NCBI GenBank assembly: GCA_030041475.1 | Contig: JASHNU010000040.1 | Location: forward strand, 62,001-126,000 | Origin: Candidatus Sulfotelmatobacter sp. | Lineage (GTDB): Bacteria > Acidobacteriota > Terriglobia > Terriglobales > Acidobacteriaceae | Direction: 5' to 3' | Length of the DNA stretch: 64,000 nt | In this document: positions 1 to 64,000 of the stretch, piece after piece | Numbering within the stretch: position 1 is the first letter of the stretch | How the letters are laid out: every line of letters starts with the position of its first letter | Notes under the pieces: model-generated | Told to the model about the DNA's origin: nothing | The model's database searches: none | What the model saw: only the letters and a program-made list of their open reading frames with translations | Made by a program: the position numbers and the translations under genes

Positions 1-1263
1 ATTGCCGTTGCCGTTCCCAGGCGTCGTTTCCGGACCAGGCAGCTTGGCAATTTCGCGAGGCAGATCTGTGGTATGGATCAGCGGGCCGCTGGTAAAAGCG
101 TAAGTGCGTTCTAGGCAGTTCTCCAGTTCACGGACGTTCCCCGGCCAGTCATAAGCCAGCAGCGCCTTCAGGGCTTCGTCGCTCAGCACTTTTTCGATGC
201 CGGACGCTTTTGCCATCCGCTCCAGGAAGTGCGTGATCAGCAAGGAGATATCCTGACGGCGCTCGCGCAAGGCGGGAATGCGCAGGCTGAGGACGTTCAG
301 GCGGAAATAGAGATCACGGCGGAAGGCGCCTTGCATCACTGCCTGCTCAAGATCGCGATTCGTGGCGGCCAGGATGCGGACGTTGATGGGCACGCGGCGC
401 GTGCTGCCGACAGGTCGAATTTCCTTCTCCTGGATCGCCCGTAGCATTTTCGCCTGCAGGTCCACCGGGAGCTCGCCGACTTCATCGAGGAAGATGGTTC
501 CACCCTCCGCCATAGCCAGGAGTCCGTCTTTCGCCTGATTGGCGCCGGTGAATGCTCCTTTCACGTACCCGAAGAGCTCGCTCTCGATCAGCGTGGGCAC
601 GAGCGATCCGCAGTCGACAGGAATGAACGATTTGTCGCGGAAGGGGCCGGAATAGTGAATGGAACGTGCAACCATCTCTTTGCCCGTGCCGCTCTCGCCC
701 AGGATCAACACCGGATGAATGCTGTTGGCAGCCTTGGCGATGATGCGGTAAAGCTTCTCCATCTCAGGCGCGCGGCCCACGATGCCGCCAAATCCCTGTT
801 TGGACTTCACTTTCTCACGCAGCAGACGGTTTTCTGACTTCAGCTTCAAGTGGCTGGCCACGCGCTCGAGCAGCAGCTTCAGCTCGTCAACGCTAAAAGG
901 CTTGGTGACGTAGTCATAGGCGCCATTTTTCATGGCCTGCACCGCAGACTGCACCGTTCCATAGCCGGTCACGACGATGACGATCGACTCGGGCCGGCGC
1001 TCCTTGATGCGCCGCAAGGCGTCGAGCCCTCCCGCTCCGGGCAGGCGCAGATCAAGCAGAACAGCGTCGAAGTTCTGCGTCTCTAGCAGACGATAGGCGT
1101 GCTCGGCTGAGTCGGCAACATACGCTGTGTACCCTAGCGAGTGCGCGACTTCGCGGCAGGCTTCGCGAATGGACCGCTCGTCGTCGACGATCAGAAGGTT
1201 AAGAAAGTTGGCTGGCTCAAGCTGGGGCGTGGTCGTGACTGGGCTGAAAGCTGGTGACGTCAT
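1..1263 (-). CDS. sigma-54-dependent response regulator (NtrC family), 3' end outside window
   Basis: Cytoplasmic two-component activator of sigma-54 promoters. The visible 421 residues hold a receiver domain (about 20-140; phospho-acceptor in LLDLRLPG, conserved Lys in VTKPF) and an AAA+ domain (about 160-395) with Walker A GESGTGKE, the sigma-54 contact loop GAFTGA, Walker B IFLDEVGE and the arginine-finger region. The C-terminal helix-turn-helix lies beyond position 1. The ATG at 1263 lies six bases after the stop of the histidine kinase upstream, so the two form an operon and probably a cognate pair. The family is certain from the motifs; the target genes are unknown. Confidence 0.93.
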
Positions 1264-1269
1264 GGTGTT

Positions 1270-2115
1270 TTATTCCTTTTCTTGTGGAAGTCCCCCCTCG
1301 TGTTTCTCGGGTCTGAACTCGTTACTGTTCTTCGCGGCCATCTGCGGAACCAATGGCAAAAGCATGGTGAAGCGCGTGCCCGTTCCTGGAGCGCTGTCCA
1401 CGTGGATCAGGCCTCCGTTTCCGGTCACAATGTCGTGGACCGTCGCCAAGCCGAGACCCGTGCCGCTTGCCGCCTTGGTCGTGAAAAAAGCCTCGAACAG
1501 ATGCGCGCGGGTTGAGTCATCCATGCCCGTGCCGTTATCGGCCACCGCAAAGAGAGCGCACGGGATGGAGTTGCTCTCTGCCCGGCCGCGCTCGGCAAGA
1601 ACCTGCACCCAACTGTTCCATGTCTCGATCGTGACCTCGCCGCCGCCAGGCATGGCGTCACGCGCATTGATCACAAGATTCAGGAAAATCTGCTGGGCTT
1701 GCGTGGGGTCTATGTTCACCAGGCCAAGATTGGGATCGAGGCGAAGTTTGAGCTCAATGTTTTCGCCGATTAACCGGGTGAGCAAACTCCGCATGCCTTC
1801 AACGATTTCGTTGAGCGAAAGAAGACGCGTTTCGGAGTTGGTGGGACGGGCTACCGCGAGTAGCTGCTTTACCAATCCCGTGGCCTGCATCCCCGCATTT
1901 CGAATCTCCTCCGCATACTTGCGCGCGCGATGCGCCGGCTCCAGGCTCGCCATGAGCAGATCGCAGTACAACAGCACTCCAGTCAGCAGATTGTTGAAAT
2001 CGTGGGCCACTCCCCCGGCCAGACGGCCCACCGCTTCCAGCTTGGCGGCCTGACGAAGACGCATGTCCGTTTTGGAATCTTGCTCGTTCCACGGAAATTC
2101 AGCTGCTGTGCTCAT
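1270..2115 (-). CDS. soluble sensor histidine kinase
   Basis: Cytoplasmic histidine kinase of 281 residues with no transmembrane segment or recognisable sensor domain. It opens with about 25 uncharacterised residues, then a dimerisation/H-box GGVAHDFNNLL (His38), an N-box NLVINARDAMP, a G1 box DNGTGMDD and a G2 box GTGLGLATV typical of HATPase_c. The reading frame stays open upstream to 2259, but that extension has no family resemblance, so ATG 2115 is preferred. It precedes the NtrC-type regulator by six bases, and phosphotransfer to that regulator is the natural inference. Input signal unknown; the short N-terminus suggests a partner protein supplies sensing. Confidence 0.88.
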   Translation of the reverse strand: MSTAAEFPWNEQDSKTDMRLRQAAKLEAVGRLAGGVAHDFNNLLTGVLLYCDLLMASLEPAHRARKYAEEIRNAGMQATGLVKQLLAVARPTNSETRLLSLNEIVEGMRSLLTRLIGENIELKLRLDPNLGLVNIDPTQAQQIFLNLVINARDAMPGGGEVTIETWNSWVQVLAERGRAESNSIPCALFAVADNGTGMDDSTRAHLFEAFFTTKAASGTGLGLATVHDIVTGNGGLIHVDSAPGTGTRFTMLLPLVPQMAAKNSNEFRPEKHEGGLPQEKE

Positions 2116-2310
2116 ACATCTACTGTGCTCGGGAAGATTCCCAGAAGGAACCACAAAGCCCGCAGTCTGAGACTTTGGTTTGCCCAAAATGGGAGAAGGC
2201 ACGCTGTACCCCAGATCACGGCCACTATAGAAAACGGCTCCTGTGCCTGCTAAGGGCACTCGTCACTAAAACGGGGAATCTTCTGTGGAAAACTAGGAAA
2301 ACTTGTGTTT

Positions 2311-2979
2311 TCAGTGAGTAGGCAGAGGGCGTTGGCTCGCCACGTAGACCGGTTCCGTCAGCCGGAAAGTCAGTTGGCGCCCCTTCTCCAGGTGAATTGT
2401 GCTGACCGAAGTGAGGTGGGTGCCAGCAAGGCTTTGCTGCCCATCCGCGTTGGCGCGGGCGAACAGGCTAGAGGTTTGGATCGGCAGGTCGTGGCCTGCA
2501 ATCGCGATCTCATCTAAAGTCAAGCGAACGTAGCCGCGGCTGCGCTCCACCGCCGAGGCGCGTGCCGATTCCACGCGTCCGGCGACGCTGGCGCCGCGCG
2601 GCACCAGCATATTGCCGTCGACGACTACCGGCTTGTCAACCACGGCTTCGAAGGTGCTTCCACTGCCGGATTCATCGGCGGAAACAGGGTCTTTTAACCG
2701 CACCGTCAGCAGAGTGCCTACCGGCAGGTTCTGAGAGTCCTGAAAGGGAAGACCGATTTGCGGGCTGTTCTCCTGTGAAGCAGCGGAGTTCGTCGCTGCG
2801 GAATTTGCGCTCGCATCGCCGTCGTGAAAAGGAACTTGATGCTGGTCGGCCGCGGCGGTGCGATTGTCACCCCGCGTCTCGGACGAGTCCGAACATCCCA
2901 CCAGCAGTAGGCCGAGCGGGAGTAGCGCCAGCGACAGTGGCCAGATTGTGTGACTTCGCGGCCAGCGGAGCCGTTTCAT
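2311..2979 (-). CDS. putative lipoprotein, function unknown
   Basis: A 222-residue exported protein. The N-terminus has basic residues, a hydrophobic stretch and a lipobox ending LLVGC, so it is probably a signal-peptidase II lipoprotein. A Ser/Ala/Asn-rich linker leads to a beta-rich domain (about 85-215) containing phrases such as PVGTLLTVRLKDPV and VPRGASVAGRV, which occur in many acidobacterial secreted proteins of unknown role. An earlier in-frame start exists at 3000, but ATG 2979 has a GAGGA ribosome site nine bases upstream. It lies between two transcription units on the same strand. No enzyme motif is visible. Confidence 0.7.
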   Translation of the reverse strand: MKRLRWPRSHTIWPLSLALLPLGLLLVGCSDSSETRGDNRTAAADQHQVPFHDGDASANSAATNSAASQENSPQIGLPFQDSQNLPVGTLLTVRLKDPVSADESGSGSTFEAVVDKPVVVDGNMLVPRGASVAGRVESARASAVERSRGYVRLTLDEIAIAGHDLPIQTSSLFARANADGQQSLAGTHLTSVSTIHLEKGRQLTFRLTEPVYVASQRPLPTH

Positions 2980-3182
2980 TAGGGATATCCTCGCCCGCAC
3001 TGATGAAACTGAGTAGTGGCAAGCCGGATACCAGATACGGTCGCATTAAATCAACAACTTGGCGATGGCACTTTCGTGGCGGTGTAGATTCTTCCCTGCT
3101 GGTGGGTCCTTCCGACGCAAAACGGACGCGAGAGTCATGGAACGGATCAGGTACCCAACGCCTCCCTGGGGGAAACAAAACT

Positions 3183-3208
3183 GCGGAGGGTGGTCATCCA
3201 CCCTCCGC
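3183..3208 (-). terminator. rho-independent terminator of the OmpA-like gene
   Basis: Perfect 11-bp stem (GCGGAGGGTGG and its complement) with a four-base loop. On the minus strand it is followed by AGTTTTGTTT. It lies about 30 bases after the stop of the OmpA-like gene. Confidence 0.85.
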
Positions 3209-3238
3209 GCCCATGACTTTCAGGCTCATCTCTGGCTT

Positions 3239-5035
3239 CTATGGCTTCTTCACCGGTTTCTTCGCAGCAGGTTTGCCTGCCGGTTTCTTCATTTCGCTCT
3301 CCCGGCCGCCAATCAAAGTCAAAGCGTCGGCAGCGTTGAACGGGAACTGGCGAACGGAGGTTTCGGTTTGACCAGCGGACTTGAGCGTGACGTCCACGCG
3401 CCGGTTGCTGGCCAGCTTGATGACGTTAATTCTGGCCAGCGCCCGATTCCGCTCCTCGGTCGTCAGTTCAGGGTTCTTCTCAATGGACGCCTTCACCTCC
3501 TCGAGAGTCAGGTTGCGCTCGGCACCAAAGGCCTCGGTTTCGATGTCGGCCTCAGGAACACCCTGCTCAACCAGGAAACTCTTCACGCGGGCCACGCGGC
3601 GTTGGGAAAGCGCCTGGTTATAGGCAGCAGCTCCGCGCACGTCGGCGTGTCCAGCCAGGACGAGGTGGGCGTCAGGCTTGGCTTCAAGATACTTCTTGAA
3701 GTCAGTCGCCAAAGCCACCAGTATCTTGGCTTGGCTGGCCACCATGGGAGCGTTGGGATTGGTCGGCGGCGGCACATTCGTCGGGAAGTAAACGCTGTGC
3801 AACGCCAGCCGTGCTTCCAATTCCTTATTGACCGGCGGAGGCGGCGGATTCTCCACCGTAATCTGAGTGGAGGCCTGAGCGGTGAGTCCGCGCGAGTCCG
3901 TACAAGTCGCGCTGACCGTCACCGGACCGGCGGGAACTCCGGCCGTATTCAGTGTAGTTGACGTTCCGCTGCCGGAAATCGTTCCTGCGCTCGACGTCCA
4001 ATTGGCCACCGACACAGGGACGCCATCGGGGCTGCTGCACATAGCCGACAGGTTGACGGCGCCGCCGGTGACGAGACTGGTGGGACTCGCCGAGACCGAA
4101 ATCGTGGGCGGATTCTTCGGCGGCAACGGCTTCACTGTATAGTTCGCCGTACAGCTGGCTTCGTTGTTCTTCTTCTCTTTTGCGTCGGTGGCATGGACGG
4201 TCACGGTGTAGCTGCCGGGAGTGGCGCTGGATGTGTCGATCGAAGCGGTCGTGTCTTTTCCGGTGACCGCACCGCCGCTGGCGCTCCACGTGTACGTCAC
4301 GCTGTGCTTCGGATTGAAATTGCTGGGAACTACGGTCGCCGTGATCGGCTCTCCGATCATGACTTCGTTCGGCTGCACCGAGCAGGTAGCGGCCGGCGTC
4401 AACGGGGGAGCTCCACCCCACGCGAATACGAGACCTGTGCGAAATCTCATGCCTTCTGCAGACACTCGGCGAAGGTTGGGAAATTCTGGTGCAGCCTCGT
4501 CAGCATAGTTGTGACGCCCCCAAACGTAATCAACTTCAGGAAGGCGCAGGGACAGGTTGTGGGTCAGATGAAGGTCCATGCCCGCGCCCAGGACCGCGCC
4601 AATGCCGTTGGCGCTGTCGGCCTCACCGCTCACCGACAACCGGTTCAAGCCAACCAGCGCGTGCAGAAAGTAGTCCGCCCCTTCCCCGCGATACATGAAG
4701 CGCGGGCCGACCGAGACCGTGGTTTCGTAGTTGCTGTTGCTCCAGTTATGTCCGAGGTCAAACTCTGCGCCCCAATACTTGTCCAGATTCCACGTGAAGG
4801 CAGATCCGAAGCCTTTCCCCATGTTGGGTACGTCATATGGCGTTGGATTGCTCGGGTCGCCGAATGGCGTGGGGGCAGTTGCTCCAGGAAGCGCGTACTG
4901 ATAACCGACAAACAGATCCCATTTGGGGGTCGACTGGTCCTGCGCCAGCGCAGAACCGCAGAGCGAAACCACTACTAATGCTGCGACAAGGCCCGCTAGA
5001 ACCGAGCGGCTTGCGCCTTTCGTGCAACCTATCAT
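3239..5035 (-). CDS. outer membrane beta-barrel protein with Ig-like repeats and C-terminal OmpA domain
   Basis: Exported 598-residue protein. After a signal peptide ending near GSALAQ comes an OmpA-type beta-barrel (about 30-205, starting WDLFVGYQYA), then two or three PKD/Ig-like segments rich in Ser/Thr/Pro (about 210-400), then an OmpA_C peptidoglycan-binding domain (about 415-560) with AGHADVRGAAAYN and SQRRVARVKSFL. It ends in a Lys/Pro-rich tail. It should tether the outer membrane to the cell wall and display Ig-like modules. ATG 5035 has GGAGGA at the right distance; an upstream ATG at 5047 overlaps that ribosome site and is rejected. Strong terminator downstream. Confidence 0.88.
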   Translation of the reverse strand: MIGCTKGASRSVLAGLVAALVVVSLCGSALAQDQSTPKWDLFVGYQYALPGATAPTPFGDPSNPTPYDVPNMGKGFGSAFTWNLDKYWGAEFDLGHNWSNSNYETTVSVGPRFMYRGEGADYFLHALVGLNRLSVSGEADSANGIGAVLGAGMDLHLTHNLSLRLPEVDYVWGRHNYADEAAPEFPNLRRVSAEGMRFRTGLVFAWGGAPPLTPAATCSVQPNEVMIGEPITATVVPSNFNPKHSVTYTWSASGGAVTGKDTTASIDTSSATPGSYTVTVHATDAKEKKNNEASCTANYTVKPLPPKNPPTISVSASPTSLVTGGAVNLSAMCSSPDGVPVSVANWTSSAGTISGSGTSTTLNTAGVPAGPVTVSATCTDSRGLTAQASTQITVENPPPPPVNKELEARLALHSVYFPTNVPPPTNPNAPMVASQAKILVALATDFKKYLEAKPDAHLVLAGHADVRGAAAYNQALSQRRVARVKSFLVEQGVPEADIETEAFGAERNLTLEEVKASIEKNPELTTEERNRALARINVIKLASNRRVDVTLKSAGQTETSVRQFPFNAADALTLIGGRESEMKKPAGKPAAKKPVKKP

Positions 5036-5406
5036 GGAATCCTCCAAGTGCGTTCTTGTTTGCCAGCGCTCGCTGATGCCGGCGCCGACTACGAGAGCTT
5101 TGCAATTTCAGTGGATATGAGACTGCCCTGGAAACGGAGAATTCTACCGCACCGCAGCCTAAAGCAAAAGCGCCGCCTAGCGAGAATTGCTCACTTTGTC
5201 ACTCATGCTTTTTCTTTCCGCGTCTCAAAATGACATACGCGTTCTGACGGCAGCGTGGTATATCTGCCCAACCCGGACCTTGCCGGGCAGGAAGCTGGCC
5301 GCGTATTGTGGAAGTTTGACTCGCGTGCAACGTTCTAGTCAGGAAACGCCTCTCGCGGAGCCACGGATTTGGCATCGGATCGGGGAGGGGACCAGGGATC
5401 GCTGAA
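5036..5406. other. divergent intergenic region
   Basis: About 370 bases between the minus-strand OmpA-like gene and the plus-strand sigma-54 regulator. I found no convincing gene, tRNA or sigma-54 (-24/-12) promoter. It presumably carries both promoters. Confidence 0.4.
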
Positions 5407-6816
<1,410 letters not shown>

Positions 6817-6829
6817 GGCGTCGCCCTAG

Positions 6830-8764
6830 TTGGCGGAGAGAGAGTTTCGCGAAGAGAACCATTTCAAGTCCAATCTCATGCTGCGCCGCAAGACCATCAT
6901 CGTCCTCGTCATCACTCTCATGGTGACCGTGATGGTGACTGCCTTCTCCTACCTCTACATCTCTCAGATCCTTCGCCTCCGCGTGGCCAACGCGCACGAT
7001 GAGGCTGTGTATCTGACTCATCAGTTGGCTTACGCCGCGAACAATGCCGTGCCCGATTTCAGCAGTACGCCCATTGACACCACCGATCCAGTCGCAGTTC
7101 GGCGCGCGCTGGTGGAGTATCTGCAGATCGACGTCCCCCTGAACAACCAACTGCAGGCCGATCCCGGTATCTGGCGCTACATTCTCGACGCCAGCATCGT
7201 CGATGCCAATGGCAAGGCCCTTCTGCACACCAACGCGAAGATGGTCGGCAAAACAATCTCTATCCGGCCGGACTTTCAGGAAGTCGTCAACGCACGCTTT
7301 CCGGAACAACTTCGAATGGTTTTTAGCGCACCCACTGTCTATGACGTCAGCTATCCGTTGCAACTGAATGGGGAGCCTTTTGGCACGATTCACATGGGAG
7401 TACAGATCGTCTTCCTGAAAAGTGACGTAGCCGCGCGCCTGACGAAGGCAGTCTATTTTTCCGTGGCGTCGATCTTTGTTTCCCTGCTTCTGGCGGCTGG
7501 GATATCGAATCTCGCTCTTGGACCGCTGAAGCGGATCAGCCTGAATCTCGATAGCGTCAGCACCGGCGACGCGACTGCACTCTCACCTGACGATTCCGGC
7601 CACGATGAGTACGGCCTGGTGACTCTGAAAATCGCCAACCTGGGCCGCCAGATTCGCGACAGCAAGGAAATTTTCTCCGCTCTGAAAGACAACGTCGATC
7701 AACTCATGGCCAAGTTGCAGGATGGCCTGATGTTGTTTGCCCGCGATTCGCGCGTCGTGCTGGTCAGCGCGCCGGTTGAGGGTTTTCTGGGCCGGCCGCG
7801 CGCTGCACTGCTTGGGCACACGGTGCAGGAAATCTTTGACCGCAGTTCTCGCTTAGGCTCGGCCTTGCTCGACTCTTTCGAGCGTCGCCGTCCCATCATG
7901 CAAGGCGAATTTGAAGCGGCGGCAGGAAAACGCATCCAGGTTTCGCTCGACTTTGTGCAGGAAAAAAATTCCCAGATCGGCGCCCTGCTGATCATGCGTG
8001 ACACCGAGTCGGTGCAGCGGATCGGCGACGAGATCGAGATGTCTCGGCGTCTTTCCGCCAGTGGCCGGCTCACGCGCGGCGTCGCCCACGAAGTAAAAAA
8101 TCCAATTAACGCAATCGTGCTGCACTTGCAATTGCTGCGCAACAAGCTGGCCTCGCAGGAGCCGGACACGCGCCGCCACATGGACATCATCGACAACGAG
8201 ATTCATCGGCTCGATCGTGTGGTGCAGACCTTGGTGGATTTCACCCGTCCTCGCGATCTTCACCTGGAGGAGGTGGATGTACGCCGCCTGCTGGAGGACG
8301 TGGCACAGTTGGCGGGTCCCGATGCTGAGCAACACGGCGTCACCATCGAACGTCACCTGGGGGCGCAGCGGCTGCCCATCAAGGTGGACGTTGATTTGAT
8401 GAAGCAGGCGCTTCTCAACGTAGTTATCAACGGAGTGCAGGCCATGCAAACGGGAGGCGTGCTCTCCATCTCGGCGCACCGCAAAGACAACGCGATCATC
8501 GCGCTTGTCCACGACCAAGGCTGTGGGATTCCCCAGGAGGCGCACGACAAGATCTTTGAACTCTATTTCACGACCAAGAAGGACGGCAGCGGCATTGGGC
8601 TGGCGCAAACCTATCAGATTCTGCAGTGGCACTACGGCTCGGTGGACTTTGAATCGACCGAGGGCACTGGAACAACTTTCCGTTTTCAGATTCCTGTCGC
8701 CAATTCGCCTGTGGAATCGCGGCCGGCATATGCCGCTGACGTCGCCGGATCAAAGCGAAGTTGA
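6830..8764 (+). CDS. membrane sensor histidine kinase
   Basis: A 644-residue inner-membrane kinase. Transmembrane helix 1 about 20-45, extracytoplasmic sensor about 46-205 (Cache-like length), helix 2 about 207-230, HAMP about 230-285, PAS-like about 290-395, HisKA about 405-470 with GVAHEVKNPINA (phospho-acceptor His420), and HATPase_c about 515-625 (VVINGVQAM, DQGCGIP, GSGIGLA). The start used is TTG 6830, 13 bases after the regulator stop; ATG 6878 is an alternative that shortens the N-terminal cytoplasmic tail. It should phosphorylate the upstream sigma-54 regulator. The ligand is unknown. Confidence 0.92.
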   Translation: MAEREFREENHFKSNLMLRRKTIIVLVITLMVTVMVTAFSYLYISQILRLRVANAHDEAVYLTHQLAYAANNAVPDFSSTPIDTTDPVAVRRALVEYLQIDVPLNNQLQADPGIWRYILDASIVDANGKALLHTNAKMVGKTISIRPDFQEVVNARFPEQLRMVFSAPTVYDVSYPLQLNGEPFGTIHMGVQIVFLKSDVAARLTKAVYFSVASIFVSLLLAAGISNLALGPLKRISLNLDSVSTGDATALSPDDSGHDEYGLVTLKIANLGRQIRDSKEIFSALKDNVDQLMAKLQDGLMLFARDSRVVLVSAPVEGFLGRPRAALLGHTVQEIFDRSSRLGSALLDSFERRRPIMQGEFEAAAGKRIQVSLDFVQEKNSQIGALLIMRDTESVQRIGDEIEMSRRLSASGRLTRGVAHEVKNPINAIVLHLQLLRNKLASQEPDTRRHMDIIDNEIHRLDRVVQTLVDFTRPRDLHLEEVDVRRLLEDVAQLAGPDAEQHGVTIERHLGAQRLPIKVDVDLMKQALLNVVINGVQAMQTGGVLSISAHRKDNAIIALVHDQGCGIPQEAHDKIFELYFTTKKDGSGIGLAQTYQILQWHYGSVDFESTEGTGTTFRFQIPVANSPVESRPAYAADVAGSKRS

Positions 8765-8835
8765 CACATGACACTCGTATCGCTGAAATCGTCGCGACGG
8801 GGCCGTAACAAGACGCGGCGCTCTAGAGGCGCAGA

Positions 8836-9585
8836 ATGAACCAGTTTCGTAGTGGGGTCGCTCGGGATCCACGCATGACTCTGACCGTGGCGCTGTTCCT
8901 CGGCGCTCTCTTGGCAGCGGTTGCTCCGCCGGTTGCGGCCGGCGTGGCTCAGGCCCCGACGCAATCTCCTTCTCCCAACGCATCGACCAATACTGACTCG
9001 CAGAATCAGAATCCATCTTCTGGTCAGAGTTCTGCGCCTCAAAGTCCCCCTCAGAATTCGCCGACGAACTCTAGCGGGCAGACCTCGGCTCCGGTTGAAG
9101 CGCCCGCGAAGCCTCCGCCGTCCGCACACCCAGTACGACATAAGAAGAAACCGGCCTCGCCGGATTGCGCGAACGCCGCGGTCCCATCGGGATCGCCGTC
9201 AGCTACTGCATCCATCACCTCCAAGGCACCCTCCGGCGGAGATTCCGGCACGCCGCCTGCACCCGTGCCCTGTCCACCAAAGAAGCAAGTGGTTCGCGAA
9301 GGTAGTACGGGAGAACCGAACATCGAGTTGGCTGGAGGGCAGAGCAGCGATCAGGCGGCCCAACGGGATACTGCGAATCAGATGCTGGGAAGGGCGGAAG
9401 AAAATCTGAAAAAGATGGAGGGCCATCCGCTCACTGCGAGCCAAAAAGATCTGATCACACAGATCCAACAGTTCATAGCCCAGTCCCGCAGCGCTGTGAA
9501 AGCCGGACAACTCGATCGCGCTCGTACTCTCGCGTGGAAAGCGCAGACGCTCTCGGAAGAGCTGATCAAGCCGGACAATCAATAG
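8836..9585 (+). CDS. secreted Pro/Ser/Gln-rich protein of unknown function
   Basis: A 249-residue protein with an N-terminal hydrophobic segment (about 14-35, signal or anchor), a long low-complexity Pro/Ser/Gln/Asn stretch to about residue 165, and a compact helical C-terminus (about 170-245) with regularly spaced Leu/Ala/Lys, resembling a helical hairpin. The design is an envelope protein with a flexible linker through the cell wall. It follows the sensor kinase by about 70 bases on the same strand and may be cotranscribed. An internal ATG at 8875 would begin just before the hydrophobic segment. Confidence 0.62.
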   Translation: MNQFRSGVARDPRMTLTVALFLGALLAAVAPPVAAGVAQAPTQSPSPNASTNTDSQNQNPSSGQSSAPQSPPQNSPTNSSGQTSAPVEAPAKPPPSAHPVRHKKKPASPDCANAAVPSGSPSATASITSKAPSGGDSGTPPAPVPCPPKKQVVREGSTGEPNIELAGGQSSDQAAQRDTANQMLGRAEENLKKMEGHPLTASQKDLITQIQQFIAQSRSAVKAGQLDRARTLAWKAQTLSEELIKPDNQ

Positions 9586-9600
9586 CCACTGACGCTCAGT

Positions 9601-10743
9601 TTACTTTCCCTTGGCTCGCGCCGCGTTGACCTTAGTCAGCAAGTCTTGCGACATGGCCTGGAGGGGCCCGGGAATCTTGACCGCTTCGGTCAATACCTCG
9701 CGGGCCTCATTCAACTTATTTAGCTTGCCGTACGCGAAGCCCAAGCCGTACAGCGCCCGCGCGTATTGCTGGTCATCTTGTCCCTTCAGGAAGGCGGCCG
9801 CGTCCTTGAGTTCGGGAATAGCGGCTGCAGTTTTCTCCTGCTTCAAATAGGCCCACCCAATGGTATTGTGGGCCACGCCCGCAGACACTTTCCTTGCTTT
9901 ATCGGCTTCGGGAGCATCCGCCTTGGCAACCTCAATGGCCTTCTGCGCGTAGCTGATCGCCTTTGCGGGGCTGCCCGGCTTCGAATCATCCACGTAGAAG
10001 TTGGCCAGCAGCAGGAGCGCCGGCAGTGAGTTCGGATTCGCGCTCAGAGCCTTTTCCCCATAGGCCACCAGGCGGGCGTTGTCTTTGAGCTGGCTGAGCG
10101 CGTCCAGAGCCAGACTGGAAACCGTGTCCTGGTATTTCGACTCTGGGAAAGCCGGGGTGAATTGTTCTATGTAGGCCATCCGGGCCTTCGGATCGTTCTC
10201 GGTGGAAATCGCGTTAAGGCCAGATGTCTCTAGGAAATCGCAGTTGTTCTGTGCTGACGCCCTGTCTTCGGCCACCTTGCGCGCAAAGTCGTCGTCGCTC
10301 ATGCCCGCCGGCTTGGGTTGCTTGCTGATCGAATTGCAGACCTCTCCTCCCTTGGCCACGTACTCCATCACCTTGGCATTGTTCTTGGCCTGCTGGGCTA
10401 CGTTCACCTGCGACACCAGGATGTCAAGGTTATGGGGAGATCCGACCAGAGCCTTGTCGCCATAGTCCAGCGCTTTCTGAAAGTCGCCTGCAGTTTGGTA
10501 CGCTTGCGAAATCTGCCAGTTCCCATAGGCCACGGCTGCCGGATTCGACGCGAACTTCTGCACGAAGTCCTGATACATCGCCAGTTTCTTCTGCGCATCG
10601 GCCTCGTTGGAGATGGTCTGCAGATCGTGATCTTCGTCCGTACCGGCCGGGATGATGATGCGATCTACCTGGGCGCGCGCGTGAAGAATGGAAAAGGCCG
10701 AGCAGAACGAAACCAGCAACAGGAATCCGCTGAAGCGTCTCAC
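9601..10743 (-). CDS. periplasmic TPR-repeat protein
   Basis: A 380-residue exported protein. A signal peptide (FSGFLLLVSFCSAF, cleavage near ARAQ) is followed by several tetratricopeptide-like helical repeats, for example in the 60-120, 200-250 and 270-370 regions (phrases ALDYGDKAL, AISYAQKAIEVA and YARALYGLGFAYGKL). TPRs bind protein partners. The GTG at 10743 is chosen because GGAGG sits seven bases upstream and the signal peptide starts directly after it; the longer open frame to 10896 is Arg-rich and not signal-like. It is convergent with the gene on its left and divergent from fabI. Confidence 0.78.
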   Translation of the reverse strand: MRRFSGFLLLVSFCSAFSILHARAQVDRIIIPAGTDEDHDLQTISNEADAQKKLAMYQDFVQKFASNPAAVAYGNWQISQAYQTAGDFQKALDYGDKALVGSPHNLDILVSQVNVAQQAKNNAKVMEYVAKGGEVCNSISKQPKPAGMSDDDFARKVAEDRASAQNNCDFLETSGLNAISTENDPKARMAYIEQFTPAFPESKYQDTVSSLALDALSQLKDNARLVAYGEKALSANPNSLPALLLLANFYVDDSKPGSPAKAISYAQKAIEVAKADAPEADKARKVSAGVAHNTIGWAYLKQEKTAAAIPELKDAAAFLKGQDDQQYARALYGLGFAYGKLNKLNEAREVLTEAVKIPGPLQAMSQDLLTKVNAARAKGK

Positions 10744-10783
10744 AGTCCACCTCCGGCGTACGCGAGATGACGACTTCAATTTT

Positions 10784-10799
10784 GATTCGCAGGCGAATC
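10784..10799. promoter_or_regulatory. palindrome between the TPR gene and fabI
   Basis: GATTCGC and its complement, separated by two bases, sit in the divergent promoter region 107 bases before fabI. It could be an operator; no regulator can be named. Confidence 0.3.
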
Positions 10800-10905
10800 G
10801 TAGCGCCGAACGCAGCGTGACGCAAGGGCGGCGGTCACAGGGTTGGCGCCGAGCCTCCGAGGCGGAACGGCGTTCTGTTATCCTTCCTTTTCCCAAGGAG
10901 CGGCT

Positions 10906-11676
10906 ATGTCCTCAGACCTGCAGGGCCGGAATGGCGTCGTGTTCGGAGTTGCGAACAAGCGCTCGATCGCGTGGTCCATCGCGCAGGGGCTGCACGCCGC
11001 CGGCATGAAGCTCGCCATCACCTACCAGAACGAGCGCCTGGAGCAGGAAGCGAAAGACCTGATTCTCTCGCTCCCCGGCGCCGAGGGCTACATGTGCGAC
11101 GTTTCGAGAGACGACGACATCGACCGGCTCTTCGCCACCTTGAGAGAACGCCACGGCAAGCTCCACACCCTCGTGCACTCGGTCGCTTACGCGCCGGCCG
11201 AAGAACTGAAAGGCAACTTCGTTAACACCACTCGTGAAGGCTTCCGCATCGCGCATGACGTGAGCGTATATTCGCTGATCGCAGTCGCGCGCGCCGCCGC
11301 TCCGCTGATGGAAGAGGGCGGATCGATCATCACCATGACCTACTACGGTGCGGAGAAAGTGGTTCCGCACTACAACGTGATGGCCGTGGCCAAAGCCGCG
11401 CTCGAATGCACGGTGCGCTACCTGGCCCACGATCTGGGCAAGAAGAAAATTCGCGTGAACGCGATCTCCGCCGGCCCCATCAAAACCCTCGCTGCACGCG
11501 GCATCGCCGGCCTTGGCGACATGCTGAGATCGCACGTCGAGCGCGCCCCACTGGGACGCAACGTGGAAGTGGCGGAGGTCGGCTCGACGGGAGTCTTCCT
11601 TGCCTCGGACGCATCCAGTGGTATCACCGGCGAAGTGATTTACGTGGATTGCGGATACAACATCATGGGCTTTTGA
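10906..11676 (+). CDS. fabI: enoyl-[acyl-carrier-protein] reductase (NADH), FabI
   Basis: Catalyses the last reduction of each fatty-acid elongation cycle, trans-2-enoyl-ACP to acyl-ACP, in the cytoplasm. The 256 residues form a short-chain dehydrogenase fold: nucleotide-binding GVANKRSIAW near residue 13, SVAYAP near 92, and the catalytic set Tyr146, Tyr156 and Lys163 in YNVMAVAK, the same numbering as the Escherichia coli enzyme. The C-terminal SSGITGEVIYVDCGY is standard. ATG 10906 has AAGGAG seven bases upstream. It stands alone, divergent from the TPR gene. Confidence 0.97.
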   Translation: MSSDLQGRNGVVFGVANKRSIAWSIAQGLHAAGMKLAITYQNERLEQEAKDLILSLPGAEGYMCDVSRDDDIDRLFATLRERHGKLHTLVHSVAYAPAEELKGNFVNTTREGFRIAHDVSVYSLIAVARAAAPLMEEGGSIITMTYYGAEKVVPHYNVMAVAKAALECTVRYLAHDLGKKKIRVNAISAGPIKTLAARGIAGLGDMLRSHVERAPLGRNVEVAEVGSTGVFLASDASSGITGEVIYVDCGYNIMGF

Positions 11677-11714
11677 TCGCTCAAAAGGGGGCGACACCCG
11701 CGCGAAGCTGGCTC

Positions 11715-12167
11715 TCAACGGCTGACTTTGATCAGCCGGTCCTCGTTTTCCGCCCGCTCCAGCACAATCTCCACGTCCCGTTCTCGCAAGAATCTGGGAA
11801 ACTTTTCTCCCCATTCGATTAGCAGAACGCTGTTTTCCGACCGCAAGTCATCCAGCGCCAGCGTGTCGAGTTCGCGTTGCGTGTCGATGCGATAAAGATC
11901 GATGTGGTAAACCTTGACTTTTGGCCCGTGATATTCGTGCACCAGCGTGAAGGTGGGACTGGTGACGTCTTCTTCTGCGGCAGCATCGAAGGCCGCTGCG
12001 ATTCCTTTGACCAGCGTAGTCTTTCCCGCTCCCAGATCGCCGCGCAAAAGCACGAGTTTCGGCGGTGCGAGCAGATTCGCCAGAGTGCGACCGAAGGCGA
12101 TCGTCTCTTCGGCCGAATGAGTGGTGATTTCGCGCAGAATGTCTCTCGCCTTAGCCTGGGCGTCCAC
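11715..12167 (-). CDS. tsaE: tRNA threonylcarbamoyladenosine biosynthesis ATPase TsaE
   Basis: Small P-loop ATPase that works with TsaB and TsaD to make t6A at position 37 of ANN-decoding tRNAs. The 150 residues carry Walker A GDLGAGKT (43-50), the switch segment SPTFTLVHEY and the family phrase HIDLYRI, ending in a basic tail. Length matches the family. A GTG at 12167 is used as start; no better in-frame start is visible. It is last in a minus-strand series that includes nnr, a common genomic neighbour of tsaE (the old yjeF-yjeE linkage). Confidence 0.95.
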   Translation of the reverse strand: MDAQAKARDILREITTHSAEETIAFGRTLANLLAPPKLVLLRGDLGAGKTTLVKGIAAAFDAAAEEDVTSPTFTLVHEYHGPKVKVYHIDLYRIDTQRELDTLALDDLRSENSVLLIEWGEKFPRFLRERDVEIVLERAENEDRLIKVSR

Positions 12168-12212
12168 ACATCCAGTATATGTGGAAGAATTGGCCCTGCA
12201 CGCTACGGAGGG

Positions 12213-12599
12213 CTAGTACGTCGAGAACGCGCTCGACTTCAAGCCCAGCACGTTCCGCTCCGCCACGTGATCGAGCGAAGTACGCAGGCGGCGATGGTCG
12301 TCGTCCTCAAGCGCCACAAAGCGAAACGCCTGCAGCACCCCGTCGCTAATTTTCTTCATGGGGCTGAGAACTTCGGCCATGCCGTGAACCGGGCCGGCCT
12401 GCGTCTGAAAGGCAACTTCCACGAAGTCGCCCTGCCCCAGCGAGTGGGCTAGGCGGAGAAGTCCGCCGGTCGCGGAGATGGTTTGCAGTTTGGCTTTCGT
12501 GCGCCGGCCATCTTCGAGTCGAATCGCAGCCAGGACGGAATCTCCCAGCTGGACTCGAACAGCGCGGCGTGAAGGATGCGGTTGGGGGAAGTGGGTCAT
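12213..12599 (-). CDS. PilZ-like domain protein
   Basis: A 128-residue cytoplasmic protein with the shape of a PilZ domain. An N-terminal SRRAVRV resembles the RxxxR cyclic-di-GMP motif, and ISATGGLLRL resembles the D/NxSxxG motif, though the acidic/Asn position is Thr or Ile here. Binding of cyclic-di-GMP is therefore possible but weakened. It lies between nnr and tsaE on the same strand, separated from nnr by about 195 bases. Confidence 0.66.
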   Translation of the reverse strand: MTHFPQPHPSRRAVRVQLGDSVLAAIRLEDGRRTKAKLQTISATGGLLRLAHSLGQGDFVEVAFQTQAGPVHGMAEVLSPMKKISDGVLQAFRFVALEDDDHRRLRTSLDHVAERNVLGLKSSAFSTY

Positions 12600-12795
12600 A
12601 TGCCGGTAGGTCCAAAACGACTATGGCACCCGCCCCTGTTAAGTAATAGATTACTGAAGCCCCTTGTCCGGATTCCGCGCTGCAAGCCGGAAGTGAAGCA
12701 CCCGACAGGACGCTGTATGAACGACTTAGCTGCTATTTACTGATTGATTACCGTCCTGGAGGACATGCAGACTCGATGCCATCCTCGGAAGACCT

Positions 12796-14442
12796 CTAGT
12801 CCCAGCGAACGACTCTTTCGGTGGCCGCTTTTTGCGCTCTCCGAAAAGCCTCGGGCAGTCCGCGCAACAGATCGGTGGCAACCATGGAATGTTCACCAAC
12901 GCTTTCGCGCATCACATCACCGGCAAGGCCGTGGAGGTGAACGGCGGCACAGATCGCAAGTATGGCACTTTCGGGATGCTGCGCAGCCGTTTCTCGTGCA
13001 CTCATTTTCTGTGCAATCATGGCCGCGACCATTCCGGTCAGAATGTCTCCGGTGCCTCCGGTCGCCATGCCGGGATTTCCAGTGGTGTTCACCCAGGCTT
13101 CGCCATCGGGCTGGACCACCAAACTGCGGTTGCCCTTGAGCACCACGATCACGTCGTGGTCGTGGGCGAATCGGCGCGCTGTGCCCAGCCGGTCTTTTTG
13201 TACGTCGGCGGCGGAACAGCCGGCCAGCCGCGCCATTTCGCCCGGATGCGGCGTGATCACGAGCAGCCGGCCTTCGCCATTGAGTTCGTTTATCCGATTC
13301 TCGAAGGCGTTCAGGCCGTCGGCATCGAGAACAATGGGAATCGCGCTCTCTGCCGCCAGTGTTCTCACTAACGCAGATGTCTCCTCAACGCGCGAGATTC
13401 CCGGCCCAATCGCGAGTACGCTCTTCCCTTTCACCAGCTGAGTAATTCTTTCTCGCGCGCCGGCTGAAATTGTCCCGGCATCGGTCTCCGACAGGGGCTC
13501 GGTCATGACCTCGGGATGAAAGCCCGCGACTGTGGCGAGAACAGATTTCGGTGTCGCAATCGTGGCCAGCCCTGCTCCCGTTCGCAAGGCAGATATGCCG
13601 GCCATCGCCACAGCACCAGCTTTGCCGACCGACCCTCCCACCACCAGCACATGACCGTAAAGTCCCTTGTTCGATTCCGCCGGGCGCGGACCGAGCAGCG
13701 GCGCGAAATCCTGGGGCGTAATTACGTTGAGCAGCAGCGACGAAACAATCGCATCGAGCGGCGTTCCGATCGGGGCAACAACAGTCGGTCCGTCTGTCAG
13801 CGCGCTGAACACATGCGCCGGGCGCGGTGCCGTGAACGTCACGATCGAACTTGCCCGCGCAATGACTCCGGTCTGCGCGACGTTTTGAAGGGACATCGCG
13901 TCCGCGTCAGCGCCAGAAGGAATGTCGACCGCAACGATCGGTATCTGGCTCGCATTCATTGCCGCGATGGCGTCCGCGTACAACCCGCTCACGGGCGGCT
14001 TGAAGCCTGTGCCGAGAATCGCGTCGACATACAGATCGGCGTCAAAACACGGCCGCACGCGCTCGCTTCTCAATTCATCGCTGGAGCGAACGATCGTCGC
14101 GGCAATCGGCAACTTGCCATACATAACGGCGGCGTCGCCCTTCAGTTCCGCAGGATCGGCCAGGAGAATGACCTGGACCGTCCTGCCTTTCTGATGCAGC
14201 CGTCGGGCTGCGACGAAACCGTCGCCGCCGTTATTGCCCTTGCCGCAGATGACGACGATGCGCCGGGCCGCGCCGTAGTCCTGCAGCACATGCTCGGCCA
14301 CGGCAGCGCCCGCGTTCTCCATCAAGGTCAGCGAAGGCACGTCGAAGCGCTCGCTGGTGACGCGGTCGATGGCCCTCATTTCGGCCGCACTTACGATTTT
14401 CATAATGACGGGGTGATTTTCATTTGTCGCCGCGATGGTCAT
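12796..14442 (-). CDS. nnr: bifunctional NAD(P)HX epimerase / ADP-dependent dehydratase
   Basis: Repairs hydrated NAD(P)H. The N-terminal NnrE epimerase half (about 14-225) has EMRAIDRVTSE, MENAGAAVAE and GKGNNGGDGFV. The C-terminal NnrD ADP/ATP-dependent dehydratase half (about 240-545) has GHVLVVGGSVGKAGA, DADGLNAF, ITPHPGEMARL and the nucleotide loop NPGMATGGTGDILTG. At 548 residues it has the usual fused length. ATG 14442 (preceded by AGAGAAG) is preferred; ATG 14403 would start directly at MKIVSAAEMR. The potassium channel gene ends 13 bases upstream, so the two are likely cotranscribed. Confidence 0.95.
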   Translation of the reverse strand: MTIAATNENHPVIMKIVSAAEMRAIDRVTSERFDVPSLTLMENAGAAVAEHVLQDYGAARRIVVICGKGNNGGDGFVAARRLHQKGRTVQVILLADPAELKGDAAVMYGKLPIAATIVRSSDELRSERVRPCFDADLYVDAILGTGFKPPVSGLYADAIAAMNASQIPIVAVDIPSGADADAMSLQNVAQTGVIARASSIVTFTAPRPAHVFSALTDGPTVVAPIGTPLDAIVSSLLLNVITPQDFAPLLGPRPAESNKGLYGHVLVVGGSVGKAGAVAMAGISALRTGAGLATIATPKSVLATVAGFHPEVMTEPLSETDAGTISAGARERITQLVKGKSVLAIGPGISRVEETSALVRTLAAESAIPIVLDADGLNAFENRINELNGEGRLLVITPHPGEMARLAGCSAADVQKDRLGTARRFAHDHDVIVVLKGNRSLVVQPDGEAWVNTTGNPGMATGGTGDILTGMVAAMIAQKMSARETAAQHPESAILAICAAVHLHGLAGDVMRESVGEHSMVATDLLRGLPEAFRRAQKAATERVVRWD

Positions 14443-14455
14443 GCTTCTCTGATTT

Positions 14456-15451
14456 TCACGAGGACGCCGTCTGCTCCAGACGCCGCAATTGTGCCGGCTC
14501 GCCCATGGCGATGAGGCAATCGTCCGGCTCGATCCGCTCATCCGGCGCGGGATTGAAACGCATGGCATCGCGCCGCTTGATCGCCAGCACAATCACGCCG
14601 CGCTCCTGCCTTATGCGCGAACTCTCAATCGTCTTGCCGGCAAAGACCGACTTTCCTGTGATCTGAATCTCGCCGATCTCCAGGTCCATGCCGAGATGAG
14701 TGGTCGCAGTGTCGAGAAAGCTGACCACGTGCGGCCGCAGCAGCGACTGCGCGATGCGCTGGCCCGCAAACGAATACGGCGAGACCACGGAATCCGCTCC
14801 GGCAGTCAGCAGATGTTTCTCCGCGCCCTCTTCGCTGGCGCGAGCAATGATTTTCAAGTGCGGGTTCAGACCCCGCGCCGTCAGCACGATGTAAAGATTC
14901 GTCGCGTCCGTCGTCGTGACCGCGATCAGACCGCGTGCCCGCTCGATTTGCGCCCGGCGCAGGGTAGACTCCAGAGTTGCATCTCCCGCCACCACCAGCC
15001 AGTTCTCGGAAACATAGCGCTGGCGCTTTTCCTCGGCGTTGTCGATGATGACGAACGGCGCCGGCTTGCGCGCGAGCTCCCGCGCCACACTGCGTCCCAC
15101 GCGTCCCATGCCGCAGATGATGTAATGCCCGTCCAGACGTCCGATTTCGCGCTCCATGCGCCGCCTGCCGAAGAAGCTTTGCAGCTCGAATTCTAGCAAA
15201 GCCTGGCTGAGCGACCCGACTCCCAGCAACAACAGTGACACGCCCGCCAGAATCACGAACACATTGAAGACGCGCCCAGCGTGCGACAACGGGTGCACTT
15301 CCTGATACCCGATGGTGGTGAGCGTAGTGACCACCATGTAGAAGCCGTCGAACCAGGGCCATCCTTCGATGTAGTGATACCCCGCCGTGCCGACTGCCAT
15401 TACCAGCACGAGCAGCGCGCCAATTACACGGAGATTGCGGAAGGCTTTCAT
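14456..15451 (-). CDS. two-TM potassium channel with RCK (TrkA-N/TrkA-C) domains
   Basis: A 331-residue inner-membrane channel of the MthK/Kch type: TM1 about 8-26, pore helix and filter TTLTTIGYQ (filter 46-50), TM2 about 60-85, RCK-N Rossmann domain about 107-230 (HYIICGMGRVGRSVAREL) and TrkA-C about 245-325. RCK domains gate the pore by binding cations or nucleotides. The selectivity filter reads TIGYQ where TVGYG is usual, replacing the last Gly by Gln. It heads a probable operon with nnr. Confidence 0.9.
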   Translation of the reverse strand: MKAFRNLRVIGALLVLVMAVGTAGYHYIEGWPWFDGFYMVVTTLTTIGYQEVHPLSHAGRVFNVFVILAGVSLLLLGVGSLSQALLEFELQSFFGRRRMEREIGRLDGHYIICGMGRVGRSVARELARKPAPFVIIDNAEEKRQRYVSENWLVVAGDATLESTLRRAQIERARGLIAVTTTDATNLYIVLTARGLNPHLKIIARASEEGAEKHLLTAGADSVVSPYSFAGQRIAQSLLRPHVVSFLDTATTHLGMDLEIGEIQITGKSVFAGKTIESSRIRQERGVIVLAIKRRDAMRFNPAPDERIEPDDCLIAMGEPAQLRRLEQTASS

Positions 15452-15498
15452 GACGCGTCGCGAGCCTCGAGTCGTGAGTCCTTAGACACAGATTCGCC

Positions 15499-15597
15499 TG
15501 TCATCCTGAGGAGGGCGCTTTCTGCCCGACGAAGGATCCCTGCATTTTCTCTGTCGCCAGCAAAACGCACAGATTCTTCGCTTCGCTCAGAATAACA
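15499..15597. repeat. palindromic intergenic element (copy 1)
   Basis: Starts with TGTCATCCTGAG and ends with CTCAGAATAACA, which are imperfect inverted ends; the centre has GAAGGATCCCTGCA. It shares this design with elements at 18818-18929, 19471-19595 and about 52354-52530. It sits between the potassium channel and permease genes, flanked by the two arms of a heptamer array. Confidence 0.6.
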
Positions 15598-15610
15598 AGC
15601 ACGTTTTGGC

Positions 15611-15645
15611 GAACGACCAACGACTACTGACCAACGACCGACTAT
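15611..15645. repeat. heptamer array (locus 1, right arm)
   Basis: Five consecutive 7-base units of the type CAACGAC in perfect phase. A left arm of about four units of the type TCGAGTC lies at 15460-15487, on the other side of the palindromic element. One of six such loci in the window. Confidence 0.6.
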
Positions 15646-15654
15646 AAAACAAAA

Positions 15655-15681
15655 CGGCCCTCCGCGCAGTGCGGAGGGCCG
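15655..15681 (-). terminator. rho-independent terminator of the permease operon
   Basis: Perfect 11-bp stem CGGCCCTCCGC with a five-base loop, followed on the minus strand by TTTTGTTTTA. It lies 15 bases after the stop of the second permease. Confidence 0.9.
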
Positions 15682-15696
15682 GTCGAATGCGAAAAC

Positions 15697-17229
15697 TCAG
15701 TCTGCCATCGAGCGCGCCGCCGCTGGCGCTGCTCCGTTGGCGATCGCATTTTGTACCTTGCTATGTTTACGGCCATAACCGAAATAGATTGCCAGCCCAA
15801 TAATGAGCCACACGATGAGCCGAAGCTGTGTCGCCGGCGACAAGGTCACGATCAGTGACATGGAAAACAAAATCGCCAGGATCGGAACAAGCGGCACCAT
15901 CGGCGTCTTGAACGGACGGTTCAATTCGGGATGCGTCTTTCTCATCACCCACACACCTGCGCTGACCAACACGAAGGCCAACAGTGTGCCAATACTCGTC
16001 ATCTGATCCAAAACGCTGAGCGGAACCAGCGTTGCGAGAATCGCTACGAAGAATCCCACGACGATTGAGCTGATATAGGGCGTGCGAAATCGCGGATGAA
16101 TCTTGCTGGCCCACGGCCACAATAGGCCATCGCGCGACATGGAATAGAAGACGCGCGACTGTCCCAACAACATCACGAGCATCACGGTCGCCAGCCCGGC
16201 GATGGCGCCGAGTTCGACAAGGAACGTCGCCCACTGTTGCCCCGTAACTCGAATCCCGACCACGACCGGATCGGGCACGTTGAGTTGCTGGTAAGGGACC
16301 AGGTGAGTCAGCAATCCTGAGACGAGAATGTAGAGAACCGTGCAGATGACGAGAGACCCCAGAATGCCGAATGGCATGTCTTTTTTCGGATTCTTGGCCT
16401 CCTGCGCTGCAGTCGAAACCGCGTCAAAACCGATGTAGGCAAAAAAGACGACACCCGCGCCGCGGAAAATGCCGGACCATCCGAAGCTGCCAAATTCGCC
16501 ACTGTTTTGCGGAATAAAAGGATGCCAGTGATTTGGCTGCCCGTTGTGCTTGAACAAGAATCCGCCCGCCAGCGCAATGAAAACGCAGACTACCGCCACT
16601 TTGAGGATCACAATTGCAGTCGTGAAGTTGGCGGATTCCTTGATGCCGATCACGAGAATCGTCGTGATCGCCATAATTACAAGAAAGCCGACGTAGTCGT
16701 AGGTAAGGTGGACATTCTTGCCGAAGACTACGAAATCGGAGGATGGCATGGGGGGAAGGCCCAGCCCGATGTCCTGAAGGAAAGCCCGCAGGTGGCCGCT
16801 CCAGCCCACAGCCACGGTGGCCGCCCCGAAGGCGTATTCCAGGATCAAGTCCCAGCCAATGATCCATGCCACCAACTCACCGAGCGTCGCGTACGAATAC
16901 GTGTAAGCGCTGCCAGCAATCGGAATCATCGAGGCGAATTCGGCATAGCACAATCCGGCGAACGCACAAGCGATGCCCGCCAGAATGAAGGAGAACAGAA
17001 TCGCGGGTCCGGCAAACTGCGCCGCCGCCTGCCCTGTAATCACGAAAATTCCCGCGCCGATAATCGCGCCGATGCCGAGGGTCAGCAGGTTGATCGGTCC
17101 CAGGGCGCGTCGCAGGCTGTGCTCGCCCGTTTCCTGACACTCGTTCAGCAGCGTTTCCAGTGGCTTCGTTGCCAGCAGGCCGCCCTTCCCCTGAGGTTTC
17201 GTTGGCGGTGCAGCTACAGTGCTAGACAT
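15697..17229 (-). CDS. amino acid permease, APC superfamily (cationic amino acid transporter type)
   Basis: A 510-residue inner-membrane secondary transporter with about 12-14 helices. After a 45-residue hydrophilic N-terminus, helix 1 carries the substrate-site phrase GIGAIIGAGIF, followed by the conserved CYAEFASMIPIAGSAYTYSY. The pattern fits the CAT/YfnA branch; the exact substrate cannot be read. ATG 17229 has GGGGGAG eight bases upstream and overlaps the end of the preceding permease by eight bases, so translation is probably coupled. A terminator follows. Confidence 0.9.
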   Translation of the reverse strand: MSSTVAAPPTKPQGKGGLLATKPLETLLNECQETGEHSLRRALGPINLLTLGIGAIIGAGIFVITGQAAAQFAGPAILFSFILAGIACAFAGLCYAEFASMIPIAGSAYTYSYATLGELVAWIIGWDLILEYAFGAATVAVGWSGHLRAFLQDIGLGLPPMPSSDFVVFGKNVHLTYDYVGFLVIMAITTILVIGIKESANFTTAIVILKVAVVCVFIALAGGFLFKHNGQPNHWHPFIPQNSGEFGSFGWSGIFRGAGVVFFAYIGFDAVSTAAQEAKNPKKDMPFGILGSLVICTVLYILVSGLLTHLVPYQQLNVPDPVVVGIRVTGQQWATFLVELGAIAGLATVMLVMLLGQSRVFYSMSRDGLLWPWASKIHPRFRTPYISSIVVGFFVAILATLVPLSVLDQMTSIGTLLAFVLVSAGVWVMRKTHPELNRPFKTPMVPLVPILAILFSMSLIVTLSPATQLRLIVWLIIGLAIYFGYGRKHSKVQNAIANGAAPAAARSMAD

Positions 17230-18796
17230 AAGGCATGCTCCCCCTAGTTCGCGCCTTCCGCGACCACGCATAGTAGACCGGAATCCCCAACAGCACCACC
17301 ACCAGGCCCGGCCAAGTGTACTGCGGCTTGTAGCGCAATAGTACGACATCAATGAACAAAGCCATCAATATATAAATCGCGGGAAGTGCCGGATAGCCGA
17401 ACGCCCGGTACGGCCGCTCGGCCTCCGGATGCGTCCGCCGCAGCACAAACAGGCCGACGATCGTCAGAATGTAAAAGACCAGCACGGCAAAAACAATGTA
17501 GTCGAGTAGCTGGCCGTAGCTGCCGGAAACGCACAGCACGCAGGTCCACACCATCTGGACCATCAGCGACACGGCTGGCGTCTTGTACTTAGGATGCAGA
17601 TTGGCGACGTTGCGGAAGAACAGGCCGTCTTTGGCCATGGCGTAATACACCCGCGCCCCGGAAAGCAGCAAGCCGTTCACACAGCCAAAAGCGGAAATAA
17701 TGATCGCCGCCGCCATCAGCAGACCGCCGATCGAACCAAACATCTGCGTCATGACCGCCGTGCCCACGCGATCTTCGACGGCGTGATCGATGCCACGAGC
17801 CAGGATCGACGTACCGTCCGCCGAGCCGATGAGGGGAAGCACGCCTAAGTAAACAAAGTTGGCGGCAATGTAGAGCGCGATCACCACGCCCGTGCCCAGC
17901 GCCAGCGACAGCGGTAAATTTCGGCTGGGATTCTTCACCTCGCCAGCGGTGAATGTCACGTTGTTCCAGGCGTCCGCCGAGAACAGCGATCCCACCTGCG
18001 CCACGGCCAGAATCGTCAGCGTGCCCACCATGACGATCGGGCCGCCCACGCCTACCTGCACCGCATGCTGCGCGCCGAACCCGGCGTTGTTCCAGAAGTT
18101 GCCGCTGAAATTTGCGGCGATGGCCTGCGCGTTCCGCCCGATCGCGACGCCGACGAGGATCAGCCCCAGCAGAGCGGAAACTTTTGCGATCGTGAAAATG
18201 TTCTGGATCGCGGCGCCGGTCTTCACGCCAAAGACATTCACCACGGAAAGAAAAATTACCAGCAGGATCGCTACCAGATTCTGCGTGCTCACCCCGACTT
18301 CCATGTTGCCCAGCACCATGGGCCCGAACGGAATCGGCGGCACCTTCCAAAGGTGAAGAATCCAGTTGGTTGAAGAAATGGAGGGAAAGAAAACTCCGAG
18401 AAACTTACCCACGGCCACAGCCACAGCGGCGGCCGTGCCGGTCTGAATGACGAGAAACAGCGTCCAGCCGTAAAGAAATCCCCACAGCGGCCCCAGCGCT
18501 TCGCGCAGATAGACGTACTGGCCGCCGGCTCGAGGCATCATCGCGGCCAGTTCGCCGTAGCTGAGGGCGGCCACAATCGTCATGAACCCGGTGACGACCC
18601 AGGCGCCAATCAGCAACGCAGGCGAGCCGACTTCGCGGGCAATATCGGCGGAAACAATGAAGATGCCGGAGCCGATCATCGACCCCATGACCAGCATGGT
18701 GGAACTGGTCAGGCCGAGCGCCTTGACCAATTCTTGATCCTGATGACTGTGGACTTCCCAGTCGCTCGCAGGCGGCGTAGTTGTCGGTGTACTCAG
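17222..18796 (-). CDS. amino acid permease, APC superfamily (LAT type)
   Basis: About 524 residues, 12 predicted helices, with GSMIGSGIFIVSAD in helix 1 and ALSYGELAAMMPRAGGQYVYL after helix 2, the hallmark of LAT-type amino acid/polyamine exchangers. No ATG lies between the upstream stop and helix 1. The best ribosome site, AGGGAGGG, is five bases before a CTG at 18796; a TTG further in, 'QELVKAL', also has AGGA upstream. The open frame beyond 18796 reads through a palindromic repeat and is unlikely to be coding. It overlaps the next permease by eight bases. Substrate unknown. Confidence 0.88.
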   Translation of the reverse strand: MSTPTTTPPASDWEVHSHQDQELVKALGLTSSTMLVMGSMIGSGIFIVSADIAREVGSPALLIGAWVVTGFMTIVAALSYGELAAMMPRAGGQYVYLREALGPLWGFLYGWTLFLVIQTGTAAAVAVAVGKFLGVFFPSISSTNWILHLWKVPPIPFGPMVLGNMEVGVSTQNLVAILLVIFLSVVNVFGVKTGAAIQNIFTIAKVSALLGLILVGVAIGRNAQAIAANFSGNFWNNAGFGAQHAVQVGVGGPIVMVGTLTILAVAQVGSLFSADAWNNVTFTAGEVKNPSRNLPLSLALGTGVVIALYIAANFVYLGVLPLIGSADGTSILARGIDHAVEDRVGTAVMTQMFGSIGGLLMAAAIIISAFGCVNGLLLSGARVYYAMAKDGLFFRNVANLHPKYKTPAVSLMVQMVWTCVLCVSGSYGQLLDYIVFAVLVFYILTIVGLFVLRRTHPEAERPYRAFGYPALPAIYILMALFIDVVLLRYKPQYTWPGLVVVLLGIPVYYAWSRKARTRGSMPYV

Positions 18797-18817
18797 GAGT
18801 TCCCTCCCTACGGCTCT

Positions 18818-18929
18818 GTCATCCCGAGCGAAGCCGTTTCTCAGGCGGAGCGAGGGACCTCGCACGGAGCGCCACGATGCACGCGAGATCCCTCGGCACG
18901 CTGGCGAAAACTCGCGCCTTTGGGATGAC
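18818..18929. repeat. palindromic intergenic element (copy 2)
   Basis: Begins GTCATCCCGAGCG and ends TTTGGGATGAC, inverted ends of one consensus. Inside are GCGAGGGACCTCGC and GCGAGATCCCTCGG, which pair with each other. It lies upstream of the LAT-type permease. Confidence 0.65.
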
Positions 18930-18987
18930 GCATCGCTTTAACAATTCACACTGAGCCACTGCCGAATTGTGCGATGCCTCCAGAACT

Positions 18988-19797
18988 TTACCGCAGAATG
19001 CGCAAAAATTCCTCTGCTGATTTGCGTGGCTCCCGTAACAAATCGGATATCACGGCCACGGAATCGGCCCCGGCCTCGATCACCGAAACGGCATTCGCCC
19101 GCGTAATCCCTCCGATCGCCACCAATGGCTTGCGGGTCGCGGCCCGCGCTTGCCGCACGCCCTCAAGGCCGACGACCGGATCGGGCCTTTCTTTGCTGGA
19201 GGTTGCAAAGACCGGTCCGATGGCCAGATAGTCGGCGGAGATCAGGTCGGCCGCGCGCAGCTGTTGGAGATTATGCGTCGATACGCCCAGCCATCGATCA
19301 TTCCCCTGACTAGGCGAGCCGATGATTCTGCGCACCGCTTCGGCTGAGAGATCATCCTGCCCAACATGCACGCCGTCGAAATCGGCGGCGAGGCACAGGT
19401 CGGCACGGTCATTCATGATCAGCCGGACAGCCATCGTTTCAGTGTGAATTTGGGACGCTCCTTGTTCCATGGCGTCATCCCGAAGGCCCGCGCTCTTACC
19501 TGCGGGCCGAGGGATCTCGCGCGGGGCGCGAGCACGGTCAATCCCCGCGAGATCCCTCGCTCCGCCTAAAGAACGGCTACGCTCGGGATGACGCCCCGAC
19601 AAGCTGGAATTCAAACTGAAGTGCCGGCTCAACTCCCTCGCCTGCTCCAGCATAACGCGTGCATTCCCCGACTTGTTGCGGTATTGAATGAGCGTGCAGC
19701 CCGCTGTGGCGAGTTCCTCCGCGGCGGCAAGCAAGGCCGGGACTTCTGGGAAAAAGCCGGCGTCGAGAATGGGATACAGGCGGGGAAGCTGCAACAT
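18988..19797 (-). CDS. thiE: thiamine-phosphate synthase ThiE, with an in-frame repeat insertion
   Basis: Joins HMP pyrophosphate and thiazole phosphate to thiamine phosphate. At 269 residues it is about 60 longer than normal. The TIM-barrel motifs are intact on both sides: LIQYRNK (37-43), IMNDRADLCL then GVHVGQDDL, GVSTHNLQQL, YLAIGPVFATSSK, and VAIGGITRAN before GADSVAVIS. Residues about 68-109 are encoded by a palindromic repeat (19471-19595) and read RHPERSRSLGG and so on, unrelated to the fold. The insert lies between strand 2 and strand 3 in a surface-loop position. Activity is plausible but untested. The gene stands alone or ends the acc cluster. Confidence 0.88.
   Translation of the reverse strand: MLQLPRLYPILDAGFFPEVPALLAAAEELATAGCTLIQYRNKSGNARVMLEQARELSRHFSLNSSLSGRHPERSRSLGGARDLAGIDRARAPREIPRPAGKSAGLRDDAMEQGASQIHTETMAVRLIMNDRADLCLAADFDGVHVGQDDLSAEAVRRIIGSPSQGNDRWLGVSTHNLQQLRAADLISADYLAIGPVFATSSKERPDPVVGLEGVRQARAATRKPLVAIGGITRANAVSVIEAGADSVAVISDLLREPRKSAEEFLRILR
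19471..19595. repeat. palindromic element inside thiE (copy 3)
   Basis: Perfect 13-bp terminal inverted repeats GGCGTCATCCCGA, with inner complementary segments GAGGGATCTCGC and GCGAGATCCCTC. The element keeps the thiE frame open. Confidence 0.85.
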
Positions 19798-19817
19798 GCA
19801 CTGTCAATTCTGACTTA

Positions 19818-20390
19818 CTATCGCGACAGCTCGCAAATCCAGTTTACTTCCCAGGTCTTGCCACCGTCGGCCGAGAACGATTGCTCCATACGGGCCGAGT
19901 TTGGCGAAATATTCAGCCAGACGTAGCGGACGAGGATCGCGCGGCCTTTCCATTCCTCCTGATCGAAAAACTCGCCCCGATTCCCAGTGAACGAGCCAAC
20001 GACCGGCGGCAAGCTGAGAATCCCGTTGTCGAGATCGACGAGATAGATGCTCCACTGGCGCGACGCCGGATTGTACAGGCGCAGCGTCTGGCCCTTGATG
20101 TGAAGCTTCTTGTCGGTGCTCGTGACCTCGAACTGCTCGAAATTCGCGTTGCTGTCCAGCAGTTTGTGATGGTTCGAAATGCCGTCATACTCGATCCAGG
20201 TATTGGAGTTGTTGAGCCGGTCGGGTAGACGGCGGACGTGAGCCTTCCAGTCGCCGATGAGGAAATCGAAGTCGTGCGAGCCATCGCGCTGGGGCAGCAG
20301 CGCAGGATTCGGGGTGGTCTGCGCCCAGACCGGACGAAACGACATTACTAGAAGAAGAAATATGAGACTCCTGAGCCTGTTGGCCTTCAT
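19818..20390 (-). CDS. secreted DUF1579-like protein
   Basis: A 190-residue exported protein: signal peptide to about residue 23 (cleavage near VWAQ), then a beta-rich domain starting HDFDFLIGDWKAHVRR, a phrase typical of DUF1579-like lipocalin-shaped proteins that may bind a small hydrophobic ligand. It ends WEVNWICELSR. The gene is on the same strand as accC and thiE, with about 90 bases to accC and 20 to thiE, so it may belong to that transcript. Function unknown. Confidence 0.68.
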   Translation of the reverse strand: MKANRLRSLIFLLLVMSFRPVWAQTTPNPALLPQRDGSHDFDFLIGDWKAHVRRLPDRLNNSNTWIEYDGISNHHKLLDSNANFEQFEVTSTDKKLHIKGQTLRLYNPASRQWSIYLVDLDNGILSLPPVVGSFTGNRGEFFDQEEWKGRAILVRYVWLNISPNSARMEQSFSADGGKTWEVNWICELSR

Positions 20391-20483
20391 AGCGCTCGTC
20401 CTTTTGGGATGCCGAGTGAGTACTGACGGCTTTACTCAACTTTGGACGGCGATCGCTTGCATCCGGTATCAGCGTTCCGACAC

Positions 20484-21836
20484 TCACTTCCCGTTCTTCG
20501 CCAAGAATCTCTCAATAAACCCCGTGTCGAACTTCCCTGCCCGGAAATCGGGGTCAGCCAGGATTCTGCGGTGCAGCGAAATCGTCGTGTACACGCCTTC
20601 GACGATGAACATTTCTAACGCCCGCGCCATGCGCGAACAGGCTTCGTCGCGGTCCTTGGCGCGCACGATCAGTTTCGCGATCAGCGAGTCGTAATACGGA
20701 GGAATCACGCCCTCGGCGTACGCGGCCGTATCGACGCGCACCCCCGTCCCGCCCGCAGGATGAAACGCAGTGATCTTCCCTGCTGACGGTGTGAACTTCT
20801 CAGGATGCTCGGCATTGATGCGGCACTCGATGGCGTGTCCCATGGAGACAATCGAATCCGGCACCACCTCATTCATGTGCGCGCCGGCTGCGATCATGAT
20901 CTGGCTCTTTACCAGGTCCACGTTGGTGACCATCTCGGTCACGGGATGCTCGACCTGAATGCGCGTATTCATCTCGATGAAGTGGAGTTGCTTATTCTGG
21001 TCCATCAAGAACTCGATCGTCCCGGCGTTCCAGTAGCCGATTTTCGCTAGCGACTTGCAGAGCACTTCGCCGATTTGTTTCCGCAATTCGGGCGTGACCT
21101 GCGTCGACGGCGATTCCTCGAGCAGTTTCTGATGGCGCCGCTGGATCGAGCATTCGCGCTCGCCCAGGCTGACTACATGGCCGTGCTCATCGGCCAGAAT
21201 CTGGAACTCGATATGGCGAGGATGGTCGACGTACTTTTCCATGTACAGATCGCCATTGCCGAACGCGCCAGCGGCCTCGGCCGTGGCAGCCCTAAACAGT
21301 CCCGGCAATTCCTCTTCATTGTGGACGATCCGCATGCCGCGCCCGCCGCCTCCGGCCGAAGCTTTCACGATCACGGGAAATCCAACCTGCCGCGCCCACT
21401 CCAGCGCCTCGCCCTCCGACGCGACAATCCCGTCCGAGCCCGGCAGGATGGGCACGCCCGCGGCTTTCATCGCGGCACGAGCTTTTTCCTTCTCGCCCAT
21501 CAGCCGCGTCACTTCCGGCCGCGGGCCGATGAACTTGATGCCGCTGGTCTCGCAGACCTCGGCGAAGTTCGCGTTCTCCGCCAGCAGACCGTAGCCGGGG
21601 TGAATCGCTTCAACGTTGGCGATCTCCGCCGCGCTGATCACCGCCGGAATGTTCAGATAGCTCTGCGCCAGCTGCGGGGGCCCAATGCAGATGGCTTCGT
21701 CGGCAAAGCGAACATGCAGCGAATTGCGGTCGGCCTCGCTGTAGATGGCGACCGTGCGGATGCCCAGCTCCTTGCACGCGCAAATCACGCGCAAGGCAAT
21801 TTCTCCGCGATTAGCTATGAGAATCTTGTTGAACAT
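20484..21836 (-). CDS. accC: acetyl-CoA carboxylase, biotin carboxylase subunit AccC
   Basis: Carboxylates the biotin on AccB using ATP and bicarbonate, the first half-reaction of malonyl-CoA synthesis. The 450 residues match the family: N-terminal [16 protein letters not shown], the glycine-rich ATP-grasp loop [14 protein letters not shown], metal-binding [14 protein letters not shown], and [10 protein letters not shown]. The start is ATG 21836, directly at the conserved N-terminus; the ribosome site is weak. accB lies upstream on the same strand, separated by a 204-base spacer holding a heptamer array, which is unusual because accB-accC are normally tightly coupled. Confidence 0.97.
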
Positions 21837-21851
21837 ACGTGAACGACTTAT

Positions 21852-21984
21852 GAGCAATGAGCGGTGAGCAATGAGCAAACAGTCACAAGTTGTCAGTCAT
21901 CAGTCATCAGAAAAAACCGGTCCAGCGATGAGCCCTGGTTTGTCAATGGTCGGCTTGCTCACTGCTCACAACTCATTGCTCACA
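21852..21984. repeat. heptamer array (locus 2) between accB and accC
   Basis: Left arm 21852-21910 holds eight 7-base units in one phase, first GAGCAAT-like and then CAGTCAT-like. The right arm, 21943-21991, is inverted with GCTCACT-like units. Two 26-base segments (21851-21876 and 21957-21982) are complementary with three mismatches. Confidence 0.75.
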
Positions 21985-22040
21985 GCCCGACGCAAACACA
22001 AAACGGCGCGCTCTCGGCACGCCGCATGAAAATCTCCGCT

Positions 22041-22523
22041 TCACCTCTTCGGCCGTATGGCAAATAGCTCCTGGCCGTACTCGATCGGCTGACCGTTCGT
22101 TGCCTGCTTTTTGACGATTTCTCCGGCCACATCCGATTCAATCTCGTTGAGCAGCTTCATCGCCTCGACGATGCACAAGACCTGACCGACTTCCACAGTG
22201 TCGCCGACCTTCACGAATGGTGGAGCTCCAGGCGACGGCGCTTCATAAAAAGTCCCCACGATCGGCGACTTGACCAAATGCAGACCTTCTTCGGCTGCGG
22301 GCACAGATGCCGCGGGCTTGGCCGCGGCGGGCACACCGTTAACTTCGGCGGCGGCCGGAGCCGGGGGCACGGCGAAAAAGTGCGGTTCGGCGTGGGTGTG
22401 AACCACCGTCTGGGTTCCGGCCCGCTTGATCTTCACCTTGACGTCGCCGCGTTCCAGTTCGAACTCGGCAATATCTTTCTCGATCAAGAACTCGATCAGT
22501 TCTTTCAGCTCTTTTTGATTCAT
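22041..22523 (-). CDS. accB: acetyl-CoA carboxylase, biotin carboxyl carrier protein AccB
   Basis: Carries the carboxybiotin between AccC and the carboxyltransferase. At 160 residues it has the usual size: N-terminal helical segment KELKELIEFL, a Pro/Ala-rich linker about 50-80, and a biotinyl domain about 82-158 with the biotinylated Lys123 in EAMKL and the thumb PGAPPFVKVGD. The start is ATG 22523; upstream in-frame codons have no family resemblance. The Xaa-Pro peptidase lies 113 bases upstream; many genomes have efp between these two genes, but none is present here. Confidence 0.96.
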   Translation of the reverse strand: MNQKELKELIEFLIEKDIAEFELERGDVKVKIKRAGTQTVVHTHAEPHFFAVPPAPAAAEVNGVPAAAKPAASVPAAEEGLHLVKSPIVGTFYEAPSPGAPPFVKVGDTVEVGQVLCIVEAMKLLNEIESDVAGEIVKKQATNGQPIEYGQELFAIRPKR

Positions 22524-22635
22524 TCGTTTCCGGCGGGACTGCCTGCCACTAATGCTCGCGCCGATATGGGGCGCGCCACAGCCGGACACTGGGATTCCGC
22601 CCGGCTTCCAAAGGCTCAAGTAACGTTAAGAAGAC

Positions 22636-23724
22636 TCAGACCGCTGTAAAATCCTTGCTTGTGGGCGTCAGCACCTCGCAGCCATTGGCCGTGACGGCCA
22701 CCATGTCCTCGATTCTCACGCCCCATTTGCCGGGGAAGTATACTCCCGGCTCGATAGTGATGACCATCCCTGGTTCGAGGAGCTCTTTCTGTCCGCGCGC
22801 CACGCGCGGAGACTCGTGGATCTCTAGCCCCACTCCATGTCCGGTGGAGTGAGTAAAATAGCGCCCTAACCCTCGCCTTCGCAATACCTTGCGAGCAGCC
22901 TCGTCTACTTCACCCACCGTAGCGCCAGGCCGGACCGCCTTAATCGCAGTCAACTGAGCTTCAAGCACTGCCTCGTACGCCTGTCGGGCATCGTGGGTTG
23001 CGGCGCCGACCCACACAGTGCGCGTCTGATCGGAACAATAACCTTCGAGTATAACACCGAAGTCGCAGACCACGAATGCGCCGGACTGAATCGGTTGCTG
23101 TGAGGCGCGGCCATGGGGCAGCGCAGACCTCGCTCCTGACGCGATGATCGTGGGAAACGACATTTCCTCCGCGCCCTGCTCCCGGGCGGTATACCCCATC
23201 GCCGCAGCTACCTCACTTTCCTTCACGCCCGGCTTGAGCACTTTTAACGCCTGATCGAAAAGCGTGGCGCCCAGGTTCACCGCGGCGCAAATTCGTTCCA
23301 GTTCGTCGGCATCCTTGATCATGCGGTCTTTTTCCACGAGCGCTGGAGCTTCTTTCAGCCGGATCGCTGCCGGCAGCAGGTCGCTCAGCCGTTTCTTGTC
23401 GGCGAGGGTGAAATGCTCGGCCTCCAGTCCAAGTCGCCACCCCCGCGCCCGTCTCTGTCGCTTCTTCAGCCATTCAGCTACGGCCTGCAAAACCGCCTTC
23501 TTCGCCACCACAACCTTCGCGCCTTTGACTTCCTCATGCGCCTGCGTGTCGTAACGGACGTCGGTGAAGAATACGCTGCCGGCTTCGTCGAGTAATAGAG
23601 AGCCAGCGCTGCCGGTAAATCCGCAAAGATACCGGATGTTGGGAAGATGGCTGACCAGCAGTCCGTCAAGCCGGGCAGAGGCCAGGTGCTGGCGAAGTTT
23701 CTTCTGGCGCGCAGGAAAGTTCAT
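22636..23724 (-). CDS. Xaa-Pro aminopeptidase / M24 metallopeptidase
   Basis: Cytoplasmic dimetal peptidase (362 residues) cleaving an N-terminal residue before proline. A creatinase-like N-terminal domain (1-130, GLLVSHLPNIRYLCGFTGSAG in two parts) precedes the pita-bread M24 domain. Metal ligands are visible as the two Asp of VCDFGVILEGYCSDQTR, His in STGHGVGLEIHESP, Glu in ITIEPGVY and Glu in VRIEDMV. ATG 23724 gives the normal family N-terminus. It lies upstream of accB on the same strand. Confidence 0.93.
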   Translation of the reverse strand: MNFPARQKKLRQHLASARLDGLLVSHLPNIRYLCGFTGSAGSLLLDEAGSVFFTDVRYDTQAHEEVKGAKVVVAKKAVLQAVAEWLKKRQRRARGWRLGLEAEHFTLADKKRLSDLLPAAIRLKEAPALVEKDRMIKDADELERICAAVNLGATLFDQALKVLKPGVKESEVAAAMGYTAREQGAEEMSFPTIIASGARSALPHGRASQQPIQSGAFVVCDFGVILEGYCSDQTRTVWVGAATHDARQAYEAVLEAQLTAIKAVRPGATVGEVDEAARKVLRRRGLGRYFTHSTGHGVGLEIHESPRVARGQKELLEPGMVITIEPGVYFPGKWGVRIEDMVAVTANGCEVLTPTSKDFTAV

Positions 23725-23744
23725 TGGTGGGAGTGTAGCAAGAA

Positions 23745-23818
23745 GTGCCGAGTACCGTGTACCGGGCGCCGCCCAATGGTTTTGGGGTCGCTCGCGACTC
23801 GGTACTCGCAACTCGGTG
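23745..23818. repeat. heptamer array (locus 3)
   Basis: Left arm 23745-23765 has three GTACCGT-like 7-base units. Right arm 23791-23818 has four CTCGGTA-like units in the opposite sense. Confidence 0.65.
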
Positions 23819-23832
23819 CCCAAAATACACAA

Positions 23833-23864
23833 CCGCCGGCCTGGCAGTTTTTCCAGGCCGGCGG
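23833..23864 (-). terminator. hairpin terminator after the pil operon
   Basis: Perfect 12-bp stem CCGCCGGCCTGG with an eight-base loop. The minus strand continues TTGTGTATTTTG. It is placed 36 bases after the pilQ stop. Confidence 0.8.
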
Positions 23865-23899
23865 CTTGAATCTTCGACCGCGCTGCTAGGGTCCGACAG

Positions 23900-26005
23900 T
23901 TATGTTTGGATGATCCGCGGCGTGATGAAGAAGATCAACTCCTGGTTCGAGGTATTCACCTGCGTGTGCTTGAACAGGTTGCCGAGGTATGGCAGGTTGC
24001 CGAGCAACGGCACCTGAGTGATGTTGATTGAGTTCTGCGTCTGGATGACGCCGCCGATCACCACCGTACCGCCGTCGGTCACCAGCACCTGCGTAGTGGC
24101 CTGCTGCGTGATCAGTTCGGGGTTGCCCTGCACTTCCTGACCGAAGTTCGGTGTGGTGTTTTCCACGTCCACGTTCAGGAAGATGGTGGCTTCCGAGGTG
24201 ATCTGCGGAGTCACCGTCAACCGCAGGAAGGCATCTACGTAGGTGACGGTCGGAGGACCGCCCAACTGGGCCTGGGTCACGATGGGCACGCGCACGCCCT
24301 GCTTCACCAGCGCTTGAATGTTGTTCTGCGTGATGATGCGGGGACGAGAGAGCACTTTCAGCAAGCCGCGCGACTCCGCCATCGAGAGGATGGCATCGAT
24401 ACGCACGTTATTGCTCGCGTTCACGAATGAGAAGCCGCTGGTCGGTGAAGTCGATCCCAGGTTCGAGAACAAGGGAATCGTTTGTCCGGTTGTGGAACCC
24501 GTGCCGGCTACGGTAATGTAACCCGGGTTCAGGCCGTTGACCGTGGTCGGAGAAGTTCCCGCCGCCTGGTTTCCGCCAATCGCGCTGTGCCCGTTGCCCC
24601 AGGCAAAGCCGAGCTGCGTCCCAATGTCGCGGGCGAACTGCCGGGTCGCGGCCACGACGCGGGCTTCGATTTCGACTTCCTGCGTCTTGCGGTCGAGCTG
24701 CGTCAGCAGGCGGTCGATCACCGGAATGACTTTCGGGATATCGTTGACGATGACGGCGTTGGTGCGGTCATCGGCCACGACGTCGCCGCGCTGCGAGAGG
24801 AATTTCTTTACCGTGATGATGCAATCTTTCGCCTTGGCATAGCTGAGGAAGCGCGTCACCGAGACCTTCTCGACAGCCAGCGCTTCGGATTCGATCTGCG
24901 CCCGGCGGGCATCGGCTTCGTGCTTCAGGGTATCCACCGTGGCGATGCGCAGAACGTTGCCTTCAAGTTCCCTCGCCAGGTCGTTGTTCTTGAGCACGAT
25001 GTCGAGCGCCTGATCCCACGGCACATCGTCCAGAACCACGGTCAGAGTGCCATGCACGTTCGGATCGAGCACCACGTTCAGTCCGCTGATTTCGTGAATC
25101 AGGCGGAAGAAATCCTTCAGGTCAACATCCTTCAGGTTGACCGAGATCGGCTCGCCCGTGTACTTCGGGCCGGTGGAAGCCGGTTGCTGGCCGACCTGCG
25201 CCTTCTGCTCCGCAGCCAGGTTCACTGCCGGCTGCATGGCAGTGGGAGCGGTCTGACCCTGAGCGGCGCTGTCGGGGATGGCGAGCAGTTCCGCCGCCGT
25301 CTTGTCGGCGAAGCGCGCCGCGGCTTCCTGGGCGCGAGCTGCAGGCTCGTCGGCGGTTTTGGTGTCGGAGGGGTTCTCGCTCTTCACTTCGGTCTTGGCT
25401 CCGTTGCTGGCCTCATACTTCGGCTCGACAAAGACGAAGTCGTTCGGAGCTGTGGCGTCCGCAGTCGGTTTCTGCACGGCCGCAGGCTGAGGCTTGGGCG
25501 CCGTCAGCGAGCGCGTGTCGATGACTCGCGGAGAGAAGGGCGACATGGGATGGCTGGCCGGAGCAGCCGCAACGCTCGGCTTCGAGTCCGCTGCGTTGGC
25601 TGCTTCCACCTTCGGGGCGTGCAGGGTCAGCACCAGCTTGCCGCCCGATGTGGGCGTGAGGTCATAGGTGCAGGCCTCGTCGAGGTCGACGACGATGCGC
25701 GTGGTCGGAGGCGTCTGTCCATCCATTCCAATGCGCACGCCCTTGACCCCGGCCGCCGCCACCGCGATGCGTCTCTGCCCCGTCGCCATGACGGTCGCGG
25801 GCAGATCCACCACCACGCGAGCGGGCGAGTCCAGAGTGCTGAGCTTCGGTGTGACCGCACCGCTCGCGCTCATCTCGACCCGGATGTCGTCCGTGCCCCG
25901 GACTACGTTGACTCGATCGAGCTGGCTCGGTGTCTGCGCCACTACGGCCACGGCCACCATTAAGACCAGCAACGATACGAACTTTGTCAGTTGTTGCTTT
26001 CGCAT
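23900..26005 (-). CDS. pilQ: type IV pilus secretin PilQ
   Basis: Outer-membrane gated channel for the pilus fibre. The 701 residues comprise a signal peptide, an AMIN peptidoglycan-binding domain (about 30-115), a long Ala/Pro-rich linker (about 120-285), an STN-like domain (about 290-365, SVNLKDVDLKDFFRLIHEI), secretin N (about 385-455) and the secretin core (about 470-700; VLSRPRIITQNN, VPIVTQAQ, VIGGVIQTQ, PLLGNLPYLGNLF). ATG 26005 has GAGAGG just upstream. It is last in the HTH-pilM-N-O-P-Q order, 106 bases after pilP. Confidence 0.96.
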   Translation of the reverse strand: MRKQQLTKFVSLLVLMVAVAVVAQTPSQLDRVNVVRGTDDIRVEMSASGAVTPKLSTLDSPARVVVDLPATVMATGQRRIAVAAAGVKGVRIGMDGQTPPTTRIVVDLDEACTYDLTPTSGGKLVLTLHAPKVEAANAADSKPSVAAAPASHPMSPFSPRVIDTRSLTAPKPQPAAVQKPTADATAPNDFVFVEPKYEASNGAKTEVKSENPSDTKTADEPAARAQEAAARFADKTAAELLAIPDSAAQGQTAPTAMQPAVNLAAEQKAQVGQQPASTGPKYTGEPISVNLKDVDLKDFFRLIHEISGLNVVLDPNVHGTLTVVLDDVPWDQALDIVLKNNDLARELEGNVLRIATVDTLKHEADARRAQIESEALAVEKVSVTRFLSYAKAKDCIITVKKFLSQRGDVVADDRTNAVIVNDIPKVIPVIDRLLTQLDRKTQEVEIEARVVAATRQFARDIGTQLGFAWGNGHSAIGGNQAAGTSPTTVNGLNPGYITVAGTGSTTGQTIPLFSNLGSTSPTSGFSFVNASNNVRIDAILSMAESRGLLKVLSRPRIITQNNIQALVKQGVRVPIVTQAQLGGPPTVTYVDAFLRLTVTPQITSEATIFLNVDVENTTPNFGQEVQGNPELITQQATTQVLVTDGGTVVIGGVIQTQNSINITQVPLLGNLPYLGNLFKHTQVNTSNQELIFFITPRIIQT

Positions 26006-26111
26006 TTCGCCTCTCCCCAACCCGCGGGCCCCGATTCTGGAAAGGTTGTCCGCGTGTCCTTCTGTAAACTTGATTTCGGCGCCCGGCTCGTCCGGCCCGC
26101 CGTCCTGCCGC

Positions 26112-27476
26112 CTAGACTGCCGGCGTGTAGATCCGCTTGACTACTTCGCGCGTGAACGGCTTGCCCAGCTTGTCCTGCACCGTCTCCTGGAACACAACGG
26201 AGTCACCGGTGATCTTCATGACGTAGCCGTTGAACACGGGATCATTCTCCCGTAGGAAGTAAGCCTTGTTCAGACTGTTCGTGACCACGGCGATAAAGCC
26301 CGTGTCTGACTTCACCACGCCGCGGAGATTGATGTTGCCGATCTCCAGGCACTTCTTGCCAGTCGTGCATCCCGAACCGTTCTGCTGCACAACCGGGCTG
26401 AAGAAGGGATCGCGCTTCCCGCTCATCGCCCATTTCTTGTCCTGCGGCTTGGGCTTGGCGTCAGCGGTCCTGGTCGCGTCGGTCGCAGGCGCGGCCGTGG
26501 GAGCCGCGGCTTTCGCATCCTTGGCTGCTTCCGCTTTCTGCGGCGCCGACTTTGCTGGTTCGGTCTTTGCTACGGCAGTCTTGGTTGCCTCTGTTTTCGC
26601 CGGTTCCGTCTTCTTGGCTTCGGTCTTTGCTGCTGCCGCGGCCGGTGTTGGCTGCTTGGGCGCCGGCTGAGCCGCTGCCTGAGGTTTCCCGGCTGGTACA
26701 AGGGCCTTGGCCACGGTTTGGGGCTGCGCCGCAGGTGCGGGTGCTTTTGTTGGCGCCGCTACCGCTGTCTTTGCTGGAGCCGGGGCCGGACTGCTCTTGG
26801 CAACGATCGGTGCTCCCTGCGTGTGCAGGATCAGGGCCAGCTTGTCGCCGGAGCCCGGCGTCAGCTCATAGGCGCAGGCCTGGTCGAGGTCCACGACCAC
26901 GCTGGTGGTCGGAGGCGTCTTGCCGTCCATGCCGATGCGAATCCCCTTGATTCCTGCGCTGCCGACCGCAATGTGATTCTTGGCGGTCGCGTCGATTGTT
27001 CCGGGCAGTTCCACCAGCACGCGGGCCGGCGAGGAAAGCTTGCTGACGCGCGGGGTGACCGAGCCGTTGGTGTTGAGCTCGACGCGGACCGCATCACCAT
27101 CCTGCAATACGCTGACGCGCTGCAGCTGGTTGTGCGCCGCCAACGCCGACGGAGAAGGAACTGCAGCAGGCTTGGGCGCGGGCGCCGGTTTCGCCGAAGA
27201 AGTCTGCGCCGGCGCAGGCGCCGGTTTCGATCCCGGAATGACCGCCGGCTTCACCGCCGGAGCCGGAGCTCCCGGCGCCGGTTTGGACGACGGGTTGGAC
27301 GATGCCTGCACTCCCGCCGCATTCAGCGCGGCGTTCGAGTCGTTGTCCTGTTTCTGCTGCAGCGATTTGGCCACGCTGCGCGCGTTGTCGATGGCATCCG
27401 GGTTCTGCGCCAAAGCCGCGCCCGCCGTCATCGTGATCAAGATCGAGATCGCCAGAATGCCTTTTGTCAGCTTCAT
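26112..27476 (-). CDS. pilP: pilus assembly protein PilP with an added AMIN domain
   Basis: Links the PilNO inner-membrane platform to the secretin. The normal PilP domain is at the C-terminus (about 350-454: SGKRDPFFSPVV, INLRGVVKSDTGFIAVV, YFLRENDPVFNGYVMKI). In front are a signal peptide, an Ala/Pro linker and an AMIN domain (about 115-220) very like that of PilQ, then an Ala/Lys/Thr-rich linker (about 225-345). At 454 residues it is two to three times the usual PilP length. It contains no visible lipobox. Gene order fixes the assignment. Confidence 0.9.
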   Translation of the reverse strand: MKLTKGILAISILITMTAGAALAQNPDAIDNARSVAKSLQQKQDNDSNAALNAAGVQASSNPSSKPAPGAPAPAVKPAVIPGSKPAPAPAQTSSAKPAPAPKPAAVPSPSALAAHNQLQRVSVLQDGDAVRVELNTNGSVTPRVSKLSSPARVLVELPGTIDATAKNHIAVGSAGIKGIRIGMDGKTPPTTSVVVDLDQACAYELTPGSGDKLALILHTQGAPIVAKSSPAPAPAKTAVAAPTKAPAPAAQPQTVAKALVPAGKPQAAAQPAPKQPTPAAAAAKTEAKKTEPAKTEATKTAVAKTEPAKSAPQKAEAAKDAKAAAPTAAPATDATRTADAKPKPQDKKWAMSGKRDPFFSPVVQQNGSGCTTGKKCLEIGNINLRGVVKSDTGFIAVVTNSLNKAYFLRENDPVFNGYVMKITGDSVVFQETVQDKLGKPFTREVVKRIYTPAV

Positions 27477-27485
27477 AGAGGGTCC

Positions 27486-28130
27486 CTACTTCGCCGCGGG
27501 CGCGCCGGGCTTGGTCCCTGCGGCGGCCTCTGGTACCTGCAAGTCGTGACTGAAATACGTGGTTGCCGTAAAGTTCGCCACAATGCTCTCGTTGGGCGCG
27601 TACTGATACGAGTGCTTCACCTTGGCCAGCGTGGGATTTCGCGTTGTCGATACCAGCAGGCCGCTGATGTTCACGATCCGCTCCAGTTTGCTGATGCGGT
27701 CAAAGAAGTTCAGCACGGAGTAGTACGGCCCGTCGGCGTCGATGTCGAACGGCACTTCCGTATAGAACTGCTGCTGCTTGACGTCCTTGGCTGAGTACCG
27801 CCGCAGCTCGATGCCGGCCTTCTGCGCCTCGGCGTCGACCATGGTGATGAACCCATCCACCTGCTTCTCGTTGGGCACGATGCGCTCTTCGATCTCAAGC
27901 TGCTGTTTCAGTTCCGCCAGCTGCTGCTCGATCTGCTTCAGGCGCGGCCGATAGGACTCCAGTTCGTTGTTCTCCCGGACCTTGTCGTCGAGAGCGTGCT
28001 GCGCCACCGTGTTTTTCTCCATCTGGTTCTTGTACACGGTGAAGTACAGCACCGCCGACAAAACGGCACCACCCACTATTACAACTGCCCACTGCTTGAT
28101 GCCCGAAAGCTCGCTAAAATTGATCGCCAT
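27486..28130 (-). CDS. pilO: type IV pilus inner-membrane protein PilO
   Basis: Bitopic membrane protein (214 residues) that dimerises with PilN. A short cytoplasmic N-terminus precedes one helix (about 12-32), a coiled coil (about 40-90, KQIEQQLAELKQQL) and a ferredoxin-like periplasmic domain (about 95-195, EVPFDIDADGPYYSVLNFFD). ATG 28130 follows GGCGGACCT, ten bases after pilN. Confidence 0.93.
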   Translation of the reverse strand: MAINFSELSGIKQWAVVIVGGAVLSAVLYFTVYKNQMEKNTVAQHALDDKVRENNELESYRPRLKQIEQQLAELKQQLEIEERIVPNEKQVDGFITMVDAEAQKAGIELRRYSAKDVKQQQFYTEVPFDIDADGPYYSVLNFFDRISKLERIVNISGLLVSTTRNPTLAKVKHSYQYAPNESIVANFTATTYFSHDLQVPEAAAGTKPGAPAAK

Positions 28131-28140
28131 AGGTCCGCCT

Positions 28141-28734
28141 CTACGACTTTCCTCTCTGGCAGGTCAGGATGAACTGGAACGCCTGCATGTCTTTCAACTG
28201 ATCGTCCTGCCATGTCTCCTTGATCTCGACGCTCTGGAAGAATCCGGTCTTCTGCAAGTTCGCGATCAGGTTGGCTACCGCATCGGTCGAGAGCGCTGTG
28301 CCCTCCAGGCTGACGCTGGGGCCGGTTTCATCCATCTTGCTGAGCCACACTGCTTCAGTGTTGTTCACCGTCTCGCCCAGCATGGCCATCAGGTTCACCG
28401 GAGTGGTCTGGTTGTTGCGCAGGCCGTCGATCACATCCACGCGCCGCTTGTAATTGTTGGCCTGGGTCTGCCGCTCCAGGAATCGCGCCTTTACGTCGGC
28501 CAGTTCCCGGTTCTTTTTCTGGGCTTCTTCCATGCGCACGGCGATCGCCTTGCCCTGATGATCAAGCCGGTACCAGACCATAAGATTCGCGAGTCCGGCA
28601 GCCACCAGGATCACCAGAACCTTCAGCTTGGGCGACCCCATCTCGCCGATTTCCATCGTCGGCATCGACGGACCACCACCGCCGGCGCGCTTGTTTTTCC
28701 CCTTGGCTGTTTCAAGCAGGTTGATTTTGATCAT
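28141..28734 (-). CDS. pilN: type IV pilus inner-membrane protein PilN
   Basis: Bitopic partner of PilO (197 residues). It starts with MIKINLLE, the short cytoplasmic peptide that docks into PilM, followed by a transmembrane helix (about 32-50), a coiled coil (60-95) and a periplasmic domain. Its ATG overlaps the pilM stop by four bases (ATGA), so translation is coupled. Confidence 0.94.
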   Translation of the reverse strand: MIKINLLETAKGKNKRAGGGGPSMPTMEIGEMGSPKLKVLVILVAAGLANLMVWYRLDHQGKAIAVRMEEAQKKNRELADVKARFLERQTQANNYKRRVDVIDGLRNNQTTPVNLMAMLGETVNNTEAVWLSKMDETGPSVSLEGTALSTDAVANLIANLQKTGFFQSVEIKETWQDDQLKDMQAFQFILTCQRGKS

Positions 28735-29786
28735 AGGGATTCAAAGCTCCTCAGGGCCAAGCCCACCGCTACCGCCATCTGCCCGGGGTTCTTCTCGACC
28801 AGCTCCGCCCCGAGTCCTTCCACTGGCGGAGTGACGCGCTGGAACGGATTCAGCAGTTCCACCGGCATCGAAAATTCCTGCCTCAGCGCCTCCACCAGCC
28901 CCGGCACCTTCGACGAACCGCCGGCCAGGTAAATCTTTTCGATGTGCTCACCCGCCGCGCTGGCCCGGAAGAAGTCGAATGTCTTCTGGATTTCCAGCAC
29001 GATGATTTCCGTCACCTGCTGCAGGATCGGCTGCTTGGCGTCTTCACTCACCGTGCCCACCTTGTTGCCCAGTTTGAGCGACTCGGCATCGTCAAAGCTC
29101 AGATCCAGTTCTTTCTGCAGCGAGTCGGTGTACTGGTGCCCGCCCACGCTGACATCGCGCGGGAAGAGCGGTGTCGTACCCTTCACGATGTTGATGTTCA
29201 TGACACTGGCGCCTAGGTTCAGCAGCGCTACTACCTGGCCCGGCGAGGGCTGGTAGTTGTACTCGTAGCAGTTCTGCAGCGCCAGGGCATCAATGTCCAC
29301 GATAGCCGGGGTGCGGCCTGCCATCGAGAGCACGTTGGTGTAGTTCAAAATCTTGTCCTTCTTCACCGCCACCAGGAGCACGTCCATCTGCGGCGTGCCG
29401 ACCTCGTCAGAAAGAATCTGGTAGTCGAGACTCACATCGGCAAGATCGAAGGGAATATGCTGCGCCGCTTCCTTCTCGATGGTCTCCGCCAGTTCCTGGT
29501 CGCTCATCGAGGGCAGCGAAATCTTCTTCACGATCACGGAGTGGCCGCTCACCGCCGTGGCCACCGCCTTGGTCTTGATCTGGTTGTCGAGGAACAGCTT
29601 CGAGATCGCGCTCGAAACCGTACCCGAGTCGACGATCATCGAATCGACCACGATGTCGCTGGCCAGCGCTTCCAGGCCCAGGTGCGCCACTTCGATCTGC
29701 CCACCCTTCTTTTTCAGCTCCACCGCCTTGATGCTCGAGGAGCCTACATCCAGGCCAACAATCGACTTCGATCCGAATCCAAACAT
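28731..29786 (-). CDS. pilM: type IV pilus assembly ATPase-like protein PilM
   Basis: Actin-fold cytoplasmic protein (351 residues) that binds ATP and the PilN N-terminus. Phosphate-1 loop VGLDVGSSSIKAVEL near the start, EKEAAQHIPFDLADV near residue 100, and the adenosine-loop region IYLAGGSSKVPGL near 295. It follows the small HTH gene by 44 bases. Confidence 0.95.
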   Translation of the reverse strand: MFGFGSKSIVGLDVGSSSIKAVELKKKGGQIEVAHLGLEALASDIVVDSMIVDSGTVSSAISKLFLDNQIKTKAVATAVSGHSVIVKKISLPSMSDQELAETIEKEAAQHIPFDLADVSLDYQILSDEVGTPQMDVLLVAVKKDKILNYTNVLSMAGRTPAIVDIDALALQNCYEYNYQPSPGQVVALLNLGASVMNINIVKGTTPLFPRDVSVGGHQYTDSLQKELDLSFDDAESLKLGNKVGTVSEDAKQPILQQVTEIIVLEIQKTFDFFRASAAGEHIEKIYLAGGSSKVPGLVEALRQEFSMPVELLNPFQRVTPPVEGLGAELVEKNPGQMAVAVGLALRSFESL

Positions 29787-29830
29787 GTGCCCACCTTGTG
29801 TGTGACGCGGACGTTTGTCCGCGCGGTTTT

Positions 29831-30067
29831 TTAAACGGTTCCGGCTGCCTTAGCCGCTGCTTTCGGCTTCCGTTTCACCTGCGGTTCGATCTCGCTCGAC
29901 TTCTCTTCCATCCACTGGTCCAGCCGCGACTTCTTGAAGCGCCAGCGATTCCCCAGCTTGAAGGCCGGGATTTTCTGCTCACCCACGTACTTGTAAAGCG
30001 TGTCCGGACTCACGCCCAGATATTGCGACGCCTGGCGAATGTTCATCACCTCTCGCGAGTCGGCCAT
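29831..30067 (-). CDS. small helix-turn-helix DNA-binding protein (excisionase/BldC-like)
   Basis: A 78-residue protein of the MerR-like excisionase fold (HTH_17). The motif MNIRQASQYLGVSPDTLYKY is followed by the wing KIPAFKLGNRWRFKKSRLDQW, about residues 7-50. The tail is Lys/Ala-rich. ATG 30067 is preceded by AAGGA at a short spacing. It is the first gene of the pilM-Q operon and so may autoregulate pilus genes; an excision role is unlikely because no integrase or attachment site is nearby. Confidence 0.85.
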   Translation of the reverse strand: MADSREVMNIRQASQYLGVSPDTLYKYVGEQKIPAFKLGNRWRFKKSRLDQWMEEKSSEIEPQVKRKPKAAAKAAGTV

Positions 30068-30283
30068 AGTTCCTTTTGCTTGTCCTGCTGCTCTCACCCA
30101 TGCTTGCCGGCACAGGCTTCCGCTCGGAAATCAGCTTCAGAATCTCTCTTTCCGAGGGCTTCGTGTCCTGAGCATATATCAGCCCGGAAAAGCCCCGGCT
30201 CGAAGTGAATCTCCCGGTTTTATTGGGTTTTTTGCCGGTTTTCTGGAATGGGCAAAAGTGCGGACGAGGGGGTATGTCGATAT

Positions 30284-30311
30284 ATTGTAGTTCTTAGGAA
30301 ATTGGATACAA
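30284..30311 (-). promoter_or_regulatory. candidate sigma-70 promoter of the HTH-pil operon
   Basis: On the minus strand, TTGTAT (-35) and TACAAT (-10) are separated by 16 bases, in an AT-rich stretch of an otherwise GC-rich region. It would give an untranslated leader of about 210 bases before the HTH gene. The interval 30098-30461 holds no gene. Confidence 0.5.
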
Positions 30312-30461
30312 CAGGCAGTACCCGCTATGCAGTCTGCTCCAAGTCACCCCGAGAACGGTAACTGAAGTACTAGGCACGGTACGGAGGTACTACGCCGCCC
30401 GAACAAACCCGTGCACAGACGCACGTTGCGCACGTATGTTCATCGCGCCTGCTAGAAAACG

Positions 30462-30959
30462 CTAGCGGCACTGGACGTTTATGTTCTCCGTATGGGACAT
30501 CATGTGCAGCGGCGCCAGGATTTCCAGCTGTGACTCTCCGCGAAAATCCCGGTTCGCCTCAAGCTGCGCGCTCACATTCATCCTTGGCGGTTCGAATTCG
30601 AGTCTCTGCACTGGCGTCCCCGTCCCGTTGCTGAGCACAAACCGGAACTCCACGATGCCCCTGCCCGTGCCCTCGATCGTCCCCATCATGGGCACGGTCG
30701 TGGGGCAATGCAACTGCTGGTAGTTGCGCGCGTCAACTTTCGCATCCCTGACCTGGAACACCTCGTTTGGATTGGACACTGGCGATGTAACTGTGTTGGT
30801 TTGGACAGGCCGGGTGACCGAATGGTCCGGGTTCGTTGGTATTACTTTGTGAATCGCTAGGTATAATCCCGTACATGCGGTGATCAGGGTTGCAAGCGCG
30901 GTGAGCACGCCCGGCAGAGAAGTCCAGAAGGAACCTTTTTGTTCCGCGTCGTCTGCCAC
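30462..30959 (-). CDS. single-pass membrane protein of unknown function
   Basis: About 165 residues with one transmembrane helix near the N-terminus (about 12-34, LPGVLTALATLITACTGLYL) and an extracytoplasmic beta-rich domain ending LHMMSHTENINVQCR. GTG 30959 is chosen for the strong GGAAGGGAG site seven bases upstream; the frame is open to 31025. Two Cys (in QLHCPTT and NVQCR) could form a disulfide. No family recognised. Confidence 0.6.
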   Translation of the reverse strand: MADDAEQKGSFWTSLPGVLTALATLITACTGLYLAIHKVIPTNPDHSVTRPVQTNTVTSPVSNPNEVFQVRDAKVDARNYQQLHCPTTVPMMGTIEGTGRGIVEFRFVLSNGTGTPVQRLEFEPPRMNVSAQLEANRDFRGESQLEILAPLHMMSHTENINVQCR

Positions 30960-31063
30960 GAAATGGCTCCCTTCCGCTGCCGGTCCCAGTCCGCATCGCG
31001 AGGCTGCCCTTGGAATAAGAAGCATCGCCCTAGCGTCCGGTCTCGTCAGCTACAGCAAGGGCC

Positions 31064-31918
31064 CTAATTCACGTCCGCCACGCGTCCGTTGATGAACGTG
31101 ACCTTCATGTCTTTGTAGACGTAGAGTTGCTTGGGACCGAGGTTAACCATCTTCTCGGGCTGGCCGAATGCGGCGACCACCTGGTCAATGGTCATGCCCA
31201 TCTGAATGCTCTGCGGTTGTTGTTGCTGTTGCTGAGCCTGCTGCCCACCGCCTTGCTGGCCGCCCTGTTGCTGCCCGCCCTGCTGACCGCCCTGATCTCC
31301 CCCGCCCTGATCCGCGGAAGTGTCGCTGATGGCGAAGACTTGCCCGATAGTGTCCTCGACGTCGCCAGCGCTCGCCTTACCCAAGGACCCCTTAGCGAAC
31401 TGGAAGACCATGTTCACCTTGTTGTAGGTCGGTGGATCGGTCTTGTTGCACGAATCGCAGGCGATGATGCCCATGGTCACCGTGTCTTTGTCGAGGTTTA
31501 CGTCGATCTTGCTGGGATAAACCTTGTCCCCGATCTTGAACAGCTTGGTGACGGCTTCGTTGTTGGCGGCGTCGGGGGTGGTGGGACACTTGTGCATGAG
31601 GCCGCAAAACTTATCGCTGATGCCCTTGACCTTGCCCACGGTGTCAGAGGAGTGGATGGTGCCGTCCTGATAGGTTGCCGTGCGCGTGGTGTTGTTCTTG
31701 TAAGGACTGCCCAGGATGCCGCCCTTTTTGACCTCAAGCAGCGTGCCTTCCTCCGTCACGGCGGCGCCGCTCGAGTCCGATCCCATCTTTACCAGCTTGT
31801 ATTGCGCTGCGAGTTGCTCCGCCAAAGTGGGGGCCTGTGCCCACGCCGCCGTCGAAAGGCCGGTTGCCACAGCCAGGAGCACCGCCGCTGCTCTCGTCGC
31901 CTCGATTCTCTGCCGCAT
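31064..31918 (-). CDS. secreted protein with Gln/Gly-rich linker and SmpA-like C-terminus
   Basis: A 284-residue exported protein. The signal peptide ends near AWAQ; a beta-rich domain (30-195) contains a Cys pair in CDSC; then a Gly/Gln-only linker (about 200-235); then a short C-terminal domain, MGMTIDQVVAAFGQPEKMV to the end, which looks like the SmpA/BamE-type fold that recognises a protein partner at the outer membrane. AGGAG stands nine bases before ATG 31918. Role unknown. Confidence 0.66.
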   Translation of the reverse strand: MRQRIEATRAAAVLLAVATGLSTAAWAQAPTLAEQLAAQYKLVKMGSDSSGAAVTEEGTLLEVKKGGILGSPYKNNTTRTATYQDGTIHSSDTVGKVKGISDKFCGLMHKCPTTPDAANNEAVTKLFKIGDKVYPSKIDVNLDKDTVTMGIIACDSCNKTDPPTYNKVNMVFQFAKGSLGKASAGDVEDTIGQVFAISDTSADQGGGDQGGQQGGQQQGGQQGGGQQAQQQQQQPQSIQMGMTIDQVVAAFGQPEKMVNLGPKQLYVYKDMKVTFINGRVADVN

Positions 31919-32010
31919 GATCCAAATCTCCTGAAAAGAACTTCAGTTGCATCGCCCGCGAGGTTGAGTCGCGGAAATCGCTGTAAGGGGTGAGCCCACG
32001 TCTCGAGTGG

Positions 32011-32039
32011 GTGGAGCGCTGCTTGCTGCAGCGCTCCAC
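32011..32039 (-). terminator. intergenic hairpin
   Basis: Perfect 12-bp stem GTGGAGCGCTGC with a five-base loop between two minus-strand genes. No T-run follows, so it may be an attenuator or mRNA-stabilising structure instead of a true terminator. Confidence 0.45.
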
Positions 32040-32075
32040 AGTTTCCGACAAATGACACTTAACCGGAATGAGCGT

Positions 32076-33608
32076 TTACTGTTGTCCGCCGCCCGTTCCT
32101 CCGCTCGCATTGGCCTGCTTGGCCTCAGCTTCCGCCTGATCAGCAGCTGACTGCTGATCCTGCAGGGCTTTCGCAGCGCTGGCATCAGCGGGAGGCGCGG
32201 GGACTTCACCATCCTGCTTGCCGGTGTCGGGAGCCTTGGGCAGACCGCCGGTACCTTGCTTCTTCGAAAGCTCATCCATCCCGTTGGAAAGCTGCTCGCG
32301 CAGGTGGTTGCGCATCTCCTGCAGGTCATCGAGCGACACCGCGACCTGCTTGCCCACGGCACAATCAGTCTTCTTGCTGGCCAGCACTTTCACCTGGAGG
32401 TTCTTGTCTCCGTCAGGCGTTTCAGAAGTGCGGCTGATGATGTCGCCTGCGGTCAGCGAGCACTCGTCACCGTCGGCTGTCGTAGAAACCTCGTCGCTAA
32501 CCACGAAGATCGGCCGCTTGGGATCAAGCGCCGGTGGCGGTTCGTTGCTGGCTGCCTGCCCGCCAGAGGAGGCGTTGCCGCTCTTCGAGGCATCGGCCTG
32601 ATCCGCCCCGAGCTGCGCCTTAATCTCCTCGGCCAGCTGATCCTTCACTTCCTTGGTCATCGTAACCTTGGCCTCGTCAGGCACTGGAAACCCTCCGAGG
32701 CTAGCCACGAGTTCGAGGTCCGGAGCCAGCGGACTCAGCTGCGCGTTCGCTTCCGCCTGCGCCGCATAAGACGCCTGTAGGCTGGCCGCGATCATCCAGT
32801 CGGTCAGCCAGAAGGCCGCCGATGGATACACCGGATACGGCGCCCAGTACGGGCCGTAGTATCCGTACCACGGCGCACCTCCCCATCCCCAGCCGTAGTA
32901 GACGGGCGCTGGCCACGGGTTGTAGGCCCAACCATAATAGGCTGGATGCCAATAGAAAGCAGGGGCGTAGCCGTAGTAGCAGCAGTAGCCGCCCCATCCA
33001 TACGAACGATACACGCCTACATAGGTCCGACCGCCGAACACATATGTACGCGAAACATACGTTCTGCCGCCGCGCGCGAAATACGCACGTTGCACGTATC
33101 CGCCATGTCCCCAGCCCGTGGACACAACGCGCGCCCCGTTATGCGTGCTCACGATGGTCCGGCTGCCGTGGAAGCCACGCGAAATCTGCATGCCGTGACT
33201 GTTGATGGAGCGGATTTGCCCATTCGGACGGAAGTTTGCCGTTCCGCCACTCTTCAACGAAACCGTTTTGCCGGGAGCTGTACGGCTCATGGCTGAAGCA
33301 TTTCCGGGAGTTCGGCCCGCGTTCCCTGCCATACCTGGCCGCGCTGCGTTGTTAGTGGCTCCCGGACGGGACGCGTTGTTGTTCGGCGTCCCTGGGCGTG
33401 AAGCATTGCCTGGTGCTCCCGGACGGGAAGCCGGCGTGGTGGTGTGCCCTGCCGGTGCATTGGTGTGAGCGGGGGCACTGGGATGAGACGGAGGTGCAGT
33501 GGGCTTGTTTTCAGTTTTGTGCTGGCCCCAGACAAACACCGGCACAGCAACGGCGAGCAGAAGCACAGCTGCCTTCCGCAGGAACCTTGCACTGGTAATG
33601 GAATTCAT
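32076..33608 (-). CDS. secreted protein with RPG-rich repeats and a Tyr/Trp/Gly-rich segment
   Basis: A 510-residue exported protein. Signal peptide (cleavage near VWGQ), then a Pro/Asn/Gly region with repeated N(N/A)ASRPG-like units (about 35-105), a beta-rich piece (110-200) with VYRSYGWGG, an extreme aromatic stretch (about 205-275) dominated by Tyr, Trp, Gly and Pro, and a soluble C-terminal half with a Ser/Gly linker and a Gln/Ala-rich tail. ATG 33608 has AGGAG seven bases upstream. The composition suggests a surface or matrix protein; no enzyme motif. Confidence 0.7.
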   Translation of the reverse strand: MNSITSARFLRKAAVLLLAVAVPVFVWGQHKTENKPTAPPSHPSAPAHTNAPAGHTTTPASRPGAPGNASRPGTPNNNASRPGATNNAARPGMAGNAGRTPGNASAMSRTAPGKTVSLKSGGTANFRPNGQIRSINSHGMQISRGFHGSRTIVSTHNGARVVSTGWGHGGYVQRAYFARGGRTYVSRTYVFGGRTYVGVYRSYGWGGYCCYYGYAPAFYWHPAYYGWAYNPWPAPVYYGWGWGGAPWYGYYGPYWAPYPVYPSAAFWLTDWMIAASLQASYAAQAEANAQLSPLAPDLELVASLGGFPVPDEAKVTMTKEVKDQLAEEIKAQLGADQADASKSGNASSGGQAASNEPPPALDPKRPIFVVSDEVSTTADGDECSLTAGDIISRTSETPDGDKNLQVKVLASKKTDCAVGKQVAVSLDDLQEMRNHLREQLSNGMDELSKKQGTGGLPKAPDTGKQDGEVPAPPADASAAKALQDQQSAADQAEAEAKQANASGGTGGGQQ

Positions 33609-33910
33609 CGCGCACTCCTGAATTCTAAGGATTCCGGACGACCATAAAAACGGCTCTTGGTTACGTATGAGATCCTTGCGTATGAGATCCAGGTGGCCCG
33701 AAAAGGCCGCCGATACTGGAATCCAAACCTCGACACATGTTTCGACACAGGGGAAATCGGGGCGCCAAAACGTTATCAGAACTTTGTTCGCTGCGCAATC
33801 GTTCTCTGTGGTTCCCCCTCGTGATGGCGATCTTTTTCGGTACAGCTCTTCTGGTCTCTGTCGACGACTTCTGCTGCGGTAATCTAGTCTCCAGATTACT
33901 GGAGGAAACC
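33609..33910. other. divergent intergenic region with a 15-base tandem repeat
   Basis: Lies between the RPG-rich gene and the DoxX gene. CGTATGAGATCC occurs twice 15 bases apart (33664-33675 and 33679-33690), about 60 bases before the RPG-rich gene. An open frame on the plus strand starting at 33737 runs into doxX, but its N-terminal part is not family-like. Confidence 0.4.
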
Positions 33911-34330
33911 GTGCGCTATCTGGACCGTCTGCAACCACTCGCCCTGCTCGTCATGCGCCTTTCTCTTGGCGTGATTATGGTCGTGCACGGATATCACAAA
34001 GTCTTTGGTGGCCTGCAGCATCACGCCCAGTTTGTGGCCAGCCTGGGCTTGCCGGCCTGGTTGGCCTACGTTTCATCCTTTGCAGAATTCCTTGGCGGAC
34101 TTCTGGTTCTTGCGGGCTTCTTTAGCCGACCGGCAGCTCTCGCCATCTGCATCGATCTGGCGGTGGCGATCTGGAAAGTGCACTGGCATAACGGATTCAC
34201 CGGCAACGGCGGAATCGAATTCCCTCTTGCGGCCGCCACGCTCGCTTTCGCCTTGATCTTCTTCGGCGCCGGGCCGATTTCGCTCGACCACATTCTTCGT
34301 GGCGGAGGCAGCACGCCCCGGCGATCTTGA
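33911..34330 (+). CDS. DoxX family membrane protein
   Basis: A 139-residue four-helix inner-membrane protein. LALLVMRLSLGVIMVVHGYHK in helix 1 and the FAEFLGGLLVLAGFFSRPAAL segment are typical of DoxX/DoxD-type proteins, some of which work with thiol redox or quinone partners. GTG 33911 is chosen because GGAGG sits immediately upstream and the length then matches the family. It is a single gene, followed by a hairpin. Confidence 0.86.
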   Translation: MRYLDRLQPLALLVMRLSLGVIMVVHGYHKVFGGLQHHAQFVASLGLPAWLAYVSSFAEFLGGLLVLAGFFSRPAALAICIDLAVAIWKVHWHNGFTGNGGIEFPLAAATLAFALIFFGAGPISLDHILRGGGSTPRRS

Positions 34331-34354
34331 CACACGCATCGCATGCTCAATGCC

Positions 34355-34376
34355 GGGCGGACGAATGCGTCCGCCC
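34355..34376 (+). terminator. hairpin after doxX
   Basis: Nine-bp stem GGGCGGACG with loop AATG, 25 bases after the stop. No T-run; such GC hairpins recur between genes in related genomes. Confidence 0.45.
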
Positions 34377-34554
34377 CTACACCGCAACTTATTTCAGGAT
34401 CAGGGGTTGGCAGGTGGAGGAGTCATTTTCGCTTTGCACCGGTTTGAAATCTGGCCGCAGCTGAAAGTATGATGATTCCTTACCCATGCACCTGCATCCA
34501 AACCCTTTTGCGGTCGCATCCTATCGACTGCAACCATCAATCCAGGAGGTTCTC

Positions 34555-35184
34555 GTGAGAAAGCTTGCCTTCTTTGTGATCGTGTGTGCGTTTTCCCTCA
34601 TCACCAGTTTTGCCTCAGCCCAGCAGGCTGATGTCACGCTTGGCTTTGGCACCGTCATGTCTCCCGGAGCCTCGTCGTGCAACGTGGATACCTTGCTTTG
34701 TCCGGAATCAGGCGGCCTTTATCCAACCATTGGCGTCGACGTCATCTTTCATCGGCGTTTTGGTTTCGGCTATGACGTGACTTGGAGGGGCGGGGCGGGC
34801 GCCTACCCAACGACCGGTCAAACTTACCGTCCGATCATCAATGATTTCAACGCGGTCTTCCAACCCCATGTAGGTAAGAAGATCGGCATCGACCTAATTG
34901 GCGGAATAGGGTTTCAGGACACGCGTAGCTACGGCTACACCAACAGTAGCAGCTGCGTTTATCTTGGGGCCTGCTTCACCAGTTCGTTTCACTTCCTGAC
35001 CGACGTGGGTGGGGGCGTCCGCTACTACTTCTGGCATCACGCGTTCATTCGCCCGGAAGTACGCTACTACTGGATCAACAACAACGATAGCGGTAACCTT
35101 GGCAACAATGCCGTCAGCTTCGGTTCCACAAGCGTCTTGCGGGTCGGAGCCTCGATCGGCTACACCATCGGCGGTCCAGAGTAG
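34555..35184 (+). CDS. outer membrane beta-barrel protein (paralog 1)
   Basis: A 209-residue exported protein: signal peptide VRKLAFFVIVCAFSLITSF to about residue 22, then alternating beta strands with aromatic girdles and a C-terminal strand SIGYTIGG, consistent with a small OmpA/OmpW-like barrel. A pair of Cys in SSCNVDTLLC may form a disulfide. GTG 34555 follows CAGGAGG. A related gene of almost the same length lies 143 bases downstream. Confidence 0.75.
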   Translation: MRKLAFFVIVCAFSLITSFASAQQADVTLGFGTVMSPGASSCNVDTLLCPESGGLYPTIGVDVIFHRRFGFGYDVTWRGGAGAYPTTGQTYRPIINDFNAVFQPHVGKKIGIDLIGGIGFQDTRSYGYTNSSSCVYLGACFTSSFHFLTDVGGGVRYYFWHHAFIRPEVRYYWINNNDSGNLGNNAVSFGSTSVLRVGASIGYTIGGPE

Positions 35185-35238
35185 ACTCGTTCCGGCAGTC
35201 GCGCATCATAAACCGCAGGGCATTTGCTAACATGTTCG

Positions 35239-35265
35239 CGAGCGACCAGCTTCTCTGGTCGCTCG
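35239..35265 (+). terminator. hairpin between the two barrel genes
   Basis: Eleven-bp stem CGAGCGACCAG with a five-base loop, 55 bases after the first barrel gene. Not followed by T residues. Confidence 0.5.
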
Positions 35266-35327
35266 TCCGTTAGCGGCATCCGCACCAGTTACGCTGGAAA
35301 GAATCATCAAGCTTCAGGGGAGGTGTG

Positions 35328-35936
35328 TTGAGAAAGCTCGCATTGTTGGCATCCGCGTGCACGCTCGTCGTATCTGCCAGTCTGGCCCGCGCGCAACAGC
35401 AGATTGACATCGCCGTCGGCGCCAGCCGCCTTTACTCTCCCAAGCCGCTCAACTCTTCCCTGGCCTTTCCGCCCCCGGCCCTGACAGGAGGGATTTATCC
35501 GCAAGGCAGCGTGCAGGTGATTTTCAGCAATCATTTTGGATTCAATGTGGAAGGAACTTATCGGTATAACGACGATGTGTACAACGGTTTTCAGCGCTTT
35601 CGGCCCACGTTCTACGAGGCGAACGCAGTGTATGCATCTCGCGTGACGAACCGGATTCGTGGCGATGCGATGGTCGGCATTGGGGGCGAAACCGTTCTGT
35701 TCTACAACCAGTACGGGTCGTGCAATCCGATCTACGGCGGAACCTGCCGCCCCAATGCCAACAGCACCCACTTCCTCATCGATGTGGGAGGCGACCTGCG
35801 CTACTATCTGCACGGTCGCCTTTTTGTCCGCCCCGAAGTCCACTACTACCACATCCCGAACAACACCAGCATTTTCAGCAGCAACAATATTCTTCGCTAC
35901 GGCGCGTCGATCGGGTTCAGCTTCAGTCGTCAGTAG
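35328..35936 (+). CDS. outer membrane beta-barrel protein (paralog 2)
   Basis: A 202-residue sister of the preceding gene: the same start of the signal peptide (RKLA), GGIYPQGSVQVIFSNHFGF aligning with GGLYPTIGVDVIFHRRFGF, and the same ending RYGASIGFSF. TTG 35328 is preferred over GTG 35325 because GGAGG stands four bases before it and it aligns with the GTG of paralog 1. A tandem duplication is the simplest origin. Ligand or role unknown. Confidence 0.75.
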   Translation: MRKLALLASACTLVVSASLARAQQQIDIAVGASRLYSPKPLNSSLAFPPPALTGGIYPQGSVQVIFSNHFGFNVEGTYRYNDDVYNGFQRFRPTFYEANAVYASRVTNRIRGDAMVGIGGETVLFYNQYGSCNPIYGGTCRPNANSTHFLIDVGGDLRYYLHGRLFVRPEVHYYHIPNNTSIFSSNNILRYGASIGFSFSRQ

Positions 35937-35966
35937 AGCCCCGAGCCAAAAGACTCTGAAACAAGA

Positions 35967-35995
35967 AAAGGCAGCGTAGGCTCGACGCTGCCTTT
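35967..35995. terminator. bidirectional terminator between convergent genes
   Basis: Eleven-bp stem AAAGGCAGCGT with a seven-base loop. The minus strand continues TTTTCTTGTTTC, ending the His-rich gene; the plus strand closes paralog 2. Confidence 0.8.
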
Positions 35996-36024
35996 GAGCT
36001 GCACGCGACTCACTGGGCTTGGGT

Positions 36025-36330
36025 CTACGGTTCTGCTGCGCAGATTTCGGCTTCGTGAATGGCCTGATCCAGGTGCTTGATGGCCGCGACGCGGTGGCCA
36101 TGAAAATCGTGTTCCGCCGTCTCCAGATGATGCTTGGCGTTGTGCATCGCTTCCAGCGCCTCGTCAATATGCGGGTGAGGCGGCATCGGGGTTGCGGCAG
36201 CTGCGGCCGGGGCAGCCACTGCCGGTACCCGTGCAGCCGTTGCTCTCGGTTGCAATACCGCCGCCGAGAAGGCTAGTGTGAGAACAACCGTTACTGCGAT
36301 CACGAAAAAGAAACTCAGAAACCTCTTCAT
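36025..36330 (-). CDS. small membrane-anchored His-rich protein
   Basis: A 101-residue protein with an N-terminal hydrophobic helix (about 4-24), an Ala/Pro linker and a C-terminal helical region rich in His and acidic residues (HIDEALEAMHNAKHHLETAE, then HDFHGHRVAAIKHL). The His spacing suggests metal binding or a helical hairpin. ATG 36330 has GAGGAGG five bases upstream. Ends AEICAAEP. No family recognised. Confidence 0.7.
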   Translation of the reverse strand: MKRFLSFFFVIAVTVVLTLAFSAAVLQPRATAARVPAVAAPAAAAATPMPPHPHIDEALEAMHNAKHHLETAEHDFHGHRVAAIKHLDQAIHEAEICAAEP

Positions 36331-36476
36331 TCGTTCCTCCTCGTCCGACTTGCGGCGCGGACGCAACCTTTGTGATTCCCTGGGATGGCCACGGAACATA
36401 CTCGCCTTCACTTTGAGATTTCTCCGCGACTTCCGCACAGTATAGCCGCGCCTTTACCTCTGCACCTGTGCAAAAG

Positions 36477-37100
36477 TTAACTCGGCGGATGCCCCGTTCC
36501 ATTCTGGCGGCGGTTTCGCCACCACCAAAAAATCGATGTCAGCAAGACCGCAATCAGAACGGCAACGTCGAACCGCTTGAGATCACGCATCAGCGTCGCC
36601 CAGTGATGCCCGAACATGTAACCTACGCTAGAGATCACCACCGCCCAAACCGCTGCGCCAAGAAAATTAAACAGCAGAAAAGTCCGCCACGGCATGCGCA
36701 AAACTCCCGCCAGGGGCCCTGCAATAACACGCAGACCAAATACGAACCGCGCGAAAAAAATGGTGAAGGCGCCGAAGCGTGAAAAGAGCCTTTCTCCTCG
36801 CACCAGAACCGAGGGGGAGACGCGGAAGGTGTTCTGATACCGGTCGAGCAACGGACGCCCGCCATAGTGGCCCACAGCGAACCCAAGGCTGCCACCCACC
36901 GTTGAGACTACGGTGGCCACCACCATGATCCAGGGAAGCTGCAGATCGTGCTCAGAAAAAGCCAGAAAGCTGGCGAACAGGAGAATCGGTTCCCCGGGCA
37001 GTGGGATCCCCACGTTCTCCAGCAGAAGGGCCACGCCTACCGCCCAGTACCCATAGTGCACCACTGCATTTCGCAACAGGTCGAAGAGCGAGTGGTTCAT
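36477..37100 (-). CDS. DedA family membrane protein
   Basis: A 207-residue inner-membrane protein of the DedA/VTT family, which flips undecaprenyl-phosphate or other lipids. The signature is complete: ENVGIPLPGEPILL in re-entrant loop 1, FFARFVFGLRVIAGPLAGVLRM in loop 2, and LFNFLGAAVWA. Length and topology are normal. It ends upstream of the small His-rich gene and starts after the alpha/beta hydrolase gene's stop, all on the minus strand. Confidence 0.92.
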   Translation of the reverse strand: MNHSLFDLLRNAVVHYGYWAVGVALLLENVGIPLPGEPILLFASFLAFSEHDLQLPWIMVVATVVSTVGGSLGFAVGHYGGRPLLDRYQNTFRVSPSVLVRGERLFSRFGAFTIFFARFVFGLRVIAGPLAGVLRMPWRTFLLFNFLGAAVWAVVISSVGYMFGHHWATLMRDLKRFDVAVLIAVLLTSIFWWWRNRRQNGTGHPPS

Positions 37101-37148
37101 GTTGGCAGGTGATGGTGACGGTCAGGGATCGGGGGAATCCACCGGCGT

Positions 37149-38114
37149 TTAGCCGCCGGCGTCAGTCAAAAACTTGAGCAACTCGCGGTTAAACTCCTCT
37201 GGACACTCCTCGTAAGGCAAATGCCCAACCCCTGGGAATACGACCTTCTTCGCGTTCCGAAAAAATCGCGCCAGCGGCTCCAGTGAAGAAACATACACGG
37301 CCGGGTCGCGATCTCCCCACATCAGGAGCGTTGGAATTGTTGCGAGCTTCGGCAGCAGTGCCGCAAGTTCCCGCAAGTCCGCATCCCATGTACCGACGAT
37401 GCTGAGTGCGTGATCAAACAGTCCAGGTGTTCGCAGCGGCGCCTTGTAACCGTCCAGGCTACCCGCCGGAATCTTGCTCTTGTCGGCGAACATGCGACTG
37501 TGCCAGAAGGGGTAAAGGGACGGCACGCGCTCCAGAACGAACCGAACCAGCGCCGCCCCATATGGCGTGCCCGCGAACGCCGCGAGGCTCTGCCCGTGGG
37601 GTGAGAATGGGTTCACCGGACAAACCAGAACCAGTCGCTTAATTCTCACTGCGGACGCTTGTCCAGTGCATTGTGCGGCTGCCGCCATCGCCACGGCGCC
37701 GCCCCGCGACGTCCCCAAAAGATCGAGCGATTCAATTCCCAGATTCCCGGCGAATCGAAGCAACCGCTCGGCTGTCGCTCGCATCGAGTGGTCGATGCGA
37801 GGCCGGTCGGAGAACCCCGATCCCAGCATGTCCGGCGCATACACGGTAAAGAAGGGCGCCAACGCCGGCATGGCATAGCGCCAGGAAAAGGAATACCCCA
37901 GCAGCCCGTGCAGCAAAATCACCGGCGGTCCCAAACCCGCGCGCAAGTAGCGCAGACGGGCGCCATCGAAATCCATCCAGCATTCTTCGATGGCAGGTCC
38001 GTTGGCAGCGCCGCTCGCGGGGTCGGACTGGACCTCGGCAATCTGCAACCGATTCGTCTCGAGCCTGTTCGTACGGCCTTCCTTCATCTGCACTTCGTTC
38101 ATCGGCACTTCCAT
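37149..38114 (-). CDS. alpha/beta hydrolase
   Basis: About 321 residues with a classic hydrolase core: oxyanion region LLHGLLGYSFSW, nucleophile elbow GTSRGG (Ser), acid in MWGDRDPAVYV and catalytic His in GVGHLPYEE. The first 40 residues are a poorly ordered lead. ATG 38114 is used; ATG 38102 (GGAAG upstream) and TTG 38144 are alternatives. The substrate cannot be read; the cap domain is short. Upstream of dedA by 48 bases, so cotranscription is possible. Confidence 0.86.
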   Translation of the reverse strand: MEVPMNEVQMKEGRTNRLETNRLQIAEVQSDPASGAANGPAIEECWMDFDGARLRYLRAGLGPPVILLHGLLGYSFSWRYAMPALAPFFTVYAPDMLGSGFSDRPRIDHSMRATAERLLRFAGNLGIESLDLLGTSRGGAVAMAAAAQCTGQASAVRIKRLVLVCPVNPFSPHGQSLAAFAGTPYGAALVRFVLERVPSLYPFWHSRMFADKSKIPAGSLDGYKAPLRTPGLFDHALSIVGTWDADLRELAALLPKLATIPTLLMWGDRDPAVYVSSLEPLARFFRNAKKVVFPGVGHLPYEECPEEFNRELLKFLTDAGG

Positions 38115-38200
38115 CGGGCCAAAATCTCCATGCTGGGAAGACAACTCTTTCCCATCCGTCCGACTCTATCTAATTGAATAATGCCTCTGTCGCTTCACTT

Positions 38201-38220
38201 CGGGGAGCTTTGGCTCCCCG
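38201..38220 (+). terminator. orphan plus-strand rho-independent terminator
   Basis: Eight-bp stem CGGGGAGC, loop TTTG, followed on the plus strand by seven T. Both flanking genes are on the minus strand, so no annotated plus-strand transcript ends here. Confidence 0.75.
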
Positions 38221-38294
38221 TTTTTTTCCTTATCGGCTCTCGCCTCCCGGTTTCAGCCTTCAGGAGGCCAGCGCGCGGAAGCCGAAGGCCGACC

Positions 38295-39587
38295 TTACGC
38301 TGCCGGCTTCTGCTTCTTTCCCAGCAGTTTCTTTAGCACGCGAATCCCCTTGTCGACATGTTTCTCCTGCAGCAAGAACGGAGGCAGGAATCGCACGACT
38401 GTATCCTGCGTGCTGTTGAAAAGCACTCCCTCCGCCAGTCCCGCATCCACAATCGGACGCGCCGGAATCTCGAGCTGAATGCCCTGAATAAATCCCCGCC
38501 CGCGCACTGCGGTCGCCAGTGCGCGTTTCTTCACTAATTCTTCCAGTTGGTCACGCAGATAGGCTCCGACTTTGTTCACGTTCTCAAGCAGCTTCTCTTC
38601 CTCCACGATAGACAGAAACTCCAGTGCCACGCGGCACGCCAGTGGCCCGCCGCCGAATGTTGTCCCGTGCTGTCCCGGGGCGATGGCGTTAGCAAATTCC
38701 TCCTTCGCAATGAAAGCTCCCAAGGGCAGGCCCGCTGCGAGCGGCTTGGCGATGGCGACGATATCGGGCGTCACATCAAAACCTTGAAAGGCAAAAATCG
38801 TTCCCGTGCGGCCCAGGCCGCACTGAATTTCGTCGAAGATCAGCGCCGCCTTGTGCCGGTCCGCCAGAACACGGCATTCCCGCAGAAATTCAGCAGAGCA
38901 TTCGTAAATCCCTCCTTCGCCGAAAATTGGTTCCAGCACGATGGCGCAGGTGTTGTCGTTCACGGCCGCGCGCAGGCCCTCCACGTTGTTCTGTTTCACG
39001 AACGTCACGTCTTCGAGCAGCGGCTCGAATCCCTTGCGATGCTTGTCCTGCCCGGTCAGCGACAATGCGCCAAACGTACGCCCGTGATAGGAGCCCTCCA
39101 GCGCGACCAGACGACACTTTGCTTCGCCGCCGGAGCGATGGCCCGCCAGCCGCGCCAGCTTGATCGATCCCTCAATCGCCTCGGTGCCGCTGTTGGAGAA
39201 AAACGCGCGAAACTTTTCTCCGGAAGATCCGTCTCCGGAAGATCCGCCGGCAAGTGTGCACAGCTTCTCGGCCAGCAACCCCTGATACTCGTGATAGTAG
39301 AGATTCGAAACATGCACCAGACGTGCCGCCTGTTCGCGAATCGCCTTCACAATCCGCGGATGGCCATGCCCCAGCGCATTTACTCCCAGTCCGGAAACGA
39401 AGTCGAGATATTTCCTGCCCTCAATGTCATACAAAAACACGCCCTTGCCGCGCGTCAACACGACGGGATAACGGCTATAGGTCTGCAGCAAATACTTCCG
39501 CTCTCGTTCTGCGATTCGTTCCAATGTGGCCGACGGAGCCGCGGCCTCGGATAAAGGAGCAGTAGGAGCGACAGAAGAAGCAGTCAT
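38295..39587 (-). CDS. argD: class III PLP aminotransferase (acetylornithine aminotransferase-like)
   Basis: A 430-residue fold-type I aminotransferase. Landmarks: LDFVSGLGVNALGHGHP, phosphate loop NSGTEAIEGSIKLAR, GSYHGRTFGALSLTG, FDEIQCGLGRTG, Schiff-base Lys in AIAKPLAAGLPLGAF, and TTFGGGPLACRVAL. This suits ArgD (N-acetylornithine to the semialdehyde), though related omega-aminotransferases cannot be excluded. A short Gly/Ser repeat (GGSSGDGSSGEK) sits before NSGTEA. ATG 39587 has GGAGG five bases upstream. No other arginine genes are nearby. Confidence 0.85.
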   Translation of the reverse strand: MTASSVAPTAPLSEAAAPSATLERIAERERKYLLQTYSRYPVVLTRGKGVFLYDIEGRKYLDFVSGLGVNALGHGHPRIVKAIREQAARLVHVSNLYYHEYQGLLAEKLCTLAGGSSGDGSSGEKFRAFFSNSGTEAIEGSIKLARLAGHRSGGEAKCRLVALEGSYHGRTFGALSLTGQDKHRKGFEPLLEDVTFVKQNNVEGLRAAVNDNTCAIVLEPIFGEGGIYECSAEFLRECRVLADRHKAALIFDEIQCGLGRTGTIFAFQGFDVTPDIVAIAKPLAAGLPLGAFIAKEEFANAIAPGQHGTTFGGGPLACRVALEFLSIVEEEKLLENVNKVGAYLRDQLEELVKKRALATAVRGRGFIQGIQLEIPARPIVDAGLAEGVLFNSTQDTVVRFLPPFLLQEKHVDKGIRVLKKLLGKKQKPAA

Positions 39588-39763
39588 CAGAACCTCCAAA
39601 ATTCGATTTTACTCGATCCCATCGTGTCCCAGTTCCGGCGCATTGACTCCCCTGTAGGCTTCTCTTACCATCAGGGGCCATCGGGGACGTGCCTGGAGGG
39701 ATTTTTTCGATTGAGTTCCTCGCGAGCCGATCGATTTCAGATCCGCAATGCGAAAGTGAAAGT

Positions 39764-40708
39764 ATGCCCACCGCCAATGAGTTTTGGGAGGTCGCGGCCC
39801 AGGTCGCTTCTGAGCGCGGGGGCCTGGTAGTGGGCTTTGCCGGCGTCGGAACACAGCCCGAACTCGGGTCCACACTCGACAACGTCTTCGGCTTCACCGC
39901 CTCGGGCCCCGTCAGGGTCGCCAGCGTTTCCGATTCCACGGACTGGAACGAACAGGTAGACGCGTTCTATCGCCTGCGTCCTTCCTGGGGCCGGGGAAAG
40001 GCCGGTGATCCCGATGCAAAGTACTACCGCGTGAGACTGCCCGCGCCCGTCCTAATACGCACCGAGGAAAGCGCAATCAACGCGCTTCCTTCCTTCTCGC
40101 CGCGTCTCACGATCCCTTCGCTAAGCCGGTATGCGGCGCCCGCCGGAAAGTTTAAGGGAGCAACCTTTTGGCCGAGGGCGGCTGCCCGGATCGTCGACTA
40201 CGTTCTTCTCTACTTCGCGGGATTATTTGCAGGCGTGTTGTTTGGCGTTTTGTTGGCGGTTGCCTTCGGGGGCCGGCTACCGGCGTGGGTGCTGGCTCGC
40301 ATCTCACGCGCCCACCTGCCGGTTTACGCGGCCTCGCTATTAGGATTTCTTGCGTATTCCGCAATCTGCGACAGCATTCACGGCAGTACGCTCGGCAAAT
40401 TGCTGCTTTCATTGCAGGTTCTGCAGGAGGATGGCTCCAGTTGTCGGCCGCAATCGGCAATCATTCGCGAAGTGGCCTACTTTGTCGACGCCTTGTTCTT
40501 CGGCTTCATCGGTTACTCGGCCATGAAGGATACCGACGAGCAGCAGCGGTACGGCGATCAATGGGCGCACACGATCGTCTGCAAGCGTTCCGACGTTCCA
40601 CCAGACAGCCGTCAAAGCACGATGCGATTTGTGCTTGGGCTGATGTTGGGCCTCTGTGCGGACGTGGCACTCCTGATGACAGGTCTGCTGGTACAAATGA
40701 ATACCTGA
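39764..40708 (+). CDS. RDD family membrane protein
   Basis: A 314-residue protein. A soluble N-terminal region (1-125) of unknown type is followed by the RDD domain (about 130-280) starting FWPRAAARIVDYVLLYFAG, with SIHGSTLGKLLLSLQV and REVAYFVDALFFG, and a last helix (about 290-310). RDD proteins are poorly characterised transport-like membrane proteins. ATG 39764 is chosen over the open frame start at 39689, which overlaps the argD promoter region. Confidence 0.78.
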   Translation: MPTANEFWEVAAQVASERGGLVVGFAGVGTQPELGSTLDNVFGFTASGPVRVASVSDSTDWNEQVDAFYRLRPSWGRGKAGDPDAKYYRVRLPAPVLIRTEESAINALPSFSPRLTIPSLSRYAAPAGKFKGATFWPRAAARIVDYVLLYFAGLFAGVLFGVLLAVAFGGRLPAWVLARISRAHLPVYAASLLGFLAYSAICDSIHGSTLGKLLLSLQVLQEDGSSCRPQSAIIREVAYFVDALFFGFIGYSAMKDTDEQQRYGDQWAHTIVCKRSDVPPDSRQSTMRFVLGLMLGLCADVALLMTGLLVQMNT

Positions 40709-40767
40709 CGAGCCAGATCGCGGGTCGTCCCTCGCGTGGTTCCGAGAAATGCACTTCCGGATTTCGA

Positions 40768-41667
40768 CTAATATAACGCCGGTTGACCCTCCAGCCGCGT
40801 CTTCCAGCGCCGGTGCACCCACAACCACTGCTCCGGATACTTTCTCACGTAGTCTTCAATCACCCTGGTGAACTTCTGCGTGTTGGCAATGATGTCAGAT
40901 TCCAGATCGCCCGTTCGCACCAGCTCCACCGCGGGATCAAAGCGCAGCCGGTATTTCCCCAGAGCCTCATCCCAGATGGTGAAACCCGGAACCACCGCGG
41001 CATCCGTGCGCAGTGCAATCCGTGCCAGTCCGCTCGCCGTGCACGCCGGAATGCCAAAAAAATCCACAAACACTCCCTGCGGAGGGGTCATATTCGTGTC
41101 CATCAGGATTCCCACGGTCTCGCCGGCTTTCATCGCAGCCAGCAATCCGCGCACGAAGTCATCCTTGCCGACCGTTTTATTCCCATGCATCGTGCGGTAA
41201 CTCTGAATCAGCCGGTCCAGATATTCGTTGTCCATCGGCCGCATGACCACGTGCAGCCAGTGCCCATGCAGCGAATGCGCAAAGGCGGAGAGCTCCCATC
41301 CCCCAAAGTGTGCCGTCAGAAACAGGACTCCCTTGCCCCGAGCATACGCTCGTTCGTAATTCTCCAGCCCGTCGTACACCACCACGTCGTCAACGTTCTC
41401 GCGCGTGTAATGCGGAAACTGGCAGACCTCGGCCAACTGGCGCCCCAGCGAGGTGAACTCCCCTCGCAATATGCGCGCCCGCTCCTTCTCATTTTTCTCG
41501 GGAAAGACCAGCGCCAGGTTGCGCATGCCAACCCGGCGCAAGCGGAAATGCAGGAAGTAAATCAGCCAGGCGAGGCTGATGGCGAATGCGCGCGACCAGC
41601 GGCGCGGCAGAATGCCCAGAATCTTGATGAACGGCCAGGCTGCCGCGTATTCCAGTTTTCGCCGCAT
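40768..41667 (-). CDS. lysophospholipid/lipid A acyltransferase (LpxL/HtrB family)
   Basis: A 299-residue inner-membrane-associated acyltransferase. The catalytic HX4E motif is AHFGGWE (His in FLTAHFGG), with NLALVFPEKNEKER near residue 50, and DTNMTPPQGVFVDFFG and LWVHRRWKTR at the C-terminus, all typical of late lipid A acyltransferases. One N-terminal helix (about 22-40) anchors it. It probably adds a secondary acyl chain to lipid A; no other lipid A genes are in the window. ATG 41667 has no clear ribosome site. Confidence 0.9.
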   Translation of the reverse strand: MRRKLEYAAAWPFIKILGILPRRWSRAFAISLAWLIYFLHFRLRRVGMRNLALVFPEKNEKERARILRGEFTSLGRQLAEVCQFPHYTRENVDDVVVYDGLENYERAYARGKGVLFLTAHFGGWELSAFAHSLHGHWLHVVMRPMDNEYLDRLIQSYRTMHGNKTVGKDDFVRGLLAAMKAGETVGILMDTNMTPPQGVFVDFFGIPACTASGLARIALRTDAAVVPGFTIWDEALGKYRLRFDPAVELVRTGDLESDIIANTQKFTRVIEDYVRKYPEQWLWVHRRWKTRLEGQPALY

Positions 41668-41673
41668 TCAGTT

Positions 41674-41748
41674 GGGGCTAGAGATTAGACGCCAGGGGCC
41701 AGCGGCAAATCGCTTACCGAGCACTGGCCGCTGATCGGTGACCACTGC
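41674..41748. repeat. heptamer array (locus 4)
   Basis: Left arm 41674-41708 has five degenerate 7-base units of the GGGGCCA type; right arm 41721-41748 has four units of the CCGCTGA type in the opposite sense. It fills the gap between the acyltransferase and SYLF genes. Confidence 0.5.
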
Positions 41749-41752
41749 TTTT

Positions 41753-42451
41753 CTATTTCGCCGCTTCCTGCGCCCATTTGGCCAGGGTCGTAAGGAATGC
41801 GTTCGCGCTCGCGGGCGATTCCACCTCTCCGGTCAACGACGCCTTCGACGTCACCATGTGTCCGTAGAATTCTCGCGTCGAGTTCCTATCCTGCTTCACC
41901 ACCGCCCCGTTCAGCGTAACGCCGGCAAACACTCCGCGGGCCCGCGAATAGGTCAGCACCTCGGACCGCATCTTCCAGTCCGTGTCACCTTCTGCCTCTC
42001 GTCCCACCGGCCCGGCAGCAACTGAGGCATCCGCTCCCAGCGAAAACTGGCTCGAGAGCAAATGCTGGACACCGTTCTTGTTCATCACCAGCAGCACCAG
42101 GTCCACGGCTTGCCCGCCGATCTGAAATCCGAAGCTGCCTCCTTCGACGGTAAAGAACGCTGGCGCGCTCCATCCTTTCGGCGTCCGGCAGCTGGCCAAG
42201 CCACGTCCGTATTTCGCGCCGAAAATGAATCCGCCTTTCAGCATCGACGGCACGACGGCGACGCATTCCGACGAGCTCAAAATACGTTCGGGAATGCCCT
42301 TGTCGGGTGCGCCTTGAATCTCGTTCAGCACGTCCGCTGCGGCTTGCACGCGGTCGGTTACTTTTGAATCTTTCGCCTGATCATCAGCCGCGAAGGCGGC
42401 GAAAAGCGAGGAGAACAGCCCCAACAGGGTCAGCAGTGCAAACTTTCGCAT
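41753..42451 (-). CDS. secreted SYLF (Ysc84-type lipid-binding) domain protein
   Basis: A 232-residue exported protein: signal peptide to about residue 21, then a SYLF domain covering most of the length, with GIPERILSSSECVAVVPSML, GGFIFGAKYGRGL, GGSFGFQIGGQAVDLVLLV and SRARGVFAGVTLNG. SYLF proteins bind phosphoinositides or other lipids in eukaryotes; bacterial roles are unclear. ATG 42451 has GAGGACCT upstream. It stands between the acyltransferase and a regulator, all on the minus strand. Confidence 0.9.
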   Translation of the reverse strand: MRKFALLTLLGLFSSLFAAFAADDQAKDSKVTDRVQAAADVLNEIQGAPDKGIPERILSSSECVAVVPSMLKGGFIFGAKYGRGLASCRTPKGWSAPAFFTVEGGSFGFQIGGQAVDLVLLVMNKNGVQHLLSSQFSLGADASVAAGPVGREAEGDTDWKMRSEVLTYSRARGVFAGVTLNGAVVKQDRNSTREFYGHMVTSKASLTGEVESPASANAFLTTLAKWAQEAAK

Positions 42452-42867
42452 AGGTCCTCACCACAAAACGATTCTCTGGGATTTGTTACTCGGATTGTAA
42501 ATGAAAGTGTGGCAGTTGTACGGAGGCCGGCGAAGGCTAAGCGAAACACGTTTCATTACGAAGTAGAGGAGGAGTGCGGTTGAGTAATTTCGGAGGGCGA
42601 GGGTTCACGAGTCGAGGCGCGTCCGCACAAAAAAATGCGGGGCTGAAAGTAGTGACCCTAATCGCCACTCCCAACCCCGTCTCCCAGGTTCTGTGGTAGG
42701 TGAGGCGAGTATGCGCCGCAGGGCGCGGCCTCACAAGATTACTAAGGTAAGTGGCCCTCAGGTTACGGCACGACTCCTGATAGTCATCCTCAAACGAGGA
42801 CCTGGGCGAGCCGCGCGAATCGCCCCGATTCTTGCGGGCGAACAAATCGCTCGTTTGGCTCGCTTCC
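42452..42867. other. long intergenic region with hairpins
   Basis: A 416-base gap between two minus-strand genes. It contains a stable two-part hairpin at 42700-42734 (GTGAGGC outer arm, GCGCC inner arm) and complementary segments around a GAGGAC hairpin near 42790-42805. I found no coding frame of convincing composition and no riboswitch consensus I know. It could be the leader of the SYLF gene or hold a small RNA. Confidence 0.35.
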
Positions 42868-43524
42868 CTACTTGGTCGCAACCAGCGAATGCGTGATCGC
42901 GTGCACTGAAAGCGCGATCCGGTTCTGCACGCCGACTTTGCGCATCAGCTTCGCCACGTGCGCTTTCACCGTCCGCTCTTCGATTCCCAGCTGACCGCCA
43001 ATTTCCTTGTTCGACCGGCCCGCGACCAGCATTTCCAGAACTTCTTTCTCGCGATCGGTGAAGGTCACCCGTCCCGCCGGGAAAATCCGGCCCGGCGCCG
43101 ACGAAACGCGCTCGATGAACATTGAGAGCACCCGTCGCGGGGCCCATACCGATCCCTGGTTCACAACGCGGATGGCCTGCGCGAATTCAGCCGGCGTGGC
43201 CGCCTCGTCCACGTAGCCCTTGGCCCCGGAAGCAATCGCCTTCAGAATGGTTTCTTCGTCAATGCCCGAACCGGTCACGATGATGCGCAAATCCGGACGC
43301 GTCGCTTTCAGGCTCGCCATCACGTCAAACAGATTTTGCCCGGAGCGGTTGCCGAGCAGGATAAGATCGATGCCCTGCAGTGTGCTGATTTCCGGAAGCG
43401 CCGCGGAGATGAGTTCGAACTCGGGCTCAGAATCAAACAGTGCGCGAAACCCGACAAAGCGTAAAGGATCGCTTTCCACTACCGCGATTCGGATTACAGG
43501 TTTTCTGGCGACTGCTGCTTTCAT
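42868..43524 (-). CDS. LuxR/NarL-type regulator with a degenerate receiver domain
   Basis: A 218-residue regulator. The C-terminal HTH_LuxR (about 150-212) is normal: FTDREKEVLEMLVAGRSNKEIG, ERTVKAHVAKLMRKVGV. The N-terminal receiver-like domain (10-130) lacks the phospho-acceptor: where DLVLLDxxMP is expected it reads DLILLGNRSG (Gly58), and the conserved Lys is replaced in GYVDEAAT. It therefore probably works without phosphorylation. AGGGAAAACT stands before ATG 43524. No kinase is adjacent; it is divergent from the pilin-like gene. Confidence 0.88.
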   Translation of the reverse strand: MKAAVARKPVIRIAVVESDPLRFVGFRALFDSEPEFELISAALPEISTLQGIDLILLGNRSGQNLFDVMASLKATRPDLRIIVTGSGIDEETILKAIASGAKGYVDEAATPAEFAQAIRVVNQGSVWAPRRVLSMFIERVSSAPGRIFPAGRVTFTDREKEVLEMLVAGRSNKEIGGQLGIEERTVKAHVAKLMRKVGVQNRIALSVHAITHSLVATK

Positions 43525-43632
43525 AGTTTTCCCTGTAGGGTCTGGATTCTTCTACTCAGCATAGTAATAATTCGTCACGATGCAAAGAGAAGGTGACCGA
43601 AGGGAAATTACGGGAGTAACATGGAAAACGCG

Positions 43633-43646
43633 TGCCGCATGCGGCA
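43633..43646. promoter_or_regulatory. perfect 14-bp palindrome between NarL-type regulator and pilin-like gene
   Basis: TGCCGCATGCGGCA lies 109 bases upstream of the NarL-type gene and 65 bases before the pilin-like gene. It is a candidate operator for the divergent pair; binding is inferred. Confidence 0.4.
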
Positions 43647-43710
43647 TTTGGCAGTCTGAAAATCAGTTGAGTCGTTTCGCTTTCATCCTCCCCGCGAGGC
43701 TTCTGGTGGC

Positions 43711-44277
43711 ATGAAAAAATTCCGGTTATTCGCCCTGATCGTTACTCTTGCCGCTGTTTTCGTAACAGCCGTTTCGACTGCGATGGCGCAGGCGCCCGCG
43801 CAACAGTCGCAACCCGCTCCTTCTCCGCAAACTCCTCCCGTGCAACAGTCGGAACCTGCGCCGCAGACGCCTGCGCCTGAGACGCCCGCTCCCGCACAAG
43901 CTCTGGCGCCGCCTGCCTACACGCCCAAATACCACGGCGATCCTGCGCACTCGGAGTCGGAGTTCACCGCACTCGCCTACGTGCGCGGCGTTATGCGGGC
44001 GCAGATGCTCTTTAACAAGCACTACGGTCACTTCGCCACCGCGCTCACGCAACTGGTGCACAGCGGAAACTTTACCCAGCGCATGGTCAATCCGGATCGC
44101 GGCGATTACACGGCAAGTTTCAAAGGAAAGGCAGACAGCTTCGTGTTGACCATGACGCCGAAAAATCTGGACGCCCAGCATCGCTCGTTTTATGCGGGAG
44201 ACGACGGAAAGATTCACGCTGACGAAACCAAGCCCGCCGACGGCGAGTCCTCCGTGGTGGAGACGCACCACTGGTAG
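43711..44277 (+). CDS. secreted protein with a pilin-like globular domain
   Basis: A 188-residue exported protein. The signal peptide ends near AMAQ, followed by a Pro/Gln/Ala linker (28-72) and a C-terminal domain (75-188), SEFTALAYVRGVMRAQMLFN to SFYAGDDGKIHADETKP. That domain resembles the soluble head of acidobacterial type IV pilin/pseudopilin-like proteins, in which a helix with a repeated Tyr/His track precedes a small sheet. A class III prepilin cleavage site and hydrophobic stalk are absent, so it is not a standard pilin. Assignment is by pattern only. Confidence 0.55.
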   Translation: MKKFRLFALIVTLAAVFVTAVSTAMAQAPAQQSQPAPSPQTPPVQQSEPAPQTPAPETPAPAQALAPPAYTPKYHGDPAHSESEFTALAYVRGVMRAQMLFNKHYGHFATALTQLVHSGNFTQRMVNPDRGDYTASFKGKADSFVLTMTPKNLDAQHRSFYAGDDGKIHADETKPADGESSVVETHHW

Positions 44278-44334
44278 CGTGAACATCAGTTGCGGGAAGG
44301 CAAGGGACGCGTGCGGCTTGCGCGGCTGGCGTCT

Positions 44335-44904
44335 TTACGGTTTTCCGTTCTGCGCCACCGAGGGCTGAATTCGGCGCAACCCGCCCGGCGGGCAAACATC
44401 CGGGAACTCGGCGTACACGAAGGGCTTCGCATCCTTGGCCTCGAAATGCTTCAGCCAATCCACAACCTTCGCCACTGAAGCGGGAAACGGACTCTCACCA
44501 TCCGCGTTTAGCCAGCGCAGCCGCTGTGCTCCATCTTCGACGTGCTGTATCTCGGCGCCAAAGCTTTCGGACTCCTGGCGAATCAGTCCGCCATGGTTGC
44601 TCGACAGGGCGCGGAACTGATCCGCGCCAAGCAGGCCCTTCAGTTGCTCGAGTTGTTCTTTGGTCAGTGTCCCTTGCAGCCGTTCCGTTCCCGTCCTCAG
44701 CATGCGTTCGATCCGGTACTCTCCGTCGCGCGAAACAGCCAGACAGATATGGCGAGCCGCATCGTCGTCGCGCCGCATTGCCGAAGTGTCGTAAGAAAGC
44801 CGGGCGAACAAATCTGCATCCTTGGGGAGCAACACCTCCTGCGCCCAGGCGCCAGCCGGGATCAGAACCGCCGCTGCAAGAACAAAAGTCAGGAACGAAC
44901 GCAT
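44335..44904 (-). CDS. secreted protein of unknown function
   Basis: A 189-residue protein with a clear signal peptide (cleavage near AWAQ) and a mixed alpha/beta body. Phrases such as TERLQGTLTKEQLEQLKGLL and SVAKVVDWLKHFEAKDAKPF occur in uncharacterised acidobacterial exported proteins. GGAGG stands six bases before ATG 44904. Two Cys (RHICLAV and DVCPPGG) may pair. No domain recognised. Confidence 0.6.
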   Translation of the reverse strand: MRSFLTFVLAAAVLIPAGAWAQEVLLPKDADLFARLSYDTSAMRRDDDAARHICLAVSRDGEYRIERMLRTGTERLQGTLTKEQLEQLKGLLGADQFRALSSNHGGLIRQESESFGAEIQHVEDGAQRLRWLNADGESPFPASVAKVVDWLKHFEAKDAKPFVYAEFPDVCPPGGLRRIQPSVAQNGKP

Positions 44905-44987
44905 AGGGAACCTCCAAGGAAATTTCCGGTGCCGAACCTATTTTAGTATGCGCCCAGATTGCTGCAACCGAACGGATGTGCGGCATT

Positions 44988-46724
44988 CTAAGGCTGCGCT
45001 TCCGAATCCGGGATTATCTGAAGCGCCATGCTCTTGCGCTCGCCTTCGCTCGCGTGCAGCGGACTTCCCTGCCCCGTATAGGTTTTCAGAAATTCGGCAT
45101 TGAAGTAGGCGTCGCCGTCCACGCTCTCCCAGGCAAAGAGCGTGTAGTCTCCAGGCGCAATCCCCTGCAAGGTGAAGCGGCCCCTTTGATCGCTGACTGT
45201 TTTGCGATAGCGGTCGATACGCCCTCGCAGCCGCGCTTCCGGAACGGCGACGATGACGGCATCGGCCACTGGCTCGCCCTTCTGATCCGTCACTACGCCA
45301 TCGACGGCCGTGCCGTTCCCGGTTGCGACCAGATCGAGCACGACTGTGCCGCCATTCAGGCTTATGCCGGCCTCATCCACGTCGCGGCCGCCCGCGAGCA
45401 CCGATTTCAGATACCAGTCCGGCCCCAGGCCACCACCCGCGAACTGCACATAATAGGTGCCCGGCGGAACGCTCTTCCATTCGAAGCTGCCGTCAGGCGC
45501 AACCTGCGTGACGTTCGAAAAGGCATCCCTAAAGGAAAACGCACCCAGTAAGTCGTCGTCTCCATCAACAGCCCGCAACATGAGGAACAATGCGCCCGGA
45601 TCAATCCGACTATTGCCTTTGCTCTCTAAACGCAGGCGTCCATGAATCCAGCCTCCGGGTTGCGGGGCCAACCGCAAGTCTTCGACGTTGCCCGCTACCT
45701 GCAGCGGTTGACGCGCCATCAGCGGCACGGCTGCGTTCTCAACCGTCGCCAGAATCGTGTACGTACCTGGAGCAACGTCGCGAATCACGAATGTGCCGTC
45801 CTTGTGGATCTCAGCGTCGTTCAGCATCAGGTTGAAATCGTGAGATTGCAGCATGATCGTTGCCGACGACCGCGGCGGCAGGTTCACGACGGCGCCGCGA
45901 ATGCTCAGCGTGGGACTCGGCGCGAGCGAGAAGTCAACCGGAAAATCGTCGCCCGCCTTCAACTGGATCGGCGCGGCCCCACTGCGGTCCGGAGTTCCGG
46001 GATAGTACGTGGTCTGGTAGGACAATGCGGCCGTTTTATCTGGCACGGTCGACCTCGCAGAACCCGGCTCAGCGCCCGCGGACGCGTTGCCAGCTGACTC
46101 GATCAGGCTCTTGAAGTCGGGCGGCGGATTCACCGACACGTAGTAATTGCCGGCCGGCAGATTCGGGATGCGGTATTCGCCCAGATCGTTGGTCCGCTCC
46201 GATCCTGTCGGCTCCCATCGGCTATTGCCGGAAGTAAACGTCTGGCGCAGCACAGTGACTTGCGCGCTGGCCATCGGGTCGCCGTCTTCGTCGGTTACGC
46301 GCCCGCGCACGACAGCCGCAGCCTGCAGACGAAGGAGCAAGTCCTTGACTTCCTGTCCCGCCACCAGTGTCAGCACACGGCCGTCGCTGCGCGCATGATG
46401 CCTGTCAACTTCCAGAAATCCGGTGCGCTCGGCGAAAAGGTGATAGCGGCCGGGGGCGATGCCCTCGATGTGAAAAGAACCGTCGGCACCGCTGATTGCG
46501 GTGTAGGCCCCGCCCGCGCCTGGATTTTCGGAGATCAGCTCGATCAACGCTTTTTTCACCGGCTCGCCCCCCGGCTCCTTTGTCACGATGCCCTCAATCA
46601 CCGCTCGGCTGGCCGGTTTCGAGGCAACCGGCGTCTGGGCCACCAGCGTGGCGGCACCAAGGATAAGCATCAAGACACTCAACAGGCATATGCGAGCCAA
46701 GTTTATTCTCAGACTGGAAGACAT
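44988..46724 (-). CDS. secreted carboxypeptidase-regulatory-like (CarboxypepD_reg) repeat protein
   Basis: About 578 residues, exported (signal peptide to about residue 33). It contains at least three transthyretin-like beta-sandwich modules: 40-115 (VIEGIVTKEPGGEPVKKALI, FHIEGIAPGRYHL), 120-200 (VRGRVTDEDGDPMASAQVTV, YRIPNLPAGNYYVS) and near 490-560 (VDGVVTDQKGEPVADAVI, FTLQGIAPGDYTLFAWE). Such modules act as structural or adhesion repeats. The start is uncertain because three 15-base repeats encode QPMSS-like units ahead of it; ATG 46724 is used, with ATG 46754 and the frame start 46835 as alternatives. Confidence 0.78.
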   Translation of the reverse strand: MSSSLRINLARICLLSVLMLILGAATLVAQTPVASKPASRAVIEGIVTKEPGGEPVKKALIELISENPGAGGAYTAISGADGSFHIEGIAPGRYHLFAERTGFLEVDRHHARSDGRVLTLVAGQEVKDLLLRLQAAAVVRGRVTDEDGDPMASAQVTVLRQTFTSGNSRWEPTGSERTNDLGEYRIPNLPAGNYYVSVNPPPDFKSLIESAGNASAGAEPGSARSTVPDKTAALSYQTTYYPGTPDRSGAAPIQLKAGDDFPVDFSLAPSPTLSIRGAVVNLPPRSSATIMLQSHDFNLMLNDAEIHKDGTFVIRDVAPGTYTILATVENAAVPLMARQPLQVAGNVEDLRLAPQPGGWIHGRLRLESKGNSRIDPGALFLMLRAVDGDDDLLGAFSFRDAFSNVTQVAPDGSFEWKSVPPGTYYVQFAGGGLGPDWYLKSVLAGGRDVDEAGISLNGGTVVLDLVATGNGTAVDGVVTDQKGEPVADAVIVAVPEARLRGRIDRYRKTVSDQRGRFTLQGIAPGDYTLFAWESVDGDAYFNAEFLKTYTGQGSPLHASEGERKSMALQIIPDSEAQP

Positions 46725-46765
46725 GGGTTGGGAAGATATGGGTTGCGAAGACATGGGTTGCGAGC
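46721..46765. repeat. 15-base minisatellite at the start of the CarboxypepD_reg gene
   Basis: Three tandem units of ATATGGGTTGCGAAG with one or two changes each. Each unit encodes an in-frame (M/I)SSQP-like pentapeptide on the minus strand and offers alternative start codons. Confidence 0.75.
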
Positions 46766-46881
46766 GGAGCCGGGAGGAGCGGTCCAGGGGGACTCGACTG
46801 GCAGCTATTTTACCTCCGTTTAGTCTAAGGCCCAAGCACGGATTGCGGGCTTATTTTGTCAATCCTCGGCATGCCCAAGCC

Positions 46882-47646
46882 TTACTGGCAGCCGGTTTCC
46901 GGGCACTGATCCTTGCGATACTCATCCATATAGATCGTCCAGGGTGGCTCTCCGAGCGCATCGCGGTATAGCCCCGTCTTGAAATAGACCCGGTGCAAGG
47001 AGTGACCGCGCGGCGGACGATATACCGTGGGGCCCCGATACTGAACAATCGTGCGGCCGTCGAGAGTGGCGTTAATACTGCCCTGTTCCGTGAAATCGAA
47101 GCGGATCACAAATCGGAAATCCAGCCATCGGCCGCGCACATCTTCATTGCCCCGGTAGAGTTCTTGGCTGTGGCGGTCATCACGACGGGTAATTCGGAGC
47201 AGGCCGTGGTCATAGCGAATCGCGAGAACAGGATTGTCCGGATGGCAGCGCCAGCACAACTGCTTCCACTGGGCAATCACGAGGCGCTCCGACGTCTGGG
47301 GAAAGTCTTGTGGGATGTACAAACTGAAGGAATACACATAGGTTGGCCCGAGGTGAGACAACAGCCACAACGATTCCATGAGTTCATCGCGCTCCGTGGC
47401 AGCGCCTTCTTCGCTGGCGGCCTCGTAGCGATCGCCCTTGTGCACGGTGATCGCCAGCGCACGGCGACCGGAGCGGACGACGGGCGCGACCGCTCCGCGA
47501 ACGAAGCGGTACCCCGACCAACGAAACGAGCTCAGGTGACGAGACTCAAAACCGTCGTAGACATGGATGGGAATTTCGCGCAGTCCAAGGACGAAGACGA
47601 GTCCAAGCGCCAAGGCAATTCCGGCTACCCGAAGAAGCCGCTTCAT
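46882..47646 (-). CDS. exported polysaccharide lyase-like protein (heparin lyase I family fold)
   Basis: A 254-residue protein with an N-terminal hydrophobic anchor (6-22) and a beta-jelly-roll body. YVYSFSLYIPQDFPQTSER, IAQWKQ, DGRTIVQYRGPTVY and YFKTGLYRDA match the pattern of polysaccharide lyases of the PF14099 type. Cys pairs (LCWRCHPD and CPETGCQ) may bind metal or form disulfides. It would degrade an acidic polysaccharide outside the cytoplasm. The family is inferred from phrases only, so the substrate is open. Confidence 0.6.
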   Translation of the reverse strand: MKRLLRVAGIALALGLVFVLGLREIPIHVYDGFESRHLSSFRWSGYRFVRGAVAPVVRSGRRALAITVHKGDRYEAASEEGAATERDELMESLWLLSHLGPTYVYSFSLYIPQDFPQTSERLVIAQWKQLCWRCHPDNPVLAIRYDHGLLRITRRDDRHSQELYRGNEDVRGRWLDFRFVIRFDFTEQGSINATLDGRTIVQYRGPTVYRPPRGHSLHRVYFKTGLYRDALGEPPWTIYMDEYRKDQCPETGCQ

Positions 47647-47670
47647 ATTGCGTAACGATGCGTAGAGATT

Positions 47671-47883
47671 TTAGCTGTCTTTTCGGTAGAGCAGGTTGCG
47701 CATGGCTTCGCGGCGGGCGGCGTTTGCGCCTTTGTCGGTCTTGAGCACGTCGGTCGATGTGGGTGAGTCGGCAGCTTCCTCCTCGCTGCACGACGGACAG
47801 CGGTTGGCAAAACCGGGCTTGCCGGGTTTGAGTTCGAATTCTTCGCCCCAAGCGACGCAGGTTTTGGTGGGGTAGGTCGTCAT
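47671..47883 (-). CDS. small zinc-ribbon-like protein
   Basis: A 70-residue protein with one Cys near residue 9 (TKTCVAWG), a CPSC near 28 and a charged tail ending NLLYRKDS. The Cys spacing could bind zinc only if the protein dimerises or another ligand takes part. ATG 47883 has a weak site. A longer open frame extends upstream over the tRNA-like gene, but its upstream part is antisense to that gene and is rejected. Confidence 0.5.
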   Translation of the reverse strand: MTTYPTKTCVAWGEEFELKPGKPGFANRCPSCSEEEAADSPTSTDVLKTDKGANAARREAMRNLLYRKDS

Positions 47884-48005
47884 ATTGACTTCTATTTTAT
47901 GGCCAGTGGCGCGAGTTGGCTTTTCCCGAAACGAAACTGCAAGCCACAATATTTTCGGCTGTGTTCCGCACCCATCTGATGGCCTTGGCCTATGCTCTTG
48001 AGCGT

Positions 48006-48077
48006 GGGCCCATGGTGTAACGGTAGCACGATACCCCATCAAGGTATTAGGTGAGGGTTCGAATCCCTCCGGGTCCA
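48006..48077 (+). tRNA. atypical tRNA-like gene (tRNA-Glu-like backbone, anticodon reads AUC)
   Basis: Folds as a full cloverleaf: acceptor 48006-48012 with 48070-48076 (six pairs plus an A-C mismatch at 7-66), D arm with GGTA loop, perfect five-bp anticodon stem ATACC/GGTAT, five-base variable loop, T arm GAGGG-TTCGAAT-CCCTC and discriminator A. The body is closest in style to bacterial tRNA-Glu. The anticodon loop is CCATCAA: C replaces the near-universal U33 and positions 34-36 read AUC. No CCA is encoded. It may be a pseudo-tRNA or a specialised tRNA-like RNA. Confidence 0.6.
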
Positions 48078-48214
48078 TTCCTTCCTTGTGAGGGAGTCTC
48101 TCAGGGACAAGTGGAGAGTTCGTCGATGGGGTGCGACTCTCCTTAAAGTAACTTGATTTGCCGTGAACGCTGGACGGATAATCTATCTGATACCTTGATG
48201 GGGTGCCGACTACC
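48022..48214. repeat. imperfect inverted repeat of the tRNA anticodon region
   Basis: ACCCCATCAAGGTAT (48033-48047) has an exact reverse complement at 48190-48204; allowing G-U pairs the match extends over 48033-48053 with 48184-48204, and GGTAG at 48022-48026 pairs with CTACC at 48210-48214. GATGGGGTGC also occurs at about 48125, in the loop of a hairpin with stem GGAGAGT. Confidence 0.8.
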
Positions 48215-48220
48215 GGCATT

Positions 48221-48254
48221 TGCGAACGGCCTCGGGCTTCCGAGGCCGTTTGCA
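48221..48254 (+). terminator. strong hairpin terminator downstream of the tRNA-like locus
   Basis: A 15-bp stem with one G-T pair (core AACGGCCTCGG) and loop GCTT, then TTTGTT. It would end a transcript of about 250 bases that starts with the tRNA-like gene. Confidence 0.75.
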
Positions 48255-48269
48255 TTTGTTGGTGTCGTT

Positions 48270-48665
48270 TTAAGTTCGTCGCGTCCTCTCGGCCTGTCCT
48301 TGAGAAGGCACGCGAAACAGCAGATCCCAAGCCAGGTATGGCAACGCAATGAGGAAGAGGGGCAACAGCGCCAGGGACAGGCTGAGAGCCATTCCGAGTA
48401 CGAAAAGGCCAAGGCAGAAGCCGAGATAGAGGGCCAGGAGCATTCCGAACAATTTCGTGCCAACGTTGCGTCGAACTGAACTCCATCCGAACCACAAAAC
48501 CATCCCGCATAACGCCAACACCGGCACAACGGCCACCAAGCGGGGAGGACGCCCCTGCCCAACCACCCATAGCAGGAAGCACACCACAGCCAGGGGCAAG
48601 GCACCTTTAAGGAGATGCCAGAAAAAGCCTGTGTTGTGGGCAGCGCGGTCACCGGACAAAACCAT
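48270..48665 (-). CDS. small polytopic membrane protein of unknown function
   Basis: A 131-residue protein with about four hydrophobic helices (about 18-36, 42-60, 70-88, 92-112) rich in Leu/Val/Ala and a basic C-terminus RTRRT. ATG 48665 has GGAGG five or six bases upstream. It is on the opposite strand to the tRNA-like locus and ends 16 bases from the terminator hairpin. No family recognised. Confidence 0.68.
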   Translation of the reverse strand: MVLSGDRAAHNTGFFWHLLKGALPLAVVCFLLWVVGQGRPPRLVAVVPVLALCGMVLWFGWSSVRRNVGTKLFGMLLALYLGFCLGLFVLGMALSLSLALLPLFLIALPYLAWDLLFRVPSQGQAERTRRT

Positions 48666-48716
48666 GAAGCCTCCGGTCAGCAGCTCAAGACCTGACGATT
48701 GTACCTCGAATGGCTC

Positions 48717-49763
48717 TTAATTCAGGAAATACTGCCGATACAGGGTATCCCTCTGCGCCGGCCGGAATCCCGCATCGCGGATGATTCGCCGCAACTCTTC
48801 TTCTGTCGTGCAATTCGTCACACCTGCCGCGCGGACCACATTTTCTTCGAGCATCACCGAACCCACGTCGTTGCCGCCGAAGCGCAGGCCCATCTGGCAG
48901 ACTTTCAGTCCCTGCGTCACCCAGCTCGACTGCACATTGAGGAAATTCCAAAGATACAGACGCGAGATCGCCAGCACTTTCAGGTATTCCACCGCTGTGG
49001 CTTCGTCCCAATGGCGGCCGCCGAGCGCGGTGTTCTGCGGCTGGAAGCTCCACGGGATGAACGCCGTGAATCCTCCGGTTTCTTCCTGCAGATCGTACAG
49101 CCGCTGGAAGTGGTTGATGCGATGTTCGTATTTTTCGCCCACTCCGAACATCATGGTCGCAGTGGTGCGCATGCCGATCTGGTGCGCGGTGCGGTGCACG
49201 TTGAGCCAATCTTCAGTCAGGCACTTCAGCCGCGCGATTTTGTAGCGCACTTCGTCGTCGAGAATTTCCGCCCCGCCACCAGGGATGGAGTCCAGCCCGG
49301 CATCGCGCAAGCGGAGAATCGTGTCGCGGATCGACAGGCCGCTGTACTCAGCGATCGCTATGATTTCTGACGCCGAGTAGCAGTGCAGATGCACTTTCGG
49401 GAAGCGCTGCTTGATCCCGCGCAGCATCTGCTCGTGCCAGTCGATCTTCAGGTCAGGATGCAGTCCGCCCTGCATCAGGACGCCCGTGCCGCCGAGTTCG
49501 ACAGTCTCGCGAATCTTGTCGTAAATCGTGTCGAAGTCGAGGATGTAGCCTTCCTTCGCTGCGGGCCCTTTCAGCGGACGATAGAAGGCGCAAAATGTGC
49601 AGTACTCGGTGCAGAAATTCGTGTAGTTGATGTTCCGATCGATGATGTAGGTGACGGTGCCTTCGGGATGCAGCTTGCGGCGAATGGCGTCGGCTTCCAT
49701 GCCGATGCCGATCAGGTCATCAGACTCGAACATTTCCAGCGCTTGGGCTTTAGTCAAAGACAT
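48717..49763 (-). CDS. mqnC: cyclic dehypoxanthinylfutalosine synthase MqnC
   Basis: Radical SAM enzyme of the futalosine menaquinone pathway; closes dehypoxanthinylfutalosine into the cyclic form. The 348 residues hold the cluster motif CTEYCTFC near residue 52, LMQGGLHPDLKI, YSASEIIAIAE, DSIPGGGAEIL and TTATMMFGVGE, and the C-terminal SVMLEENVVRAAG, all diagnostic of MqnC/MqnE-type enzymes; the GGGAEIL and length favour MqnC. ATG 49763 is used. MqnD lies about 10 kb away, so the pathway is scattered. Confidence 0.95.
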   Translation of the reverse strand: MSLTKAQALEMFESDDLIGIGMEADAIRRKLHPEGTVTYIIDRNINYTNFCTEYCTFCAFYRPLKGPAAKEGYILDFDTIYDKIRETVELGGTGVLMQGGLHPDLKIDWHEQMLRGIKQRFPKVHLHCYSASEIIAIAEYSGLSIRDTILRLRDAGLDSIPGGGAEILDDEVRYKIARLKCLTEDWLNVHRTAHQIGMRTTATMMFGVGEKYEHRINHFQRLYDLQEETGGFTAFIPWSFQPQNTALGGRHWDEATAVEYLKVLAISRLYLWNFLNVQSSWVTQGLKVCQMGLRFGGNDVGSVMLEENVVRAAGVTNCTTEEELRRIIRDAGFRPAQRDTLYRQYFLN

Positions 49764-49944
49764 GGAACACATCAGAACCCGCATTCATTGTAACGGAGAC
49801 CATGCTGACCTGCGAACTTCGCCCAAAAAGCTGACTCGATTGGGTTTTCTTCAACGGTTGAAAAGTTCAAAAAAGGAAGTGCGTTGGAACCGTTTTGTAG
49901 AATGGAGGGCAGCATCAGCTCTAATCTCTTGAATCTCAGCTTAT

Positions 49945-49958
49945 TTGAACGCGTTCAA
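49945..49958. promoter_or_regulatory. palindromic operator 1 of the TetR operon
   Basis: TTGAACGCGTTCAA, a perfect 14-bp palindrome ending nine bases upstream of the -35 box. It shares the TTGAAC-NN-GTTCAA design with operator 2. A shorter related repeat, TTGAA-N3-TTCAA, lies at 49858-49870. Confidence 0.75.
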
Positions 49959-49966
49959 TTTTCCCC

Positions 49967-49995
49967 TTGACAGACTTCCCGGTCGCGCCTATTCT
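49967..49995 (+). promoter_or_regulatory. sigma-70 promoter of the TetR operon
   Basis: TTGACA (-35) and TATTCT (-10) separated by exactly 17 bases. Transcription should start near 50002, inside operator 2. Confidence 0.8.
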
Positions 49996-49999
49996 TATT

Positions 50000-50013
50000 T
50001 TGAACATGTTCAA
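50000..50013. promoter_or_regulatory. palindromic operator 2 of the TetR operon
   Basis: TTGAACATGTTCAA, perfect 14-bp palindrome over the expected transcription start, followed by an extra GTTCAA half-site at 50017-50022. Its centre is 55 bp from that of operator 1. A bound repressor would block the promoter. Confidence 0.78.
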
Positions 50014-50036
50014 CTTGTTCAAAGGGGGAGGAAGAT

Positions 50037-50456
50037 ATGGGGACCAACGCCAACAACATCATTGTGGTTACATACTTGGTTTATCTGCTGATCAGCGTCA
50101 ACGTGACGATCTGGGTGGCGCGCACGCTGTACAAGCGGGGCGCCATTTTTCTGGTCGATGCCTTCCATAACAAGGAACTGGCCGACTCTGTCAATCACCT
50201 GCTGGTTGTCGGCTTCTATCTCATCAACATCGGATACGTCTCACTCGCGCTGAAGACCGCTGCGGTCATCAACACGTCGCGTGCTGCCATTGAGCTATTG
50301 AGCGACAAGATGGGAATGGTGCTGCTGATCCTCGGCGGCATGCATTTCTTCAACCTATATGTCTTCTCGCGCATTCGTCACGGGGCGCGGCGGCCTGTGA
50401 TTCCGCCTCCTCCCGTGGCGCCGAATGCGCATTTGAATGCGGTGATTCCGAGATGA
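50037..50456 (+). CDS. integral membrane protein, first gene of TetR operon
   Basis: A 139-residue protein with three hydrophobic helices (about 8-30, 53-78, 90-112). The central VDAFHNKELADSVNHLLVVG and FYLINIGYVSLALKT is conserved-looking, as in uncharacterised membrane proteins of Actinobacteria and others. The tail is Pro-rich. ATG 50037 has AGGGGGAGG upstream. It is directly downstream of the palindromic operators, cotranscribed with a DCC-family thioredoxin-like protein and TetR. Confidence 0.82.
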   Translation: MGTNANNIIVVTYLVYLLISVNVTIWVARTLYKRGAIFLVDAFHNKELADSVNHLLVVGFYLINIGYVSLALKTAAVINTSRAAIELLSDKMGMVLLILGGMHFFNLYVFSRIRHGARRPVIPPPPVAPNAHLNAVIPR

Positions 50457-50482
50457 GAAGCGTCCGTTAGAGGATTTGGAGG

Positions 50483-50502
50483 GGCACGGCTTCAGCCGTG
50501 CC
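50483..50502. repeat. small intergenic hairpin
   Basis: GGCACGGC, loop TTCA, and its complement. Followed by GGGCTTTAGCCCCGG-like dyad at about 50525. Such hairpins recur between genes in related bacteria and may act as mRNA stabilisers between the first and second gene of the operon. Confidence 0.5.
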
Positions 50503-50555
50503 GCCTGGCGCCTCAAGATGTGAAGGGCTTTAGCCCCGGTTTCCAGGAGGGCGGT

Positions 50556-51020
50556 ATGGAAAAACTCTACGTGCTCTACGATCCGAGATGTGAACTCTGC
50601 TGCCGATTGAAGAACTGGATTCTCATCCAGCGCTCATGGCTCGGCATCGCTGTAATCGAGCAGGGGTCGGAGAAGGCAAAGCGCCTCTTCCCAGAACTGA
50701 ATCAGATCGCCGGCAGTGAGGATCTCGCAGTCATCAGCGACACTGGCGACGTTTACCTGAACAATAGCGCGTGGATTATGGTCCTCTACGCGCTGATCGA
50801 CTATCGCGAGTGGGCATCGCGGCTAACCAGTCCGTTGCTGCTGCCGCTGGCCCGCCAAGCATTTGCGGCGCTGTCGAAAAATCGACACTGGATTTCATCC
50901 TTGCTGAACTCACAGGACGAGGCAGCCATTGCCAGCGAGTTGCACAAGGTGGAACTCGGCGCTTGCCCTCTGACCGGCGCCCATGCTTCAACTTCAACAC
51001 TGAGGGAATATCTGCAATGA
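50556..51020 (+). CDS. DCC-family thiol-disulfide oxidoreductase-like protein (DUF393)
   Basis: A 154-residue thioredoxin-fold protein beginning KLYVLYDPRCELC, matching the DxxCxxC signature of the DCC family, with a central helix pair and a Leu-rich middle. The role is probably redox or small-molecule binding in the cytoplasm, but the family is uncharacterised. ATG 50556 has CAGGAGG upstream. Its stop overlaps the tetR start (ATGA). Confidence 0.85.
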   Translation: MEKLYVLYDPRCELCCRLKNWILIQRSWLGIAVIEQGSEKAKRLFPELNQIAGSEDLAVISDTGDVYLNNSAWIMVLYALIDYREWASRLTSPLLLPLARQAFAALSKNRHWISSLLNSQDEAAIASELHKVELGACPLTGAHASTSTLREYLQ

Positions 51021-51712
51021 ACACGATGGTGAAACCCAGAGTGACGACACGGGCGGAAGATACGCGCCGCAAGATCTACGAAGCAGCGATGGAACTGTTC
51101 CGTGAGAGGGGATTCGAGGAAACCACCATGCGCGACATTGCGGCCAAAGCGGGCGTGGCTCTCGGCGGCGCGTATTACTACTTTTCATCGAAAGACGCGA
51201 TTGTGCTGGAGTTCTATCGCGTGATGCAGGAGAAGAGCAGTGAGCCGATCCTAGCGACGCTGGCCGGGCGCAAGAAATTGAAAGACCGGATTTGTTGTGT
51301 GCTTGAGAAACGCCTGGAGTTGCTTGCGCCGAACCGAAAGTTCTGCTCGGCCCTGTTTCGTCACGCTCCCGACAGCGCCGATCCGCTCTCGCCATTCAGT
51401 GACGACACGCGTGCCATCCGCCATGCGGCGATCGAGCACATGCGAATCGCAATTGACGGCGGCGACACAAAGGTGCCGGCCGACTTGAACACGCGGCTTC
51501 CCTATCTGTTATGGCTGTATCAGATGGCCTTGATCATGTACTGGCTCTACGACCGGTCGTCGAATCAGGAGAACACTCACCGCCTGATGGAAAAAAGTTT
51601 GGGACTGCTGGTGAATTTGCTGCGGGTCTCGTCCTTGCCGCTGATGAGGCCGCTGCGGAAGACCGTGCTGGAGCTGGTGGAGACTGCGGGAGGCCAGACG
51701 CCGCGACCCTGA
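51017..51712 (+). CDS. TetR/AcrR family transcriptional repressor
   Basis: A 231-residue regulator. The N-terminal HTH (about 17-65) has RRKIYEAAMELFRERGFEETTMRDIA and AKAGVALGGAYYYFSSKDAI; the C-terminal ligand domain is all-helical with a hydrophobic pocket. Its start overlaps the DCC gene stop by four bases, so it is cotranscribed with two genes it probably represses. The paired TTGAAC-NN-GTTCAA palindromes upstream are the expected sites. The inducer is unknown. Confidence 0.92.
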   Translation: MNTMVKPRVTTRAEDTRRKIYEAAMELFRERGFEETTMRDIAAKAGVALGGAYYYFSSKDAIVLEFYRVMQEKSSEPILATLAGRKKLKDRICCVLEKRLELLAPNRKFCSALFRHAPDSADPLSPFSDDTRAIRHAAIEHMRIAIDGGDTKVPADLNTRLPYLLWLYQMALIMYWLYDRSSNQENTHRLMEKSLGLLVNLLRVSSLPLMRPLRKTVLELVETAGGQTPRP

Positions 51713-51786
51713 TTGACACGAAATCACGGCTTACCTAGACTGCCTGTGTATGCGAAGTGCGAAGAGTCTCCGAGGACCATCCATCC

Positions 51787-52347
51787 ATGAGCTGGCTGCA
51801 AAACAAGTTTGAAAAGAACTTTTTGATTTCGACCGTTGACTACGTATTCAACTGGGCGCGCAAGTCGGCGGTGTGGCCGATGACGTTTGGGCTGGCGTGC
51901 TGCGCGATCGAGATGATCGCGTCTTCGACGTCGCGCTTCGATATTGCGCGGTTTGGGTCGGAAGTCTTTCGTCCGTCGCCGCGGCAGAGCGATCTGATGA
52001 TCGTGGCCGGGACGGTGACGCTGAAGATGGCGCCGGTGGTGAAGCGGATTTACGATCAGATGCCCGATCCGAAGTGGGTGATCTCGATGGGCGCGTGCTC
52101 GTCGGTGGGCGGGCCGTTCAACACTTATGCGGTGCTGCAGGGCGTGGACAAGATTGTCCCGGTGGATGTGTACGTGACCGGATGCCCGCCGCGCCCGGAG
52201 AATCTTTTCTATGCGCTGCTCAAGCTGCAGGACAAGATCGACACCATGACGCTGGCGAAGAAACCGACAGAAGTGCGGCTCGACACAAACATGGTGGAAG
52301 CATTTAAGAAGCAAGTCATGATTGCCCAAACCTTGCAGCCAAAATGA
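51787..52347 (+). CDS. nuoB: NADH-quinone oxidoreductase subunit B (NuoB)
   Basis: Carries cluster N2, the last iron-sulfur centre of complex I before quinone. The 186 residues hold the adjacent Cys pair in GLACCAIEM, the third Cys in GACSSVGG and the fourth in [13 protein letters not shown] 51787 gives the family N-terminus ([11 protein letters not shown]). The other nuo genes are absent on both sides, so it stands apart from the main operon. A degenerate copy of its tail lies just downstream. Confidence 0.97.
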
Positions 52348-52353
52348 TTGAGA

Positions 52354-52530
52354 TTTTCGCTTCGCTCAGGACAACTGCCGCGGGCTCAGATGCCGCCAAA
52401 TGCGGTCGACTTCAAGAAGCTAGTAATGATCGCGCAGACGCTGCAACCGCAATAGCGGTCAGCTTGTATACTTCTTGTCATTCTGAGCGCAAACCGAGCG
52501 CAAGCGAGGACAAGTCGAAGAACCTTGCGT
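52354..52530. repeat. palindromic element (copy 4, interrupted)
   Basis: TTCGCTTCGCTCAGGACA (52357-52373 region) is the right-end type and TTGTCATTCTGAGCGC (52475-52490) the left-end type of the family seen at 15.5, 18.8 and 19.5 kb; a GAGGACAAGTCGAAGAAC tail follows. Between them lies the nuoB tail fragment. Confidence 0.55.
52390..52455 (+). pseudogene. nuoB: duplicated 3' fragment of nuoB
   Basis: Encodes a short peptide ending [14 protein letters not shown], against [14 protein letters not shown] at the end of NuoB. The DNA differs at many third positions while the peptide is nearly the same, and a stop codon follows at the same place. It is a remnant, not a gene. Confidence 0.75.
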
Positions 52531-52551
52531 TTCACCTTCAACTTGAAGATC

Positions 52552-52857
52552 ATGCCTTTCCGTAAACTCACCAGCCGATCCGAACTTCCTGCCCTCAACA
52601 CCGTCAGGGAATTTCCCTGCGGTGAGAAGACCATCTGCATCGCCAATATGAATGGGACGTTCAGTGCGCTCGACAATGTCTGCCTGCATCTGGGCGGACC
52701 GCTCGGCGAAGGCACGGTTGAGCACGGCAAAGTCGTCTGCCCGTGGCACGGATGGCAGTACGATCCGCGGTCAGGTGCGACCACGCACAATCCAAACCTG
52801 AAGGTCGCCGTGTATCCGATGAAAATTGAGAACGGCGACGTGTTGGTGGAGATTTAA
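52552..52857 (+). CDS. Rieske-type [2Fe-2S] ferredoxin
   Basis: A 101-residue single Rieske domain, soluble. Cluster ligands are CLHLGG (Cys and His) and CPWHGWQY (Cys and His), with the usual spacing of about 18 residues. It resembles the ferredoxin partners of ring-hydroxylating oxygenases or the small domain of nitrite reductase NirD. No oxygenase or reductase gene is adjacent. ATG 52552 is used; the codons before it are part of the repeat element. Confidence 0.92.
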   Translation: MPFRKLTSRSELPALNTVREFPCGEKTICIANMNGTFSALDNVCLHLGGPLGEGTVEHGKVVCPWHGWQYDPRSGATTHNPNLKVAVYPMKIENGDVLVEI

Positions 52858-52898
52858 CTGACCGTTAACCCACGAATCGATCCTATGAGCCCGGTCGC

Positions 52899-53467
52899 AT
52901 GAGTCCGGTCACGCATTTTCTTACGGGCTGGGTGTTTGCGAACTGTATCGAACTGGAGCACAGAGATCGCGCGATCGTCACGTTGGCCTGTGTCGCGCCG
53001 GATGTCGATGGTCTCGGTATTATTCCCGAACTCGTGACGCGGAACTCGGCGCATCCTGTCTTGTGGTTCACGCTGTATCATCACTCGCTGCACACCTGGC
53101 GTTCGGACTGGCCGTTGCCACCATCTCATTTTTCCTCGCGCAGATGAGATGGAAGACCGCGCTGCTCGCGCTGCTGAGCTTCCATATCCATCTGTTCGAA
53201 GATGTACTCGGTTCGCGCGGGCCGGATGGGTATCAGTGGCCGATTCCGTACCTGTCGCCGTTTTCACAATCGTTGCAGCTGTCGTGGCGCGGGGAGTGGG
53301 GATTAAACGCGTGGCCGAATGTCGCGATTACAGTGGGGCTGCTGTGCGTCACGTTCTGGCTCGCGTGGCGGCGTGGGTTCTCGCCGCTGGAAATGATCTC
53401 GGCAAAGGCAGATGGCGCCTTTGTGCGAGCGTTGCGTCGGCGGTTTCCGCGACCACTATCCCAATAG
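52899..53467 (+). pseudogene. metal-dependent hydrolase-like membrane protein, frameshifted
   Basis: The first part, MSPVTHFLTGWVFANCIELE to YHHSLH, and the second part, HLAFGLAVATISFFLAQMRW to WPNVAITVGLL, are in different frames but form one continuous family protein (YdjM-like; about 190 residues). The change falls between 53088 and 53094, where one missing base in the CTGCACACC region would restore the frame. His, Asp and HHxxH-like residues of the predicted metal site (THFLTG, DVDG, YHH, HIHLFED) are all present. It could be a pseudogene, a sequencing error or a programmed shift. Confidence 0.72.
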
Positions 53468-54703
53468 TCTCAGGAATTTTTCCGGCTGGTTGTCAAAGCC
53501 CGGGAAAACTTCGGCGAGATTCTTGTTCCCTAGATGTCGCGCGACGGCTTCGCCGATCACTTGGCGGAAGTCGGTGGTGAGGGCGAGGTCACGGCCTTCG
53601 TAAAGTTGCGACTGATCAAGGCCGGGCCAGTGGCCGTAGACCTTTCCGCCACGCACTGGCCCTCCCAGCACGAACATGACGTTGGCGTGGCCGTGGTCGG
53701 TGCCTCGGTTGCCGTTTTCGCGGGCAGTACGACCGAATTCCGACATCGTGATGACGACCGTGTCTTCGCCCAGGCTGCCCAGATCGGTCCAGAAGGCGGC
53801 AATCGACAGCGAGAAATCGCTGAGCACGTTGGCGAGTTGGCCCTCGGTTGCGCCTTCGTTGACGTGGTGGTCCCATCCGCCAATGTCGGCGAACGCGACC
53901 TGCACGCCGAGATTCGCTTTGATCAGTTGCGCCAGCTGGCGCAGGCTGTCGCCGAAGCGTCCCTTGGGATAGTTCGCGCCGGGTGCGGGATTGTATTTGC
54001 CGGGGTCGGCCGCCTTCAGCATTTTCACCGCATCGAACGTTTCTTCGCCGGTGCCGTGCAGCACCGTGTCTGACGAGTGATCGTACATCGCTTCAAACGC
54101 GCTGGCGACGGGCGAGGGCCGGGGATTGCGGCCTCCGATCGAGAAGTCGTTGATGTTGTTCATGGCCACGGCGGGCTCGGTGCCGCTGAGAATGCGAGGC
54201 AGCGATGGCCCCAGCGCGATCGCGCGGAATGCGGCGTTCTGTACTGAAGTTGACGGCAGATTGCGCAGCGTCCGGTTGAGCCATCCGTCCTCGGTTGACT
54301 TGACGCCGGGCGTGCCGGTTTCCATGAAGTCCTGGGCGTCGAAGTGAGAGCGAGTCGTGTCGGGGGAACCTGCCGCGTGAACGATCGCCAGGTGGCGCTG
54401 CTGCCAGAGCGGCTGGAACGCCGAGAGCGACGGATGCAGTCCGAAGAACCCGTTGAGATCGAGCACCGATTGGAGCGGAATATTAATGCTGGGCCGCATG
54501 GCGTAGTACTGCGGCTCGGCATGCGGTACGACGATATTCAGGCCGTCGGCTGCGCCACGCTGAAAGATCACGACCAGTCGTTTGTTGCGCAGCCCCCCCT
54601 CCGCGGCGCCGAATGCGGCGCGAGTCAGGAAACTCGGTACGCTCGCCGTGCCGACCGCGGCTAGAGCACTGTTGCGAAGAAATACGCGACGGGTGATGGA
54701 CAT
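53456..54703 (-). CDS. DUF1501 family exported protein
   Basis: A 415-residue protein with a twin-arginine-type signal (TRRVFLRNSALAAVG) for export of a folded protein. DUF1501 proteins resemble sulfatase/alkaline-phosphatase folds: LVVIFQRGAADGLNIVVPH near the start, LAIVHAAGSP, and TVVITMSEFGRTARENGNRGTDH near 320. AGGGG stands before ATG 54703. It usually pairs with DUF1800, as here. Substrate unknown. Confidence 0.92.
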   Translation of the reverse strand: MSITRRVFLRNSALAAVGTASVPSFLTRAAFGAAEGGLRNKRLVVIFQRGAADGLNIVVPHAEPQYYAMRPSINIPLQSVLDLNGFFGLHPSLSAFQPLWQQRHLAIVHAAGSPDTTRSHFDAQDFMETGTPGVKSTEDGWLNRTLRNLPSTSVQNAAFRAIALGPSLPRILSGTEPAVAMNNINDFSIGGRNPRPSPVASAFEAMYDHSSDTVLHGTGEETFDAVKMLKAADPGKYNPAPGANYPKGRFGDSLRQLAQLIKANLGVQVAFADIGGWDHHVNEGATEGQLANVLSDFSLSIAAFWTDLGSLGEDTVVITMSEFGRTARENGNRGTDHGHANVMFVLGGPVRGGKVYGHWPGLDQSQLYEGRDLALTTDFRQVIGEAVARHLGNKNLAEVFPGFDNQPEKFLRLLG

Positions 54704-54719
54704 AGTGAACCCCTAAGGT

Positions 54720-54773
54720 CAGCTATCGGCTCTCAGCTTTCAGCGAAAAAATCAAGAAGCTGATAGCTGATAG

Positions 54774-54778
<5 letters not shown>
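54720..54778. repeat. heptamer array (locus 5)
   Basis: Left arm 54720-54745 has CAGCTAT-like units, right arm 54758-54778 has AGCTGAT-like units in the opposite sense. It fills the gap between the DUF1800 and DUF1501 genes. Confidence 0.65.
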
Positions 54779-57122
<2,344 letters not shown>

Positions 57123-57259
57123 GCACGCTCCGGAAGCACCACGCTCTTAGATTATCAACCCCAACGGGCGAAAAAGTTGCTGCCACAGGTGGTTCCGGGT
57201 TCATTCGGAAGTTATTGCAGGACGGGGATTTCAGGGTGCGGGCAGCCCGGGTTTTCCGG

Positions 57260-58627
57260 CTAGCCGAAATAGGCCTTCCCGCGCGAGACTTTGTGCTGCA
57301 AAGTGGCGGCCAAATGGTCGATGTCAGCCGCCGCGATATTCACCGGGGTGGTCGCGAGCATGGGAGCGCGGTTGCTGCCCACGACGTCGCGGCGCACCTG
57401 GATGAGCAGGCCCTGAACCACGTTAGGGTCGAACTTCTCCGGTGTCATGCGTACCAGATCGCTTAAGGCACTGCCGACTGACAGCGGCGCGCGATACGGA
57501 CGCGCGCTGGTCATGGCGTCGAAGGAATCGGCCACGCCGACAATGCGCACGGACATGGGCAGTTGGTCGGCGCCGAGTCTGTCGGGGTAACCAGAGCTGT
57601 CGTTGCGTTCGTGGTGCCAGCGTACAGCTTCGGGAATCCTGGGCCACGGGAACTGCACGCTGCTCACGATCTGGTGGCCGACGGTGGTGTGGTCGGCCAT
57701 CTCGCGGAACTCCTCAGGATCAAGCGCGCCGGGCTTGCCAAACAGTCGGCGGTCGACGGCAACCTTTCCAATGTCGTGCAAGTAGCCGGCGCTGCGCAAC
57801 GCAGCGACGTCACTCGATTCCATGCCCATGGCTTCGCCGATAGCGGAAGCATATCGGCCGACGCGCAGCGAATGGCCGTGGATTGCCACGTGCTTTACAT
57901 CGATCGCCGTGGCGAAGGCTTCGAGGGCATTGTCATAGAATCCGTGCAGCGAAGCCATCAACCGCAAGTTCTCGGAAACGCGCTGCGCAATCGTCTGCGT
58001 CAGCGAATGATTCTGCACGGCGAGCGCAATGTAGCTGCAGAGCAGATCGAGGGCGTCAAGTTCGGCGTCTTCATAAAGCGCTTCACCGGGCCGCCGGCCC
58101 AGCGCGATGAGCCCGGCCAGCCGGCCTCCTGCTTTTAATGGAGCGAGGCATTTGAAGAGCTCCGGCGCAACGTTGCCGTTCGAGCTGAGGAAGACCGAAT
58201 ACGTCGATGAATTTAGAACAATCGGGCCGCGCGCCGCCGTGAGCGCGTGCACGTGCTTGGGCAGGAGAGGAATGAAAGCCGGGTCGGGCATCAGTACGAA
58301 GCCCTGTGACGCCGCGGAAGTCAGCATGGCGGGCTTGTCGTTGAACAGAAAGAGCGCGCCTTCTCGCGCGCCCGCCGCTTCCGTAATGGCAGCCAGCATC
58401 AGCTGCGCGGTCTCTGAAAACTCGCGTTCCGCTGCGAGCGCGGGCCCGAGCTCCGAAAGCGCCTCAACCGTCTGCAACAGCCGCCGTAAATTGTTGGTCT
58501 GAATCGCCACAGACGAAGTGGGAACCAGATCGCTAGAGCAAGATGAGCGTAACACGCGCAAATGACCCGGGGCGAGGGCGCGTTGTTGGTTAGTTTGGTG
58601 CGGTGTTGGCGCCAGAGAAAACACCAT
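57260..58627 (-). CDS. GAF and HD-GYP domain cyclic-di-GMP phosphodiesterase
   Basis: Cytoplasmic 455-residue protein: GAF domain (about 65-205) and HD-GYP domain (about 225-425) with HGHSLRVGRYA, LHDIGKVAV, HTTVGHQIV, WHHERNDSSGYPDRL and VADSFDAMTSARPYR. HD-GYP enzymes hydrolyse cyclic-di-GMP; all metal-ligand positions look present. The first 39 residues are basic and not family-like, so a GTG at 58510 is a possible true start. It may act with the PilZ protein and pilus genes. Confidence 0.9.
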   Translation of the reverse strand: MVFSLAPTPHQTNQQRALAPGHLRVLRSSCSSDLVPTSSVAIQTNNLRRLLQTVEALSELGPALAAEREFSETAQLMLAAITEAAGAREGALFLFNDKPAMLTSAASQGFVLMPDPAFIPLLPKHVHALTAARGPIVLNSSTYSVFLSSNGNVAPELFKCLAPLKAGGRLAGLIALGRRPGEALYEDAELDALDLLCSYIALAVQNHSLTQTIAQRVSENLRLMASLHGFYDNALEAFATAIDVKHVAIHGHSLRVGRYASAIGEAMGMESSDVAALRSAGYLHDIGKVAVDRRLFGKPGALDPEEFREMADHTTVGHQIVSSVQFPWPRIPEAVRWHHERNDSSGYPDRLGADQLPMSVRIVGVADSFDAMTSARPYRAPLSVGSALSDLVRMTPEKFDPNVVQGLLIQVRRDVVGSNRAPMLATTPVNIAAADIDHLAATLQHKVSRGKAYFG

Positions 58628-58673
58628 TCACCGATGTTTGTTAGCGGAACGGCTGTAATTCGAAAACATGCAG

Positions 58674-59378
58674 CTAGAAGTGCTCGCGCAACTCGGCGAA
58701 GCGGCCGACGATGAGAAGCTTCTGTTGGGGTGGGGCGGAATTCACCTCTTCGTGCTCGAGGATCCACGTATCGCCATGGGGGACGAAGACAGCATGCAGA
58801 CCCGCGGCCAGCGCGGGGTTGATGTCGGACCTCGGACTGTTGCCGACCATCCATGTGGATTTTGGGGAGAGATTGAATTTCTCCACGACTTGGCCATACA
58901 TCGTTTTGTTCTTCTCGGCAACGACCTCCACTGCGGCGAAGTGATCTTTCAGGCCAGAGCGCTCGACTTTCCCGTTCTGCTCGGGGAGCGCGCCTTTTGT
59001 CACCAGGATCAGCTGATGGCGGGCCGACAAGTAACCGAGCGTCTCCGGCACTTCAGGAAGAAGCTCGATGGCGTGGTTCTCAATCTTGTGGGTGAAGCTC
59101 TTGATCTGGGCGTAGAGCTCTGGCGTGACGGGCTGCGGACTGAGCCGCTCAAAGGTCCGCACGAGTGCGTGCAGAAAGCTGTGGAGGCCGTAACCGTGCG
59201 TGACGATGCACTCCCGCTCTACGTCATTCAAAACTTTGCGGACTTGTTCGGCGGCAAACTCGTGATGATTCAGGAACGAAATGAAGCGTTCAATGGCCCG
59301 CTCAAAATAAATGTTGTTCTCCCAGAGCGTGTCGTCGGCGTCGATGAGGAGGGTTTGGGGAGGGCAGCTTTTAGCCAT
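58674..59378 (-). CDS. HAD-superfamily hydrolase
   Basis: A 234-residue phosphatase. Motif I is IDADDTLW (nucleophile Asp and acid Asp), motif II is LVTKG, motif III Lys is in EKNKT, and motif IV is MVGNSPRSDINPA. The helical cap spans about 20-100. The substrate cannot be read. The start ATG 59378 lies within a heptamer array. Confidence 0.9.
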   Translation of the reverse strand: MAKSCPPQTLLIDADDTLWENNIYFERAIERFISFLNHHEFAAEQVRKVLNDVERECIVTHGYGLHSFLHALVRTFERLSPQPVTPELYAQIKSFTHKIENHAIELLPEVPETLGYLSARHQLILVTKGALPEQNGKVERSGLKDHFAAVEVVAEKNKTMYGQVVEKFNLSPKSTWMVGNSPRSDINPALAAGLHAVFVPHGDTWILEHEEVNSAPPQQKLLIVGRFAELREHF

Positions 59379-59509
59379 TGGCTTTTAGCTCTTAGCTTGG
59401 TGTCTACGCCTTCAGCGTCCTTAATGATGGCATGACGCAGCAAAATGGGATTCTCAGGATTAGAATGTTCGCATTCAGGCTGGGAGCCAAGAGCAAATAG
59501 CTAAGAGCT
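59367..59509. repeat. heptamer array (locus 6)
   Basis: Left arm 59367-59401 has five GCTTTTA-like units in phase; right arm 59482-59509 has four AAGAGCT-like units. AGCTCTTAGCT (59387-59397) and AGCTAAGAGCT (59499-59509) are exact complements. Confidence 0.7.
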
Positions 59510-59512
59510 GCG

Positions 59513-60397
59513 TCATCCTACCCAATCTACTTTCGCCTCCGGGCCGATGATCCCGGCCTTGTGGCCCATGTCGAGCAGACGGCGGACCGCTTCCCGGCCG
59601 TCAGGTCCGTAGTCGAGAGTGCGCTCATTCACATACATGCCGACGAATTTGTCGGCGGACTGCGTATCGAGATCGCGGGCAAACTGCATGGCGTAGGCGA
59701 GCGCCTCTTCGCGGTGCTCAAGGCCGTACTGGATGCTTTCGCGCAAAGCCGTGGTCACCGCGGACATGAGTTGCGGCCCAAGAGCGCGACGAATCGCATT
59801 GCCCCCGAGCGGCAGGGGCAGGCCGGTTACCTTCTGCCACCAACGGCCGAGATCAACAATCTTGTGCAGGCCTGATTTGTCGTAGGTCAGCTGGCCTTCG
59901 TGAATGATGAGCCCGGCTTCGTACTTGCCTTCGAGCACTTGCGGAATGATCTGGTCAAAAGGAACGATTTCAGTGTCGACGCCGGGCGCGAAGAGTTGCA
60001 ACGCGAGGTATGCGGTAGTCAGGGCGCCCGGCACGGCGATCCGCTTCATCTTCACTTCGCTCTGCGTGAACGGACGCGGCGAGACAATCATCGGACCGTA
60101 ACCTTCGCCCACGCTGCCGCCGCACGCCATCAGTGCATAAGCGTCTTGCACGTACGGATAGGCGTGAAACGAAATCGCGGTCACGTCGTAGACACCGTCG
60201 CGTGCCTTCTGGTTCAACGTCTCGATGTCGCAGAGAGTGTGCGTGAACCGCAGGCCGGGAGTGCGCACTTTATGCGTGGCCAGGCCATAAAACATGAAGG
60301 CGTCGTCAGAGTCGGGACTGTGGGCGACGGCGATTTCGCGGACGCGCGCCGGGACATCGCCGGGGATTTTTGTCTCTTGCTCGGATACGGATGTCAT
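59513..60397 (-). CDS. mqnD: 1,4-dihydroxy-6-naphthoate synthase MqnD
   Basis: Last dedicated enzyme of the futalosine branch before prenylation. The 294 residues have the periplasmic-binding-protein-like fold: [50 protein letters not shown] and [14 protein letters not shown] 60397 has GGAG upstream and starts after a long non-family frame. bioY lies 41 bases upstream on the same strand. Confidence 0.95.
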
Positions 60398-60438
60398 TGA
60401 ATCAACTCCAAGGATACTGGGTGTCCGCTCTTTCCAGG

Positions 60439-61011
60439 TTACTGGCTGCGGCGCCAGCGAGCCGCAATCAGGGCGGCGAACATGACCTTGATCACTTCGC
60501 CGGCGACAAACCAGTAAAAACCCAAGTAAGCAGCCTTCGCCAGCGAATGAGTAAACAAGTAAAGCCAGATCAGCCCGCCCGCGAAGAGCAGCATTTCGCC
60601 CAGAAGTCCGGCTACAGCAGCGCGCGCAAAATTCTTCGCGCCGCGTTCGAAGACCAATCCGGCAAGAAATGCGACGAGCGGGTATGCCATCAGGAATCCC
60701 CCGGTCGGACCAAGCAGTTGTGCGATACCTCCCGGGCCAGTCGGATTGAACACCGGCAATCCCATCGCACCCTCCGCCAAATACAGTGCGAGGGCGGCGA
60801 AGCCGCGGCGGCTGCCCAGCAACAAACCGACCAGCAGCACGCCGAAGTTCTGCACTGTCAGTGGGACCGGAGTCAGCGGCACCAGCGGAATCGTTACGCG
60901 CGCGCACAACGCTACGAAAAGACTGGCGCCAACGACCAGCGCGACTTGTCGCGTGGCTTCAAGGGCCCGTTCGTGCGGGCTACCCAAGATTTCTATCGCC
61001 GGTTTTGACAT
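60439..61011 (-). CDS. bioY: biotin transporter, ECF substrate-binding component BioY
   Basis: A 190-residue membrane protein with six helices and the BioY phrases [40 protein letters not shown] and [18 protein letters not shown]. It imports biotin alone or with an ECF energy module (none in the window). ATG 61011 has AAAGG upstream. It follows a 55-residue membrane protein gene by 29 bases and precedes mqnD. Biotin supply fits the accB gene at 22 kb. Confidence 0.94.
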
Positions 61012-61040
61012 GGCTGAACCTTTCGACACTGACGAACACT

Positions 61041-61208
61041 TCAACGCTCAATACTGTCGGTCTGGCGCTCTCGCTCAACCTCGCTCATGGTTCCTGCGTG
61101 CGAGACGTGCGTCTTTTGCAGACTGCGCCGCAAGTGGAGATACAGGGCGATGACCACGCACACGACAACCAACGTACTGATGCCCAGGATCAGGAACCAC
61201 CAGATCAT
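61041..61208 (-). CDS. small single-pass membrane protein upstream of bioY
   Basis: Encodes 55 residues: MIWWFLILGISTLVVVCVVI, then ALYLHLRRSL and a charged tail ending TDSIER. The single helix followed by a basic then acidic stretch is typical of small inner-membrane proteins. The gene is too short for usual annotation limits. It ends 29 bases before bioY. The ribosome site is weak, so confidence is moderate. Confidence 0.55.
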   Translation of the reverse strand: MIWWFLILGISTLVVVCVVIALYLHLRRSLQKTHVSHAGTMSEVERERQTDSIER

Positions 61209-61291
61209 CCGCACAGCGGATTAGGATAACAGAAGGAGCGGCAGGCGCGACGTGATTCGCACCTGCCACGAAGAAAGACAAGTGCAAGCGG

Positions 61292-61753
61292 TCAGCTCGC
61301 TTTGCGCTCAGCCCGCTTCTGGCGGAACATTTCCGCGCGCTTCATCATGAATTGCAGACGGTCGCGTCCCCACTTGGTGCGGGTGATGGCCTTTTCGATG
61401 CTGAGAAACATGTTGGGGTCGCCGGACTTCTCGCGGATTTCTTTGACGAAGGGATAGATTTTCGCGAATATCAGAAACATTTCGCCGCTGAAGGCCGGCG
61501 TCAGGAAAAGTTCCTCATTCAAGATACCCTGCAAAACAAAGGATGCGACGATCCCCCAGTAGCCACCAACCTGACGAAGCCAAGCATTTTCCTGGGTGCC
61601 CAAGGCGAATCCGACCTTGAGGAATTCGTCGGCGTTGGCGGGGTAGAACTCTTCCACCCACCACTTGCGTGCTTTACGCATTTCGGGTTCGCGGCGCAGA
61701 TCGTAGAGTTCGAGAATCAGGTGAGCATCGGCAGTTGTGGGCTTCTTGGCCAT
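61292..61753 (-). CDS. conserved soluble or membrane-associated protein of unknown function
   Basis: A 153-residue protein, helical, with aromatic-rich stretches KARKWWVEEFYPANADEFL, LRQVGGYWGIVASFVLQGI and FLTPAFSGEMFLIFAKIYPFV, and a basic C-terminus. It has one possible buried hydrophobic helix around 75-95. GGAGGAACCG precedes ATG 61753. It lies between bioY and topA on the minus strand. No family named. Confidence 0.72.
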   Translation of the reverse strand: MAKKPTTADAHLILELYDLRREPEMRKARKWWVEEFYPANADEFLKVGFALGTQENAWLRQVGGYWGIVASFVLQGILNEELFLTPAFSGEMFLIFAKIYPFVKEIREKSGDPNMFLSIEKAITRTKWGRDRLQFMMKRAEMFRQKRAERKAS

Positions 61754-61842
61754 TCGGTTCCTCCGTTCGATTGATACGACGGGCTAGATGCACTACCGGC
61801 AAGCTTAGACGATCGGAATCATGATGAGGACTCAGGATTTTT

Positions 61843-64000
61843 TCACGCCGGGTGGGACGGAGCCGATGCGCCAGTTGCATTCGGCGGGGGAGGCGGCGCA
61901 GGGCGTTCGTAGTCGCATTCCTTGTTCGGGCACGCAATCACCGGCCCAGCCTTAAGATTCTTCTCCACCAAGTACTCGCTGCCGCAACTCGGACACTTCT
62001 CGGCAATCGGCTTATGCGCCGAGGTGAATTTGCACTTGGGATAATTCGAGCAGCCGTAGAACGTGTTGCCTTTGCGCGCGCGCTTCTCGACCAGATCTCC
62101 GTCTTTGCACTCCGGACATTTCACGCCGATGAAATTCTGTTTCACATATTTGCAGTCCGGATATCCGCTGCACGCTGTGAACTCACCATACCGGCCATGC
62201 CGGATCATCATGTTGCGGCCGCATTTCGGGCACAATTCGTCGAGCGGAATATCGGGAACTTTCTTGCCCTGATCGAGACGCCTTGTAGTTTTACAGTCGG
62301 GATAGCCGGTGCACGCCATGAATTGGCCGAAGCGCCCCCGCTTCAGCACCATCACCCGGCCGCAGTTTTCGCAATATTCCTCCGCGGCGCCGGTCTCCTG
62401 CATGTCGGCCGAGTCGAGATCGGGCAGGTTGATGGGATTCTCTTTTGTGAATGTGCAGGTGTTCGGATCCTCTTTGTCGTATGTGCTGCAAGCATAGAAG
62501 GAGCCGTGTTTGCCCCATTTAATCACTAGCGGAGCGCCACAGCGTTCGCACTTCTCGTCTGTGGGTTTCTCCATCCGCTTGATGTTCTCCATATGCTTTT
62601 CGGCATATTTGAGATCCTTCTGAAACTTCTTGTAGAACTCGCCGAGCGCGTCGGTCCACTTCTCCTTGCCCTCTTCGATTTCGTCGAGTTCTTCTTCCAG
62701 GCGCGCCGTGTATTGCACGTCGAATATGTCGCGGAAGTTTTCGACCAGAAGATCGGTGACGACCAAACCAATCTCCGTCGGGACAAATTTCCCACCAACC
62801 TTCTGCACATACTGCCGCTCCTGAATTGTGGTCAAAATCGCGGCGTAGGTAGAGGGGCGCCCGATGCCGCGCTCTTCCAGTTCCTTGACGAGAGAGGCTT
62901 CGTTGTAGCGCGGAGGCGGCTCTGTGAAGTGCTGTTCCGGTTTGAGCGCTTTCAGAGTCAGCTTCTGACCCGCTTCGAGCGCGGGCAGTTTGTGTTTCAG
63001 TTCCTCGTCTTCCTCGTCCTTGCCTTCCTTGGATTCTTCGTAGACTTTGAGGAAACCGTCGAACTTGAGTACGGAACCGGTCACGCGGAACCAGAACGAC
63101 TCATTTCCGTTTTTCGCGTCGATGTCGACCGTGGTCTGATCAAAGACCGCTGGCGTGATTTGCGAAGCCACAAATCGCTGCCAGATCAGCTTGTAGACCT
63201 TGTATTCGTCTTCCTTCAGATATTGCTTGATCTGGTCGGGATGGCGCATCGCCGAGGTCGGACGGATGGCTTCATGTGCGGCCTGCGCCTCTTTCTTCTC
63301 TTTATACGTGTTCGGCGATTCGGGCAGATACGAAGTCCCGTATTCCTTACCGATGTATTCGCGGACTTCCTGAATGGCCTCGGGCGCAACCCGCACGGAA
63401 TCCGTACGCATATAAGTAATAAGGCCGACCAGGCCCTCTTCACCCAGTTCTACGCCTTCGTAGAGTCGCTGCGCGATTATCATCGAGCGCTTCACGCTGA
63501 AGCGAAGCTTGCGCGAGGCGTCCTGTTGCAGCTTGCTGGTAGTGAACGGCGGCGCGGCGTTGCGGCGGCGTTCTTTCCGGTCGACGGAACGAACAAGCCA
63601 GTCGGCTTTTTCGAGCGCCGCACGAATCTTTTCGGCTTCCTGGCCGTTTGGGATTTCAACTTTCTCTTCGCCCTTGCCGAGGAACCGCGCGTCGAATGCC
63701 GGTGGTTTGTTGGCGGCCAGGTGAGCATCGATCGTCCAGTATTCTTTCTTCTCGAACGCCTTGATTTCGCGTTCGCGTTCGACGATAAGGCGCAGGGCGA
63801 CGGTCTGCACACGGCCGGCGGAAAGGCCGCGGCGAACTTTGTCCCAGAGCAGCGGAGAAACCTGATACCCCACGAGCCGATCCAGCACCCGGCGGGCCTG
63901 CTGTGCGTCAACCAGGTTCTGGTCGATCGCGCGCGGATGGTCGAATGCTGCCTGCACCGCGCGCTTGGTAATCTCGTTGAACGTGACTCTCTGAATTCGA
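61843..64000 (-). CDS. topA: DNA topoisomerase I (TopA), 5' end outside window
   Basis: Type IA topoisomerase relaxing negative supercoils. The visible 718 residues start in the domain II/III region (FNEITKRAVQAAFDHPRAI) and contain catalytic Tyr in TYMRTDSVRV, RPTSAMRHP, LVKELEERGIGRPSTYA and, at the C-terminus, five Cys4 zinc-ribbon-like modules (CERCG, CENCG, CPKCG, CPECK, CPSCG types). The Toprim N-terminus lies beyond 64000. The tail ends in Pro/Ala-rich PPPPPPNATGASAPSHPA. Most bacterial TopA proteins have three or four such fingers. Confidence 0.96.
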   Translation of the reverse strand, partial: RIQRVTFNEITKRAVQAAFDHPRAIDQNLVDAQQARRVLDRLVGYQVSPLLWDKVRRGLSAGRVQTVALRLIVEREREIKAFEKKEYWTIDAHLAANKPPAFDARFLGKGEEKVEIPNGQEAEKIRAALEKADWLVRSVDRKERRRNAAPPFTTSKLQQDASRKLRFSVKRSMIIAQRLYEGVELGEEGLVGLITYMRTDSVRVAPEAIQEVREYIGKEYGTSYLPESPNTYKEKKEAQAAHEAIRPTSAMRHPDQIKQYLKEDEYKVYKLIWQRFVASQITPAVFDQTTVDIDAKNGNESFWFRVTGSVLKFDGFLKVYEESKEGKDEEDEELKHKLPALEAGQKLTLKALKPEQHFTEPPPRYNEASLVKELEERGIGRPSTYAAILTTIQERQYVQKVGGKFVPTEIGLVVTDLLVENFRDIFDVQYTARLEEELDEIEEGKEKWTDALGEFYKKFQKDLKYAEKHMENIKRMEKPTDEKCERCGAPLVIKWGKHGSFYACSTYDKEDPNTCTFTKENPINLPDLDSADMQETGAAEEYCENCGRVMVLKRGRFGQFMACTGYPDCKTTRRLDQGKKVPDIPLDELCPKCGRNMMIRHGRYGEFTACSGYPDCKYVKQNFIGVKCPECKDGDLVEKRARKGNTFYGCSNYPKCKFTSAHKPIAEKCPSCGSEYLVEKNLKAGPVIACPNKECDYERPAPPPPPNATGASAPSHPA

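Follow-up and report, generated by a model that had tools for sequence, protein, structure and literature searches.

What is the function of a tRNA-like gene that is followed, on the same strand, by a complement of its own anticodon arm? The question is raised by a locus in a stretch of 64 000 nucleotides from a genome of Candidatus Sulfotelmatobacter, a poorly known lineage of bacteria from soil, which was analysed as a whole and is called the window below. An earlier note on this DNA had offered two readings: a regulatory RNA in which the downstream strand sequesters the anticodon arm, or a decayed tRNA-Glu copy with an inverted duplication.

Anatomy of the unit

The unit is about 250 nt long in the window, and its parts are arranged 5' to 3' in the order P1 box, tRNA-like, hairpin B, P2, element C and terminator. 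The features are listed here by position in the window.

47991..47996, + strand: P1, -10-like box TATGCT of the tRNA-like transcript (survey of TAnnnT boxes in the units)
48006..48077, + strand: tRNA-like RNA with alanine-type acceptor (G3:U70, A73), without encoded CCA (ARAGORN, Rfam)
48031..48047, + strand: anticodon arm, tRNA positions 27-43; loop CCATCAA at 48036-48042, anticodon ATC at 48038-48040
48113..48142, + strand: hairpin B, with a loop segment (48125-48133) that complements the anticodon loop
48153..48182, + strand: P2, sigma70-type promoter TTGATT-N18-GATAAT (pattern scan)
48189..48258, + strand: predicted antisense small RNA of about 70 nt; start inferred from P2, RNA predicted from pairing, covariation and orphan copies
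48190-48204, + strand: element C (anti-anticodon-arm element), exact part, at the 5' end of the predicted small RNA
48221..48254, + strand: intrinsic terminator hairpin closing the unit; a terminator-like hairpin is found in relatives too

ARAGORN finds a single tRNA gene in the whole window (48005-48078, anticodon ATC). The Rfam model RF00005 matches 48006-48077 with 55.9 bits (cut-off 29), and acceptor, D and T arms are all present in its cloverleaf. No family but tRNA passes the Rfam gathering threshold in the window, and a known RNA family other than tRNA was rejected on this basis. The tRNA-like carries C33, A34 and an A7-C66 mismatch in the acceptor; its own anticodon stem is intact and CCA is absent. 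The folded body, the loop CCATCAA, C33, the anticodon AUC and the A-C mismatch had all been described in the earlier note.

The downstream complement reported there is also real. Element C is an exact complement of the anticodon arm over 15 nt, extending to 20 nt with G-U pairs (about 21 had been claimed); in shuffled downstream DNA (n = 300) the exact complement has a mean of 5.8 nt and a maximum of 10, versus 15 in the window. A second GATGGGGTG is found as described at 48125-48133, between the arms of a predicted hairpin that stands between anticodon arm and complement, and the closing terminator corresponds to the hairpin 48221-48254. Folded as one RNA, the unit has a z-score of -6.99, with the anticodon arm paired to element C.

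The P2 promoter-like site at 48153-48182 is absent from the earlier note. It has nine of 12 consensus bases, and the pattern scan found one such site versus 0.3 expected.

The neighbouring genes are on the opposite strand. Upstream of the unit they are a polysaccharide lyase gene and one small ORF, downstream mqnC and another small ORF. The two small ORFs have no Pfam match, and no synthetase is present among the four tested neighbours (polysaccharide lyase, the two small ORFs and MqnC).

Distribution of the unit

The unit is present once in the genome of the window. A DNA search of 61 genomes, including this one, gave matches in 29 at E <= 0.01, near-full-length at 74-78% in five genomes of the same genus. 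With a covariance model (R1) built from 22 units, full-length matches above 100 bits were obtained in 30 of 45 genomes of the genus (Candidatus Sulfotelmatobacter-type acidobacteria, some of them incomplete), one to four per genome and 50 in total. This patchy presence, together with the decay of units described below, shows that the module is dispensable.

Outside the genus, six loci in five genomes of a class-wide sample (399 genomes) show the arm-and-complement arrangement with a different sequence. A phylum-wide model search of 396 sampled genomes yielded only two genomes at E <= 1e-19, both of the genus, and blastn of the window's unit against the plasmid and phage GenBank collections gave no match.

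A pattern scan of named species genomes retrieved 54 stretches, 44 of them acidobacterial and many of these titled Candidatus Sulfotelmatobacter. As its selection used just the D arm and the 5' strand of the acceptor, the scan checks for the complement without selecting for it. A strong downstream complement (score 28 or more) is present in 39 of the 44 acidobacterial stretches versus none of the ten others, one of which is an 'uncultured bacterium'. From the reading of their anticodons, several of these ten appear to be ordinary alanine tRNAs. A canonical tRNA in all relatives with an unconserved complement, the pattern that would have spoken against the earlier note, was not what we found.

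Covariation of element C with the anticodon arm

In the 22 units of the model, the longest pairing run of the anticodon arm has a mean of 15.1 pairs with its own element C versus 8.1 with the elements of other units. Over 62 units, arm positions 27-37 pair with element C in 57-62 units, and different units use alternative pairs: T-A in 42 and C-G in 19 at position 33, T-A in 43 and C-G in 19 at position 35, and C-G in 49 and G-C in 11 at position 36. The paired fraction is 0.890 versus 0.672 in 2000 re-pairings (sd 0.013, maximum 0.719), a value inflated by the complementarity threshold with which units were accepted, although the threshold explains neither the re-pairing contrast nor the switches seen on the tree. 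This tree was built from the rest of the unit, without the anticodon arm and element C, and places at least 61 independent Watson-Crick switches at the 11 positions 27-37. The compensating changes for which the earlier note had pointed to related genomes are thus abundant.

Several loci were treated separately in these counts. L116 was dropped from the 62-unit pairing and anticodon counts, and L116 and L122 from all 61-unit counts. The 60-unit acceptor counts keep L116 and omit L011, L020 and L122, in which the reading is shifted or interrupted. L183, a divergent locus with a 15-nt complement, lies outside the extraction pattern and is in no count.

Within the tRNA-like itself, the outer pairs of the anticodon stem are often broken (27-43 mismatched in 43 of 62 units, 28-42 in 28), and the inner pairs 29-41 to 31-39 are mostly kept. 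Since positions 27-37 still pair with element C, the arm is held more strictly for C than for its own outer stem. The mean predicted energy of the arm-C hybrid is -28.9 kcal/mol versus -1.6 kcal/mol for the arm alone (61 units). Element C is predicted to be only partly unpaired in the folded small RNA, with a mean probability of 0.44 (0.37 in the window). Taken from sequence comparison, the specific complementarity of the predicted small RNA to the anticodon arm is well supported.

These results make it hardly credible that the locus is a decayed tRNA with a chance or duplicated inverted copy, or an inverted repeat at the DNA level; covariation over 62 units and a conserved promoter and terminator are at odds with both. 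Some loci do have the marks of an inverted repeat. One unit (L301, G010:C45) is rearranged at the arm/anti-arm repeat and contigs end inside the unit in two genomes (L302/L123 in G019, L300 in G024:C255), so that the repeat seems recombinogenic or hard to assemble.

Promoters, hairpin B and terminator

Of 61 units, 82% have a TAnnnT box at a distance of 6-26 nt before the start of the tRNA-like, versus 19% in shuffles. In P2, with sites picked by best score, the -35 box begins with TTGA in 58 of the 61 units and the spacing is 16-18 in 60, and this TTGA is invariant in the 22-unit alignment. Element C starts 8-19 bases past the start of the P2 -10 box (61 units), and a terminator-like hairpin follows it in 59 of 61. 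The position of a promoter-like site directly before element C suggests that the complement is the start of a probable separate RNA. The first reading of the earlier note is thereby modified: the unit is conserved and built to pair, as a sequestering strand would be, but this strand is, in all probability, transcribed from a promoter of its own as a distinct small RNA and not just as the 3' part of a single transcript.

The loop of hairpin B also tracks the anticodon arm. Its complementarity is 18.39 versus 15.44 in permutations (sd 0.32, maximum 16.72; 61 units), and none of 5000 permutations reaches 18.39. A first, unaligned test was weak (own 6.3 versus 5.3 Watson-Crick, and 7.1 versus 7.3 with G-U), and the covariation of hairpin B rests on the later permutation test over positions 28-37. 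Anticodon arm, hairpin B loop and element C thus covary as three elements, and from its complementarity the loop of hairpin B can be predicted to mask or kiss the anticodon loop.

Alanine identity and foreign anticodons

The tRNA-like body is, by its acceptor sequence, of the alanine type. G3:U70 is present in 59 of 60 units, although pair 6-67 varies, and A73 in all 60. According to a review (PMC11415595), G3:U70 suffices for AlaRS. Among the 43 distinct tRNAs of the window's genome this pair is found in tRNA-Ala(CGC) and tRNA-Ala(GGC) only; in the related genome G013 it is found in tRNA-Ala(CGC) only, among 31 tRNAs from the best 30 of 50 matches.

Of the tRNAs encoded in the same genome, tRNA-Ala(GGC) is the one closest to the window's tRNA-like. 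Over 61 units, in a comparison that includes the anticodon arm, the nearest real tRNA is most commonly tRNA-Ala(GGC) (30 units), followed by Asp (9), Arg (7), Glu (6) and others; in 31 of the 61, then, the closest match is a different tRNA. The idea of a tRNA-Glu remnant was abandoned in view of the G3:U70 pair in nearly all units, the proximity of the window's copy to tRNA-Ala(GGC) and the conservation of the unit across species.

No unit has an alanine anticodon (NGC). The anticodons of 62 units are GUC (40), GCG (11), GCC (6), AUC (3) and GCA (2), which correspond to Asp, Gly, Arg or Cys. C33 is present in 19 of the 62, C37 in 15 and A34 in three. CCA is encoded in none of 60 units and only in the phage copy L312 described below; of the 43 distinct host tRNAs of the window's genome, 42 have an encoded CCA. 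C33, C37 and the missing CCA count against a plain decoding role of the tRNA-like. Two proteins of the PF01743 nucleotidyltransferase family are encoded in the window's genome and could include a CCA-adding enzyme.

The tRNA survey of the window's genome (G000) gave further observations. Its 44 tRNA matches yield no real tRNA-Asp(GTC), tRNA-Cys or tRNA-Gly(GCC), all three of which are present in G013; the absences are probably assembly gaps. Some odd, low-scoring tRNAs, namely a Gly TCC (L075, G000:C18), a tandem Val GAC/Thr CGT pair (L071, G000:C42) and a Trp (L074, G000:C87), are possible phage or pseudo-tRNAs. Elsewhere, two units of different types (L212 and L220) have a similar short insertion at the same spot of the tRNA-like variable region, with element C intact; the insertion is perhaps a small mobile repeat.

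Loss of the tRNA-like part

A second model (R2), covering the part 3' of the tRNA-like, was used on the 45 genomes of the genus. It detects 74 loci: 50 full units, 20 in which the tRNA-like is missing or broken, two cut at contig ends, one interrupted by an insertion and one rearranged. The 20 losses were judged by eye and then by ARAGORN, which finds no tRNA in the 330 nt upstream in any of them, and by the T-arm motif, which is left in three. In 19 of the 20, element C can be paired at a score of at least 28 with the arm of some other unit; the exception is L277. A loose -10 pattern, of unchecked position, is present in 18 of 20, with some -10 boxes altered, and in L127 the damage extends to element C. 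One of the 20, an orphan element C with a promoter-like site and a terminator (L283, G000:C64:142641-142694), is in the window's own genome. Its specificity differs from that of the window's unit and no tRNA-like precedes it; by the model search, the window's unit is the only full one in this genome.

Losses of the opposite kind were sought with a signature of the tRNA-like. The 42 matches comprise 36 full units, two apparent protein-coding stretches, two contig-end cuts, one rearranged and one interrupted unit, and no intact tRNA-like with element C demonstrably gone; as the signature recovers just 36 of the 50 full units, some orphan tRNA-likes could be missed. One damaged counter-case is known, a locus of the genus (L125) with a near-intact tRNA-like body and no recognisable element C, whose altered D arm escapes the signature. 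In the scan of named genomes, the deciding part of L219 falls in an N gap, and element C carries a mismatch in L225 and L229. An antidote that outlives its poison would leave such one-sided remains, and the pattern is that expected if the tRNA-like were tolerated only together with its small RNA. Orphan small RNAs that outlive their partner could also mean that the small RNA has other targets.

The same loci bear on the view that the unit is a cis-acting attenuator, a single long transcript whose read-through or processing would be controlled by alternative pairing among the arm, hairpin B and element C. In agreement with this view, the arm pairs with C when the unit is folded as a whole, and all parts are on one strand with one shared terminator. 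It is nevertheless very unlikely, given that a promoter-like site stands just before element C in nearly all units, that 20 loci keep the C part without a usable tRNA-like, and that the ORFs taken for the window's downstream genes are on the other strand. A single-transcript attenuator was rejected as the main reading on the first two of these grounds.

Possible targets of the small RNA

Some of the anticodon arms of the units resemble real tRNA-Asp and tRNA-Gly arms, so that cross-pairing is possible in some genomes. This likeness and the existence of orphan small RNAs would fit a sponge or decoy, in which the tRNA-like is a stable decoy that takes up the small RNA, the latter being a regulator or poison directed at other RNAs such as mRNAs, real tRNA-Asp or real tRNA-Gly. 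We regard this as rather unlikely. For three small RNAs of G013 the pairing scores with the tRNA-like of the same unit are 37, 46 and 44, and none of 31 real tRNAs (from the best 30 of 50 matches) gives more than 24. For one small-RNA type, the perfect target has 34 matches in 45 genomes, 10 in units and 24 elsewhere, versus 38 for the reversed pattern, which gives no enrichment of perfect targets outside units. Moreover, sole survival is not expected of a poison, and G3:U70 would be needless in a decoy.

Viral copies and gene neighbourhood

A complete unit (L312) is present on a 62-kb IMG/VR contig (UViG_3300032770_000023); it scores 81.3 bits and has a 17-nt perfect complement and an encoded CCA. 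Within about 10 kb are genes for a terminase large subunit, a DnaB helicase, a helicase/methyltransferase and an endonuclease VII, and a piece of an IS1595-type transposase directly adjoins the unit. A second IMG/VR contig also carries a complete unit (L434). Five ORFs near it have no family match in PHROGs or Pfam, and its viral nature is accordingly taken from IMG/VR alone. As a control, the same D-arm motif gives at least 134 matches in at least 127 loci of IMG/VR; among the matches listed, only these two units reach score 30 and no other has a strong complement. One match below that score (L307) is a truncated copy of the L312 unit.

Some neighbours recur by unit type. A gltX/glnS-like gene accompanies one BLAST group of six loci (gltX was confirmed in L292), lepA is beside the unit in L290, and mqnC is near the unit in both the window and L289, in the latter at a distance of about 3 kb. 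Such kept neighbours, and the retention of alanine identity, could be explained by a physiological switch, in which a beneficial alanine-charged tRNA serves controlled misreading or a non-ribosomal use and the small RNA sets its level, with no harm or addiction involved. We think this improbable, and somewhat more so than a sponge, as the patchiness, the several units per genome, the one-sided decay and the phage copy fit a conflict or addiction element better.

Proposed mechanism

The reading that we favour, with a little more belief than doubt, is a two-RNA module in which an antisense RNA restrains a dedicated alanine-type tRNA-like RNA, the tRNA-like being harmful and the small RNA its antidote. 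RNA 1, transcribed from P1 and processed from a precursor, would resemble tRNA-Ala but have an anticodon for another amino acid. The loop of hairpin B, which comes after it, would kiss the anticodon loop and hold the precursor in check. RNA 2, a short antisense RNA made from P2, would open and cover the anticodon arm with its 5' end, and either block the tRNA-like or mark it for a double-strand RNase. Free RNA 1 would be harmful or costly, and RNA 2 would act as its antidote. In the likeliest form of harm, RNA 1 would receive CCA, AlaRS would charge it, and alanine would be placed at Asp, Gly, Arg or Cys codons, or translation would be jammed.

The antidote reading is favoured by the one-sided decay, the several specificities per genome, the patchy presence and the phage copy, and the harm suggested by an alanine-type body with foreign anticodons is mistranslation or blocked translation. 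It is conceivable, and we advance this more tentatively, that the unit is a mobile RNA-only addiction or anti-phage module, with an alanine-charged, foreign-anticodon tRNA as poison, a bespoke antisense antidote and a hairpin as safety catch, carried by phages too. New specificities would arise when the anticodon arm and both complements change together, and orphan antidotes would then mark past encounters.

If the antidote reading is right, an antidote pair can have a tRNA as one of its members. Alanine identity can then be used to subvert the genetic code, with base pairing as the restraint, and phages would carry the same device. The units constitute a natural series of matched and mismatched pairs, and specificity is thus directly testable.

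Comparison with known systems

We know of no description of an antisense RNA that is devoted to the anticodon arm of a tRNA encoded next to it. Titles and abstract openings in the open literature gave no report of a tRNA-like/antisense pair of this kind, and no Rfam family matches it at the gathering threshold. The nearest among these titles proposes antisense tRNA genes in mitochondria, a different idea (PMC2907346).

The mistranslating tRNA-ProX of Streptomyces is described in a review as having a proline-type body, A34 and A33, and a dedicated synthetase, ProRSx (PMC11415595). In both cases a bacterial tRNA or tRNA-like joins a body typical of one amino acid to an anticodon for a different one, and A34 occurs and U33 is lacking. 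The present units differ in their alanine-type body and in the frequency of these bases (A34 in three and C33 in 19 of 62). They also differ in having no synthetase among the four tested neighbours of the window's unit and in encoding a predicted antisense RNA and a predicted kissing hairpin alongside.

In T-box leader RNAs, an RNA loop reads the anticodon loop of a tRNA, as the loop of hairpin B is predicted to do. Hairpin B, however, sits in the same unit as its private tRNA-like, no T-box family match is found in the window at the Rfam gathering threshold, and the ORFs taken for the window's next downstream genes are on the other strand. RNAI and RNAII of ColE1 are an antisense control pair read from opposite strands of one sequence. 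Kissing loops and a short antisense RNA with a terminator are predicted for the present unit as well; here, by contrast, both RNAs are on the same strand and their complementarity is kept by covariation.

RNA-RNA toxin-antitoxin pairs constitute type VIII. In CreTA, one such pair, CreT contains a very short ORF whose rare codons sequester a tRNA, and its promoter is repressed by CreA through Cascade (PMC8501985). The present unit would be alike in consisting of two small RNAs, one of which probably restrains the other, with translation or tRNA use as a probable target. It is unlike CreTA in coupling a tRNA-like RNA with a partner that complements the anticodon arm, and this covarying pair points to a previously undescribed RNA-only switch or antidote pair.
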